Shown here piece by piece: positions 1 to 64,000 of a stretch of 64,000 nt of DNA. The notes under the pieces are model-generated. The model saw nothing but the letters and a program-made list of their open reading frames with translations. It did no database searches and had not been told where the DNA came from. The stretch is from Hypomyces perniciosus (lineage: Eukaryota; Ascomycota; Sordariomycetes; Hypocreales; Hypocreaceae). Both the position numbers and the translations under genes were made by a program. The stretch covers positions 806,001 through 870,000 of the forward strand of contig SPDT01000004.1 in the NCBI GenBank assembly GCA_008477525.1, written 5' to 3'. Numbering within the stretch: position 1 is the first letter of the stretch; each line of letters opens with the position of its first letter.

Positions 1-417
1 AGCCCTTTTAAGGCTTATATAGATATATTGTTTTTTTTTTATATATTTAAGCCTAGAATAATAATATTCTAAAGGAAAACTACCTTAAATTATTTAATTA
101 AATAAGTTAAATATCAGGCTTTATATATTTAACTGTTTAATTATTGGGAATAGCTTTATTTATTTGTTTGTTTGATAGAATATTTGATTTGATTTGATCG
201 GGATGCAGCCCTGTAGATGGAAGGTCAAAGATGGTTGCTATTAAACGGACTTGGGGTTACTGGGTGCATGTATTTCTGAGTCAATGCTATTCAATATTAC
301 CACCACCGCAATAATAGCCCTCAGTCTAATGACTTCAAAACCCGTGTATATTATTTCTCCATCCCTATCTGCGCTTCTAAAAAAAAACAATTGAGCCTGA
401 GTCAAGGATGTGTTCCT
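1..417. other. AT-rich intergenic segment
   Basis: No gene seen. The first 180 bases are very AT-rich, with short palindromes and homopolymer T, unlike the rest of the left flank. This could be a degraded repeat, but no terminal repeats or target duplications are visible. Confidence 0.5.
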
Positions 418-1068
418 TCACTCCCTGGGAAACTTCAGCTCTTGTTTCGCGCCCTCACAGCCCTGCAAATAGTCCACACGGTTCGTGGTGTACAACTCAG
501 CCTTAATATTGTTGCCCAAGCTCGCAGCGCCGTTATCCAAGCCACCGGCCTTGATAGTCATCAGGGTAGGCATGGTTTCGGGTTCGGTGTACAAGCTAGA
601 TCCGCAGGTGCCGCAAAAGAAGTGCCTATTCGTCTTGTCCGAATCGCCGATGGAGCTCCATACCTTGGGTGTGCCTATATACACACGCACGCTATGAGAG
701 AGTGGTAGAACAGGGGGGGGGGGGGTATATAAGGAGACCATACCCTTTGTAATTGTAAAAGCGGCCCTAGGAACAACAGCGTTGGATGTAAAAGCACTTC
801 CAGTCCACTGATAGATCCATCACCCGTCAGCACGGGAACCCAATCCTTCAGCCGAGAGAGGTGTATAAGTGCCCACCCATACATACCTTTTGGCAAAACC
901 CGCAGTGGCACAAGACAGCAGCAGCCACCTCACCTGTATAGGAACTAGTCAGCACGTCATCTCAGGCCTCACGATATTAATATTCCGAGTGGGTCTATGC
1001 ATGTAGTGCTTACCAGTAAACTGGTACTCAATCTCCCTACACGCGCAGCTACCCGTCGTAGTCGTCAT
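418..1068 (-). CDS. GFA / CENP-V-like zinc-binding protein, 4 exons
   Basis: Exons 1068..1014, 933..887, 807..744 and 674..418 sum to 140 codons plus stop. The product has the glutathione-dependent formaldehyde-activating (GFA) layout. An early GSCACREIEYQFTG segment gives Cys8 and Cys10, CHCGFCQK gives the second cysteine cluster (about residues 27-32), and KWTGSAFTSNAVVP is the family core strand. A later CGTCGSSLY gives the third cluster. All introns are GT-AG (donors GTAAGC, GTATGT, GTATGG). The family binds zinc with these cysteines. Some members act on S-hydroxymethylglutathione, but fungal paralogues are numerous and mostly uncharacterised, so the substrate is unknown. The last intron contains a run of 13 G. 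The start is the only ATG giving the N-terminal cysteine motif. Confidence 0.85.
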
Positions 1069-1793
1069 TGCGATAAGTCTAATGCAGCTCTTTTCTTCGG
1101 CTTGGTCCGGAATTTGTTCATCAAGGTTCTCTCAGGGGGACCATAGGCCATATAAATAATCCTACGAAAAACCCCGCCGATCTCTTCTTTCTTCGTCATG
1201 CGGGGTGACAAAGCTGGGGAGTGGGGTTATGCAGTGATTGGACGACTCGAACTTGAGATTCAGGAATCGTTGAGCGGATTTGGGATCATACGTGGCCTTT
1301 GTTTTCCCCTCTCAGCTGTGGGAATATCGACTTGGTGGCTGTGCCGAGCAATCTCGTCCGAAACTTCCGTGTCTTGTATGGGATCTAAAAGATACATTCT
1401 CCCAGACGACAACTGTGGACTATCTGCGTGACATATCCAGCCGGACGATATTATCGTATGTTTGCTTTTTTTTATGTTACATTTGCTTTCCGTTGAAGTC
1501 TCCACGCAGCACCCACATCGCGTTAGGTGTTTGTGTAGTCATCAATCATAGCACATCATGGGGGACTTCCTGCACCTCAATTTCCATTTCTATTTATCTG
1601 TCCTAGTCCAGATAATTACAACTTTCTCGTATCTCCAATAGTTCCCCTCGGAAACGAAACGTGTTCTTTATACATGTGGCCTGGGAGCCTTGGCAACGAT
1701 CCACCCCATACTGCCCTGCCCGTATCTAGACCTTCTTCCAACAGCCAGGTCCATATTATCCGACAGCTCCCTAGGATCTAAGAAGTTTGGACA
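1069..1793. other. Intergenic, no gene seen
   Basis: Short ORFs on both strands lack family resemblance, splice support or consistent codon use. It lies upstream of the GFA-like gene and downstream of the secreted-protein gene, so it should hold the promoter of the former and the terminator of the latter. Confidence 0.4.
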
Positions 1794-2298
1794 TTAAAAG
1801 CATTTCTTTGCAAGGCCACTGACAATAGCGTCACGGCTCCTCTTGTCATCCCCGACAGTGAAGGTGCAGCTTGTGCCTTTTCCCTCGGGGCTGATGACGT
1901 AGGTAGTAGACCCGTCAGAGTTAATGGTCCAGCTGTAAGTGTAGGCACTTGACGATGAGCCAGAGGGGGGTCTTGTCCCTTCGACAGCCACAGTCTGAGG
2001 GCGCCTGCAGTCAGAGTTGCCGCCGCCGATAACACTGCTGACGATACAGACAGCGCCGTCAAAAATGTTGCTGAAGATGTTACCATCGGAGCCAAAGCCA
2101 AACCCACCGCTGTTCGCCTGCTCTTGGCTGGACTCAGCAGACGCGGCAGACTCAGCGGACGCAGCAGATTCGGCAGACTGGATAAGTACGTCAGCATTTC
2201 TCTGTAGAAAATTAACAGTACCTAGAACTCACCATGGGAGCTGCGAAGCTGGTGCCGACGAAGCTGGCGAGGAGAAGGGCGACAATGGAGGTCTTCAT
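1794..2298 (-). CDS. Small secreted cysteine-containing protein
   Basis: Exons 2298..2233 and 2201..1794 (31-nt intron, donor GTGAGT, acceptor CTACAG) encode 157 residues. Residues 1-20 are a clear signal peptide (MKTSIVALLLASFVGTSFAA). The mature part starts with a low-complexity stretch of three AESAAS-like units, then a glycine/asparagine-rich stretch. A compact C-terminal domain has four cysteines in the mature chain and aromatic beta-strand-like text (YTYSWTINSDGSTTYV). It ends KKCF. No family is recognised. Size, signal peptide and cysteine content fit a small secreted protein of the effector/surface class, but that is inference. The intron is shorter than usual, so the boundary between residues 22 and 23 deserves a transcript check. 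Confidence 0.7.
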
Positions 2299-4272
2299 TT
2301 TGAGGATGAGGAAGTTATGGGCAAAGATTGTCTGTGAGTATAAGTCTGAAGCTGTGGAGTGAGGACGAGTTGCTTGAAGCTGGTGAGATGAGGCTGGTGA
2401 GATTGAAGCTTCTGGATGAGCCATGCAGTCTTTAAGTATTCCGATAGAAGCTCGATTCCGTATGCAGTGTCATTCCTGTATGAAATGATTCTCACGGCTC
2501 GATGATTTCCATTTTCGATAATTCGGCACATCATTCCTAACTCGATACCCCCACATGTCTAACATTTGCGCTTCGTGGTAGTGTCTTAGACCTTAAATTC
2601 CCTTATATGGCTTTCCTAACAGTTCGACACTGCGTTCTCCTCTCAAGCATTCCTTTCTCCTAGACGTTGTTTCTTCAGTATAGGGTTTAACTGGAACGTC
2701 AATGCACGAATTTCCTAACGTGCGGTTTGTTGAAAGTTGAACCCGGTGCTGGGCTGGTGCTTTGTGGGTCTGGATATGTGATTTGCGTACTCCGTATAAG
2801 TCATGTTCTTGGCATTCCTGTGCAACATGGCCGTTTGTTAAGGGATAAACTTGAACTTGGACCCCTACAGGTTTAACTTGGCATTATATAAAAGCATACT
2901 TGAAGTAATTGGTTGGTAGAATGATCATGTCATTGACCAACCAACATCTATAATTATAATCAAGGACACAACCCGGGTGATCTATGTTGTACATTCATAT
3001 GTCTCTAATCCTCTAAAGTCTCTATTCACTCCATGCATAGTCGATATGTGACTATCGTTGTGCACAGATCGCTTTCATATGTCTTATTGTCACACTAAAT
3101 TGGCTTGCCGGCCTGGTCTAACTGGCCCGTTCCGTTACCCGCTTCCCAGCCTCACCGCAGTCTTGTGCTCTCTCCACTGTGCCGTTTGTCTTAAATATAC
3201 GCATTCCAATGCCAGCGTAATCGCATAACTGGCCAGCTCCACTACGACCCTCCAATGAAAGACAGTTACCATAGTCCGCCCTCCGAGAGCAAGAACCAAC
3301 ACATGAACCTGAAGTACTAGTATAGTAAAGGGGGTGTCAGGGGTCCAGCACGGAACATCGTGGGGCTCGGCATGTGACCAGATTTAAGGGATGAGATCCT
3401 CTCCCCAATAACAGCAAAGGGAGGTTTTATTACCTATGTGTGGTGTGTGGTGCTGCAAGAAGCTGGAGTAGCAGTATATCAGGCAGGGTTTCTCTGCTAT
3501 CTTTGGCCAAAAACTACCAGCAAACTTGAAAAATAATACAAATATATGGGCTTTGTATTTGTACTGTATTGAGTTGATTATACTGTACGGCTTTTACTCT
3601 TTAGTATCAATTGCTTGAAGTATTATTTGCGGTAATGTGTGTGGTATTTGCAGTCTCTTCTTTTCTGACCCCTGGCTGCCACTCTATAAACCGAGCATTC
3701 TCCTCCAAGATCAAGATAACTGGGTAATCTTCGACTGAAAGGACAACTACTATATTAACATCAAGTGCCGAGAGAAGGGTAATAACTTGGAAAAGTCATA
3801 GAAACTCTAGGACTAGCATAGAGATATCCAGAGCAAACCATCATTACCCTATAGGTTAGCGCCAAGGGTCATGAAACAAAGAATCCAAATGTCCGGATCA
3901 TACACAGGGCGTTCTAAACCTCAACTTCAAAGCACAACCACATATCCTTGAAAAGAACAATATCTATGCTGCCTTCATGACTGCTACTTCTTCTACTGCG
4001 TCTGCTGCACCTACTCTGCTGCATGCGCCCATGTTATACGTACAGTCTTCTCCTCCTCCTCCTCCTCATCATCCACTGTTGCCATTTCTCCTGACGTCGT
4101 TCATCCCTCCTCTCGCTGTCTGGCCCTCATTCGCTCCCCTCCCAGCGGCGTCGCTCCGCATCGCCCGGTCTCTAACATTTTGAGGTATCATAGTTCCAAA
4201 CACGCCGGCCGGGATGTGAAAAAAGTTTACTTGTCGTGTTGGGGGTTTTAAGGTTGGTTAATTTTGGTAGAT
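2299..4272. other. Intergenic, about 2 kb, no gene seen
   Basis: No exon chain was found. It includes the promoter of the secreted-protein gene and the 3' flank of IDH1. A small proline-rich plus-strand ORF near 3977-4183 is probably chance. One gtactccgta motif of the dispersed palindrome family occurs near 2790. Confidence 0.4.
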
Positions 4273-5742
4273 TTAGATGGTCTCCATCTTGTCGAGGATG
4301 GCCTTGGTGAACTCGTGAGTCGTCGAGACGCCACCCATGTCGCGCGTGCGAACCTTGCTGTTTTCGAGTCAGTAAAAGAATCCAATACGCTTGAAACAGG
4401 TTAGGGACTTACCCCTCGGCAATAACGGCGTAGATGGCCTTGGAGATGCGGTTCGCGTGGTCATCAAGACCAAGGTGTCTCAGCAGCATGCTGCCGCTGA
4501 GAATCATAGCAGTGGGGTTAGCCTGGTCCTTGCCCTTGATATCCAGACCGACGTGACGGCAGCCAGGCTCGAAGACAGCAATCTCACGGCCCATGTTGCA
4601 GCCAGGCACAATACCAGCGCCACCAACCAGGGCAGCACCAATGTTGGACAGGATGCCACCGTACAGGTTAGGCATAACCATGACGTCGAACTGCTGAGGG
4701 CGGGAGACAGCCTGCATAGAGGCGTTGTCGACAATCATGTCGTTGACCTCGAGGGTAGGGTACTCCTTGGCAGTCTGGTGGAAGGTGCTGCGGAACAGAC
4801 CATCGGCCAGCTTCATGATGTTGGCCTTGTGAATGCAGGTAACCTTCTTGCGGCCGTTGGCCAGGGCAAAGGCAAAGGCAAACTTGGCAATGCGCTCAGA
4901 CTTGGCACGGGTGATGATCTTGAGCGACTCGACAACGCCAGGGACGCTCTGGTGCTCCAGGCCCGAGTACTCGCCCTCGGTGTTCTCACGGATGATGCAC
5001 AGGTCAACGTCCTTGTGGCGCGTCTCGTAGCCGGGGATGTTCTTGATCAGGGAGATGCTGGCATAGATGTCCAGCTCCTGTCGCATAGCGACGTTGAAGC
5101 TCTGGTGGCCAGATCGGCTGACAGGCGTGTGCAGGATACCCTTGAGGCCGAGCTTGTTGCGCTTGAGCGACGCAACGCTCTCGCGGAAGGCCTCCTCGCT
5201 ACGGGCGGCGCTCTCCTCGATACCAGAGACCTCGATCTGCTCCCACTCAATGGGCACATTGTCGGCCTTGAAGATGGTCTTGACGGACTCGGTGACCTCA
5301 GTGCCGATACCATCGCCAGGGATCAGGGTGACGGTGTACTTGCCGCCGAACTTGGCGGGCTTGAAGATGTCGGACTGGATGGTAGCGAAGGATCGGGCGA
5401 CCTGGGGCTGCTGGACAGCAGTGCGCAGCACCTGTGATGGGGGCTCATGTCAGCGATGGAGTCCAATGTCCTCTGCCTCTGTCTCTCTCTGTCGCTCTGT
5501 CTCTCCGTCTCTGTCTCTCTTGCTCGCTCGCTCGCTCCATTGGCTCGAAAGAAGGCCACCTTGTGTCTTGCCCGCGCCAACCGACACACACATCTCCAAC
5601 TCTCCCTTCCAAACAGACCACGTCGCCAGCATATTCAACTCCCTGTACCACTCCCATTCCTCCAACACAACCAAAGAGAACCCAAAAAGAAGCACACAAA
5701 CAAACATACCTGCGCCGTCCTGAGAGAGCTTCGCGACAACAT
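4273..5742 (-). CDS. IDH1: Isocitrate dehydrogenase [NAD] subunit 1, mitochondrial
   Basis: Exons 5742..5710, 5431..4413 and 4357..4273 give 378 residues. Exon 1 (MLSRSSLRTAQ) plus the start of exon 2 forms a basic mitochondrial presequence, ending near the RSFATIQSD stretch. The core reads YTVTLIPGDGIGTEV, then NTEGEYSGLEHQSVPGVVES, and a C-terminal NPTAMILSGSMLLRHLG region, closely matching yeast Idh1. The C-terminal exon gives the TRDMGGVSTTHEFTKAI tail. In the mitochondrial matrix the Idh1/Idh2 octamer oxidises isocitrate to 2-oxoglutarate in the TCA cycle; Idh1 is the allosteric (AMP/citrate-binding) subunit in yeast. A GTG at 5431 follows the CAG acceptor and should not be taken as the start. 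The 278-nt first intron contains a CT-rich simple repeat. Length is normal. Confidence 0.95.
5435..5540. repeat. CT/GT-rich simple repeat in IDH1 intron 1
   Basis: Degenerate tctctgtctc units followed by three gctc tetramers, inside the first IDH1 intron. This is an ordinary slippage-prone tract, and a pyrimidine tract on the strand opposite to transcription. Confidence 0.6.
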
Positions 5743-6450
5743 CGTAGCGGGGTTCTTGGAAAGAGGAGCGGAGAGGTTTTATCCCAGCACAACCTATAGG
5801 AACAGGGGAGAAAAAAAAAAGGAAAAAGAAAAAGGGGCAAAGATAAAAAAGAACAATCAGAAGAGCATCAAAGCCCGGAATTTTTTGGAGTTTGAGAGGT
5901 GGCTCTGTTTGGTCGCAAATACCGCAGTAACGTTTGAAAGGCCAGCATCAGCCAATTGAGCCGAGCCGTTCGGCCTTTGCCGGCGGCTCTGCATATTTTT
6001 TTTCGTGCCTTATTCGCTGCGGCTTCGGAAAAAGAGCGGAATGCGACGTCTTCTCCGAGCGGTGCTCCGGCTGGACGATGCTTGTTTAGGACTAGCGTCA
6101 CTGATAAGATGTCTCAATCCGCGCTGTTATCTTTCATCCTCGGTTCTCGTACGAAGCATATTATCGGGTCATCAACCTTGAGACTCAAGTTCGGAATACC
6201 AATATCAAGCAAGCAATAATAAAGTATCTGATTCATACAGTCCAGGAAGCTCTATCCCTTTCATGCTCGTGTATGCAATGCCAGCAGAGGCCTCTAATAT
6301 CCCGTGTCCACCAACCAACATTTATACCCAATACAAGTCCGTCCCTGCAAGCATTCGGTCCATGTCCATGCATCACATAAATATTATACCATGCCCTTTT
6401 GCCCTTTCCTCGCTTCCATCTAGTCCATGCTCGTTCGTTAATTATATACA
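5743..6450. other. Intergenic between IDH1 and the kinase gene
   Basis: Both neighbours are on the minus strand, so this holds the IDH1 promoter and the kinase 3' UTR. There is an A-rich stretch near 5810-5860. No coding potential is seen. Confidence 0.4.
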
Positions 6451-8717
6451 TCACACTTCCTCCTCATCAAGTGGCTCAACCCGCACCAGAATCTCCTCCA
6501 GCAACCCTTCCAGAAAGTTGCCGACGTCTCGTCCCATGCCCACAGGCTCAGCCTTGTCATAGTAGTCAATCTCCTTGCACACATGCGCCAGCTTATACAC
6601 CAGCTTGCGAATCTTCTCGTGCGCCGCCTCAGCCCGCTGTTGCTTCGCTGTCATTAAAGCTGCGTTTTGTCCGGGCTTGTACACCTGCTGCAGCCGAATC
6701 TGTCGTCTCTTAAGCGCCTCTTCCAAAGCTGGGAAGATGACATCATTCAGTGCGTCTAGCTCCCCGTTAGGGTTCGCTGGTGCGGGTGATGGGAAAGAGG
6801 ATGGGGCAACGGAGTGATCTGATGGCGCCGGAGATTGTGGCCCTGGCGACATGGTAGGTTTTGCTCGATCTCGATGTGCGGTGGCCTGCTGCTGTACAGG
6901 AGGCTTCTGCAAAGGGGGTCCCCTGAATGGTGGTATTTCCGGTATCTCGAATGGCGCCATTCTCGAACTAGACGGGCGAGATCCATGAGGCGGTGGAACT
7001 GGCTTCTCCAGCCCCGGAGAACGTGGAATACTTGTGTGAGCGGGAGGGGGTGGTGGAGGGGTTGGAGTGGTAGCAGAGACAAGGCTCAGATTCAGATTCA
7101 ACATGCCCATGTCACGCTGCAACTGGGCCTGCAGCTCCCGGTCGTAACCTGGGGAATCTGGTTCTGGATACGGTGCCATGAACTTCTGCGGCCTCGGCGT
7201 CTCTTGTGCTGCTTTCGTCGGACTAGGCGGAAGTGGTACTCGCGATGGAGAGCCCAACTGCTGTGTTGGCAATGGCTTCCGCTGTGGGCTCGTCTGCCTT
7301 GAAGTTCCCGTGCTGGCTGGATTACTTGCCTTCAGAGTATCACTCGGTTGCAGAGCAAAGTCTCTCGCTTTGGTTGGGCTCTGATCGCGCCGCCTTTCTC
7401 CGTAGTCGTCTGAGTTCTCTGAGGATCGCGCGGACCTAGCATTGGTGCCAATCTCGTCCAACGGATTCAACATGCCAGGTCTGGAGATCATGGCGCCGCG
7501 ATCATTGACCAGCCTGACCGTGCCAAAATCCCACATGTCTTCATCCACCGGCTCTCGCTCAGGGGGCACATGGTGATCGTGCGCTTCCCAGCTCTCTTCC
7601 TCATCTGTCTTTTGCGTTGCGGCCCATCGGGTGTGTCGCTCAATCAGTTCAGTTAGATATGTCGTCTTCTTCGACTTTCGGATAAATGGATGCCGCAGCA
7701 GATCCCTTGCAGTTGGCCGTTCCTTTGGGTCGCGTTGCAAGCAGAGCTCGATAAAATCCTTGAAGGCCTTGGTGAAGTTGCCCTCGAGCCTCGGGGGCGG
7801 GTTCTTGGGGATCAGGAACAAGACCTTCATGGGATGGATATCAGCATAAGGAGGCTCCCCATTGGCCAGCTCAAGGGCGGTGATGCCGAGAGACCAAATG
7901 TCGGCCTTGTGATCATATCCAGATTGCTTAATAACCTCCGGTGCCATCCAGAAGGGCGTTCCAACAAATGTGTTCTTTTTCGTCATAGTGGCGGAGAGTT
8001 GGCCGGAAACACCAAAGTCGGCGAGTTTGACCTGGCCGTTGGCCCCAAGAAGAACATTGGCAGCTGGGACGCCATGTCAGCAGGCATATTCACATTCACC
8101 TCACCTCGTGATGCAAGGAAGCTTTCTCACCTTTGATATCTCGGTGCAGCTTCTTATCTGTATGGAGATAGTCCAAGCCAAGCAGCAACTCCCGTATTAT
8201 AATAGCAATGTAGTCTTCGCCAATGGGTCCCGGCTTCATAAGGTCGGCGCAACTGCCCCCGGCGCAAAACTCCATGACAATCCATAGCTCGGCGCCTTTT
8301 GCGTAGGATCCGTAGTACTTAGTCACGTAGGGGGACTGGAGTTCGGACAGAATGGCGATTTCCTGTATAATGTCTTCGACCTCGTCTTCTGCGTTTTCGA
8401 TGTCGATGACCTTGATGGCGACAGCCTGGCCGGAACGTTTGTCGACACTGCGGCGAGAGGACGACTGTCAGCAAAGCAATGGGAGCAGGTGGACATGGCA
8501 AGCAAAGCGAAGCAAAGCAATGCGATGCGATGCGATGCAATGGCAGACATACCCCTTGAACACCTTACCAAAGCTGCCACCGCCTAGGGAGGGAGCGTTA
8601 GGGAGGATATCGGGAGGTTTCGACGCGGAACTGACCAATGCAATACTCCTTCAAGTACAGCAGCTCTGGATCCAGGGCCTCGTTGCCCTCATCGGCGTCG
8701 CGGTGCGGTTCGGCCAT
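6451..8717 (-). CDS. Ste20-like germinal-centre (GCK) family Ser/Thr kinase
   Basis: Exons 8717..8636, 8583..8553, 8447..8131 and 8063..6451 encode 680 residues. The N-terminal kinase domain (about 22-280) has the glycine loop [12 protein letters not shown] (27-38), VAIK with Lys50, HRDIKAANVLL with Asp141, DFG at 159-161 and the Ste20-class activation segment [13 protein letters not shown] (175-187). A long proline/serine-rich linker with PPPPPP tracts follows. The conserved C-terminal helical region starts near [16 protein letters not shown] and ends [18 protein letters not shown]. Fungal GCKs with this shape act in septation or polarity networks: Sid1/SepL in the SIN, or Kic1/Nak1/MST-1 upstream of the NDR kinase Orb6/COT-1. 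I cannot decide which orthologue this is. Intron 2 contains a tandem gcgat/gcaaa pentamer run. Confidence 0.9.
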
Positions 8718-10237
8718 TGTGTAGTCGTCCAGCAGCTCTCCCTGTCTCTGTCTGTGTCTGTGTCTGTGTCTTTTTTTGTATCTCTGTCTCTGTCCTCCGC
8801 CTCTGATGTCGTTGCGGCGCAGTGACCGCTAACAGCTGTTGGCTGCAGTTGTAATAACCCCGGAGTTTAGGGGTCTTTGTGGGCTCTTCTTTCGGTGTTT
8901 CGTCTGATCAACGTTGTCGCAAGTCGTAAATTCATGCCCGTCATAAATATCGTCAGGGAGTGCAGTCTGTTTTTAAACACCTAATCAACAGAGGTAATGA
9001 GGCATGGCATTGTTTGATGTTGTATGGATGGTTCTTGGGACTGTTGGAGGTGGGCGGTGAACCCCACTATGTACATTCACGTACTACTGGTAGTACTACT
9101 ATTACAGGTCTACAGGGCCTATAGACCAGACCAGGGAGAGCCCCTCGTGCCTGAACAGAGCGCTGGTGACGATTATCGATTCGGGGAGGGCTGTTGTGTT
9201 GGTTGCGCCGGTAACACAGCGCAGGGATAACAACTAAAGCCTACGAAGTACTCCATATAAGACCATCACGTCACAGTGAACAGAGATAATAGACCACAAG
9301 ATGGAAACAAACAGAACAAACAAGCAAACTCTACTAGAACAGAGAAAACAACGGCCAATCCTCACTCCAATATTTTCTTTTACCTTTTTTTGCTACAAAA
9401 CAAACCGAACCGTTCTCCTAGCATCGGCTCGTGGGGTTTTGTGGAGAAGGGGGTGTGGGAACGGAAACCGAGCTGACAAGCATCAAAAGGATCGAGAAAA
9501 AAAGACTTTCCCTTCCCGGCTCAGCCTGACTTCAGCGCCCGCGATCGCACGCTATACTATAGCGGCACCAGGTCAGGGGCCTTCAGCCTGAGCTCCAGGT
9601 CATTGGCTGCTGAGCTCTGCGCCTCATCTGACGGTTCGGAGGTTCAGTCAGCCTCATTTGCAGCCGATCCTCTACACCCTATGGAGAGAGACGCCCTATT
9701 ATTACCGCATTTACCTTTCATTGGTGGTGGTAGTAGTCATAGTAAGTACTTCGTACCTAGTACTAATAGTATGGAGTACTACGAAGTAGTACTCCGTAGT
9801 ATTACTGACACTCAGGTGGTCAATGTTCATCACAGTGTTGGCTTCGACTCCGCTGCCTCTCTATCGGGCTTCATTATGCCACTTCAAAAGGCATTGCTTC
9901 GTACATACCCCTGTATACCGTGGCCCTCGTCTTCTTCAATGGCAGTCTCCCGTCAAACATGCAGGCAGGCATTACGCATCGCCCTCTCATATCATCCATC
10001 CACCTCCATTGATACCAACGCAACGCCTCCCTCTCCATCCATTGAAAGCGAGTAGCCCAAGCCAGTAGCCGTAGTTCTGTCCCTCACCTTTCCCCAAATG
10101 CTAAATAAACCCCAAAAGTCCCAAAAATCGTCTATCAAAAATGATGTTGTACTCCGTAGTTTGTTGTCTTGTTTTGCTCAGGATAGGATGTCGTCAAAGC
10201 GCGCCATGTATCATCAAAAGCCAACAACATGTCATCG
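8718..10237. other. Intergenic, 1.5 kb; kinase promoter and UBX 3' flank
   Basis: A tgtgtc/tctctg microsatellite lies at about 8745-8795. Near 9735-9815 there is a dense cluster of palindromic tacttcgta/tactccgta motifs. Small ORFs here lack any coding support. Confidence 0.4.
9735..9815. repeat. Cluster of TACTTCGTA / TACTCCGTA palindromic motifs
   Basis: Several overlapping near-palindromes (agtacttcgtac, ggagtactacgaagtagtac, tactccgtagta) occur within 80 bases. The same 9-10-mer family is scattered through intergenic DNA across the window and was not noticed inside coding exons. Confidence 0.6.
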
Positions 10238-11891
10238 TCAATCCTCCGTGATGAATTCAATCATGACCGTTCCTTGCTTTAGTCCTGTCCCCTCAATCGT
10301 TGCGTCAAGACTCCCGATCAAGTCTTGTCCCTGCGGCATCTTCTTCAGTTCAAACTCCAGGTTCTCCTTGCCCTCCAGGGGCTCCGCCTTGAGCCACTCA
10401 AAAATTCTGCGCACTGGATCTTGCAAGTTGAACCGCCGAATGATTCGCCCATTGGGATGCCGGAACTGGATACGCGTCGTTGTCGCAGGGTTGTTGTCCG
10501 GTTCGACGTGAGGGTTTGAACTCGATATTTGCGCAAATGGGCTGTGTGACTCGGATATGCCAGTCTCTTCTTCACTCGCTTCAGGCACCTTGGTTAGTGC
10601 ATCTGGGTCATGGACGCTCGGCGTTGAGCCCGATCCGCTGCTCTGAGCGCCAGCTAGGCTGTTCTTCAGGGCCATCTCCAGCATTTCTTCCTCCGTCATG
10701 CGGTCCACGTCTATCGCTTGGTGCTTTCGTGCCGCGGTCTGGGCCACCGGATTCTTGCTGTTGGCAGCTAGACTGTACCGGTCCAAGAACTCAGCCAGCT
10801 CGGCATGGAAGTGGATAGCATCAGGAAAAGGCCGGCCACTCCACACTTTGACCTGCTCGCCCGTTCGGGGATCGATGATTGAAACGTGAGGGTAGTTGTC
10901 CTGGTTCTCATGTCCCCGGTTAGGGAAGTAAAATGTGATGAACTCTTCTGCATCCGGGTAGTCCTTGTCGTACTGCAGGAAGATGAAATTCTCCAGGACC
11001 AGTTCTCGAACAGCCTTATCCTTCCAGAGATCGCGATTGAGTGTCTGGCAGTTGAAGTCACTCATGTCCTGTAAATTCACCATGATCCACTTCTTGTCCT
11101 CTTTGCCTAATGCTCGAGCTTCGTCCCACGATAGTCGCGCCATCAAATCGTATGGCGGCCGGAACAGGTCTTCGAGTCGTCTGACATGGGGTCCGTTCTC
11201 GCTGGAGCTTGCAGCAGCATTGCTAGGCCCGCCGTCGTCTCCCCCCCATATTCTTTGGCCAAACGGGCCTACGCTTCGAGCTGTACACATCGTCTTAGCA
11301 ACCACTATCCAAACAAGCGGTTTAAAAAGAAGAAGAAGAAAAGGCCAGGGACTTACCAGGTGCTTGCCGCCTTCGTCTCAGCTGTTCCAGAATAGCAGAA
11401 TTATCCTCCACACCCCACGAAGCATCCGGACCCACCAGCGTCTCTGTCGTCCTGGCAATAGGAGCCCTCACATCATGGGACGCTGACTCCTGGTATAGTT
11501 CCTCCTGCAGACGCTTTGCCATGGCTGCATCCTCTTCCTCCTGCGCCAAAGCTGCAGCCTGCGCAGCAACAGCTCGCTGATCCAAGTCGTCATCGTCGAG
11601 ACCGAAGCGCTCATCGTAAGCCCCCATATCAGCGTCCTCGTCGTCACTGGGGATGTGAATAACACCACTCGCATCCTCTCGGGGAAAGTTGACCCTCAGG
11701 CCAGGACGAGACGTGGAGCTGCTAGCACCAACATTGTGTGACAGGCCTCCGATGCCAGACACCAAGTCAGGGTTTTCGTAGAATAGTTCGATGGCTCGCT
11801 CAAAGTTCCCGGCTGTTATCTCCAGGAACCCGCGTGCCACGACCGGGGTTGCGCTGGTGATGCCGCAGAAGAGGGAGATGTTGTCCTCCAT
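10238..11891 (-). CDS. UBA-UAS-UIM-UBX protein (UBXD7/Ubx5-type Cdc48 adaptor)
   Basis: Exons 11891..11357 and 11304..10238 give 533 residues. Order: UBA-like N-terminus (1-50, text FCGITSATPVVARGFLEIT), then an acidic linker with DDEDAD and coiled text. A UAS thioredoxin-like domain follows (about 224-358, with KKWIMVNLQD and NFIFLQYDKDYPDAEEF). A ubiquitin-interacting motif lies at about 383-395 (EEEMLEMALKNSL). The C-terminal UBX domain is about 449-533 (RIQFRHPNGRIIRRF to the end). This four-part order is that of human UBXD7 and yeast Ubx5, which recruit p97/Cdc48 to ubiquitylated clients and cullin ligases through UBA, UIM and UBX. The intron donor is GTAAGT and the acceptor GATAG restores the frame. 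The ATG at 11891 is the first in frame and starts the UBA. Confidence 0.9.
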
Positions 11892-12818
11892 GATCGACAA
11901 CGATGGCGACTCGCCCTCGCCACAGGTCTCTCTATCTCAGTGGTTCGGCTTGCGGGGGGGCGGACAATGGATCGTGTGATAGGCTCTGTGATAGACGGAG
12001 ATGATCTTCGAATAGCTGCTGGTGTTTGCCGTGTCGCGGGGGAGGGCGGATCTTAAATCGCCGGCTCGGTTGGCACCTGTTGGGTCTCACTTGGGCGGGC
12101 AGATATGGACAAATGGAGCTGTCTCAAGGCTGCTGCTGCTTCTGCCCCCACACCGACTGGAGAAGCGGACGATATTGATAGGACGAGGCGCAACAGCGTG
12201 TGGTTTGTTCTCGCGATCGATCGTCTTCGGGGCGTTCAAGTCACCAAATCGAGCCGCGTGGTTTGCAGGGTTTGGGGCATGTCAGAACCCTGGCTTGTTG
12301 GCATACACACAGGTAAAAATGATGGCATGCGCTTTTGTGGTGTCACTGCACAGCTTTGGAGATTTGCCAACGCCACAAGGCACCCAATGGTCATGACGCA
12401 ACGAATACACCCCGCCATGTAATTTGTACTACCCGAAGATTAACAGGGGACCGCCGGATCATTCCGACTCCGCCTCTGATTCTGAAGATGGCCTACCCTG
12501 CATTACACTTATCATGATATTGGGGAAAAGATATAGAAAATATTCTAAAAAAAACACGTGGGTACAGTGTACACTTGTTCAGTGATTTACCTAAATTAAT
12601 AGATATCATTTAGATATCTTTGTTTTTTAAGTGCCATTACGACTTATGACCGAAAAGCCTCTATGGTTATTGCTAGAAATAGGGGGGTTGATAGCTTCAA
12701 CACCCTTCACGTCCAACAAATGCACTTTATTCCTGTCAACCTGAATAGTATAAATGTATGAATAGTACCCATATACCCATATTTCCCCAAGTATAAACGA
12801 AATCACTAGCCATACCGT
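11892..12818. other. Intergenic; UBX promoter and ECM29 3' flank
   Basis: No gene seen. An AT-rich part at about 12520-12640 is likely the 3' region shared by the neighbours. Confidence 0.4.
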
Positions 12819-15800
12819 TTATGCTGCTGTCGTGTTTTGACGCCGCGCTTCGTGTACTTCCCGCAAAACCCCTTGCCATGCCTGCTGCACTTCCGGAACA
12901 CGCTCCTCCTGAATCGCCCGATTCACAGCCATCTCCAACTCCTCCAGCCGCACACTAGACCGCCCAAAGACGCCCTGAATGTGAGCTTTCAGTGTCGCAG
13001 AGACGGCATTGGCTCTCTTAAGCCTCTGTGGTTCTGTCCCGACCTCTGCCCGGTCAACATCCAAGCTGGTCAGATACGCCAATAACACACCACTGCTATC
13101 AAACGATGTCGATTCGATATGAGGCTCTGAGGCTGTCATGTCTACCATCAAATCGCCAACGCACTCATACCAGACTTCCCGCTTGATAGCGTCATACTTC
13201 GGACTCGAGACGTATGGCTTCAGGAGCTGGATGACTTCGCCCACAACAGCATGGGCTTGTTTCGTTTTCGAGCGACTGTACCCGCGAGCCACGGCCTCGA
13301 GTCCGTTCTTGGCTGTTTTGGTAGCTAAATCCTCTTTGGAATCCACCTCCATCTTATCCCCGTCGAGCAACTCGTCGAGATATGGCGTAACAATATCAGC
13401 GATACCCTGGAGCATGTCTAGATCAGCTCTAGACTTGGCAAATCCCCACAAGCAGCGAAATGCGTGAACACGATAATCTTCGTTATTCCGCTTCGCTTCA
13501 CGGATCGCAATTTTCTTCATCTGAGCTGCAATCTGGGCATCGTTCTCCCAGAGCGACTTGCCCTTTTCCACAAACTTGGGGTATGACTCCAGCAGTTTCT
13601 CCTTGCCAGGGAATGTCTTCAATGCCAGAGTCTTGTCAAAAACAGGCCAGATGGTTTTCAAGTCTGCCTCTCCAATAGCACCGGAAGCTTCACTAGCACT
13701 AGCTACATCCGATACCATAGCGGCAACGGTGAAAGCCCCGGTGTGACGTAGGGCCCATTGTGTGGTCTCCAGGCAACGTTCCACAAGGGCGACAATCTCT
13801 GGCACGTAGCGTACCACCGTGCGACTGCTTCCAGAGTGCTGATTCCATACCTCTTGGAACACCTTACTCGTGTACTCGTCACTGTCATGAGACCCGAGAT
13901 AAGCAAACGGCAGAAGCTCCGTCTCCTGAGCCGTAAAGTGATCCGGTGACACCTTGGCTAGCGCCACAACGACATCCGCGACCTTCTGCCGACGAGACTC
14001 TTCTTCGGCTTGCAGATAGAGCTTGATTAGCCTCTCGCAAAAGTTTTGCTTGGCATCATCTGGAACAACTCTCATAATGTACGCTGAGGCGCGGGCATAA
14101 GCCTGGCTGACCTCGTCGTTCTTGTCCAGAACTTGCTTCCCCAGCAGGTCTAGGAAACGGCCCGAGACAGATTTGATGTCATTTGTGTGGCGAGTGAAAA
14201 GCGTCGTCAAGACTCTGCTGCAGCCGATCTTGGTAGGCATTCCAATGGCGGTCTTGATGGTGGCTTCCAGTCGAGGAGCGAGTTCAGTCATCACCTCCTC
14301 GTCGATGAAACGCAAGCTATTCTCAATGGCCTCCGAAATTGGAGACTGATTCACCATCTGTGAGCGCAGCTTATCGATCTGCTCTCGACTCTCCTCGCCA
14401 ACTCGTTGGTAATGGTAATTAATCTGCTGAGGCTCGATGGCGCTGAGAAGACCAAGCAGCTGAGGGACCATGTCTGGGATGAACGGCTTGAGATTCTTCC
14501 CACCTCGTTTTGCAATCTTCAGCACTGTAATCGTGGCAAAGACCTGCACATCTTGGACTGAGCTCTCCACTCCTTTATCTGACAACAAAAATGGGAGTGC
14601 TTCTTGCATCATAGCCTGGGCGGCTGATGCATGACTTCCCTCCTCTAGCTGTCGAACAAGGGTGTTGGATAATGCGATGCAGAGTCGGAGAGCACCTTCT
14701 CTGACGCTTCCTTTGACATCATCCAAGACCTTCAGTGCTGCTGTCCAGATATCTCTATAGTATTTCTCATACTGGGGAAACGGCTGTCCCGAGATGAGAT
14801 CGCATATAGCAGCACAACTGGCTTCTCGCATTCTCCACTCTCGCCCCAGGATGCTCTTCAACAAATCATCCATGATGGCATCAAAATGAGTTACAATAGT
14901 GGCGCTTGAATCCCTGACAAGCGCTTTCCAGATGTCCTCCATAGATCGCTGAACATTTGTATTTGGGTCAAATCGATATCTGTAGAGTTTTGGGTATAGT
15001 TTTGGATCAACCTCAGAATCAGAAAGGATGTTGCTGAGGCCGAAACGTCCAAATGCCGACCGGGTAGACCATGTTGCAGCGTTGGCAGCCAGAGACATGA
15101 ACTTGTACACTAATCGCTGGTCTCCGACTTCATTTGCCAAGTTGACGATGTCCTTGTAGGACGTGATGGAGTTGCCTTCTCCAGTTGGCAATGCACCAGG
15201 CTCAAACAACTCGGTCTCCTCATCCACCTTGAGCTGCGTGCTGGAACCAGTAAATGCAGACACAAGGTCCTTAACCAGTGCGCTCTTGAGGTCCGCATCA
15301 CCACGTTCATAGACCAAGGAGAGACCCCGAGAAGCAGTCTCCTGCACCAGTTCATCCCTTGCGCTAAGTAGACGCATAAAGGCGGCCTGAGCCTGTCGCA
15401 ATCGGGATTGAACTTCAGCCAGATGTGAGCAATACTGGACAATGCAGAATAGCCATATGCCAGATGCTTTAAGGAGAGAAGGCTTTGTAGCTTTGCAGTC
15501 TTTGAATAGCTTTTCAAGGACACTGGTGAGGACTGACTGTCGAGCGCCGCTCTGAAAGCTGGTGCCTCTTGGTTCGACATCCATTGCGAGTTTCACGTAG
15601 TTTGAGTCCCAACCAGCTATTGCGCCTGTGATTGTGTCTCCAACGGTGAAGTGCACCTCAACCCTCTTGATTTCATGAAGAGCGAACAGCTCCTTAAGGA
15701 TGATGCCCAAAGTACCTTGAGACCAGCTCTCAGCTTCAGTGTTGTCGGCCTCTGGTTGTGGTAGACCAACAGCTAGTCTACCCAAGGCAATGATTGCTTT

Positions 15801-18423
15801 TTCGTTTCCTTTCTTTGCCTGCTCAGATAACTTCTTCACAACGTTGCTGAGAGAGTAAACTCCATCAGATGGCGGGATTGCAAGCTTTGCCAACCAAAGC
15901 TGAGAGAAAGCGTCCAGAGCGGACTCAAGCAATGACGGAGCGATATTTTCTCCCACGAGAAGCTCAAAGGGATATGTCAAATCAGTCACATGTCCGTTGT
16001 CGTAAAAGACGGACCGAGAGCAGAGATAACCATAAGCCAGCAATGCTCCCTCTGCCGCATTCAGATCAGGCCCAGCGGCCGTCGTGGCGTTGGCAAACAG
16101 AGCATTAAGAGTCCGTACCCAGTTGCTGACGCTATCTGCATCATTTTGCGTATGAGCAGCTAGTATACCCAAAGCCTTGGCACCCAGGCTTCTAATCCTA
16201 CTGTTGTTGGACTTGATGAGAGGAAGAAGATTGGTGCCAGAGTCTGCGACTTGTGCGATCACATGCACTGAGCTTAGTGAGGCAACCTCAACAAACCAGC
16301 GAAGGCACTCTTCCCTAATTGGAGAATCTTCAACCAGAGCACCGGCAAGACAGGATTTGATGTACAAAATCACAGAGGGGTTACTGTCACTCCTGGCTAG
16401 GTATGCTCGGATCTTCTCGCGGGATTTGATGTCCGTTTCCACATGGGCATCAAGCGTCTGCATCCAATCCGGCTGGACGTTGAAGTCATCAAGGGCTGTG
16501 AGAAACATGATCTGTTTGCAATAGCGAAGAGACAAGGGGAATGCATGAATTCTGGTGCCTTGGAAGTTCTGGAACACAGATATGTCCGGTAATGTAGCGA
16601 GGCCAGGTATCAGTTGTGGGGTACGCGGTGGTTCAATACGGGAATTGAAGAAGGTGTTCACCATAGCTTTCCAATCTGGCATTGGAGGATTGGTGTCGCT
16701 GTGAGCAAAGTAGGTCCACGGATCCAGACCTTTATGACCTTGTTCGATGACGTCGCTCCTTTCGTTGGGCAGCCCTGCTACTGCGATAATGTCAATCCAT
16801 CGACCATATATATCGGAAAATGGCAAACATATGTTGGCCCATTTGACAACGGCGTGGCGTGCGCTTCGTACAGCTGGTGGCTCAACTGATTCGGTCATAT
16901 ACAACATAAGTATGGTCCTCAGCGTTCCATCCTGGCTGCCAATGTTCGGGGGAAAATTTACTGCTAAACTCGAAAGAGCTGCATCAATATTGACCACAGT
17001 ATCATTGATTGGATCATCAGATAGCGATTTGAAAAGCCACGATGCTATGTCGATGCGTTTCTTGTCGGGTATGTCGACAGACTGAGCCAGTATGCTAATG
17101 GTCTCGTAAGCTCTCGAACGAAGTTCTACTTCATCGTGTGATACCTCTCGAGTTGTTGGCCAACCCTGGATTTCGATGTAATTTCTCATCTTCTCGATGA
17201 GCTGTGGACCAATTGCAAATCCTTCTTTCGATGGCCCAATCCGAGCAACCCAGAACAAATACTGGAACAGAGCTTTGTGCAGCTTAGTCCGCTGGAGAGT
17301 ACTGGATGGCCTGAGTTCTCGAAAGGTCGGCACTTGAGACTGGTGGGGTAGGAAGTCAAATTCTATCACATCCATGATCCTGGTCGACATTGTCGTCGAA
17401 ATGGCGGATTTAGAAAGCACGGCCAGGATTCGAGTACGGTATGGTGCCGGGAGCAGACAATAAACGTCAAACAATCGGTTCACCAAATCGGCATCCTCCA
17501 TGGAAACCGAACTCCGCTTGATGATCTCTTCAGCGCCAGACGCCACCCGGGTATCATGGCTGGCAGAGGCATAGAGAGCAGGCAAGAACTTTTCCTCGTC
17601 CGTGAATGCTGCACTGGCCAGCAGTGCGACGACCTTGACCTTTAATTCGGAAATTCTCTCAAGAAGCTTTTCAGTACCCGCTCCATCGACAGTAAAGAAG
17701 GCGATTTCTTCCGCGGAGAATGTTGGGTTCGACTGAACCAAACTCCGCACTCCCCCGGGGACTCGCAATCTTAGGAAGAGTGCCAATGATTTGGAAAGGT
17801 ACCTTGCATCGGATTCATCTGCAAGGCCTATGGATTCCCTGAAAGCTTCGTCGTCCTTGGTCCCTCGAGGCGGTATCCGAACATCAAGAATCAGGCGAAG
17901 GATGATGTGGAAGAATGTCGCTGCCCTTGGCTGCCCTTCATCGCCAGAACATCCGCGGAGTGCAAATGAGATAAGCTCTCGCCTATCGTCGACATCAAGT
18001 CGATCCAAGCTATGCAGGATGAATCCAAGGTCAATCTGTTTGATGGCAGCGGTGTCATTGGACATGTATTGCTGGAGTAAGGCCTTCACTGGGAGTACCA
18101 CACTGCTTGCCGTTAGCTAGAATCCATCCGCACTAGCAGGAATCGCCATACGATGGTGGTTGAATGAAGGGTTCTAATCGTGATAATATTTCCATAACCT
18201 GATCTTTGTCAATAGCTGAAAGCAGCTTAGGATATAGATGTACTAGGGGACTCACCCTGGCTCGCACCGAGGCATGTTCGCTCGCAGCCTTCAGAATCAG
18301 GGGAGCCAAATAGCGCTGCAGCACTTGGTGCAGCTTATCCTCCTTATTTGAGACTGCAAAAATTTTGAACTCGACACCTTCTACCAGCTGCAGCTCGCGT
18401 TGTTCCGTTGATGGAGCCGTCAT
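12819..18423 (-). CDS. ECM29: Ecm29, proteasome-associated HEAT-repeat protein
   Basis: Exons 18423..18256, 18198..18152 and 18102..12819 encode 1,832 residues, close to the usual ~1,850. The N-terminus (LQLVEGVEFKIFAVSNKEDK, then KLHQVLQRYLAPLILKAASE) is the Ecm29 family signature. It is followed by HEAT-like helical repeats throughout, including KEGFAIGPQLIEKMR, LLSAIEPQQINYHYQR and the late HEAT block with FQEVWNQHSGSS. Ecm29 tethers the 20S core and 19S cap of the 26S proteasome and responds to faulty or stressed proteasomes. Intron 1 (57 nt, GTGAGT...GATCAG) is a multiple of three without a stop, so retention would insert 19 residues; splicing gives the family-like join RARVMEIL. Intron 2 (GTATGG...GCAG) contains stops, so it must be spliced. 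Confidence 0.93.
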
Positions 18424-21400
18424 GATGGCCAGGGAGATAGATGGGCGGGGAAGCTGGGACGCGGACAGAAAACTCAGGGGTATCACGAACAAGATTGCAA
18501 AACAAATATGAAGAAAAGAATCTTTATTGGGAAGCGGTCATAAAGAGGCAATACTCAAGAGCGCAGCCTTGTAGGCAACTCTGGGTGACGACCTTGTGGT
18601 TCCAATGAATTCTGGAGCATCGCCAACATTAGGCCTACAATGATGTGACGCCAGCCTTCTTGCCCAAGACATTGATGACTAAGCACGGATATCTGGTCAC
18701 TCTACGGAGTACGAGTACGGAGGACAAAGTACAAAGTACAAAGTACTCCATAATATTGCCCATCACCACGTGAGATCGACAGCAAGGATTGGAGTCGTCT
18801 GTCTTGTTGGTCCAGGTAATCGTATTAATTATTGTTCCGTTGGAATGATATGCATGGGACCAAGAAAACACAAGAGATCTGATTAGTTATGATCTGACCG
18901 TCGCGTGAAAGGTTGGATGCCATTTAAAGGTTAGCATCAATACGGAGTAGGCAATTTGGCAATAGCAGACGGATGGATTGCCCTAAACCTCCGCTTTCCC
19001 AGCGTTGGTAAAGATCGACATCTTTTCTTGCTAGTAGGTTACGGAACAGAGTATTCCGTATTACTTCGTAGTCGTGTCTAGGCAGCTATCTACTACTTCG
19101 TACATTACTTGTTTGTCTGTCCTCGTATACAGTTACGGCGCCATGGTGCATGATACTTTGTATGTACATAGTAGTAGGAGGCATGCCTGGGCCTCCAATG
19201 ACCCTCCTGGGCTTCACTACTACTGTGTATACATACATACTCGTACGAAGTAGAAGCTGCGCGTTTCCTCGGATAATTGAGGCTGCCGGAATTTATACTA
19301 GTGCTATGTACATAGGAAGCGAGCACAGATTACTCGTACATGGGTTGTGAGCATTGTTTGCGGGCGGCTTTGCTTGGCGAGCAATGATGCCAGTATGACA
19401 CGAGCATAGACAGGGATGAGTTTTTTTAGAATCAACGTCACAGAGTCGTATTTAGTCATGAGCACGCCAATGAAGTTCCGGCACGGTTTCGAAGTCGTAC
19501 CTCACAATCCCGATTCCGGAGCGGATGGTGTGGGAGAGTGCGGAAGAGTCGGAGGTTGGAGATACACGGCCAAACGCCAAACGGACGAGCAGTTTGTTGT
19601 ACCTCTTTCAGTTTTCACGCTCTGTCTTTCGGATGACTAGGATATTACCCAATTCCTGCAAAAGTAGTTATAGTGAAGCTGGTGGTTGTATCTCTCCTCG
19701 GACGGCCCTGCGAAGCGATAAGATGCTCCATCATCACCGGCTGGCAAAGCTGATTCGAAAAAAAAAATTTGTGTGTGCGCCAGCAGGCTGAGATGGATGT
19801 TCAGACCCACGGTTGTCGTCAGATACGGCCCAATGGGGGCCCTGGGCTTTTGAGCAACGACCCATAAGCCAACGACGCCAACGAAAAGCTCACGATGATG
19901 TGGTGTGCGAAAAGCTTTTGCCGACTAGCACTAGGTCCTGAGCCCCGCAGTTTAGAGACACTCCTTAGAGAGTTGTGAAAAGTATGACAGAGTATAATAT
20001 GCATGCATTATGTACGGAGTAAGACGCTTGTGTACGTACTCACGATCCCCGGTCTCATCGTCACATCCGGGGCTGTCGCGTTCGCAGACAAACAAACCCT
20101 GGATAAACCAGTATTTGTGTATCCTAGGTAGAGTCATGCGGTCTCATATAAACACCGCATAGACAGGGCAAGAAAGGCGGTGACTTTGGTGTCTCAAGCT
20201 GACGCACATGAGGTCGGTCAGCTTCTCAGCATGTTCGTTGAGCTTTCAGCTGAGCTCGGGTGAGGACGACTGCAGGGGGGATGGCAGCCTCGATACAATT
20301 GGGACCGACCTGGATGCCTCAACCAAGGCAACGAGCCCACGGAACCAAGTCCAGGCCTTACCTTATGTTGCACTCATTGCTTCTTCTTCTTCCGATGCTC
20401 CCAAGACTCCAATGCCGCTCCATAGCTGCAGCCCTATCGTGAATGAGGTGGTGCCACTGTGGATATGGGTTTGCAAGACTGTGCACTCCTCTGCTCCGTA
20501 TAATATGCGAGATGCTCTGGAGGCAGCATTTGTCACAGCGACTGCTGACCACGGACCGGCTGGCTCTGTTATCCTGGTCGAGTGCGGGCTGGTTCGTCAA
20601 ATAAACTTGGCCCTAACACTGTACGAGAACATCCGCACAGCCAGCATGTCAAATAGGCACCCGACAATTCTCTCTCGAGGCTGTCCTCCACCAGCAAGCA
20701 GCACCCAGCTACCTGGAAACGCCTCCCATTTGCCCGTCGTTTGCGACGCTTGGGTGGACGGTGTTGTGCAGGAGCGCCACTCTTAGACTCCAGCCCAACC
20801 AAAGGCCGAGCAAAGAAAGCCCTGGGGCTCGAGACCATTTGGGCTAAAGACAGGGGAGGGGTGGCAGACCTGGCGTGGTGAGGAGCCAGGGGGGAGAGGT
20901 GTACGATCGAGACGGCTCAGAAACAAGATCCAACCGCGCGAGCTTCGTCGGTGTTTTCATTGGAGTTCGTACGGCCAAAGAAGCGAAGCAATCGAATAGG
21001 TGCGGGACATGTTTAATGATGTCGCGTCGAGGTATGCATGGAAAACCGGCATTGCCCTTGTTTGTTGGCTTGGTCGGATGCGTGTGTACTCGTAAAACCA
21101 TGCAGGGGCTTGGTTGATATAGAACTGGCTTAAGACACAACAGCCATCGACCCAGGCTACACCCGTCGTCGTCGATTGTGACGATAAGAGTGCTTCGTAG
21201 GGAGTGCTTCGTAGGGAATGCTCCCTTGGCAAACGGGCCCTGTTGAAACCCCAGAGCGAGAATTGGCCGAAATGAGTGTCTGGGAGATAGCAATGTTTGC
21301 GCGCGTGGTCGCTTGGTTGCCAACATTCGATCTGGGTGTCTGGCATGCTTCGAAACGCTGTCCGGGAAACGACTTGCTTCCCCATTTGTGTGACCCCACC

Positions 21401-21953
21401 GGTAGAAGAGGCGACGCGAACGGCTATCATATCATATCATCATCCAGGCAAACATGGGAGAAGTGAGACGCATCTAGAGAGCCGAGACATGTTGCTTTTT
21501 CCGCCCTTGACGGTGTGCAAGGTGCAGCAAGGCAGCCAGAAGGCATCTGATATCAGTACGAGTACGTACTCGCACGTCGTACAAAGTACGTGTACGTAAG
21601 GTAGTACCCATTCAAGGGCGATTTGACGACATGCTTGATTCCGAATGTCCGTCATGTCTCCCTGATGTACGAAGTATTGCCATTGGAAAGTGATGTGACA
21701 GTTAGTATCTTCTGGCTGTGTCAACATACACCCTGGGTAGAGGTACAGTCACATACCTAACGTCTTCGGAACACACATATTACTCGATTAAATTACAGTC
21801 TTGGTCTGACACATTCCACCAGACCGCGACTATCAAACTCTAATGCTTGTTGCATCTTCGGACTTCCAATGTACTGCAACACATGTATTCGGATGAGGCA
21901 CGCGGACAAATGGACGGAAGCCCTCTGTTTCCAGAACTATCTCTACCAACGGA

Positions 21954-22014
21954 GATAGTGGAAGAGAGAGTGGAAGAGAGAGTAGAAGAGAGAGGGGAAG
22001 AGAGAGGGGAGTGC
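21954..22014. repeat. Short purine-rich tandem repeat
   Basis: Four to five degenerate copies of gtggaagagaga. Purine strand is the plus strand. No coding context. Confidence 0.7.
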
Positions 22015-22777
22015 CTACTCTACAATTACTATCTTCGCTACCCTTATCTGTAGGTAAACCAAGCTACCTGCCTATCAATGCCATGTGCTTCGTACATTGG
22101 AAATATGCTCTGATATCTATCTATATTGTACAAAAGGCAACACGCAACAAGAAGCAAAAACAACAACAAAGCTTAGAAGCATCCCCGCCCTGCCAATGCG
22201 ACCTGCATAGCCTTTCGGCGCGTCAATTGCTGCTTTGCTCGCCTGCCGAGGACCCCTTCTTTCGGCTTCCAAATGTTGCTGCACGATTTCAAGATCCACA
22301 GAAGTGCCTTTAGCTAGGGCGAGCATTGTATCCAGTTAGACCCGCGAACGGACCTGTGAGGAGCCGTGAATTGTGCCAAAAGATGTGTTGAGACGGGGAC
22401 AAACCTTGTGTTAGTGACACACCCTCTTCGGGCAAACGCGTTTTGATGAGAGATTGAATGAAGCTTCCTCAGCCCTTGGCCCACCACCACAAACAGGTAT
22501 TTTCCATGGCCTTCGGAGGCATTGGGACTACTTGACGGATTCATGGCGAGGGGGCATGCTGTTTTCGGCATTTGTAGCCGGAAGTGGAGGATGCCGACTT
22601 GCTGCTTGCTGCTTTCGTCCTCTTGTAATCCACGTGTCTTGGGCCGAGATTAATGACACGCATGCGGCTATCTGGACAGGGCAAATTGCTAAAGGCATTG
22701 TCTCTTCGTGTCTGCGAGAAAGAAGCAAAGTTCGTTCGACAGGTGGGTACCAGGTAGCACTACTCGGCCACAGCCCA

Positions 22778-22811
22778 TAGCCCAAAGCCCAAAGCCCAAA
22801 GCCCATAGCAC
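22778..22811. repeat. cccaaag/cccatag tandem repeat
   Basis: Four to five copies of agcccaaa/agcccata in a row. Confidence 0.65.
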
Positions 22812-24140
22812 ATGTCGACATCATCAAATCGGTGCCCGCGACGATGATGATGGTTGATGATGCGCCACCAACAGCCTCCAGCAAGAACCGGTGCGTGCGC
22901 CAGCATTAGCAGAATCGTTCTCTCCCCAGGACCCCGGTTTTCCATGGCATCAGAGCGTCCAGCCCGGCGAGTGCGAGAGTCATTCCTTCTCGCAGGAGCA
23001 AGGTCCAGTGCTGCTCGGTCCAGCGCCACCATCCACACACGCCCACCATGTGCCAGCTTTGCACAGGGCTTTTCCGGCCTCTGCCTGTTCGTTCGTTCGT
23101 CCGCTGGTTAGTTCGTTAGTGCTCGATCCGTCCATAGATACTACATACTTGCCGCTCCCTCTCGTCCTCGCCCTCTCCCTCTCCCCACAGTGTGTTTCTT
23201 GTTCTGTTTCTTGTTGCCCGCAATTTTTGCAGAGAATTCGTTCTTCGCTGCGTGATTGTGTGTGTTGCTCTTGCCGTCCTCGTTTGCTGCTTTGCGCCCT
23301 GTTGTCTGGATTTGATCGTCCTTGATCATTTGGCCAATATCTCGCAAAGTGCTGTACTACTCGGTGGTCATCGTCGACATCTCACTCACCTAAACGACGA
23401 GCCCACTCTGCCTACAAGCCCTCCCCCCCCCGCTCCTCTGTTCTCTGTCTTCAATCTCCTGTCTTCAGTCTCCTGTCTCCTGTCTCCTGTTGTCTGTCGG
23501 CCGCAACCTAGGCTCTTTAGCAGCTTTCCGGCCGTGTGTTTATACGAGTATTCGTCTGCTCGTGTTGTGGGCGGATTTCCGTGAGTGTTTCAGCGCCCTT
23601 GGTGCCACCCAACCAGCTAAGAGAACCTGAGATCGAAAAAAGATCGCCTTGTCGCGAAAAGGCCACACCCCCCTGGTCGATCCTGGTCGATAATTTGACC
23701 CTGCCCTCGCCTAACTAATCCCCGCGCGACCCGGTCCAGGCTGTGCAGCGTCGACCTGTGTGTGTGTGTGCGTGTGTGTGTGTCTGTCCAACGAGAGGGC
23801 CAGTACCAGCACCAGCTCGACAAGGGAGAGAAAAAAAAAAGCTCGCCCGCTACCTGCCGCACGCTGTCCCGCGACTTTGGACTCTTTTCTTTCATTCACC
23901 ACTTCCTCTTCCCCATCTCTCTTTTTTTTCGTCACGGCTGCTACGGTTCTTCCTTGCGCGTGTTTCGGAATATCGGCTGAGAGAGTTAACGGTTGTTTTT
24001 GCCGGCGCTTAAAAGTGAGTTTTCCTGATTGATTGCTTTTTTTTTCTCTCTCCTCTGTGAATTCCCCTCTTGTCTGTGCTGTTGGGTCGGATATGTGGTG
24101 TTTTGCGCGTGTGGGATGTTGGATCCGAGAGCGTTACCCC

Positions 24141-25190
24141 TCGATGGCGATGACGAAACCGACAAATATCAACTGCGACTCGAGTCTTCCCTATGCGCGA
24201 GATGGAGAAGATGGTCTGGAGCGACGCAATCAATCGACTGAAGGCCTCTATGTGCGCGGTTCTGCGCAAATTGGCTGTATTCCGATCGCGCCGCTGTCGC
24301 TGTATCTGTCCCGTGGTTCGCGCACCATCTCTACGTCGAGTCATTGTGATCGCATTGATAATACCGCATTGGCGCCTACGGCCTTCTTCATGCGGCATCC
24401 CGAATCATTCCCCGGAGGGAACTCCAATCTTCCGGTGTCTCTGTTCCCTGGACAGTTTGCGTCGGCGTTTGCGATTGACGAACGCCCACAACTCGATCAT
24501 CCTTCCGCCTAGTTCGATGCGACGCGAGGCGCCCAGACATATGATACACTCGGACTGCCTCCTCCATACGAAACAATGGCTGAGCCACAAATTCTTGGAG
24601 GATCCATCGTCAGGAGTATGGGAGTGGGCTTTGCGACTTTGTCGACGCGGAGCCTATGTTGAGCGCTTCTTGGATCGCGCGCGCTCTGCAACGTTATTGT
24701 CTCGTGTACTGCTATCTTCCCCATATCGGAGACCGAGTATACATTCGATCGACTAGTGTGCGACGGTGGTTCGACAGAAGAGTTTCCAGGCTTGGCGTTT
24801 CGATATGACATCCCTCAACCACGTCTCCCCATACCCCATGGACTTGGGGACTGCGGAGCCTGGGCTAGTATTGTGGAGATGCTGGGCTAATGCCCTCAAC
24901 CAACCTCTTGGAGACTGGTTACGCCTCAATCCCATCTGGAGGGGGGCCTTGGTTCTATATCGATGCGTCCGTTCGCCTTATCCTTGCGATTCTCCGTGCG
25001 GACATGGCTACTCACACGCGCGAATAACCGTTTCGCCGTCTTCCACAAATGTTACCTCAAGTCTGTAACTGTTATCGTCAACTGTTCTGGAAAGCCAAAC
25101 CTCTCTTTCTTGCGAATACTCAGGATACGCTGCGAACTGGAGCATATAAACAGTCCTGGTACACTTGTGCAATGCCATGACGAGCTGTGA
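24141..25190 (+). other. Stop-poor segment, possible degraded or hypothetical gene
   Basis: The frame of the ATG near 24141 runs about 350 codons with only three stops (near 24510, 24658 and 24888). The text looks protein-like (RDGEDGLERRNQSTEGLY, TYDTLGLPPPYETM, GLGDCGAWASIVEMLG). Each stop could come from a glutamine or arginine codon by a single C-to-T change. Against this, the overlapping frame is also open for long stretches, so composition alone may explain it. No family recognised. Confidence 0.2.
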
Positions 25191-26633
25191 CCTCCAATGT
25201 GGTTGGTCATTGTTCCAAGTATCATATCGACGACCATCGGGACGGATATCTTCAACTCGTGGCGTGGGGCATCGTGATTCATTCTCAAAAGCTTGGAGTT
25301 GACTTTGAGGGGAGGACGAGGTCTTTGCTGAGGGGTTTGGACGACTTCTGCTGACCATGCGCGCAAAATCAACATCTTGTTATGATCCTGAGGATTTAGA
25401 TCTTAGATTGTCTGCTTGCCTGAAATTGGGTCAGCGAGTGCTAACAAGTGAAAACCAGGTTCTTGATTTCGAGAGCGGTTCAGTTGTTTTACCACATTCC
25501 TTTGGGATTTTGGGTAGAACATACGTTCAGTCCACGATATCAACTCCATATACCATTTAAGACTCCGGCTTCACAGTCATCATCAGGACACTGTCCCCGT
25601 TTGCAATATTCCCCCAAAAGCATTCTTTGCTACCTTTTACGCGGTGTGACGGCGTCTTGAGGACTTGTTGTCTGTACGACTACTTTCGGAGTCTCGGCAT
25701 TGGGTCTGGATACCAACCTTTCTGATTCGTTCCCAATTCCCATTTCGGTTCGACAGATTTGCATCTTTTCGAAGTTGAGCTGGCTTGAAGGTTCGTAAAC
25801 TCTTGCATCGTGGGCGCGTGTATCGTAACAATCGTGGTTATCTTGCTTCGTTTTCCACCATCAGAGCTAACTTTGGCTGCTTAGATCTCACGATATTTCT
25901 TATCTGAGTCTTGTCTCGTTTAGCTCTGCATCATAAAGGTAGGATATAATTTGATTCTCGATGGATGACAGACGTGTTCTGGTAGAGAGCATTAGTTGAC
26001 CTATTTGCAGATTTCTGGTCTCCGAAGTGATAACGATTTCGCACTCACGACTTTTATTCTCTTCGGTTGATTTGTAGGTAAGGAGGTCTCACTAGGCCCC
26101 CCCTTTGACTGATGGCAATAATCCTAATAATGTGGATGTAGTCCTTGAGAGAATCTTCTTCGTCTAGGAACGAAGTTGTCAGTACTTTTGCATTATTTGC
26201 TCTCGAGGCAGATTTCGATTTGGTTTTCATAACAGCTTTTCGATACCAGGTATGTGTAAACCTGCAAACCCCCTAGTGGTCTGAGCCCCCTATTCTACTA
26301 GGTAGAATGCCAATACAATAGGGAGGGCTCAAGCGGGCCCTCCTCAAACCAAAGTGCCCCCAACTGCGGTGCCAGGTACCGGTCAGCCAAGTGGCCAGGC
26401 ACGCGTGCAGTGTTTAAACCACTCCCGAAATTTCTCTACCCTCTTTCTTCCTCCTTCATCCTTGCACAAACACAAACGCATCGAGGGATTTCAACTTGAC
26501 CACAACTTTCATCAAAGCTTCTTTCTTGAACACCCTTGGACACCTAGTCTTTTGCTTTTCCTATCATCTTCTCCATCTTCTGTATCCTCCAACTTGAATA
26601 TTCCCATTTTTGAGTTGGATCCCTCTGCCCACG

Positions 26634-27016
26634 ATGTCTGATGCGACCGAAAAGAAGGTCGAAACGGTCGAAAAGACTGTGGAGACTATCGAGGAAGTCG
26701 TCGAGAAGACTGAAGCCACTGAAACCACCGAGGAAGTCGAGAAGATTGAAATCACTGAAATCACTGAGATCACTGACACCGCTGACACCGTTGAGGCCAG
26801 TGAGAACAGTGAGAACACTGGTAACACTGGTATGCCCATCTTCATCTTCACGTTCTCCTCTGCATTTGATTTTCCATCGATCCTCCATCGATTTTCATCA
26901 CTGCTCCATCCGTCATTCCATCAGGGGTGCTTTCTGCTGTTTTGAAACTTTGTGCTAACTCTTCTCTCCTAGACGAGTATGGATCTCAACCCCCCATTTA
27001 TTTCTGTTGCGGCTAA
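26634..27016 (+). other. Upstream ORF overlapping the RRM-protein start
   Basis: ATG at 26634 opens a repetitive acidic/lysine frame (MSDATEKKVETVEKTVETIE and more ET/EI repeats) to 26829. A consensus intron follows (GTATGC at 26830, CTAG ending 26972). After splicing the frame continues 13 codons past the join and stops at 27016, out of frame with and overlapping the main ATG at 26979. All GT donors in this exon are in the same phase, so none joins it to the RRM frame. It may be a regulatory uORF, a separate small protein, or an N-terminus lost by an indel. Confidence 0.45.
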
Positions 27017-28802
27017 CGGTGGCCCTGTCACTAGCCAAATGGCTTTCCAGAACGGAACTCCACCGGCTACTGACATGTCGGCTGTGCCGCCTCCCGCTGG
27101 TCCTCCTCAGGACCAGGCCAAGACCACCCTTTGGTAGGTTTCTGAAAATGTGGAGTGGCGAGATGGTTGCTGACGATGGCACAGGATGGGCGAACTTGAG
27201 CCGTGGATGGATGAGAATTTCATCAAGGGTGTCTTCCTTTCCGCCGCTGGCGAAACTGTCAATGTCAAGGTCATTCGTGACAAGAACTCCGGGTAAGTCT
27301 ACAGCGGAAATTCGATTCCAAACGCCGTCCTGGGATCAGAGTGCCCTTGGTATCAAAGCAAAGGCTAACTCGACACCTCCTATAGCAACGCGGGCTACTG
27401 CTTCGTCGAGTTCCCGACCCCCGACGCGGCCAACAAGGCGCTTCAATTGAACGGCACTCCCGTTCCCAACAGCTCCCGCCAGTTCAAGCTCAACTGGGCC
27501 TCTGGCGGCGGCTTGGTTGATCGACGGTACGTTTTCAACCCCCTGACTCTATGTTATGCCCTATGTCGTGATGTACCCCAAACGTCCACTGCCACCCCGC
27601 TATCTGTACGCTGTACCTTGCCGCTATTGCTTGCTTGTCACTGAGCACTAGCAGTGGCAATGATACTCGCATCGGATTTACTTTCTTCACCTGCACAACG
27701 TTTGCGTGTCCTTTCTTTGCCCTGCCGCTGCCTAACCCTGATCCTGATCCTGCACCTTTGACATCACACTCCTCAGCAGCATCAGATTCTAATGTCTGCA
27801 ACACACAGAGACGATCGCGGCCCTGAGTACAGCATCTTCGTGGGCGATCTCGGCCCCGAGGTCAACGAGTATGTCCTGGTCTCGCTCTTCCAGGCTCGTT
27901 TCCCTTCTTGCAAGTCGGCCAAGATCATGACCGATGCCATGTCTGGCCAGAGCCGCGGCTATGGCTTCGTTCGCTTCTCGGACGAGAACGACCAGCAACG
28001 CGCCCTCGTCGAGATGCAGGGAGTCTACTGCGGCAATCGTCCTATGAGGATCTCGACTGCCACCCCTAAGAATCGGTACGTTTCTATCCCCCCCCCCCCT
28101 TCTTTCTCTCTTGTACAAGCGTGTCGTTTTCTAACGTGCCATGTATGCAGCGGCAACCACGGCTTTGGTCACGGACATCAGGGAGGTCCGATGATGGGCG
28201 GCGGTATGCCTCAGCAGCAGCAGATGTGGGGTGGAGGTGGTGGAGGTGGTGGTGGCGGCGGCGGTGTCCAGGGTTTCCCCTATGGAGGCGGAAACTTCAA
28301 CCCGGCCACCCAGATGAACCAGTTCACTGACCCCAACAACACTACTGTCTTCGTCGGTGGTCTTTCTGGCTACGTCACCGAGGATGAGCTCCGCTCGTTC
28401 TTCCAGGGCTTTGGAGAGATCACCTACGTCAAGATCCCTCCTGGCAAGGGCTGCGGCTTTGTCCAGTTCGTCCACCGCCACGCTGCTGAGATGGCCATCA
28501 ACCAGATGCAGGGCTACCCCATCGGTAACTCGCGTGTCCGTCTTAGCTGGGGTCGATCCCAGAACAACTCTGGAGTCGGCACTCCGTACCGTCCGGCTCC
28601 CCCGCCACCCCACTACATGGGCATGCCCGGCCCCGGCCACGGCCCCGGCCCGGCTCCCTATGGTGGTCCTCACCACTTCGGTGGCCCGGCTCCTGGTCCT
28701 CAGGGACCTCCTGGACCCCCCGGCCCTGCTGGCCCCCCTCAGGTAGGACACGCACGATCTCGCTTTGAATTCCAAGCCCAGAGGATGGTAGCTTACAAGT
28801 AA
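26979..28802 (+). CDS. Three-RRM RNA-binding protein, Csx1/Nam8/TIA-1-like
   Basis: Exons 26979..27133, 27185..27292, 27386..27526, 27809..28075 and 28151..28802 give 440 residues. RRM1 starts at TTLWMGELEPWMDENFIK, RRM2 at YSIFVGDLGPEVNEYVL with RGYGFVRF, and RRM3 at TTVFVGGLSGYVTEDEL with GCGFVQF. A glycine-rich spacer separates RRM2 and RRM3. The tail is proline/glycine-rich (MGMPGPGHGPGPAP). This layout is that of S. pombe Csx1 and yeast Nam8/Ngr1, which control mRNA stability and U1-linked splicing. The last exon is read to the TAA at 28800; a GTAGGA after the final PPQ could be a further donor, so the last 20 residues are uncertain. Intron 4 begins with a run of C. An overlapping uORF lies upstream. 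Confidence 0.88.
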
Positions 28803-29784
28803 CAGTGATTCGAAAGCCCGGTTGGACTTTTGAGACGGCCGGTCTGAACGACTAGGCTTGGGAACCGGACAACTTTTTGTCAACTCTCATTTGATGCTCT
28901 CCTTTCTTTTGCTTGGCAGCCGATATGATGGGCTAGCTTGGGGCAACATTATGGGGCGTTGGACTGATTTGTGTTGTTCGGCACGTCGTCTTTTGTCTTT
29001 GTTTTTCAAACTCGAAACACATCATTGCTTTGCGCTTTGACACGACACCACGCACCCCATTTTCTTGAGTCTCGAATCACGACTGGCGTTGGAGATTTTA
29101 GTCTACCGGTGGATTGTCATCAGTCAAATTTCATACTTTGCTTGATTCAGTGCCCCTGTTGGCTTGCCCGTGCTTTAATGCTTCGTCTAGTATCATGGTA
29201 ACCTCGACTTTCTTGATACCCATATGCCAAGCTAAAATGTAGTCCCTGCAATAGGAGCATTAGCATAGTTTGTTTGCTTTGGTCTTTACTCATCCACGAT
29301 TCATTTTGTAACAGCAGCAATGTTGCTTGGAGGAATTCAAGAATCATTGCCATGGCTTGAAGTATTGGAACGTTGATGATTTCAAATTGGAATTGTGATA
29401 AAGATTTAGGCGAAATGATAGCAGTAGGTATTCTGAGATTCGATAGTATTTATTTATTGCCAACCCTACTCGGCGACAAGTATAACGACGACCGCCTTCA
29501 AATGATATCCGTAATCTGTCAGCAATGGCTTATCCGACTTTACTACATTCCTGGTCGTGGTATTCGGGGTTGTCAGTGGCGGGTTGCGTACAGAGCGAAG
29601 GGGTCGATATGGATCGAATGATGGTGAAACTAATCTCTGCCTCTTTTCTCCGGAGAAAGGGAAGACTGGCAGCTATTTATGCCGAGGGCTACTACTCCAC
29701 TACTCTCCAGAGCCGGGGCCTGCTGGAGATCAAGGCCCCTGATACCTAAGGCCTGCTTGCAAGGTTATAAAGGCTGCAAAACCA
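28803..29784. other. Convergent 3' region, no gene seen
   Basis: It lies between the RRM gene (plus) and ADE4 (minus), so it should contain both 3' UTRs. Small ORFs near 29373-29749 lack support. Confidence 0.4.
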
Positions 29785-32360
29785 TTAGTCTTCAAACGCT
29801 AATTTTGATACATCGGTTGCAAGAGTATACCTGATGTCCTCTTGGTGCTCTAAGCCCTTGGCGCGATCATACAATGCCTCTTTCGCGGGGCCGTTTCTCG
29901 CGGCCAGGACAGCGTCGGCATCTCCCTCGTCATCTGTGACAGCCGTGCTCTTCCTCTTTTTATTTCCATGCAGCCGACCCGAACGCTCCAAATAATCGGC
30001 GGGCACGGGGGTCTTGTACTGGCCGCAAAAGACACCAATCTCGAAGTCCTTAACTTCGCTCTTTTCGTCGGCCGCTTCTATACAGGCTTCTTTCAAGTCC
30101 TCGAGCGTTTGGAACACTAAAGCATCACATTGAATAAAGCTAGTCATCTCTTGCAGCGTCCTGCCGTGAGCGAGCAGTTCTTGGGCATTGAGTCAGTTTT
30201 CTAGTATATAGTATATGCCTGGGACCATGCTTACGAGCCGGGTCGGCGAGGTCAATGCCGTGCTGGAGGAGCTGGGTTAGTCATAACTTTCCGAATTGTA
30301 AAGCCAGGGCATAGGTGCCTATTTCTTGGGGCAGATGCAACACTTACAATATGTGAATGGGTGATCTCCGGACTGCAAGACACAAGGATGATCCGCTTTG
30401 CCTTGCACTCCCTAACCATTTGAACCTGGAAAAACAAAATCTGTAAGCCTCGTGCTCATGCTCGTGCTATGAATTAGGGATAGGGTCACGTACGATCTCG
30501 CATGAAGTCGTCCCCCGTACAATGCTATCGTCAACAAGACATACGACCTTGTCTTTGAATTCAGATGCAATGGGCGAGAGCTTCCGACGAACGCTTTTTT
30601 GTCGTGCCTTCTGGCCGGGAAGCTGTATCAAAATAAATAATCAGCATTATCCATTGTTAGCATTCTGTGAGGGCAGGGACGAACAATGAATGTGCGGTAT
30701 ATGTATCTATTTTTCACAAACGCATTAGAGAATGGCTTTTGTAGCTCCTTGGCTAATATAGCAGCGGCCGTATTACTCGTCTAGTCGGAAGAGTCTAGTC
30801 AGCAATGGCATGTCGCTTGAAGTGTAATATGCAGAAAATGCTTACCTCCGGTATTGGAATGACTTAAGAACAATAGGTTAGCAGGCCCAGCTAAATATAT
30901 AATGGTGCGCAGAGGTTGAAAGAGATGCTAGATAGTCTGCAAAAGTTTGGGATGATCTGAGTGACTTACCAACATCAATATCCCGAACTCCATCTTCTCC
31001 CAAAACCTGTCTCATCCTGTTTGCCAACTTAAGCCCCATGTTCTGTCGGCTGTGATGGACAGATATTCCGTCAATCAAACTATCGGGCCTTGCTAGGTAA
31101 AGATATTCAAAAAGATCAGGGGTATAAGATTTCATCTCTACAATTTGAGAGAACTGGGGAATCCCTCCTTTCTGTAAAAAGACAGCCTGACCGGGTAAGA
31201 TATCAACAATATCTTTAAATCCAAGCTGGGTTAGGGCGATAGATTCCGAGGCTAGAAAATAGTCCGTAGCGCCTTCAAGTGTTTCAGATGGTCGAGATCC
31301 AAGGCAAAGGGGCCTAATACCATTCTCATCACTGCAAAGTTGATAAGACATGTTAGTCAAGAGTTTCAAGGGCACAGGAACCAAGACTTACCGAAAGCCT
31401 AAAATTCCAAAGCCGGCAAGCATTGCAGTACAGGCAAAGGCACCATGGCACCTTGCATATACCTCGCGTAGTGCAGTGAAGATATCGTCCACATTTGCTC
31501 GGGCTTTGCCAAGTTCGCCGAGGGCATGGGCGAAAACGTTAAGCCTGGAGAATCGACGTTAGCGAAAACTCAGAACTGAAGTCGAAAAGACGGATAGCCC
31601 CACAAGAGTTCCGAGTCTGAGTCGGTGTTCACGTGTCGTCGAGCCTCATAATCCAAGAATCTGACAAGATTCGGGGTGTTTACGAGATTTCCGTTCACGC
31701 TCATAGATAAACCGAACGGGGAATTGACGAAAAATGGCTGTGCTTCCGCTCTGCAGTCGAGGCGTTGTTAGTAGGTGTTCAAATGTGTTCCGAGGTAGAG
31801 TCGCAACTCCAGTCAAGCGTACGCAGATGAGGTGCCCGCAGTGGGATACCTCAGGTGGGAAATTCTGCCAACGTCAGCTCCATTCCTCTTCTCTTGGTGG
31901 CCAGGATGTTGCTGGCGGTGGAGGTTACCCCATGAAGCCAGGCATTGTCGCCGTCGTCACGCGTCTGCCCTCATCGAACACTTTGCTGGCCATACCATTG
32001 CCCTTGCACTGATAGACCCTCCCGCCCTGGCATACGGCAATACCCGCAGCATCCTGTCCGCGCTGTTGCTAGCGTCAGCATTCCTCTATGACAACTGACA
32101 ATGAGGCCTCGTCGTGGAGAGTATGTTGGCGACGGAGTGACTGACATGCTGAAGATAATATGCGGACTCGTGCAGCTCGACGGCGGCCGTGGTGGCTTTC
32201 GAATCGCCCAGCTGTCAAGGCAGTTAGCATGTTTCTTCTCATTCTCTCTTCTGTATTGCCGTCTCTCGGCGCGTGCGTCTCCCGGGACATGGGTCTGTCT
32301 CTTGGGAGGCGGGGGAGGGGCACAGAGAGGACATACCAATATGGCCGAGACACCACACAT
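29785..32360 (-). CDS. ADE4: Amidophosphoribosyltransferase (glutamine PRPP amidotransferase)
   Basis: Thirteen exons: 32360..32337, 32211..32146, 32062..31929, 31864..31823, 31750..31604, 31544..31392, 31331..30970, 30862..30846, 30780..30685, 30622..30494, 30425..30348, 30262..30235 and 30179..29785. They total 556 codons plus stop. Cys2 (MCGVSAIL) is the N-terminal glutaminase nucleophile. [31 protein letters not shown] and [11 protein letters not shown] are glutaminase motifs. [23 protein letters not shown] and the PRPP loop [15 protein letters not shown] (Asp378/379) belong to the transferase half. It catalyses the first committed step of purine synthesis (PRPP plus glutamine to phosphoribosylamine). 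Unusually intron-dense, with weak donors GTGGGG and GTTCGT. A decayed adenylosuccinate synthase lies just upstream. Whether this is the sole ADE4 or a paralogue cannot be told here. Confidence 0.93.
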
Positions 32361-32929
32361 TGTATCACGATGAGGTTACCAGTAGGCCAGTGACACAACA
32401 AATTTCACAAAAATTGTGCCGCGTATAGCTTGAAGACCAGTGATAACGATTCAATATAAAGGTGCGTTCTTTGTTCATCGACATCGGAGCTGGTTGTGAT
32501 CTAACGACGAAATTTTTTAGATAAACCGGGCCGGCAAATGATCCGGTGGGGAGGGTGGGATTCGTAGTGGAACTTCCGTAAACTTTCCCTTCTGAACTTA
32601 AAACATTCACAATGGTAGGCTGTGGCAGGAAACTTATGGCCCGTTGGTGGGTCCTTTTTAGTTGGCCACAAAATCCCTAAGCCACTATACGAATCGAGCC
32701 ACCTAGACCTTTATATAAGCTACCTGGTTTAATTTTATCCTGCATTTCCTATATAATCTTAATAATAACATGTACTATATCATGCTGGGTGTCGGCGTAC
32801 AGCTTGACTCGCCTTCCAAGGGGCATAGGGCGCTCAGGAGTCCTGGGTAATATTGATTGATAAAGCTCAATGACCCTTTACCACTTGCGTTGGATCAGAA
32901 TTCCCTATCCATTGTTTCATTATAAGTAC

Positions 32930-33412
32930 CTATGTCTTCTGTCGTCGGTCGTAGAGGCAGCTGCTATCAAGAATGGAGCTTGGAGAGATGGAGTGTCGTC
33001 GTTGGCCGAGAAGAACTTTGGGAGTACTGATGCTAGTTAGTCTTACCTCATAGTCGCCGACGCAATAAAATTTGGGTTGTGTGTAACACTTGAGTTCTGA
33101 TGGCAACATTGATTCTGTGTTTGGGCGTGTTGACAAAAAGTCTGTCACCACTGGGTTAGGGTTGAGCACTTGCACTGCACCTACAATGTCTGTCCCCGAT
33201 AATGAAGAGGTTATGACTTGGGCAAATTTTCGACTGTCATTAGCAAACCTTGAAAGGCCATTTGGAATAAGAAAAGCGAATACCAAATGAAAAAACGAGA
33301 AGTAGTCCCGGTCGATTCCATTAACTGAGAAATCAACTTCCATCCAGCATACAGAATTCTTTGGAACCGCCCAATGTTTACGAAAGTTTGTTTTCTGAAG
33401 CAAGAATATCAT
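32930..33412 (-). CDS. Hypothetical ORF, unsupported family
   Basis: A 160-codon frame with protein-like text (WMEVDFSVNGIDRDYFSF, then VGAVQVLNPNPVVTDF). A consensus donor GTAAGA follows GDYE near 33046, so the true exon may end there. No partner exon was found. It sits between ADE4 and the ADSS relic and could be a fragment of another decayed gene. Confidence 0.25.
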   Translation of the reverse strand: MIFLLQKTNFRKHWAVPKNSVCWMEVDFSVNGIDRDYFSFFHLVFAFLIPNGLSRFANDSRKFAQVITSSLSGTDIVGAVQVLNPNPVVTDFLSTRPNTESMLPSELKCYTQPKFYCVGDYEVRLTSISTPKVLLGQRRHSISPSSILDSSCLYDRRQKT

Positions 33413-34571
33413 TCAATCTATTCTAGACCACCGTAGGAGCCAACCTGTGGTTGGAGTAATGTTTCAAGTAGATAGCTTGAACTATTGCACTACTGGTCTA
33501 AGAAGGTATACAGAAATAACGGAGAAGCCCAATAAAATCAATCCCAAACGCAATGGTAAGAAGGCACCTGTTTTCTCTATCGATAGATCGTGTCGTTCCG
33601 GTCCGCTACAAGAAGTGAAGTCAGTCACTGCTCACTTGCCAAAATCTCAAGAAAATTGATGTAGGTGTGGCTCACGACCAGTCCCGATCCACGCCACGCG
33701 TACGCCGGTAAACTCTTCAATGAGGTTAATTTATGCCTGTTCTTGTGATGGCAAACCCTCCTAGTAAATCTTAGCTTTATTCTGATACTGCTTCAGGCAT
33801 TCGTGGTGTCCATACGAAGCTCTTCACCGCTGTCGTCGGTGTTTGCCAGCCCTCAAAGTCACGATAGACAACATCGCACTTCTCCAAGCTTCCGAGGTCG
33901 GCAGGGAAGTAATCGAGCTTCTCTTCCGTTTCCTGATCTCTGTAGGCAATCGCAATCTTGATGAATGGGAAGGCGTCCAAAACATCAAGCTTTGTCACGT
34001 TCCAGGCTGTGTAGTGGTTGATTGATGCTGAGTATTTCAGCACCGCAAGATCGAGATATCCATATTTGCGCTTTCGACTGGTGGAAACATCAAACTCCCG
34101 TCCGATCTCTTGTAGGGCAAAAACGACCTCACCGAGGTCCTCCGTCTTGAAAATGCCGTCTTCCACTCGGGTCTGAGTAGTATGTAGGATTCGCGTGATT
34201 TATCGGGCAGCTGAAGTGAAACATACCGTGTAAGCCTTGACAACTCTAGGGATGGTTAGTTATGATTTCGCCATGGATGAAGAGAAAGAACACTACACTA
34301 ACCCGATGATATTTCTGAGCACAAGCTACCGTTAGCAAAAGTGAAAGGACGAAAAGGTGTTGTCCATGGTAGAGACATACTCAATTTTTCTGGGGTTAAC
34401 CGCCAGTCCGGTTATGACAACTCCCAGGCCTAGACAAGGTTAGCCATGCCCATACCAGGCAGGGTACGTCAAGGATATTCGAAAACTCACCTGTGCTGGT
34501 GCTGGCGACGTAGGGATTTCGATGTCCAATATCAAGGCGTTTGCGCTATCCACTAATATTTTGGCATTGCA

Positions 34572-34579
34572 CTCCTGGG
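34572..34579. repeat. Target-site duplication, left copy
   Basis: CTCCTGGG, identical to 37336-37343. Eight bases is the hAT family norm. Confidence 0.95.
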
Positions 34580-37335
34580 CAGTGCTGCATAGACACGCTA
34601 TGAAACTGAAACTGGGGTGAGTTTCAGTTTCATGAAACCGGACGCCAGTATAGTTTCAGTTTCATATGAAACCGGTTTCAGTTTCATATGAATCAATATC
34701 TAATTCCTTTGTTGTTTCCCCCCTCTCTTTGGCAAGCTCCGAGACACCTTACCACTAGGCACTCAAAGATGTCTGGCATTGCCTGCCTACCTATGCTACC
34801 AATTCGCCAGGCTCGCCATCGCTTTCTTCCCCCTTGCCCATCTCTATATCTTCTTGGAGTATCCTTACAGCCGCGTCGATATCATCCACTCCCCTAAACA
34901 CCCCTGCAAGAAGCGGCCTGCTTTTTCCCTTTGGAACACTTATCCAGCTTTTAATGCACTCACATGCCTCTACCATTTTGGCAGACATGCTACTTCTATC
35001 CCATGTAACCTGCCGTCTTGCGCCTGAGAAAATTCGCTCTGCTTCCGTAGACATCGGAGGGATGCAGAATATGTCAATGGCCATACGGCAGAGGAGGGGA
35101 AAATTCTCTCGCTGGGTCGGTTCAAGCCACCACTGTAAGGCCGTTTGTTGTCCAATCCCAACTTGTGAGCCCTGCGAAGTATCGTCAAAACCTGGCCATT
35201 AGGTAGAAGGCTTCAAATTACTTACATAAATAAAGCGGTCGAATTCATCCTTCACCTCGCTCGCTGTGCTGTACACCTTCTGCCTCCAGCGATCGAACTC
35301 GTCGAGTTCTTGCCCTTTCTCCTGTTGTTGATCTTGGAGCTGGTAGCTCTTGTACTCTGTGGACCAAATCTTTCTGACAGACTTCACGGCATTGCTAACC
35401 CAAGCTGGGTTTCTCTTCCACTGCTCACTCAGATAGCTCTTTCGGAGTGCTGGGTGGAGGAGGATACCGGCCACGTACACGGGGGCCTGCTCGGTAAGCT
35501 GGTAATACTTCTCGAACTTTAGCCAAGCCACGTGAAAGCGAGCGTAGAAGCGTGGGTTACTGAAAGCCTTGTCTTTAGCCTGCGTGAAGTGATGATGGAG
35601 GAAATCCATATGAGATAGAACTTCATCGAGTGTGTTCTCCCGGCCTTGGCGTACCGAGATCTGGTGAAATGGTTGTAGAAACGCATGGATGTCTCGGAGC
35701 TCGTTCCAGTCGTTGTGGTCTAGTGCATCTTTCTCGATCTTGGCATGATTTTCTTGAATCCAATCCATGAACTTTGCCCGCCTCTCAATTGCCACGTCAA
35801 TAAGACGAAACCATGAATTCCAGCGTGTATCATTGTCCCTCGGCAAGGCCCTGCCAATCTTGGCCTTGAAGTCGTTGCAGATGCTGGTAGAGCTCCTTGA
35901 ATACATGCACAAGTTGTGGAGCTTCCCCAGAACATTAAACTCCCGCCAGTCCTCGGTGGCTTGTGCCTTCGTAATGACGCCCCCTTCTTCTTTTTCGGAT
36001 AGCCTGCACAGTCGCTCATACGCCTCGTCAATCCCCTCTTGCTCATCCCCCTGAATCTTCTTTGCCTTACTCCGAAAGAGGAAGGCTTGAACGATGAGGT
36101 TCATGATGTGGCCACTGCAGCGTAGTCGCCTGGCAACCGGATCTAAACCATCAATCTCTTTTGCGATATCGTCAAGCATAGTATCGTTGGCATCGTGATT
36201 ATCCATCGTAAAGTAGCCAACCTTTCCGCTGAGGTTGTACTCTTCGACAACATCCAGGAAAGCCTTGGCTTGCAATTTCCCGTTGTGGCTTCCTTTGAAC
36301 TCGCGCAGTGACAATAACACTTGAGCGACTTCTCTCGTCTCCGCATCTACAAAATGGACCACGATTGCCTGGTATGCCGCCTTCTGTTCCGATGAGGTCC
36401 ACATGTCAATGGTGAAGTGAACCATGGATGAGAGAGAATTATGAAGCTTCTTGACGAGGCCTTGTTTGTGTTGAGCGAAAGTCTTTTCGAGAAGCTTCGG
36501 CACCGCACTGCGGCTGCGTAGGAGGACGTCCCGGGCCATATAGTTACAGCAGAGTATAACAGCATGAAACTCGGGGTATTCGATGAATGTGTGGGCGATA
36601 TTGCGAACCGCAAGAAGCCTGGCGAGTGCTTCCTCGAATGCAGGAATATTAATGGCATTTGCCAAATATTTTTCCTCATTAAGGTCTCGATTGGCTTGAC
36701 GTTCCTCCTGCCTTCCAAACAAATCCGTAATGGTGCCATGTTGCCGCTTCTTCAGATCCGACCTTTCTACACGCTCTATAACCCGGATGCCATGAAAGTC
36801 CCGCAGGTGCTTGCGGGCTCGGCTCAGGTTCGTCGTTACCGAATTAGGCTTTTTCGTGGAGTTGCAGTGCTTGCAGTACCAAATTTCGTGGTATGAGGTA
36901 TCGCGAGCTTTCTCCCCTCTCTCTTCATAAGGGTCACGCGCCTCGTTCCAGGTGCTTTTGTTTGTACGGCCTTTGGCGCGCTTGCTAGCCCGATCAGAGG
37001 GAGAACGATGCAATGCGCGCTTGGCGGGAACGGGAGAGTCAGGCGAAGCAGGTCCCAAGACCTCGTCAGAAAGCCCCGATAACAAGGGAGCGGGAGAAGC
37101 TGATGACATATTTACTGTTAGCAAGTTTCTAACTGCGTTGAAGGCATTTGGTTTGTGAAATTTTCTTGGTTAAGTACTAAGATATTTGGGTCTCATCGGG
37201 CGTATATGAAACATATGAAACCGACTGAAACATATGAAACTGGGAGAGTTACAGTTTCATATGAAACTGGGTCCAGGGACTGTTTCAGTTTCATATGAAA
37301 CAGTATGAAACAACACGCGTGGCTATACAGCACTG
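34580..37335 (-). mobile_element. Complete hAT DNA transposon, 2,756 bp
   Basis: Bounded by perfect 8-bp duplications (CTCCTGGG). Ends are imperfect inverted repeats: left CAGTGCTGCATAGACACGC, right (reverse complement) CAGTGCTGTATAGCCACGC, 17 of 19 matching. Both subterminal regions (about 34600-34690 and 37205-37320) carry many copies of the palindrome TTTCATATGAAA and TTTCAGTTTCAT, probable transposase-binding sites. It encodes one transposase on the minus strand with an intact-looking frame. The perfect duplication suggests a recent insertion. Inserted in the adenylosuccinate synthase relic. Confidence 0.95.
34791..37109 (-). CDS. hAT transposase
   Basis: Exons 37109..35226 and 35171..34791 give 754 residues. 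A BED-type zinc finger lies near the N-terminus (Cys79, Cys82, His101, His106; text WYCKHCNSTKKP and KHLRDFHG). The central RNase H-like catalytic region contains FTIDMWTSSEQKAAYQAIV (first Asp), LRCSGHIMNLIVQAF and DNDTRWNSWF. Exon 2 supplies the C-terminal dimerisation block (FPLLCRMAIDIFCIPPMS, then TEAERIFSGARRQVTWDR). The 54-nt intron uses GTAAGT and GCAG; without it the frame stops early. No internal stop or frameshift was seen, so it may be active. An intron in the 5' leader is likely, because a GCTAACAG acceptor sits just upstream of the start. Confidence 0.93.
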
Positions 37336-37343
37336 CTCCTGGG
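37336..37343. repeat. Target-site duplication, right copy
   Basis: CTCCTGGG, matching the left copy and defining the transposon end at 37335. Confidence 0.95.
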
Positions 37344-37880
37344 CATCCTCCATGAATTGCACCGAATCAATGTAGAATGGTGCAAGCCTCTTCTGGTACT
37401 CTCGGAACTGGGCAATCTCTTGCTCGACATCGTACACCAGCAGGTCACCGAACCTCTTCTTATGGCTGCTAGCTTCCGTGGCTTGGCCTCGAAATGCTCT
37501 TGGTCGAAGATGTCATGAACTCGAATTCCGCTATACATGGTCAATATCATTATGGCAAGCATTCTTCTTCCAGCCTTCCTTACCTCCTAGCGCGTAGGTA
37601 GGACCAATACCCCGTCCTGTGGTACCAATCTTTTGGGAGCCATGCTCTACCTCTTGAAGACCGTCGACAAGTGTAAGTCGAGGTTACCTGGGCGTGGTCA
37701 CTGACGAAGATACGGTCTCGGACACCTTCGAGCCTCTTCTTTTCCAAGGCCGTAGTAGGCTCAGCCCAGAAGCTCCGGACGTTGAAGACCACGTCAATGC
37801 CAATCGGACTGATGCATTTGGGATTGACAGCTGCGGTATTGGGCGAATATGTGTGGCGATGGTGGCTAAGTGTAAACAGA

Positions 37881-39439
37881 ATCATAGGTGCTGACTGGTC
37901 GTTAAGTCTTACTCAACTGCCCTATAGAGTACTTCGTACTGCTGAAGCTGCAAAAAGTGGAGTGTGGCACAGTTACAGCACAGCAATCATGATGTGGACC
38001 TCACATTTCGGATCCCAGATCTGCTATAAGAATTTATTGTGAGCAACACATCTATGAAGTGATGCCACGGTAGAAGGCAAGACTACTGATGATATCCACC
38101 AGCCAAACAGCAATCATGAAGGAAATGGAGAAAGAAAAGACACCTAGGGCAGTTACGTGTATATGAGCTACAAGAGAGTCAAATATCGTCGCCACTGGTG
38201 GGATCCTTATGATGTGCTAAAAATCCAATAGTGTAGGTTGTTGAATACTTCAAAATATGAGGTAAGGCATGTTCCTAGCATGGAACATATCTTCCTATCC
38301 CCGTTGTCATAATGCATGGAAATCTCGTTCCAGCTCCTCGAATCTAGAACACCAACTGCAACTTGTGCATGTGATGCTTGATGCCACCAAGTCCAACTAT
38401 ACAGGTGATACCATTCAGTCTACTCTCGGAAATAGGGTGGTTCGTGAAATCGTCCGTGATGTGCTTCTCAAGTGCTTTCTTCTAAAGTATGGGATGATCG
38501 ACAAGATACGTTGGCGCTTTTCCCTATGGTAGTAGCTACCGATTGCTGAAAACGCTTCAACAGCAGGCCTGAGAGCATGTTAGGTTTGCAAACAATGAGG
38601 GCAGAGTCCTTTGCTGACATACCAATGGCATCAGATGAATCTTCTCGCATTCCCCGCCCCCTATGCCCGTCATTTTTCTGCAAGTTATCCCCTTGCAGTA
38701 TTCTTTCACAAGCGAGGGTGACAAGATGTCGTCAGTCTCTAAATTCAGAGAATATACCGAGACAGATGGTTGGGTTTACTCGGGTTCCCAGTCGAATTAA
38801 CTCCTCTGCCTCCATCGAGATGGCGGAAGAAAGAATTGCTCATCCTGAACGGTTGGCTCACGTTGTTAGACATCACCTTTGAACTCCTTAGATGTGAATA
38901 CTGTACCAGATACAGTGCATTTGATAAACTCTTCAATTGTCTGAGTTTGTCCATCATCAGAGAGGGGCCGATTTGCTTCGGGCCACTCTCAGATGTCATC
39001 GCTCTTGTCTGTGTCCGTTCTCGCTCGCTGTCTCTCTTGATATCTTTAGAAGACCTGTTCGGGGTGGGAATATTAGCTCGTATAGTTTCGTTCGTCTGCT
39101 TCTGTAGGCGGCCAGGGATACACTCTTGATGGGTTTCTGAAGAGCGTCGTTGCCGATCTGATCGATTTTGTAACTCTGTGCGTTTCCTCGTTTTATCTCT
39201 TCGTTCTTTTGGGAAACAGATTGCTTTTTGCTAATAGGGCAAGACTTTCGGGTTTTTGGGGTGCTTCGTTCGGCTTTCAGACAGGTTAGCATCGCCTCTC
39301 TCCTATAATCCAGGGATGATACTTCCCGAAGCCAAGATCTCTTCTTTTGTAGAGTCTCTTCCCCTACCTCCATCCAGAAGTTGCTCGTTTCGCGCAAGTC
39401 GATCAGAGTTGCCTCACACAAATTTGCTACAATGTTAGT
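37881..39439. other. Unassigned region
   Basis: No recognised gene. The missing N-terminal part of the ADSS relic was looked for here on the minus strand and not found. A 201-codon minus-strand frame (39601..38996) starts inside the tandem array and runs out of it; it has no family and is probably chance or part of a spliced non-coding RNA. Confidence 0.35.
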
Positions 39440-40420
39440 GATTGATAATAGGGAGGGACTCACAGGTAGTTGTGAAAAAATGATGGATAAAGGGGGCACC
39501 CACCCACCGTCCCGCTCCCCTTCTCCCAGAATCTGCAGATTATTAGCAAGTCGTATCAGCTGTGTATATAGGGGTTTGAGAAGAGGCACCCACCCGCCCA
39601 CTGCCTCTTCTCCCTACCTTTTCCCTGTAAGCTGTGCACGTAAATCCATCGAGTTACCTAGTTTGTTAAGCCGTTCATACAATTACACTTCAATGTTAGC
39701 GATCAATGATGGGAAAGGACTCACAGGTAATTTATCAGTTGTAAAAAAGATAGTAGACGAAGGGGGGCACCCGCCCACCGTCCCGCTCCCCTTCTCCCAG
39801 AACCTAGAAAATCGTCAGCAAACTACGTCAGCATTAGGATATAGGAATTCGAGAAGAGGCGCCCGCCCACCCGATGCCTCTTCTCCCTACCTTTTCCCTA
39901 TAATTTATGCGTTTCGTCGATCCGAGTTGTCTAGTTAGTCAAGCTGCTCACACAATGATTAATGGTGGAGAAAGACTTACAGGCAATCAGTGAGCCGTAA
40001 AAAGAATGGATGAAGGGGGGCACCCGCCCACCATCCCGCTCCCCTTATCCAGAACCTAGGAAATTGCTAGCAAAGTACATTAGCTGCATGAGGATTGGGG
40101 GGGTTTGAGAAGAGGCGCCCACCCACCCACTGCCTCTTCTCCCTACCTTTCCCTTTCAATTTGTGAGCGTAAATCGATCCGAGTTGAATAGTCTTCCAAG
40201 TTGCTAAAAGGATTATCAATGATGGAGAAAGACTTACAGGTAAGCTGTTAGCTGTCAAAAGAGAATGGATGAAGGGGGCACCCACCCGCCATCCCGCTCC
40301 CCTTCTCCAAAACCTAGGAAGTTGTTAGCAAGCGACATCAGTTGCATTAGGATTTGGGAGTTTGAGAAGAGGTGCCCGCCCGCCTGGTCCCTCTTCTCCC
40401 TACCTTTCCCCATGAGATGT
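39440..40420 (-). repeat. Tandem array of four ~250-bp hairpin units
   Basis: Four diverged copies. Each has a perfect hairpin GAGAAGAGG(C)...(G)CCTCTTCTC with a C-rich loop on the plus strand (stem arms 39577-39587 and 39601-39611 in unit 1), about 100 bases after a second hairpin-like AGGGGG...CCCCTT block. On the minus strand each unit repeats splice-like signals: a branch/acceptor such as GCTAACAACTTCCTAG or GCTAATAATCTGCAG, and a donor CCTGTGAGT or CCTGTAAGT. Reading frames are not conserved between units while stems and splice-like sites are. This favours a spliced non-coding transcript over a protein. Confidence 0.7.
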
Positions 40421-43400
40421 CAGTTTAGAATCAAGTGGTCAGCACCGATAGGATTCTTGGGCCGTTCTGCGAAAAGCTTGTTTCGAGAAATTGCTTGGAG
40501 AAGAACTGCATCACCTCTCTCGCCCAAGTGAGGCACCGGAATGGAGGACAGATTGCTTTTGTCGTCAGGATAATTGCCGGCTGGATAGTGTGTTGCCGTT
40601 GGATGGTCCTTCTTGGGTGTGGTTTTTAGGAAAAGAAGAAATTGGTATGAGTAGAAATTTGGATTAGGTACTAAGGTACTAGGTAGATGGGAAGATAGGT
40701 ACGTACCGAGTACTAATGGACCTTTTGCTCTGACAAGAAGGTCAGGCCAAACTCAGGCAGCTGGCAGCGCGTATTCGATTATGGTCTCGTCTCAAGCTAC
40801 AATCCTGGGGCTCTGAAATGTGCGTTCTATGACACTAGCGAGTCCTAGTTATGGAAAGCCTAGTCATGGAAAAACTTCCTTTCTCACCTGTCAAGCTACT
40901 CCAAAGCAAGTTGAGCTTATGGTCTAGGATTCGCTGAAGTGCCACTGTGTTGTATTCCGTGCCATACAGAAGCAATAAACGCTAAAAGTAAATCTTATCA
41001 TATGCCGTCCCAGCTACCTTTACTGCCTCTCAGAAATCGAAGGCTCATTTTCACCCCCCAGCTGCATGTTTACAGAATTGTCCCCACTAACCATTTCTCG
41101 GCAGAGCAGACTGCCAACTGCCGTCAACTCATATGTTGTTGACTCACCAAGTAAACGAAATCTAGTTGCCTGGCGAAACTCCGCCCTGGCCCACTTGTTT
41201 TCTCTTTTCTCTTTACCCTTTGAATTTTTCGTCTGAACTTGTTGATTGTTTCAACCTGAGGCATACAGATCAACGCTGGCGTTTTCGGATTGTAGCTAGG
41301 GAATTTCTTCATGTGTACAATCTACTAGATACCCACGGAGCATCGGAGGAAACAGTTAGTAGATGAATTTCCATGTGGAATATCGTGTATTCCTCCGTGA
41401 TTTCAAGGAAGGATGCATTTCAACTTAGGATGCAATACATTTTCTTAGTAGAAGAGGTATCTTGACGTTTTAGGTATTCTGCTTCGCTCGATAAATGTGC
41501 TTTAACACCCAGACGTTAATTTCTGGATCGTACATCAACTCGTGATAGAAAATCCTCCGCATTATTGGTCTCAAGAAACATTCAGTGGAAACCCATGCAG
41601 AGCATCTCAGAACTTGATATGCAGAAAGAGAAATGTATCTCATCGTGGGCCACTGGTTGACCGTCAAATTCTTTGATGTCCTATCCAATTCAAATGTAAC
41701 TATTATGTCTCTAATCGAGCAGGTTTGTTCGAATTTGAGTGTTGGTTCAGTGTGGTTTTCGAACGGAAGAATCGTACCAGATTCGAGATCGCCCAGACTA
41801 CCGATTTTTGTTAGCTTGGATCCCAAAGTGTTCAGCAGTAGATGGATGGTGATTTTGTACCTCTTCATGATGGAGTTGATCGGACTGCTTCCAGAGTTTG
41901 ATTCCACCTTCTCCTCACTCTCCGGTTGATTCGTCCGTATTCGCCTTGTTCGATCGTGACTTGTTTCAAATGATGGCTCATCCTCGCTTCTTTCTCTCGG
42001 TCGTCGAGCGCCAACGAAATTTGTTCTAGAAATCGAATAGTATAGTGGTTTCGGCCGTCAAAATTTTGTTCCAAATTCGAAATTCGTATCGTGTGATGAA
42101 TCCTAGGCAAATTGATCAGTGTTCATACTTCTGGATTTTCGCGATGGGTTTCCGTTTGCTTCGTTGTCTGTGTCCCAAATGAGATTGTTTTCGAACGGAG
42201 ATCTTGAAATCATTATGGAAGACGCCAGCTATCAGTAATAAAAAATCATTAAGAAATCATACAAGAGTAAGATCATAGTGTAAATCCGATGTCAATGCAA
42301 AGCAGGGTACGCGATTTTTGTTTACCTAGGAATTGGATCTCTGGCACACTGGACTGACCACCATGTCTTGAGATCCTACCCTAGAATCCGTGGACATTTA
42401 GTTGCGAGCCAAGTCTACACGATCAATGCAAAAAGAAAGAAAGCTACTGTATTCTAAAAAAAAAGTCGGAAATTCAAATTCCATTTTATTCTCCTTTTTC
42501 CGCCATACAAATGGCGTGTTGGTGGGAAATCTGCGCAAACTCGAATAGAGAGCTCTCAACTCCAGCATAATTTTACCTTGCTACAATCGCATAGGACAGC
42601 CGAAAGTCAGTTTCGGTACGGGTACATGGGCATCTTTTCGTGAAATTTACATTGCTCCTCTTTACTGTCTGAAAAATCGAGATCTTTTATTGTTCCCCTT
42701 CTGCCGAGGACCTCAGAATAGTATTTTGGGACACAGGATTCAGATACACGTAGAAATATCATACAATAAACAAGGACCATAACCAGCTGTTTCAAAGACA
42801 GAAACCAAAAAAACCAAGTATTCTAAAAGTAAGGTCTGCCTCGTTGAAGGACTTCTGCTCCCTTGGGGTGTTTATGGTCTTCCCACTCTTCATTTCCACC
42901 CATAATTTTGCACTTGTATCCAAAATGGACAATTTCTTGCTCTGCAAATCGTTCTGAGTGGAAGAAAAAAACCCTCTTCCTCGAGTCATCGGTTGGCTCT
43001 TTTGTCTCAGTTTATACTCTGCTCCTCGAGACCCATTTGGCACAGTTCTGTATCCCCTCTCTTGTGTTGCTATCAATTCTTAAAATACCTAATTGTCCAA
43101 GGAAAATGTAAAAAAAAATCGGTTCGATCGTACGGGACGCGTTCTGGACTCTGCTCAACTCGTAGTTAGCCCTGATTTGACCCTTCAATGAGGGTGTCGG
43201 CAGAACGACACATACCTGTTCCTTTTTTCGAGATTCTCGAAGATTTTGTCTCTTCCGCTTCAAGATTTTGTTTCGGTTAGCCTGAATTTCTGCACTGTCA
43301 GACTTGTGTGGAGAGATGGAAAAATGGTACATTCCTAGCTCAGCTTGTCCTCTCCACGCGACTTTGTCGATGAAAGGTTTGCAATATTAGGAGAAGAACA

Positions 43401-46400
43401 GGAAACTTGATAAATTGGAAATAGGATCTCTAGGAGATGCTTTTGATGAATTCAATCTTGTATTTTTGGAAGTCAGGGCGATTGGCGTTTCCTAGCTGTT
43501 GGCAAGTTTTGGCACATGTGGGCTACAAAGCCGGCTGTCCACAGGAGCCAGCTGGATCAGCACTGAGGGCGGCCTATGGTACCTGTGCTTTACTACAGTG
43601 AAAAATTAGATTTTTGATGGACTTCAATGCTAGAGGGATATCTTGGAATGCTGATTTCGATAGCATTGCATTTCTTTTGGCCTTTTGGTATGAGTGATGT
43701 CTATATTGATTGTGTGTTGGCTCTATGCACTCGGGAAATCAAGTTGAGATGGAAGTTTGATCTTTCAACAGCATTTCGCCTGTAGATGCCGTGGTATGCA
43801 AATTGCAAAATTTCGACGTTCTCCTACAACTCTATTGTCCTGTCCTTGTCGCAATGGAGAACTCGATATTCCTCTGATACGGCTGGATATAAAAATAAAT
43901 GAAATCTCTCGGTTGAAAGCCATTGATCAGATTTCCTATGTAAAGCAAAGTCATAATCCGCGTCACCATTGTGTTTTTCTCCTCTTTTTTTCGAAGTCGT
44001 CTCGTAATTCGATCGAAAATGCCAGGCCCTTTCGGTGTCACGAATTCTACTCGCAGGTTCCGCCTGTCTCTATCACCTCGCCGTCCTGGATCTCAGCAGA
44101 TTAGTATTTGGGAATTAAAACAGCCGCCAAGGTAGTCCTGTTGACAAGAATTACTGACCTGAAGTTTGTATGATATTATAGGAGTGAGGTAGAGCTCCAT
44201 GTGCTCCTTTGCTGCTCGGGTGCCTCCTTGCAATTTGAATGTTGTCTGATCTTTCGACACATTGGCAAATTGTATCGTCTTTCTTTCATGAACTGAAAGG
44301 ATTCGGCGTTTGACTGATTTTGAAGCGGGACAAATACGATGCTATGGATTTGCAGATTCGAATTTCGTGACGGTCGATGTTGAACTGCGTTTTTGAGCTC
44401 GGTATGACCTCCAGCTTTCATCTCGATAAAATCGTTCCATATGGGGATCCATCTAAATCAGCAGGAAATCATTCTTATCGTTTATTTCGATTCCCAGGGA
44501 TTGTAGTAGGTGGATGACTGGCAAACGTTCCGCTTCCCAACAATGCCAATTTCGCCCGACGGCACTTCTGACTGGAATGAATTCGCTGAATCGACGTCTC
44601 GGCGATATTGAGGCTATCAAGGTCTTTTCAAAAAGCCTCATCGGTGTTCTTTCGGGAAGATCGTTGGATTCGACTTGCGGGCGAGGGTGGCGTTTCCTGA
44701 GACGAGTTTTGGTTGCCAGCTTGTCCGACACTCAGTTTTGGAAACCCTAAAGGATAGGATAACGATAGCAAGCATACCAAGATAAACAAAACCCAAGATT
44801 CAGTGTATGAGAATTCAAAAGTCTCCTGTTGGCCTTCGGGTAGAAAATGATGTGGTTGAGGAAGATGGAAGTGCGCGTCTGCCCTGGGCCAGATGGTCAG
44901 AAACCGGGGGATTGCAGCCCAAATTCTGTGCCCAGCCGTACCGTTTCTGTTTACCAGATCATACGTATTAACTGTGGTCTCAGGACTCTTCCAATTGCTT
45001 TCTAATATTTAATTGGGATTTGCAAGGGATATTTTATTCATTTCTCTCGTTGTTAATATTGGACTCTATTCTCTTGGCGAAGCGCTGGTTGTTTCTTTGA
45101 CTCAGTCTTCCCCCCCTCCGCCCTTGAGCCAAATTCCTTGCCACGGCATTGTCTACCAGAAATCATTTTCCCCATCACTTCTGGGGTGCCTGATAGGTAT
45201 GGAAATATGTCTCCTATCTTCACCGTCGAAATATAGTCACTAATGAAGCTACCGATCGTCTTAGGGAGTCAAAATCTGGCCGAACTCGATGCCCCAGGGC
45301 ACTTCAACGATCGACTCAGCATCATCTCCATTGATTTCCACTGTCGTTCTACACGATTTTACATCAACTTGCCTGGATAGAAATACAGTGATTCTGGGTT
45401 CTCTCTCGATGATTGACGCCTTGGAAGATCTCGATGGAAGAGATTTCCCCCCTGACGGTTCTGCACCAGGGAACTTCTACGTAGAATATCCACCCAAACA
45501 CTCGCTAGAAATCATGGATTGAAACAAGTGTCGATCCTCATCGTAGGAATTTCAGTAACCCTCCCATATGTTTGAAGTTTTATCACTAGATAACTCTAGC
45601 CAGGAACTTGAGAGATGCAGATGACTGATGGTCTGTTTCTCTCACGCAGTATCGTTTCCCTAAAATCAGAATTTGTGACAAGCAGTACAGCCCAAATCCC
45701 AAGCCAGTAGCAATAACCACCCGAAACATCGAAATCCATGCACACTACAGAAATGCCTGACTAGAGAGCTTTCATGGATTTCGAAGACTTCTTTACTTAT
45801 CCCACCATCCAAGAATCGATGGAATTTCCATCTCACTAAGTTCAAAATAACCGATCACCTTCCAATCGAAAACAGCGCTGGGTTTCTTCCATCGTGACAG
45901 ACTGTCGAATTCGATTTCTCGGTACGTTCGATTTTAAGGTCTCTCTGAAACAGCAAGGAAACAGAGCATCTTGAAGAAAGAAAGAGTCATTGGGTTTGAT
46001 GTCCTACTCTTTAGCAGACAAATCGATTCTTTCCATAGTTCCGAAATTTCGAATCGACGCCACTTTCAATGCGAAATGGCGACCGAGAAAGACTTCGAGC
46101 AAGGAACTTGTCTAGACCATCGATTCTATCCTAGCTTTCCTGACGAATACAGGATTCCTTTCTGATGGAAGAGAAGCGAATGTGAAGAGACCACGCCCAC
46201 GATGTGCGAAGAAGAACCACGGCCTCCACGATTTCGATAACGGTGATTCGATCCTTCAGCTTCAGATAGGGAGTGAAGCACTCTACGTTTGATGTTTGCC
46301 AAACCTCAAGTGGTGAAAATTGAGTCTGCTACATCGCCTGGAAAACAAATCGGGCCAAGTCTACGACTGCTACTACGTGCGACGAGCGAAGGCGTCGATG

Positions 46401-47270
46401 CCATCGAGACGAATAAGGGGTCAGGGGGGATATCGAATGATGAAGTGCCATAGAATATCTAGAAGCGTACTACATTGGTTGTTCAGATGGAATCAAAATA
46501 AACAAACGATGTTGGAAATAGCTTCAAAGGAAATTGTTGTGATGGCATCAGGGGGGAAACCACTAAATTCAAGAATGCTGCGGCCAGTGTTCGTGGGGGT
46601 GTCCTACCAAATTTACAAAAAACCATCTACTGTCAGACACTTTGGTGGGTGGTGATCCTAATTCCACACCTCCAGATTATCCAAGTGCTAGCTATCGCCA
46701 AAGTAACGCCTGCTACAGTGGCCAAGGGCAGTGTCGGGGCATTTCCAATGCCTCAACAACATGGGGGTGGTGGCCCCCTTAGAGAACAGCACCACGAGAA
46801 CACTTAGGACTAGGCAAACACAACTACAACATCAAGATAAATAACCAGTCACACGCAGATACGAGACATCGCTGTCTGGGGGATGGGAATACTCTACATC
46901 TCTCGAGGAAACACAATCACGATGGCCTCAGGGGCCCATGGGACTCCTCAAACCAGGGGGCCCACGATCTCTGCCCTCAACTCCGCTTGCTAGGATCAGG
47001 AAAACTCCCGAAAGAGATCACGATCACGCCATCAACTGCCGTGATCCCCATCGGTAAGGCTGGTCGAGATCACTGACCGTAATTCGAATCACATGGAATC
47101 CCCTCGGGCGGGGGCACTGCCCCCTGCCCTCGCTTCTCGAGTCACCTTTTTGTTTTCCAACTTGATTCCTGGGCTCTGATAGGCCCGTCAGTAATTCGTT
47201 TGTTGTATCTCTTGTACGTACTGATCTTTCAACTGGCAACGGATCAGCCAGTCCCCACTTTTGCATTTCC
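40421..47270. other. 6.8-kb region of coding-like fragments, no gene assignable
   Basis: Moderately AT-rich. Several minus-strand frames read like protein: 42110..41470 (text RIFYHELMYDPEINVWVLKH), 43332..43012 (text ILKRKRQNLRESRKKEQ), 44041..43832 (text GIFDRITRRLRKKEEKN) and 44731..44453 (text RRRFSEFIPVRSAVGRNWHC). Donor- and branch-like sites lie between them, but I could not link them into one frame. No domain is recognised. They may be exons of an unknown intron-rich gene, a decayed gene, or chance. No tRNA or terminal repeats seen. Confidence 0.3.
41470..42110 (-). CDS. Hypothetical two-exon fragment
   Basis: An upstream frame (text LEQISLALDDREKEARMSHH) can be joined to a downstream frame (text TFELDRTSKNLTVNQWPTM, then the RIFYHELMYDPEINVW stretch) by an intron. 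Its donor is weak (GTGGAA), while its branch/acceptor is strong (AAGCTAACAAAAATCGGTAG). Stop at 41470. The 5' end is not defined. No family recognised. Confidence 0.3.
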
Positions 47271-47402
47271 CCCAACTATATGAAGCTCGCCTCCCCCCTC
47301 CTCTTCCCTTTCCTTTCTTCTTCTCTCCATCACCCTTTCCCATTTTCAGGAAGCTTCGCTAATCTACTTTGTGAGTACCGCATTTCTTTCTTCATTCACT
47401 CT

Positions 47403-47579
47403 TGTGCAATGATTAGTATTAGGGTTCTTCTGACTCGGTTCGTCCGCCCGCGCTGCGACCTGAGCACCAAGTGGTGGCTCAAGTTGCAGCTTGGAAACAA
47501 CCCGAGCCCCTGGGCACACCTGGGGCTTCGCTCGGGAGCCTTCCTTGGGTCACTGAAGGAAAGAAACTTTATGAGCACA
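47403..47579 (+). ncRNA. C/D-like RNA copy 0 (long form)
   Basis: Terminal stem TGTGC (47403-47407) with GCACA (47575-47579). C-like box ATGATTA at 47409 and D-like box ATGA at 47571. An internal CTGA (D'-like) lies near 47430. About 177 nt, longer than the other copies, with a different stem sequence that still pairs. Confidence 0.6.
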
Positions 47580-47657
47580 CTGACTTCCCCAACCTTTCTC
47601 CACCCTGACCTTCGTGATCGTCGCTAACACCCCTCAGTCTTGAACAGGTCCGATCGA

Positions 47658-47769
47658 GCGGGAGTGATTACAAAAGGGTTCTTGAGAGCCAAAGCCCCGT
47701 CGGCTGAAGCACCCAGTGGTGACCGATGCCGCAGTGGTAGGCGATGACCAAGCAAACTGTATGACCCGC
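47658..47769 (+). ncRNA. C/D-like RNA copy 1
   Basis: Stem GCGGG (47658-47662) with CCCGC (47765-47769). C-like GTGATTA at 47664, D-like ATGA at 47761. The base after the C box is C here and pairs with G before the D box; other copies have G and C, a compensatory change. Confidence 0.65.
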
Positions 47770-47862
47770 CTTGTCCGCTTTTCTTTTTTGACATCGTGCT
47801 TTTTTGACCTCGAGGTCGAACATCAGGTGAGTTCTTTCCGTCTTGTTTTCCTCCCCCTTGAT

Positions 47863-47978
47863 CGGAAGTGATTAGAAAAGGGTTCTTGGGAGCTGACCAT
47901 TGTTGCTGCTCGTGACACCTCCATAGAGGTTGATCGGCGCTCAATGGTTGGCGGTGACCAAAGAAATTCTATGATCCG
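47863..47978 (+). ncRNA. C/D-like RNA copy 2
   Basis: Stem CGGA with TCCG (47975-47978). GTGATTA at 47868, ATGA at 47971. Internal hairpin ACCTC-CATA-GAGGT. Shared core AAAAGGGTTCTTGGGAGCTG. Confidence 0.65.
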
Positions 47979-48116
47979 CTTTGCATTTTCCAACTTTTTG
48001 GTTTCCATCTCAGGTACGTCCCTCTTGTCCGCTTTTATGCTAACGGTGTCACAGCTCTTACATTCTGAATCAAACATTAGGTGAGTTGTTTCCGTCTTGT
48101 TTTCCTGCCCTCTCGT

Positions 48117-48232
48117 CGGACGTGATTAGAAAAGGGTTCTTGGGAGCTGACCATTGTTGCTGCTTGTGACACCTCTATGGAGGTTGATCGACACTCAATG
48201 GTTGGCGGTGACCAAGCAACTTCTATGATCCG
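48117..48232 (+). ncRNA. C/D-like RNA copy 3
   Basis: Stem CGGA with TCCG. GTGATTA at 48122, ATGA at 48225. Internal hairpin ACCTC-TATG-GAGGT. Flanked by donor GTGAGT at 48081 and acceptor TTTCAG ending 48259. Confidence 0.65.
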
Positions 48233-48361
48233 CTTTGCATTTCCGATTTTTTATTTCAGGTATGTCTTTCCTCTTTGCTTTTATGCTAACAGTGTCACAG
48301 TTTCCATCCTTTATGTGAATACTAGGTGAGTTTTTTCCGTCTTGTTTTCCTCCCCCTTCAT

Positions 48362-48475
48362 CGGCAGTGATTAGAAAAGGGTTCTTGGGAGCTACCGTTT
48401 GTGCCTGTGACGCCTCCATGGAGGTTGATCGGCGCTCAATGGCTGGCAATGACCATAAGCAACTTCTATGATCCG
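48362..48475 (+). ncRNA. C/D-like RNA copy 4
   Basis: Stem CGG with CCG. GTGATTA at 48367, ATGA at 48468. Internal hairpin GCCTC-CATG-GAGGT with one G-U pair. Confidence 0.6.
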
Positions 48476-48607
48476 CTTTGCATTTTTCAACTTTTCGTTT
48501 TAGGTACGTCCATCTACCTTGTTTTTATGCTAACTGTGTCACAGTTATTAGGTCTCCGTCAAACATCAGGTATGTTTTTTTTTCTCGTTTTGTTTTCCTG
48601 TCCTTGA

Positions 48608-48722
48608 GCGGAAATGATTAGAAAAGGGTTCTTGGGAGCTACCATTTCTGCCTGTGACACCCAATCGGGGTTGATCAGTAGTTAATGGTTGGTGATGACC
48701 ACAAGTAACTTCTATGATCCGC
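48608..48722 (+). ncRNA. C/D-like RNA copy 5
   Basis: Stem GCGGA with TCCGC, five pairs. ATGATTA at 48614, ATGA at 48714. Internal hairpin ACCC-AATCG-GGGT, different bases but still paired. Confidence 0.65.
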
Positions 48723-48852
48723 TTTTGCATTTTTCAACTTTCGTTTTAGGTACGTCTTTCTCCTGCGTTTTCATGCTAACTGTGTCACAGCTCCTAGGTT
48801 CCAAGTCAAATATTAGGTGAGTTTTTTCCGTCTCAATTTCCTGTCTTTTTGT

Positions 48853-48965
48853 CGGAAGTGATTAGAAAAGGGTTCTTGGCAGCTACCATTTGTGTCCGTG
48901 ACACCCCATGGGGGCTGATCGGTACTCGATGGTTGGCGATGACCACAAGTAACTTCTATGATCCG
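48853..48965 (+). ncRNA. C/D-like RNA copy 6
   Basis: Stem CGGA with TCCG. GTGATTA at 48858, ATGA at 48958. Internal hairpin CCCC-ATG-GGGG. Confidence 0.65.
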
Positions 48966-49114
48966 CCTTTCATTTTTCAAGTTTCTGGTTTTTGTTCCAG
49001 GCACGTGCGTCTCCTCAGTTTCGGTGCTAACATTGTCACAGACTCACAGTTCTTAGGTTCTGCGTTGAATTTCGGGTGAGTACATTTTTCTTTCTGTCTT
49101 ATTGTTTTTGTGTT

Positions 49115-49229
49115 CGGAGATGATTAGAAAAGGGTTCTTGGGAGCCACCCTTTTGTGCCTGTGACACCCCTTGCGGGTTGATCGGTATTTAATGGTTTGG
49201 CAGTGACCACCAGCAATTTCTATGATCCG
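49115..49229 (+). ncRNA. C/D-like RNA copy 7
   Basis: Stem CGGA with TCCG. ATGATTA at 49120, ATGA at 49222. Internal hairpin ACCC-CTTGC-GGGT. Confidence 0.65.
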
Positions 49230-49369
49230 CTTTTCTTTGGACATTTTCCCTATGTTCTTGATTTCGTTTCAGGTACGTCCATTCTCTCCGCTTTTCTGCT
49301 AACAATGTCACAGCTTCTAGTTTTCGGTGAGTCCATCCACCCTTTCCCCTCTCCCCCCATTTTTGTGTT

Positions 49370-49488
49370 CGGAGATGATTAGAAAAGGGTTCTTGCGAGC
49401 CGACCATTGCTGCTGCCTGTGACGCCTCCATAGAGGCTGATCAGGACTCAATGGTTTGGCAGTGACCATCGGATACTACTATGATCCG
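49370..49488 (+). ncRNA. C/D-like RNA copy 8
   Basis: Stem CGGA with TCCG. ATGATTA at 49375, ATGA at 49481. Internal hairpin GCCTC-CATA-GAGGC: the outer A-U pair of copies 2 and 3 is G-C here. Confidence 0.65.
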
Positions 49489-49585
49489 CTTTGCTACTGA
49501 CTTTCTTTTCATAGTTTCTGGTTTTCGAGTCCAATTTCAGGTGAGTCGACCCTTTTTTTAATCTTCAAGTCTTTTTGTCACACTT

Positions 49586-49684
49586 GGGACATGATTCAAA
49601 AATGGGTTCTTGGTAGTCATCACTCAGTACTTGCCTTGTAAGTCGAAGTGGTTGGCGCTGACCGAAACACATTAGTATGATCCC
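49586..49684 (+). ncRNA. C/D-like RNA copy 9 (degenerate)
   Basis: Stem GGGA (49586-49589) with TCCC (49681-49684), a C-G to G-C swap relative to other copies. ATGATTC at 49591, ATGA at 49677. The pair after the C box is lost and the internal hairpin is unclear. Confidence 0.5.
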
Positions 49685-49843
49685 TCAGGTTTGTGTCGAT
49701 TTAACTTTTCTCTCTCCTCTCCTCTGCTCCCCCCTTGTGTCAGCGAATGGTGACTAACTTCTTGTGTTTTGCAGGTTCATCAACATTCGGTAAGTCTTCA
49801 GGTGAGTGTCTTCCTTTCCCCTTCTCCCCCTCCCCCTCCAGTC

Positions 49844-49934
49844 TGCGAAATGATGGAAAAACCTGCGCTTTGAGAGTTCATAACTTTGTGATTGTCGCAA
49901 ATAGCCAGTTAGGCAAGGGTTCAATCTGATCGCA
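49844..49934 (+). ncRNA. Canonical C/D-box snoRNA
   Basis: Terminal stem TGCGA (49844-49848) with TCGCA (49930-49934). Box C ATGATGG at 49850, box D CTGA at 49926, C'-like GTGATTG at 49888 and D'-like TTGA near 49870. The antisense stretch before box D would be about AAGGGTTCAAT. At 91 nt this is a normal box C/D snoRNA of the kind that guides rRNA or snRNA 2'-O-methylation. It lies in an intron of the same host transcript (donor GTGAGT at 49802). Confidence 0.8.
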
Positions 49935-50040
49935 CTTTTTTCTTCTACGTTTTTTTGTACCGAAAACTTCATTGAGCGCTGACTACTTCATTCACAGGAC
50001 ATGGGCATCACGTCTTGACATCATCAAGAACTCGGTAAGT

Positions 50041-51719
50041 TTCTCAGTTTTTTCTATTTGCTGCTGTTTGATGGAAATGATGACGCCGTCTTACGCGCAA
50101 GGGCTTGGTTCGCCTTCGTGTGTATGTTCCGGCTATACCTGGGATGCTGTTCTACACGAGAAATCTTGATTGGGGTTCTATTCTTGTGTAGGGTTCTGGC
50201 AGCCATCTTCGGTTTCTCGGGCTTTCAGGTTCATCCTGGGCTCAAGGTTACTGATCCATTGTTTCATTTTGCCTTGATTTTACCTGCATTACTTTTGGTT
50301 CAGAGGCTAACACTTTGAGTTCGTTCTTAGGATATCGACTTTACAACCCCCGATCGAATACGAAGAACGCACTCCACGATCGACCGATCCGACCGAAATA
50401 GACAGAATTCTCTTCGATAAAATAAATACAAAACTTTGGGCTTTGTTTGGTTATGACTGCACTCGGATGCTACGGTGGTGATGGTGACCAGAGGACAAGC
50501 TTTTTGCATTTTCGAGACATTGGTAGACATGAATTTGGAATCTGTACCAACTCAGAAACTGTACAACTCACAAATTTTGAATGGCAGTTTGTCTTGAATC
50601 TATCGGTGTCGGTGGACTATTTCTTCTTTACCTGCTCCTATCAGTCACTGGAGGCAAACAGCCAATTTTGGCATTTTCCAAATTCACTACCAGAAATACA
50701 AGTTTGACTTGTATAATGTATGCCAACTGAACTTCCAGTTCTTTCGAATGGGTTGTGCGTGAGCGAGTCGGTTGTCTTGCCCTAACAATGTTCAGAGTGA
50801 CCTGTGACTCAGGCAGCTATTTCAAAAATATTTCGTGATTCAGGGACAGGGAAACCTTTATCTTTTACGGTAGGCTTTTTTCATCTTTTCTGAATATGGT
50901 GCTGACAGGGTACTCAAAGTTTCGGTTACAGCCAGGGGATAGTACCGCCATCTCTCGAAGCTAACTTTGGTTACGCAGTTGACCTAACGGACGAGCGAGA
51001 CAACGATCGAGTTCACGAATCCATTGATTTAAACACAAAAAGAGAAAGCCACGTTATTCTCATGGAGGAAAAGCCATCGGTCGGGTGCAAAAGATGCGAG
51101 ATCCGTTCTCGACACAGATATATTTCCCACTGTCATTTTCGGTCCGCCGACATGGCAAACGCAATCAATCGAACCTTGTTTGTCGCAAGCTCAAAAACCA
51201 CAAAGCCATGGGAACCATTACTTCAAATGATGGAGGTGTTGTGCGAAGTTCCAGACTGGAACGACGGGGTTCGGAAAGGACTTCAACAAATTTGCCTTAG
51301 CGAGGTGAATGCCAATTCCATTTGGCGACATACCTGTCAGACACAGGAGCAGAAACGGTTATCTTTGTTGTGAGAGAACTGAATAAATGTTAATGGATGA
51401 TCCCGTACTCATCCCATCCCATAAAGGTGTACATCGATCAAAAAGGCATTAGGGTTTCCATGGCCAACATGAGAGAAGCTTTCCATCTTGTCCATAAAAC
51501 CTTGGCTACGAGGATTTTTAAGAATCATACAAGGTTGATAAAAAAATTCAGAATAAAAAGAAACAACAATTGTGATTCACACTTCGTACAGGAATGAAAG
51601 GATGGCTCGTTACGACTGCAGCAGAAGGGCGGATGGGAACAAGATCATAGCAAAAGTTCGAGTTGACAGACTAGCAAATTATATATACAGATGACTTTTC
51701 CACCAAGTCCAAAACGCAG
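50041..51719. other. Intergenic, 3' part of the host transcript and unassigned DNA
   Basis: A C-box-like ATGATGA at 50077, preceded by TGGA, could pair across to CTGATCCA at 50251. The span is long and crosses an acceptor-like TTTCAG, so I do not call an RNA. Small plus-strand ORFs (e.g. 51062..51373) have no support. Confidence 0.35.
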
Positions 51720-52908
51720 TTAATGCAGAAAATAAGCCAAATCACAGAAGCGATCATAAGGTACCATCTGACGCACTGCGTCAGGGTACTCCCAAAAAAA
51801 CCGTTCGCACTCCATCACTTCCTCTAGTGAAAGATCTTCAAAATCTGGATGCAAGCGTAAGACGGGAAAGTCTGGCTTCCACACGATGCAGGAAGACCCA
51901 TTCCGCGTCCTCGCAAAGGCCATCTGCCGCAATCTTCGCTGGATCTTGAAAGCCGGCGCGGGACTATCCTCCGTGAAATGACGGCCTGGTTTCTCCCAGC
52001 GAGGATGAAGGAAGGGGAGGTTGACAGAGAGTTCCAGATGAGGGATCTCAGTCAAAGTCCCGATGTGGGATAGGACAGCGCGCTCGTTGACAACGGACCA
52101 AGACTTTGTGTTGTAATGATCAAACCAGATTTGGAGCTTTTGGAGATGGTTGAGTTGAGCAATGGATGGACCAGCTCGCATCCACATAGCAGCCACAGTC
52201 TGTGCTCGTGAAGCTTCAGTACCAGCATTAGGGACTTGAATATCCGGATCTAGTGCCCTGCACACGGATAGGGGAAGTCGCAAGGAAATTTCGAGCTTCC
52301 TGATTCTTGAGAAAGCGGAGGTAATGAGATCTCCAGGGGCAAGAGTAGTAGGGGGAGAGGGTCTTTCCATCTCAAGAAGGTAGGTGAGCGTGTCGAGGTC
52401 GGTTACGTTGAAGACAGCATTCTCGATCAAGACCTCGGGAATTTCTTTGTACCTGTAAGCATACAGAGTTAGCAAATGTGGCACAATAGCAAAAACAGGA
52501 TGTCAAAACTTGCATTCTCTTGCACGCGAAAAGGGCTCCTAGGATGGCATCATCTGCAGCGTGTGTGTTTTGACGATCCATCCACAATTTTGCTTCTTGG
52601 CATAGCCAGTGAGGCCCCCACGAGGACTTCAAACGATGCACCCATAGAGAGGGCGATCGGATTGCGTGATAGTTTTCTGGGGCTTCACGCTCAAAGTCCT
52701 CTTGGCTACCATACACGTGCGGTTCGACGCATGCCAGGAGACGTGGTTTCCCTTGCTGCAGGTACAAATGGACTGCACCAGCAAGGTGTTTGTAGATTTC
52801 CCGACGGATCTCGAGCGGCGTCAGGAACATCTTGCTCTGAAGTTGAGGGTTGAGAGGCCACTCTCGTTGAACGACTTGATTAGCCATTGTTGAAGATATG
52901 GGTGCCAT
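51720..52908 (-). CDS. F-box / 2EXR-like hypothetical protein
   Basis: Exons 52908..52514 and 52452..51720 encode 375 residues. The intron is of the GC-AG type: donor GCAAGT at 52513-52508, branch TTTGCTAAC, acceptor TTACAG. No GT donor gives an open join, while this one restores the frame as KRMYKEIPEVLIEN. The N-terminal FLTPLEIRREIYKHL resembles the opening helix of fungal F-box-like and 2EXR proteins, a large and mostly uncharacterised family of lineage-specific proteins. The rest has leucine-rich helical text without a further recognisable domain. A second in-frame ATG (MANQ) seven codons downstream is an alternative start. Confidence 0.7.
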
Positions 52909-55620
52909 CTTCAAGCGTCAAGGGCGGTTGGTGGTGTGGTTGCTGCTTGTTGCTTGTGGATTGAAAAAGGTTGAAGCATGAAAAACAGCTCACAAATAAC
53001 CAGGTTTGTAAATTGGTAAAGAATGGTTGCCATAGAGCCCACAGATACAACACATACCTTGCCTGTGTGCCTAAGGCCCTAAGGGTTTCCTTCACCTACT
53101 GTCTGTGTGGTAGCCCACAGCAACTGAAATTACGGTGAGTAAGGCTTAAGGAACTAATCAATAGCCGTTGGAGAAAGTTGTTTGTTTGTGCGTTTGTGTG
53201 TTTGTTATTGGTCTGACAGCTGCCATTGATTTCCAGGCTTTCAGGGCTCTCATCTTATTCTGACTTCAACAGTCCAGTACAGGCCTTCCGAAACCCAGAT
53301 ACTCGTCACAATCAACAACCCTCAAACGAATTATGATTCTTGTTTAATGATTCTAGGTGAGTTGAAGAGGATGGTGCATGCTCTGGAAGTTAGTTTCTGT
53401 GTTCCTTAAGTCTTCTGACCTATTTTCTGGATTTAGAATGCCCCCTTGAAATCGTTCGAAACCTATTACCGACTTCCTCCACTGCTGGTCTACTTATCAA
53501 ACAACATGAGACCACACCCGAAAGCACAGAATCAAGATAAATAGGGGAGCTAGACCTGAAGGACTATCGAGGATCTTGTCAAAAATACTGGCTGATAACA
53601 CCATCTCTAAGTTGTACTTGTTAGACGCTCAAGTTCTGAACCGGAATTGAGATGTTATCTGCAACCATCTCGCTGCTCGGTTAGGAGGCTTGTCTCAGGT
53701 GCTATTTCAGTACCTTTGCATATGAAACCAAAGAGGGCAAGCATATCCATTAGCGGTACTGTTGACGACTTACACGGCATACTGACACACCTAACTTGTG
53801 AGATAGGACAGATTCTACGAGAGATTCTAGAATTGACGGTCGTTGCATCGAACTTGCTGAAGAGTATCAAAATATTACCCAACAAGCGAAACAAAGCGGC
53901 ACTATCTCTTGGATCTGAAATAGAGAACTTCAAAACAAGCTACGAATACTCGCTTGGAACATTACCGTCAGCTAAAAGCTATGTCAGATGCGTGCCCTTC
54001 CCAAGCAGATCCTACAACTGAAGAAGATACATAGAAGACAAGGAAGTTAGTAGGCGACTTTCAGCGGAAGGTATTTTCCAGCAAGGCAGAGCATACGTCA
54101 AGTCGCAATACCATGATATATCAGACACAAGAGCACCCGCCTTCGAACTTGGCACATGAAACTCAAGTATAAGGATGGTGGAGTGAGTGGGCGGATACAG
54201 GGCGGATGTCTGGTACATGAGTTCAAATCTGGAAAAGCTGGAAAGTCTGGCTTGAATAAATCAGTGCTATAATGGCAACAATTATGGATATAGAATCATG
54301 GATGTTAGTGTCTCCGTCTAATTACGTCTCACAGAGTCAAGGAAGACATAGAGGATTCGAAATATCGAAGCTATGTCTCTTATATGTGTGCGGTACGACT
54401 TCTATTTAACGTGTGTAGGATTCGATGGTGCTCGATAGCAAAGTTTGTATCCCCTACCCGTTGGCCTTGCCTTTAGGTGTACAAGGCTGCTGCAGACAAA
54501 AGGTAGAGGAATGGTGGCGGAACCAGTACAGACATTGAGTTTTCTTTTCTTCTTCCAGTGCCCGGAGTCCGTTGCGTCTTCAATTTGTGTCCTAGCCTTT
54601 CCTCTTTCTGCAATTATCACCCAAGGATTGTATTTATCGAATTTTCGTATAATATTATCGAGTTGCCAGATATTGTCATTGGCTGGCGATCCATCTTCTC
54701 CACAGGTTCGCATCGAATTCGAATGCCGCGAGGGAAAGTTTGTGAAGACGCTTTGTTCTTGTTCCCACAGTGACACAAAAACGGTTTCTCGGTAGATGGA
54801 TCGTATGTGATCGTAGAGGCAGTTGATTTATTGGAATAGTAGGGGCGAAAGTGGACCCGATCTGTAACCGTACTTGATAGAAATGTTAGCAACCGGTATC
54901 CTGTAGGAGGGTTTGTAGGGGGGGGATAATCGTTTGATGGATTGGGAAGATCAAGTATTGCAGGCAAAGGATCCTACTAATTTCTCCCATTTTGATTGTT
55001 GATGGTCGTGATGCAAACAGGCAAGGCGAGGAATCTGAATTCATTTATGTCAAGGTCAGAATTGGAATATCTTGCGTCTGTAGGATGACCAGAAATTGGA
55101 TATGTTACCCTTCATCGCTTCTGGAGCAGCGGAGTGGAAAGGGAGGAGAGGTAGTGAAGTTTGATGGTTAGTAGAAGCTCATCCCTCACAAGACCATCAC
55201 CCAAATATTTTACAGTTACAGAAGATCAAAATGAACTTTACATGCAATAGTGCTCAACAACAGTGTCAGAAGCTACCCTATGGGATCCATAATAGTTAAA
55301 GGTCTACAAATCTTGTGCTTTGCTGCAGGACTTTTGCCGCCGGAACCCGATTTCCTCTAGGGTAGGACAGGATCTAGGAGGGCGTCTGTTGCACAGGGGG
55401 ATTTGGAAACCAGATTAAGGAATTGAAGGAATAGCTTCCCTGATATTGTATCTCACTAAGTACTCCGTAGCATTTGCATGATTTTTGTTCATGGCACGTT
55501 GAAGCGCCCCCAATCAAACAACAGTTATATCCGCAACGCCTGCTCCAAAGTTGGAGTATAATGCTATTTTTGGTCCCTTTTTTCCCTTCGCTTTACTTAT
55601 TTTCCCTTCTCGGACCCTTC
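52909..55620. other. Intergenic, 2.7 kb, no gene seen
   Basis: A plus-strand frame at 53647..54021 (text HGILTHLTCEIGQILREI) and minus-strand frames at 54402-54967 are of uncertain status. No partner exons or family found. A tactccgtag motif occurs at about 55462. Confidence 0.35.
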
Positions 55621-56556
55621 TTACCAGCCACGGCTAGCGAGCTTCTCCTCGGGCTTCATCGTGTCGCAGTTGATGCCAACCATGGCCTCACCAAGACCGG
55701 TGCTGCACTCAGCCAGGATCTTGGGGTCCTTGAAGTGGGTGGTGGCCTGGACAATGGCTTTGGCTCGCTTAGCAGGGTCGCCAGACTTGAAGATACCGCT
55801 GCCGACGAAGACACCGTCGCAGCCCAGCTGCATCATGAGGGCGGCATCGGCAGGTGTAGCGACACCACCGGCAGCGAAGTTGACGACAGGGAGACGGCCC
55901 AGCTCAGCAGTCTGGCGCAGCAGCTCGGCGTCGACCTCGAGCTCACGGGCCAGCTCACGGATGCGGATGATACCACCCTCGGCGAGAGCGGCCTTGGCCT
56001 GGGCGATCTGCCTGTTGACGGTCTTCATGTGGCGCACAGCCTCGACGACGTCGCCAGTGCCGGCCTCACCCTTTGTTCGGATCATAGCAGCACCCTCGGC
56101 GATACGGCGCAAAGCCTCGCCCAGGTTCCTGCAGCCGCAGACGAAAGGAACCTTGAAGGGGCTCTTCTCAACGTGGCTCTCGTCGTCGGCGGGGGTCAGG
56201 ACCTCGCTCTCGTCAATGTAGTCGACGCCTAGGGACTCGAGGATCTGGCACTCGACGAAGTGGCCGATACGGGCCTTTGCCATGACGGGGATGGTGACGG
56301 CCTCGATGATCTCCTTGATCATGGCCGGATCGGACATGCGGGCAACACCACCGTCCTTGCGGATATCGGCGGGGACGCGCTCGAGGGCCATGACGGCGCA
56401 GGCTCCGGCCTCTTCGGCGATACGGGCTTGCTCGGCGTTTGTCACGTCCATGATGACGCCGCCCTTGAGCATCTGGGCCAGGCCGGCCTTGATGGCGAAG
56501 GTGACGGGGGCAGCATCAGTGCCGTTGCCGTTGGTGTTGGAGGCGTCGTTGGTCAT
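55621..56556 (-). CDS. Pyridoxal 5'-phosphate synthase, PDX1/SNZ lyase subunit
   Basis: Single exon, 311 residues, normal length. The TIM-barrel text includes [20 protein letters not shown]. The first active-site lysine lies in [11 protein letters not shown] (about Lys94). The second is in the phosphate-binding segment [17 protein letters not shown] (about Lys162). A later glycine-rich loop reads [13 protein letters not shown], and the phosphate loop is FVGSGIF. With PDX2 it builds pyridoxal phosphate from ribose 5-phosphate, glyceraldehyde 3-phosphate and ammonia. The ATG at 56556 is chosen because upstream in-frame codons belong to the CT-rich leader. The divergent partner PDX2 starts 1.6 kb away. 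Confidence 0.96.
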
Positions 56557-56773
56557 GATGATGGCGGGGTAATTTGCAATTGGGATCGGAGGGAGTCGTT
56601 TGATTGATGTCAGGGAGAGCAAAGCAAAGCAAAGCAAAGCAATTGAGGAGTCTAGAGTCTGGAGATGGATGCTCTAGATGGACGCTCTATATGGATGCTC
56701 TAGATGGACGCTCTTGGAGGGACAGATAGATAAGACGCGGGGCAATGGAGGAGGAAACGTGGGGAGGCGAGCG

Positions 56774-56780
56774 TGAGTCA
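56774..56780. promoter_or_regulatory. Gcn4/CPC1-like site TGAGTCA
   Basis: A perfect TGASTCA bZIP site about 220 bases upstream of the PDX1 ATG. One copy only, so chance cannot be excluded. Confidence 0.3.
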
Positions 56781-56897
56781 ATTATAGGAACCGGAGGAGG
56801 AGAACGGAAAAAAATTCCAAAATATCCATGGACACTAATAAAGCAATGTCCGGTACTCGGTAGCGTCAGCGGCAGCGTCAAGCAGAGATCCATAGAC

Positions 56898-56925
56898 AGT
56901 AGTACTACTACTACTACTACTACTT
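56898..56925. repeat. (ACT)n microsatellite
   Basis: Seven or eight act units in the PDX1/PDX2 promoter gap. Confidence 0.8.
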
Positions 56926-58146
56926 CATACAGTAAGACTACTACTATCTGTCTAACATGCATTTCACATGCGGGCTCCGCGCAGTGCGCCCTGTCCTGCG
57001 GAGAGGCGATAACCGGAGCCAAATCGGCGGAACTCTATCTAACCGGCCATTGGAGAATTTGGGACAGAGTGGCATATGTCAACGACTCATATGTATGTAC
57101 ATATGTGTGCGTGTCGCATCTGCAGGTCTGGTCTGGTGTGATTGATCCCTGTCCATGAGGGTTCCGCTATGCTCCGAATATTCTGTCTCTCACCAACACA
57201 GACAGACAGTCGCGGCTGTCCAAGGCCTTGTGGCGGCAAGCATCGGGATCTTTTCCAAAGACGATGACGGCTATTATCATAGAATTTGTTGGCACATGTG
57301 CGCTAGGGCGCAGAATACGTGAGGGATGCATCCCAACATGATGGATGGTATTGCCAAACTCTGATCCCCATGGATTTCATCAATCGCCCGGATCAGCAGA
57401 TCAAGACGACCAGTTTCCCGATTACTATGTATCTACTACGAAGTACCACTTACAAATTCAGTATTCTGTCCCCATGACATGACGCTGGCGGCAGCCCCCA
57501 TTGGATACCCATACATGGATGCATATGGAAAACGGCAGAAGCACGCGATTCCGAGACATTCTCCTCACTGGACCCTGAACTGAATGCTTGGCCTTGACGA
57601 GGGATTCTTCCCCGCGGCCGCTCCATCAATGAATGGGCCATGCTGCTTTAGGCGACTCCGTGGCGCCTTATGCAGTAACTCTGCAGGGCGGCTTTAGCCT
57701 TTGGCGCGTCTGGTCAGGTGAAGACGAGACGGGTAAAAAATTAGTTCATCGACCTGGGGACTTGGAGAGATGTCGCCACCATCCTAGACGCGAGGATCGG
57801 GTCCGAAGGCGGAGCTTCAAGGCAAAAAAATATGACATGTCTGAGAGAAGTCACTCTTACGCATGTAAATACATGAAAACTACTCCGTACGGAGCATCTC
57901 AAACAGATTTGTCTGTTATGACTCCGTCTGTATCTTATCTGTCTGTCAGACTCTGATAAACCGTTGATTCGTTGTTATTACTAGCAGTCATTTGACCTCA
58001 ATTTGATTCCACATCTCCGGAATATTGCGTAGTCCCCCCCCACTGCTATCAGACTGAGGCCATCTTATCTTGATAACCGCCACACCTTCATGCTTCTTGA
58101 TGCCTCTCTTGTCCGACGTCCTCACCCAAAATACTGCCACATCGAC

Positions 58147-58925
58147 ATGATCAGCCTCACAGTTGGAGTCCTGGCCCTCCAGGGCGGCTTCATCGAGCAC
58201 ATCACCCTCCTCAACAAAGCCGCAGACGCCCTGCGCTCCAGCAATCTAACTTTCAATACCATTGAGGTGCGAACAGTTGAGCAACTCGCCCGATGTGATG
58301 CCCTCATCATCCCTGGCGGCGAAAGCACAACCATCTCTTTCGTCGCAGCACAATCCGGCCTTCTAGAGCCATTGAGAGACTTTGTCAAGTCAGTTACTCC
58401 CCCCAGACAGTCGTCATGTTCGTTCGTGAGAACTAACCCACGACTAGGGTCCAGAAGAAACCTGTCTGGGGCACTTGCGCCGGCCTCATCCTCCTCTCAG
58501 AACAGGCCAATGCCACCAAAAAGGGCGGCCAAGAACTCATCGGCGGCCTCAGCGTCCGCGTCCACCGTAACCACTTCGGCCGCCAAACCGAAAGTTTCCA
58601 ATCTGGCCTCACTCTCCCCTTCCTATCCGCCAAGGGCGACACTTCACCCTTCCCGGGTGTATTCATCCGTGCACCTGTCGTTGAGGAAGTCCTCACCCGG
58701 GGCAGTGAGGACGCCGCGGCGCCGGCAGTCGAGGTGCTGGCCAAGTTGCCAGGGAGGGTGAACAAGGTGAAGACCGGGGTGTCGCAGGCAAGTATAAAGG
58801 ACGAGGCGGGGGATATTATCGCGGTGAGACAGGGGAATGTTTTGGGCACGAGTTTCCACCCGGAGTTGACGCCGGATGCGAGGATTCATGTGTGGTGGTT
58901 GCAGGAGATTTTACGACTACAATAG
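58147..58925 (+). CDS. Pyridoxal 5'-phosphate synthase glutaminase, PDX2/SNO
   Basis: Exons 58147..58388 and 58448..58925 give 239 residues. Class I glutamine amidotransferase: N-terminal LTVGVLALQGGFIEH, oxyanion region IIPGGESTTI (55-64), nucleophile Cys91 in GTCAGLILLSEQ, family motif RVHRNHFGRQTESF, and catalytic His218 and Glu220 in TSFHPEL. It supplies ammonia to the PDX1 dodecamer. The intron (GTCAGT...GACTAG) is required, as the unspliced frame is lost. An in-frame upstream ATG-less extension exists, but the family starts at MISLTVG. Confidence 0.95.
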
Positions 58926-59036
58926 ACTGTCAAGTAGAGCCACATGATTTGGATAGAATGCGTTAAGACTCATGACTGGGTACCCTACTATATACAATTA
59001 TACAATCCAGTTGCTTTCATCGATAATAGGTCCAGC

Positions 59037-61036
59037 CTATTGCATTGTAGCCTTGTCATAGGCCGGCGGCGACTCTCCAACATGCTCCATCCCGCGTGCC
59101 TCCAGAATGTCGGCACGTCCTAAAGTGCTCGCGACGTCTCTGACTTCAGCAGTATTTGTATTCGCACCACCCTCGCGCAACATGTCGAAATCTTGGTGCA
59201 CAGGCGCCTGCACTGGTGGCGTCATGCCGCTCTTATCCATAAAGCTGGCGTCTGCGCCGTGTTGACATAGCACGTCGATCAGATACATTTCCCCTTGGTC
59301 CACAGCATATTCCAAGAGCGTCTCGCCTGTTCTCATAGTCTCCGTTGCTTTGGCGCCATGCTCAAGCATCAGGGCGACAACCTCTACGATGCCTGTTTCC
59401 ATGGCGTGGCGGATTCCTGGTGTCTTATAAGTCCCGTCCACGATATCCGCCTCTGCGCCACGTTCGAGGAGATCGCGCACAATCTCGATCTTGTCCTCTG
59501 GGGCTATTTTGACATCCTTGATGGCCATGAGGAGAACGGGCTGGGAGTACCAGTCTGTTGTGTTCGGATCTGCCCCTCGCTCGAGTAGCAACCTGGCCGT
59601 CCTCAGTCGTCGGTTCGTAATTTCCACTACAAGCAGTGGAATTCCGGAAATTGTCCTGGCATTAGGATTTGCTCCGCTGCCCAGCAACAATTCGGCCATG
59701 GCAGAATCTTTCTTGTCGAGGGCCATGGAGAGCAGACAGCAGCCCGAGATGTCGGTGGAATTGACATCGGCTCCAAACTCTAGCAGCAGCTTCACAAGCT
59801 CTACGCGACTGTGCCTAACCGCGTTCGCAATGATCACCTGGCCGGAAATATTCTTCGTGTTGGGACTTGCGCCGTTCTCCAGCAGGAAGCGAACACCGTC
59901 CAAATTGTTGGCTGAGGCCACGTCGACGAAGTAAGACTGACCAGAGATACTTCTATCGTCGATACTGGCGCCCTTGCTTATGAGATGCTTAGCGATGTTG
60001 ATGCTACCAACTGAGGCAGCGAGGAAAAGCGGTGGCATTCCCGACCAACCCCAGCCCGAAGTGCTGGCCCCTGACTCTACGAGAAGACGAAAGCAGTCCT
60101 CTTGGTCGGCCAAGATGGCGCACTGCAGCGCCGTTTTTCCATCTTCGTTGCGGCCATTGATGTTGGCTCCTTGAGATAGGAGGCCAGCGACTTGCTGCAC
60201 ATCGCCTCGAGAAGCAGCTTGGCATAGCGCCGAAACGAATGGTTCGGGTTTTCTCTGGAGGCTGGAGGTAAACGCTTTCAGTTTGTTCTTGAAAGACCAC
60301 CCTCCTCGAGAGGACCCAGAGCTGGGCCCGGCCTGGGAGTTTGATGAGGATGGTTCCACGGAGTAAGGTGGAGGATCGGCACTGCTGCTCGATGCTTGGG
60401 TTTTTTCTCGAACGGGGAGCGCACGAGTTCCAGCGTCATAGCTAGGAATTTCCTGATCTAGAAGAATGATTTTCCGAGATGATGTTGACCGGAGAGCCTG
60501 ATCAGCTTGCTCTGTGAGATTTCGGACCTGGTCAGTGTTAAGACTGGCGTCCTGTTTTCCCTTTCGTTTCTATCAATCACCCTGCAGTTAGTTTTTGTAA
60601 AGTTTCCCAAGTGGCCGGAAAGAGCATACATGGTAATCAATTCGTTAAGATATGTAAAGAGACCACCATTGACCTCAAGCAGCTCTCGGTAAGCTGTCAG
60701 GAAGTCCAGGTCCAGGTTCGCCACAGAATCCGGCTGCAAACGCATCAATTGTTTGTGCAAAATAGTCATCGCGCCATCACACGACGTCAATAATCGTGAT
60801 AGAGTCTCTTGTAATCGCACAGAAATGGCCGTCGCAGCGCTGAGAGATTCTTCAAGCTGGGTTGCATGGCGATTGAGCTCATTGAGCGCAGCGGCCATGG
60901 ATGAGAGCTCAGAAACATGTTGCCCGTTGGCACCGAGTCCTTCTACGAGACTGCTGACTTCGTTGGCGCTGGATACTGTGCGCTGGGATATTGAGGAGCA
61001 GAGTGTTGTCAGAGAGGTGATAGAAAAGCCGTCCAT
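59037..61036 (-). CDS. Ankyrin-repeat protein with STAND-type N-terminal domain, frame problem
   Basis: The first exon (61036..60630) encodes a helical N-terminus (MDGFSITSLTTLCSSIS, later FLTAYRELLEVNGGLF) like the domain that precedes NACHT or ankyrin parts in fungal STAND proteins. The second part (60569..59037) reads KRKGKQDASLNTDQVRNLTE, a serine-rich linker and then about ten ankyrin repeats (e.g. DVQQVAGLLSQGANINGRNE, DSAMAELLLGSGANPNARTI). It ends AYDKATMQ. The best intron (GTATGC...TTGATAG, branch ACTAAC) leaves the parts one base out of frame. A weak donor GTCAAT at 60673 would be in frame but drops conserved helix. So this is either a recent frameshift or unusual splicing. Such proteins are linked to allorecognition and defence in fungi; here that is inference. 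Confidence 0.65.
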
Positions 61037-62407
61037 TGTGATATTCAGAAATTAGACTCTTGACGAAGTGGGCTTGTGTAGGGTTGCCTGTCGTCCAGAC
61101 AGAAGAGTTTGATGAGCTCCTATCTATACAGCCTTTGTCAACAATGCATTTTCCTTAAAGATTAATCTCGAGCTTCGAATGCGATGGCGATAGTGAGGAC
61201 GAAGAGGGTCGTAATGAGGCGTGGCCGATGACGCGGTCAAACGCTCTTTGCGTATCGCCGCCAGCAATAAATGTGTCTGTGTACTTCGTAACTGGCTTGC
61301 AACGTGTTAGCCACTTTTACAGCCATATTGCTGTATTAATACGCCACAAATAAGGTAGGATTTATGCATAATAATTCGCAAGCCAGGGGTGGAATCTCTT
61401 GGCCTCTTGCTAGGTATTATTTTGGCAGCGAGTTTTGGCATTATTCTACGAAGTACTCCGTACAGGGGAGGTATCTATCCTATCGTCCACGCAAAACCTG
61501 AACTGTTCATCCTCATCATCCTCATCGATATTATGAATGATTCAATCGACAATTCAAATGGAAAATCGCGACAGCTTCGAGGAATTTACCCGAAGCTGAG
61601 GTCATGTGGTCGTGGATGGCCTATCAATGTCGTCCATCAGCCTTCAGCCGTCTCTCTCCACTGAACACTGAATTCCTCGCACTTGTTGGTTCGGTCACGC
61701 TCTTGGCACTGTCTTCTTCTCTACGCTGTCCTCGACCAACCGATAATTAAATAATTAAGTGCAAGGGACAGCCTGACAGGGCTCAGCTGCTGTTAGGTGG
61801 TGTCGTCAATATCCGTCTATTTCGAGAACGCGATATGGTGGGTAACGTTGACATTGGTGCACCATTTGGACACAGCCACCTTTGGTTATAAGTCCGCTCG
61901 GGCTCTAAAACGGCCGAAGACAAGATCGGAACCGAGAGCATGAGGTTACTATTGTTATTCCAGAAGCAGGAATGGAATGGAATCTCACAGAGGAGGTTAG
62001 GCTCTGTCGACGTGGCTGGATCATGCATGTGACCCCTGGCCAGAAGGCACTTTTGATCTGGGGTGACGAGGCGTTCAGCCCATCCCCCTAATGTGCCCCC
62101 TCACGGAGTATGGGATACCCCGATATGCCCTGGCTGAAGCTTCAAATCGCACCAGATCGTCTGGTTAGCCGTGAACTAGATGTTTCGTGTGGCAGCGGCC
62201 TTGGCGGCAGCACGGCCCGCTAAAAGTATTCCCATGCCAGTGCCTATGACGGGATGAGGCTGCTGCGACCAGCAAGGGTATGTATGTGCCATCGAGGAAA
62301 GCTCTCCCATTCTATATCTGCGCTGTTCTGACTATATCTGTCTTTAGTACGGCAAGCTTGACGTTAAGTTCCCTGTCGAGTAAGCGACATTAAGAATATA
62401 CTGCGCA
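61037..62407. other. Intergenic, divergent promoters, no gene seen
   Basis: It lies between the ankyrin gene (minus) and the partial gene (plus). It contains acgaagtactccgtac near 61448 and tcacggagta near 62102. A 91-codon frame at 61389..61664 is unsupported. Confidence 0.4.
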
Positions 62408-64000
62408 ATGACTGGCTTTCTTCGTTCGCTATTGCCAGGCTCCAAGTCGAATGGCGCATCCGTTGGCTCCTCTGCATCTCATCATCTCACAGATGCGCCT
62501 AGTGTCGCGCAGTTCGAGATCGGTCCCGCGGCGAGCCATCTCAAACACGAAATACTGCAATTATACTGGGCCGGCATCAAGAGAGAACTGCCACATATTC
62601 TCATGACTTTGCGCAGATGGCAGCTAAAGCCCGAATATGCAACAACCATCCTGGACGATGAACTCGACCAGTTTGTACATGGTTACGACACTTTTCTGGA
62701 CCAAGTTAGCCACAGCTCGCGCAGCTTTTCACAACGACGGGCAAAATTTGAGGATCGAAGTGTGGATGGGTTGCCATCATACAATGAAGCTCTCCACGAT
62801 CGAGCTTGGGACTACTTCTCCGAGATGAAGAGTAACGAGGTCAAGCAGGCCATTCGGCTTTCTCTCGATAACCACGAGGGCCAGGATGTACTAAGGAGAC
62901 GTGCACGAATGCTCTTGCAGTCATTACAACTTCTGGACCTGGACAAAGTGATCGAATATCGCGAGCCTGAGAAGCTTTTGACATTCTGGAAACGCCCAGC
63001 GGCGCCTCAATTAACAGCGAATTCACTCGACCAGAGTTGCTTTCCGGTTTTCACTGCTCAGCCATGTTCCACTTGTCGGTCCACGATTCGTGGCTCCATG
63101 TTCACAAACATCAAAGACGAGTCAATCATGATATGTGAGAGCTGCTACCGAGAGCGTCACTACGGCCATACAGAATACACCAAGAACTACAAGGCATGCT
63201 GCCTAGCCAAGGTAGTTACACCGGAAACAAGCAGGAAGATTTGCAACTGCACTGTTCGTCGCAGAGATAGTCATGGTCGACTGGCTGCACTCTGGCCAAT
63301 TGGCAAGGAGAGCGACGACCATCTGAAAGGCGGCATAGGAAAGATCAACTGTGGACTATTTGAGCTCACCGACATGGTTGCCGAAGCAAAGTATGCTGCG
63401 ACTCGTCTGCAGGCCGAACGCGACACTACGCTCGAGGATGTAAAACGAAGCGACGCGGCACTCCTGAGGGAGTTGAAGGCGCAGCCACGGCCATCCAGAC
63501 TTCCAAATGCTGTCACAAACTCCATTCCGGAATTTGGCACCTCATTCGGCGTTACGACTGACTCACCCGAGGACATTCCATTCTATGTCCGCTCAATTGC
63601 GGACAAGTATCCTTACGGGAACGTCCACATGGCGCTCCGTCTCGGTCCAATAGTTATCGAGAATGGTGTCGCAAAGTAAGTTCTTATGAGTAACTACGAT
63701 TATGAGAGAGTGGATAATTATTAACAAAATCTTAGTACCATACGTGGTGTTCTTATCACAAGCCGTGATCCGCCTCAACTGCAGGTCCTCCGTGACTCCC
63801 CGCCAGATATCGAAGACAGCCTTCTTCTTACCGGGCAGACAGAGCGAACGCTATTTTCCCAGCGCCGGCCTCGAGCCCCGAAGCGATATAAAGCTATGAT
63901 GAAACAAGTCGTAGGAGGTGCATTCTGCGGCTTCTTTAGCCAGGGTGTTGAAAACGAACTGGTTGATGCAATCATCAGCGCGAGTCTTCAACTGATCGAT
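62408..64000 (+). CDS. Unrecognised protein with cysteine-rich knuckle, runs off the window
   Basis: Exon 1 62408..63675, intron 63676..63735 (GTAAGT...CTTAG), and exon 2 from 63736 open to the window end; at least 511 residues. The N-terminal half is helical, with a GLPSYNEALHDRAWDYF segment at about 121. A cysteine cluster follows: Cys220-x2-Cys223 (PCSTC), Cys243-x2-Cys246 (CESC) and Cys264/265 with nearby His, suggesting a ZZ-like zinc knuckle. The later text PEDIPFYVRSIADKYPYGNV and VVGGAFCGFFSQGVENELVD is not assigned. The order, a helical leader followed by a zinc knuckle, resembles other fungal multidomain NLR-like or scaffold proteins, but I do not recognise the family. The 3' end is missing. 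Confidence 0.7.

Follow-up and report, generated by a model that had tools for sequence, protein, structure and literature searches.

What kind of RNA, if any, is encoded by the repeated units at 47403-49684, and does their arrangement have an equivalent among fungi? The original prediction for this locus proposed a tandem, intron-borne family of structured RNAs that recalls the mammalian SNORD115/116 clusters. We found about ten related small RNA units in the introns of one apparently non-coding gene at 47403-49684 of the window (the whole 64-kb stretch of DNA that was analysed); the proposed layout is supported, and the class is probably box C/D. In our judgement, the array quite probably consists of related box C/D snoRNAs, encoded one after another in the introns of a UHG-like, non-coding host gene. 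This assignment is drawn from features seen directly in the DNA, namely the boxes, their register, the pairing, the intron signals and the conservation relative to the flanks. The neighbouring genes in the window include those for ECM29, an SNZ-type protein, an RRM protein and a kinase, a set in keeping with a filamentous ascomycete, and the 18S sequence appears to be that of a Sordariomycete.

Units of the array

The units and the other features of the locus are as follows.

47403-47579, + strand: u1, the most diverged unit (177 nt), stem TGTGC/GCACA, GGGTTCTT core; box C ATGATTA at 47409-47415, box D ATGA at 47571-47574
47553-47556, + strand: internal CTGA of u1, with a U14-like guide upstream
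47657-47771, + strand: u2, stem GCGGG/CCCGC; box C GTGATTA at 47664-47670, box D ATGA at 47761-47764
47861-47981, + strand: u3, stem CGGA/TCCG; GTGATTA at 47868, ATGA ending at 47974
48115-48235, + strand: u4; GTGATTA at 48122, ATGA ending at 48228
48360-48478, + strand: u5; GTGATTA at 48367, ATGA ending at 48471; C-T mismatch at the innermost terminal-stem pair
48607-48724, + strand: u6, stem GCGGA/TCCGC; ATGATTA at 48614, ATGA ending at 48717
48851-48968, + strand: u7; GTGATTA at 48858, ATGA ending at 48961
49113-49232, + strand: u8; ATGATTA at 49120, ATGA ending at 49225
49368-49491, + strand: u9; ATGATTA at 49375, ATGA ending at 49484
49583-49687, + strand: u10, diverged, stem GGGA/TCCC; ATGATTC at 49591, ATGA ending at 49680; inner boxes not evident
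49844-49934, + strand: canonical C/D candidate, stem TGCGA/TCGCA; box C ATGATGG at 49850, CTGA ending at 49929
50069-50261, + strand: long canonical C/D candidate, stem TGATGGA/TCCATTG; box C ATGATGA at 50077, CTGA ending at 50254
47371-50330, + strand: putative non-coding host transcript, from the first GTGAGT to the last 3' splice site, as read from splice signals
48014-48054, + strand: first of six 41-nt elements, a possible mini-intron that directly abuts the intron of the snoRNA
48260, 48504, 48750, 49001 and 49273 (starts), + strand: the other five 41-nt elements

Seven units, u3-u9, are clear copies of one another. A covariance model built from these seven and run over the 64-kb window at E ≤ 10 matched u3-u9, the diverged u2 (E 7.1e-12) and the diverged u10 (E 6.6e-6), and nothing further. 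The ten units of the original prediction are therefore recovered as seven clear and two diverged copies, while u1 gave no match to the model at the same threshold; this unit, which is longer than the others owing to an insert, joins the array by its closing stem, its ATGATTA...ATGA boxes and the GGGTTCTT block alone. The shared core of the tandem units is borne out: AAAAGGGTTCTTGGGAGC, with small changes, is present in all nine units from u2 to u10, at core-to-core distances of 204, 254, 245, 247, 244, 262, 255 and 217 nt.

The genome is 44.0 Mb in size. A genome-wide search with the core pattern AAANGGGTTCTTGNNAG, allowing one mismatch, returned 20 matches, nine of them exact and every one of these in the array. 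The remaining 11, each with one mismatch, lie outside the array and have no adjoining box C as judged by eye. The total of 20 compares with 19 matches in the genome for a reversed control pattern. DNA searches of the genome with u3 and with u6 each returned seven places, all in the array. The core pattern was absent from the viral contigs searched, and the core string was not found in PMC full text. In bacterial and archaeal genomes the pattern matched once, in an apparent coding sequence of a cyanobacterial MAG, which we took as chance.

A matched change in box C and box D

The ends of the units read stem, one nucleotide, RTGATT(A/C)...TATGA, stem, and all of the stem pairs named in the original prediction are present in this register. 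Compared with the consensus RUGAUGA/CUGA, box C is RTGATTA (ATGATTC in u10) and box D is ATGA. In all ten units, base 6 of box C is U and base 1 of box D is A, so that the expected pair between the two boxes would be U-A, not G-C. Placing the pair at these positions of the motif agrees with passages of PMC5389607.

The box C/D kink-turn is described, in passages of PMC8162545, as a three-nucleotide bulge with tandem G.A pairs. The motif also includes a stem I, a stem II and a U that protrudes from the bulge. In sequence, the unit ends have this register, with a stem I of at least 4 bp in 9/10 units (u5 has the mismatch) and the GA of each box in 10/10. By reading, candidate inner boxes are GTGA/TGATC in u3-u9 and CTGA/GATG in u2, likewise matched at the swapped-pair position, and none are evident in u1 and u10; C' and D' boxes are often degenerate, according to the same source (PMC8162545, in part).

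We scanned both strands of the window for box pairs in kink-turn register closed by a stem of at least 4 bp, or of at least 5 bp. At the lower threshold, the compensated pair RTGATTN/ATGA occurs nine times on the + strand and the canonical pair RTGATGN/CTGA twice, neither occurs on the − strand, and all 11 matched pairs (9/9 and 2/2) lie inside the 3-kb host gene. The mixed U/C combination was found once, on the − strand, and the mixed G/A combination twice on the + strand and once on the − strand; both + strand mixed pairs fall outside the host gene. At the higher threshold, the + strand holds two canonical, three compensated, no U/C and one G/A pair, and the − strand holds none of any class. 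Window shuffles give 0.4-0.5 pairs per class. In dinucleotide shuffles of the + strand, compensated pairs average 0.47 and none of 200 shuffles reaches nine, although these nine are copies of each other and are therefore not nine independent events. The canonical pairs average 0.42 per window shuffle and 0.01 per host-stretch shuffle; since 16 of the 200 window shuffles reach two of them, their weight lies in their location in the host gene.

The swapped pair in a U14 gene

The two changed boxes are also found together outside the array. The whole genome was searched, with up to two mismatches, for a U14 guide motif. Five matches were obtained, two of which also have the 18S-complementary domain A. 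These two U14 genes score 62.7 and 47.2 bits against RF00016 (E 4.7e-12 and 8.2e-8; gathering score 64). One has the box pair ATGATGA/CTGA and a snR107-like neighbour at 40.7 bits (gathering score 44), and the other has ATGATTA/ATGA, the swapped pair of the array units. As judged from sequence, the swapped pair is thus also present in a gene of this genome that can be recognised as a C/D snoRNA, and this suggests that Nop58 may accept a U-A box pair. U14 differs from the array units in domain A, which was not seen in them, and its guide has a likeness only in u1. Compared by BLAST with both U14 loci, the host gene gave six matches of 12-13 nt. Separately, Nop-domain genes were seen in the genome as four exon-level matches at three places.

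ATGA has been described as box D in fungal snoRNA clusters (PMC3596301, in part) and also in Dictyostelium (PMC8817022, in part), and a matched change of both boxes, with UGAUUA as box C, was not found among the literature matches listed, as far as the excerpts of these sources extend. From the compensated pair, the known fungal ATGA variant and the U14 gene with both changes, we consider the array boxes a probable variant, in which the units depart from the consensus letters of the boxes and not from the box C/D motif. In archaea, Nop5, the homologue of Nop58, is reported in passages of PMC5389607 to make contact with the C in box D and with the GA that ends box C. These contacts fall on the very bases that differ here, and particle assembly on the swapped boxes could therefore be weaker.

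Targets and proposed function

Box C/D methylation guides carry, immediately 5' of box D or D', a complement of 10-21 nt to rRNA or snRNA. The rRNA target scan covered 18S, a portion of the spacer and the first part of ITS1, and accepted duplexes from 10 bp upwards that contain no more than two G-U pairs. It returned zero to two duplexes per unit and no target common to the array in 18S or the available spacer; one duplex is shared by u3 and u9, and its place is the hairpin, away from any guide position. In u1, GCCTTCCTTGGGT (47538-47550) forms a 13-bp duplex with 18S that includes one G-U; it lies 2 nt before the CTGA, in the same register as the guide of both U14 genes, and may be either a chance complement or a captured guide.

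This complement in u1 favours a reading that we hold to be unlikely, namely that the copies are guides of diverging specificity, the pre-D' sequence of each differing so as to diversify methylation or mRNA targets. Such a reading would also accommodate the variation of the pre-D' stretch among copies whose boxes and core stay constant. However, in the units other than u1 no duplex of 10 bp or longer with the available 18S and spacer letters abuts D or D' on the upstream side (placed by eye), and, again as judged by eye, most predicted folds have the variable stretch paired at least in part. Several points weigh against the box C/D assignment itself: the stretch just before box D is able to pair with the 3' flank of box C, unlike an open guide, no Rfam family matched, no target was found in the RNAs scanned, and the folding energies are ordinary.

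The conserved core and the tail gave no duplex with 18S, the spacer, U6 or U5 above the best of 30 shuffles; the best 18S duplexes score 15.0 (core) and 13.8 (tail), and the shuffled means are 14.4 and 14.4. U2, U5 and U6 were scanned with the core and tail only, and for U2 the scan used one gene, with the second U2 entry taken on the reverse strand. A core duplex at 17.3 (best of the shuffles 15.6) was set aside; it falls in sequence past the 3' end of one of the U2 genes and so is not part of the presumed mature RNA. The orphan status of the family is provisional, the RNAs compared being 18S, the available spacer letters, U2, U5 and U6.

Rfam gave no match at gathering scores in the 64-kb window, and the two canonical C/D candidates (49844-49934 and 50069-50261) likewise had none. 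At E ≤ 10 in the locus (47100-50500), one lncRNA match at E 8.1 was obtained and taken as chance. The Rfam hit to an unrelated known element, which the original prediction had named as evidence against itself, appeared in neither search. A tRNA scan found none.

In the snoRNA reading that we prefer, the AAAAGGGTTCTTGGGAGC block, nearly constant in most units, together with a pre-D' stretch that is variable and self-pairing, points to one shared target or partner and to gene dosage, which we consider most likely over ten specificities. The host would be transcribed and spliced, and the excised introns debranched. Trimming would then stop at the kink-turn at the unit ends, protected by Snu13 (15.5K) and Nop58, which box C/D snoRNAs bind along with Nop56 and Nop1, and leave RNAs some 105-120 nt long (some 177 nt in the case of u1). 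Once expressed and bound by protein in this way, the copies would work on that single target or partner and add to its dose. Their role would be that of an orphan, processing or chaperone-type snoRNA, and not that of ten distinct methylation guides.

Conservation and pairing

Among u3-u9, the mean pairwise identity is 80% for the unit and 58% for the part of the intron upstream of it; for the stretch downstream and the small exons it is 48% and 42%, two values that are depressed by gaps, as u9 lacks the mini-intron and the u8 exon is short. Single pairs of units are 72-92% alike, and box C plus the core reach 96%. The most economical account would have the family, with its compensated box pair, maintained by selection that acts on the boxes and a single core.

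We assign a low probability to the array being one functional C/D snoRNA accompanied by decaying pseudogene copies. Differences of up to 28% within u3-u9, the want of evident inner boxes in u10 and the stem mismatch in u5 would fit such decay. It sits poorly with units that are better conserved than their flanks, with the near-identity of box C and core, and with the pair of U at box C position 6 and A at box D position 1, which is kept in 10/10 units.

The covariation that was taken in the original prediction as direct evidence of selection on RNA structure has partial support in the terminal stem across ten units and does not exceed shuffles within u3-u9, for which the claim of direct evidence is too strong. 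In u3-u9, 1/23 pairs has a two-sided change, which 264 of 500 shuffles match. When u1-u10 are taken together, the terminal stem has its four inner pairs formed in 39/40 cells, with five two-sided changes; in 5000 shuffles of the whole 3' arm, a test that ignores relatedness among the units, 0.38% reach the paired count and 0.22% the two-sided changes, while 10% reach the number of further pair types (four). This signal rests on few events, in u1, u2 and u10. The next helix inwards, beside box C, shows a two-sided change once, and none of its three measures rises above shuffles. The covariation proposed for the internal hairpin is seen as an A-U to G-C change in u9 alone, while u5 has a G-U and in u7 the pair is broken. 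RNAalifold on nine units gave 25 pairs, four with a two-sided change, and a covariation term of -0.39. Fold energies of u2-u10 are ordinary (z of -0.73, -1.89, -1.55, -0.78, -1.52, 0.37, 0.71, -0.82 and -1.24, in order). Support for the structure comes from the motif and the outer stem; stability adds none.

Host gene and splicing signals

GTGAGT (GTATGT for u6) precedes u1 and u3-u10, and by reading does not clearly precede u2. Following each of u3-u8, a CAG or TAG is directly succeeded by GTACGT (four cases), GTATGT (one) or GCACGT (one), then by TGCTAAC and TCACAG, and then by an exon. The six 41-nt elements delimited in this way align without a gap, and the internal exons after them measure 26, 25, 25, 26, 34 and 13 nt. 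Each element is a possible mini-intron that adjoins the snoRNA intron with no exon between; alternatively, each repeat may hold a single intron, about 219-238 nt in length, that ends at TCACAG. Exonless side-by-side introns that are spliced stepwise have been described in fungal snoRNA clusters (PMC3596301, in part). Since the exons are so little alike, gaps counted, and differ in length, the host gene is unlikely to encode a protein. By its splice signals, the locus would have the SNORD115/116-type layout for u3-u10, while the splice sites between u1 and u2 are ambiguous.

Intron structure can aid splicing, and the six units that have a 41-nt element behind them, ungapped in alignment and bearing a GTACGT-like start, TGCTAAC and TCACAG, would suit cis-acting structures that fold the introns and help to splice the mini-introns, with no stable RNA released. 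We find this account improbable. It leaves unexplained the C/D boxes in kink-turn register, the box swap in common with a U14 gene, and the two canonical C/D candidates in neighbouring introns. Chance or transposon-like repeats without RNA function are very improbable: tandem duplication by itself yields repeats, but the searches placed the units at a single locus and the box and stem counts exceed those of shuffles.

Relation to known C/D families

As a putative snoRNA array, the locus resembles SNORD115/SNORD116 (also SNORD113/114 and rat Bsr) in its repeated introns of a non-coding gene with one C/D RNA per repeat, and in array RNAs that have no common target in the RNAs tested. The mammalian arrays can reach hundreds of copies (PMC11028025, in part) and the present one about ten. 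The swapped box C/D pair, the inner hairpin and the 72-92% likeness of u3-u9 also set it apart, and we do not claim homology.

Among fungi, 45 of 55 C/D snoRNAs of N. crassa are intron-encoded, and five clusters have UHG-like hosts, according to passages of PMC2780460. The fungal UHG-like clusters (six in N. crassa; I-III across fungi) share with the array several intronic C/D snoRNAs, a host of little coding potential and exonless adjoining introns, as far as the available parts of PMC2780460 and PMC3596301 describe them. Each of clusters I-III carries different snoRNAs, whereas the array holds ten copies of one family and, in contrast to those clusters, no Rfam family reaches its gathering score in the window. 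The snR4, snR45 and U13 RNAs, C/D RNAs long deemed orphans, guide 18S acetylation (PMC5464676, in part); the array differs from them in that its core and tail have no 18S complement above shuffles, for single duplexes. Acetylation guides of this kind pair in two parts with helix 34 or helix 45 of 18S.

The statement that no fungal equivalent is known must accordingly be divided. Intronic C/D host genes are established in filamentous fungi (PMC2780460 and PMC3596301, in the parts seen), and such hosts, ATGA boxes and adjoining introns are already known. A multi-copy array of one C/D snoRNA in fungi was not found in the open-licence literature, among the matches listed. What appears to be new, from the sequence, is the copy number of one family and the family-wide box swap.

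Large tandem C/D families have been called eutherian-specific innovations, with the remark that understudied genomes might contain others, and the same source presents such arrays as particular to mammals and linked to imprinting (PMC11028025, in part). We propose tentatively, and with some doubt, that the locus is an independent fungal counterpart of the mammalian orphan C/D arrays, in which a whole family has U-A for G-C at bases that Nop5/Nop58 is reported to read. As one of its U14 genes is ATGATTA/ATGA and the other canonical, this fungus may use two box codes at once. A fungal array of this kind would separate tandem amplification from imprinting and would be tractable for copy-by-copy deletion. 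The matched change of two boxes, also between two U14 genes, would offer a natural test of whether Nop58 reads the pairing or the letters.

A possible U14-like guide in the array

The most diverged unit of the snoRNA array, u1 (window 47403..47579, + strand), contains at 47538-47556 a 13-nt stretch complementary to 18S (one G-U) and then, 2 nt on, CTGA. The spacing between this complement and CTGA is the register of a U14 guide, and u1 may be a chimera of an array unit and a U14-like guide. Elsewhere in the same genome (G000) there are two U14 genes:

C4:6583281-6583298, minus strand, U14 gene (L048)
C8:3966290-3966307, minus strand, U14 gene (L049)

Their box pairs differ, being ATGATTA/ATGA in L048 and ATGATGA/CTGA in L049; the latter has an snR107-like neighbour (RF04328, under gathering score).

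Other features of the window

35199-37169, - strand, long open frame
48014-49313, six elements of 41 nt, each opening with a GTACGT-like motif and carrying TGCTAAC and TCACAG
49844-49934, + strand, canonical C/D candidate
50069-50261, + strand, long canonical C/D candidate (193 nt)

The open frame, which resembles that of a hAT-type transposase, gave no Pfam match at E<=0.001. In the shorter C/D candidate, the sequence before a possible D' box may resemble a guide to the position in 25S that snR13 targets in yeast. The longer one has a predicted fold that includes a long internal hairpin, and contains GGGTTCTGGCAGCC, reminiscent of the array core, the nearly invariant block after box C in most units. 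The 41-nt elements are the same length in all six cases, each immediately preceded by CAG or TAG, and are candidate sites of stepwise splicing.
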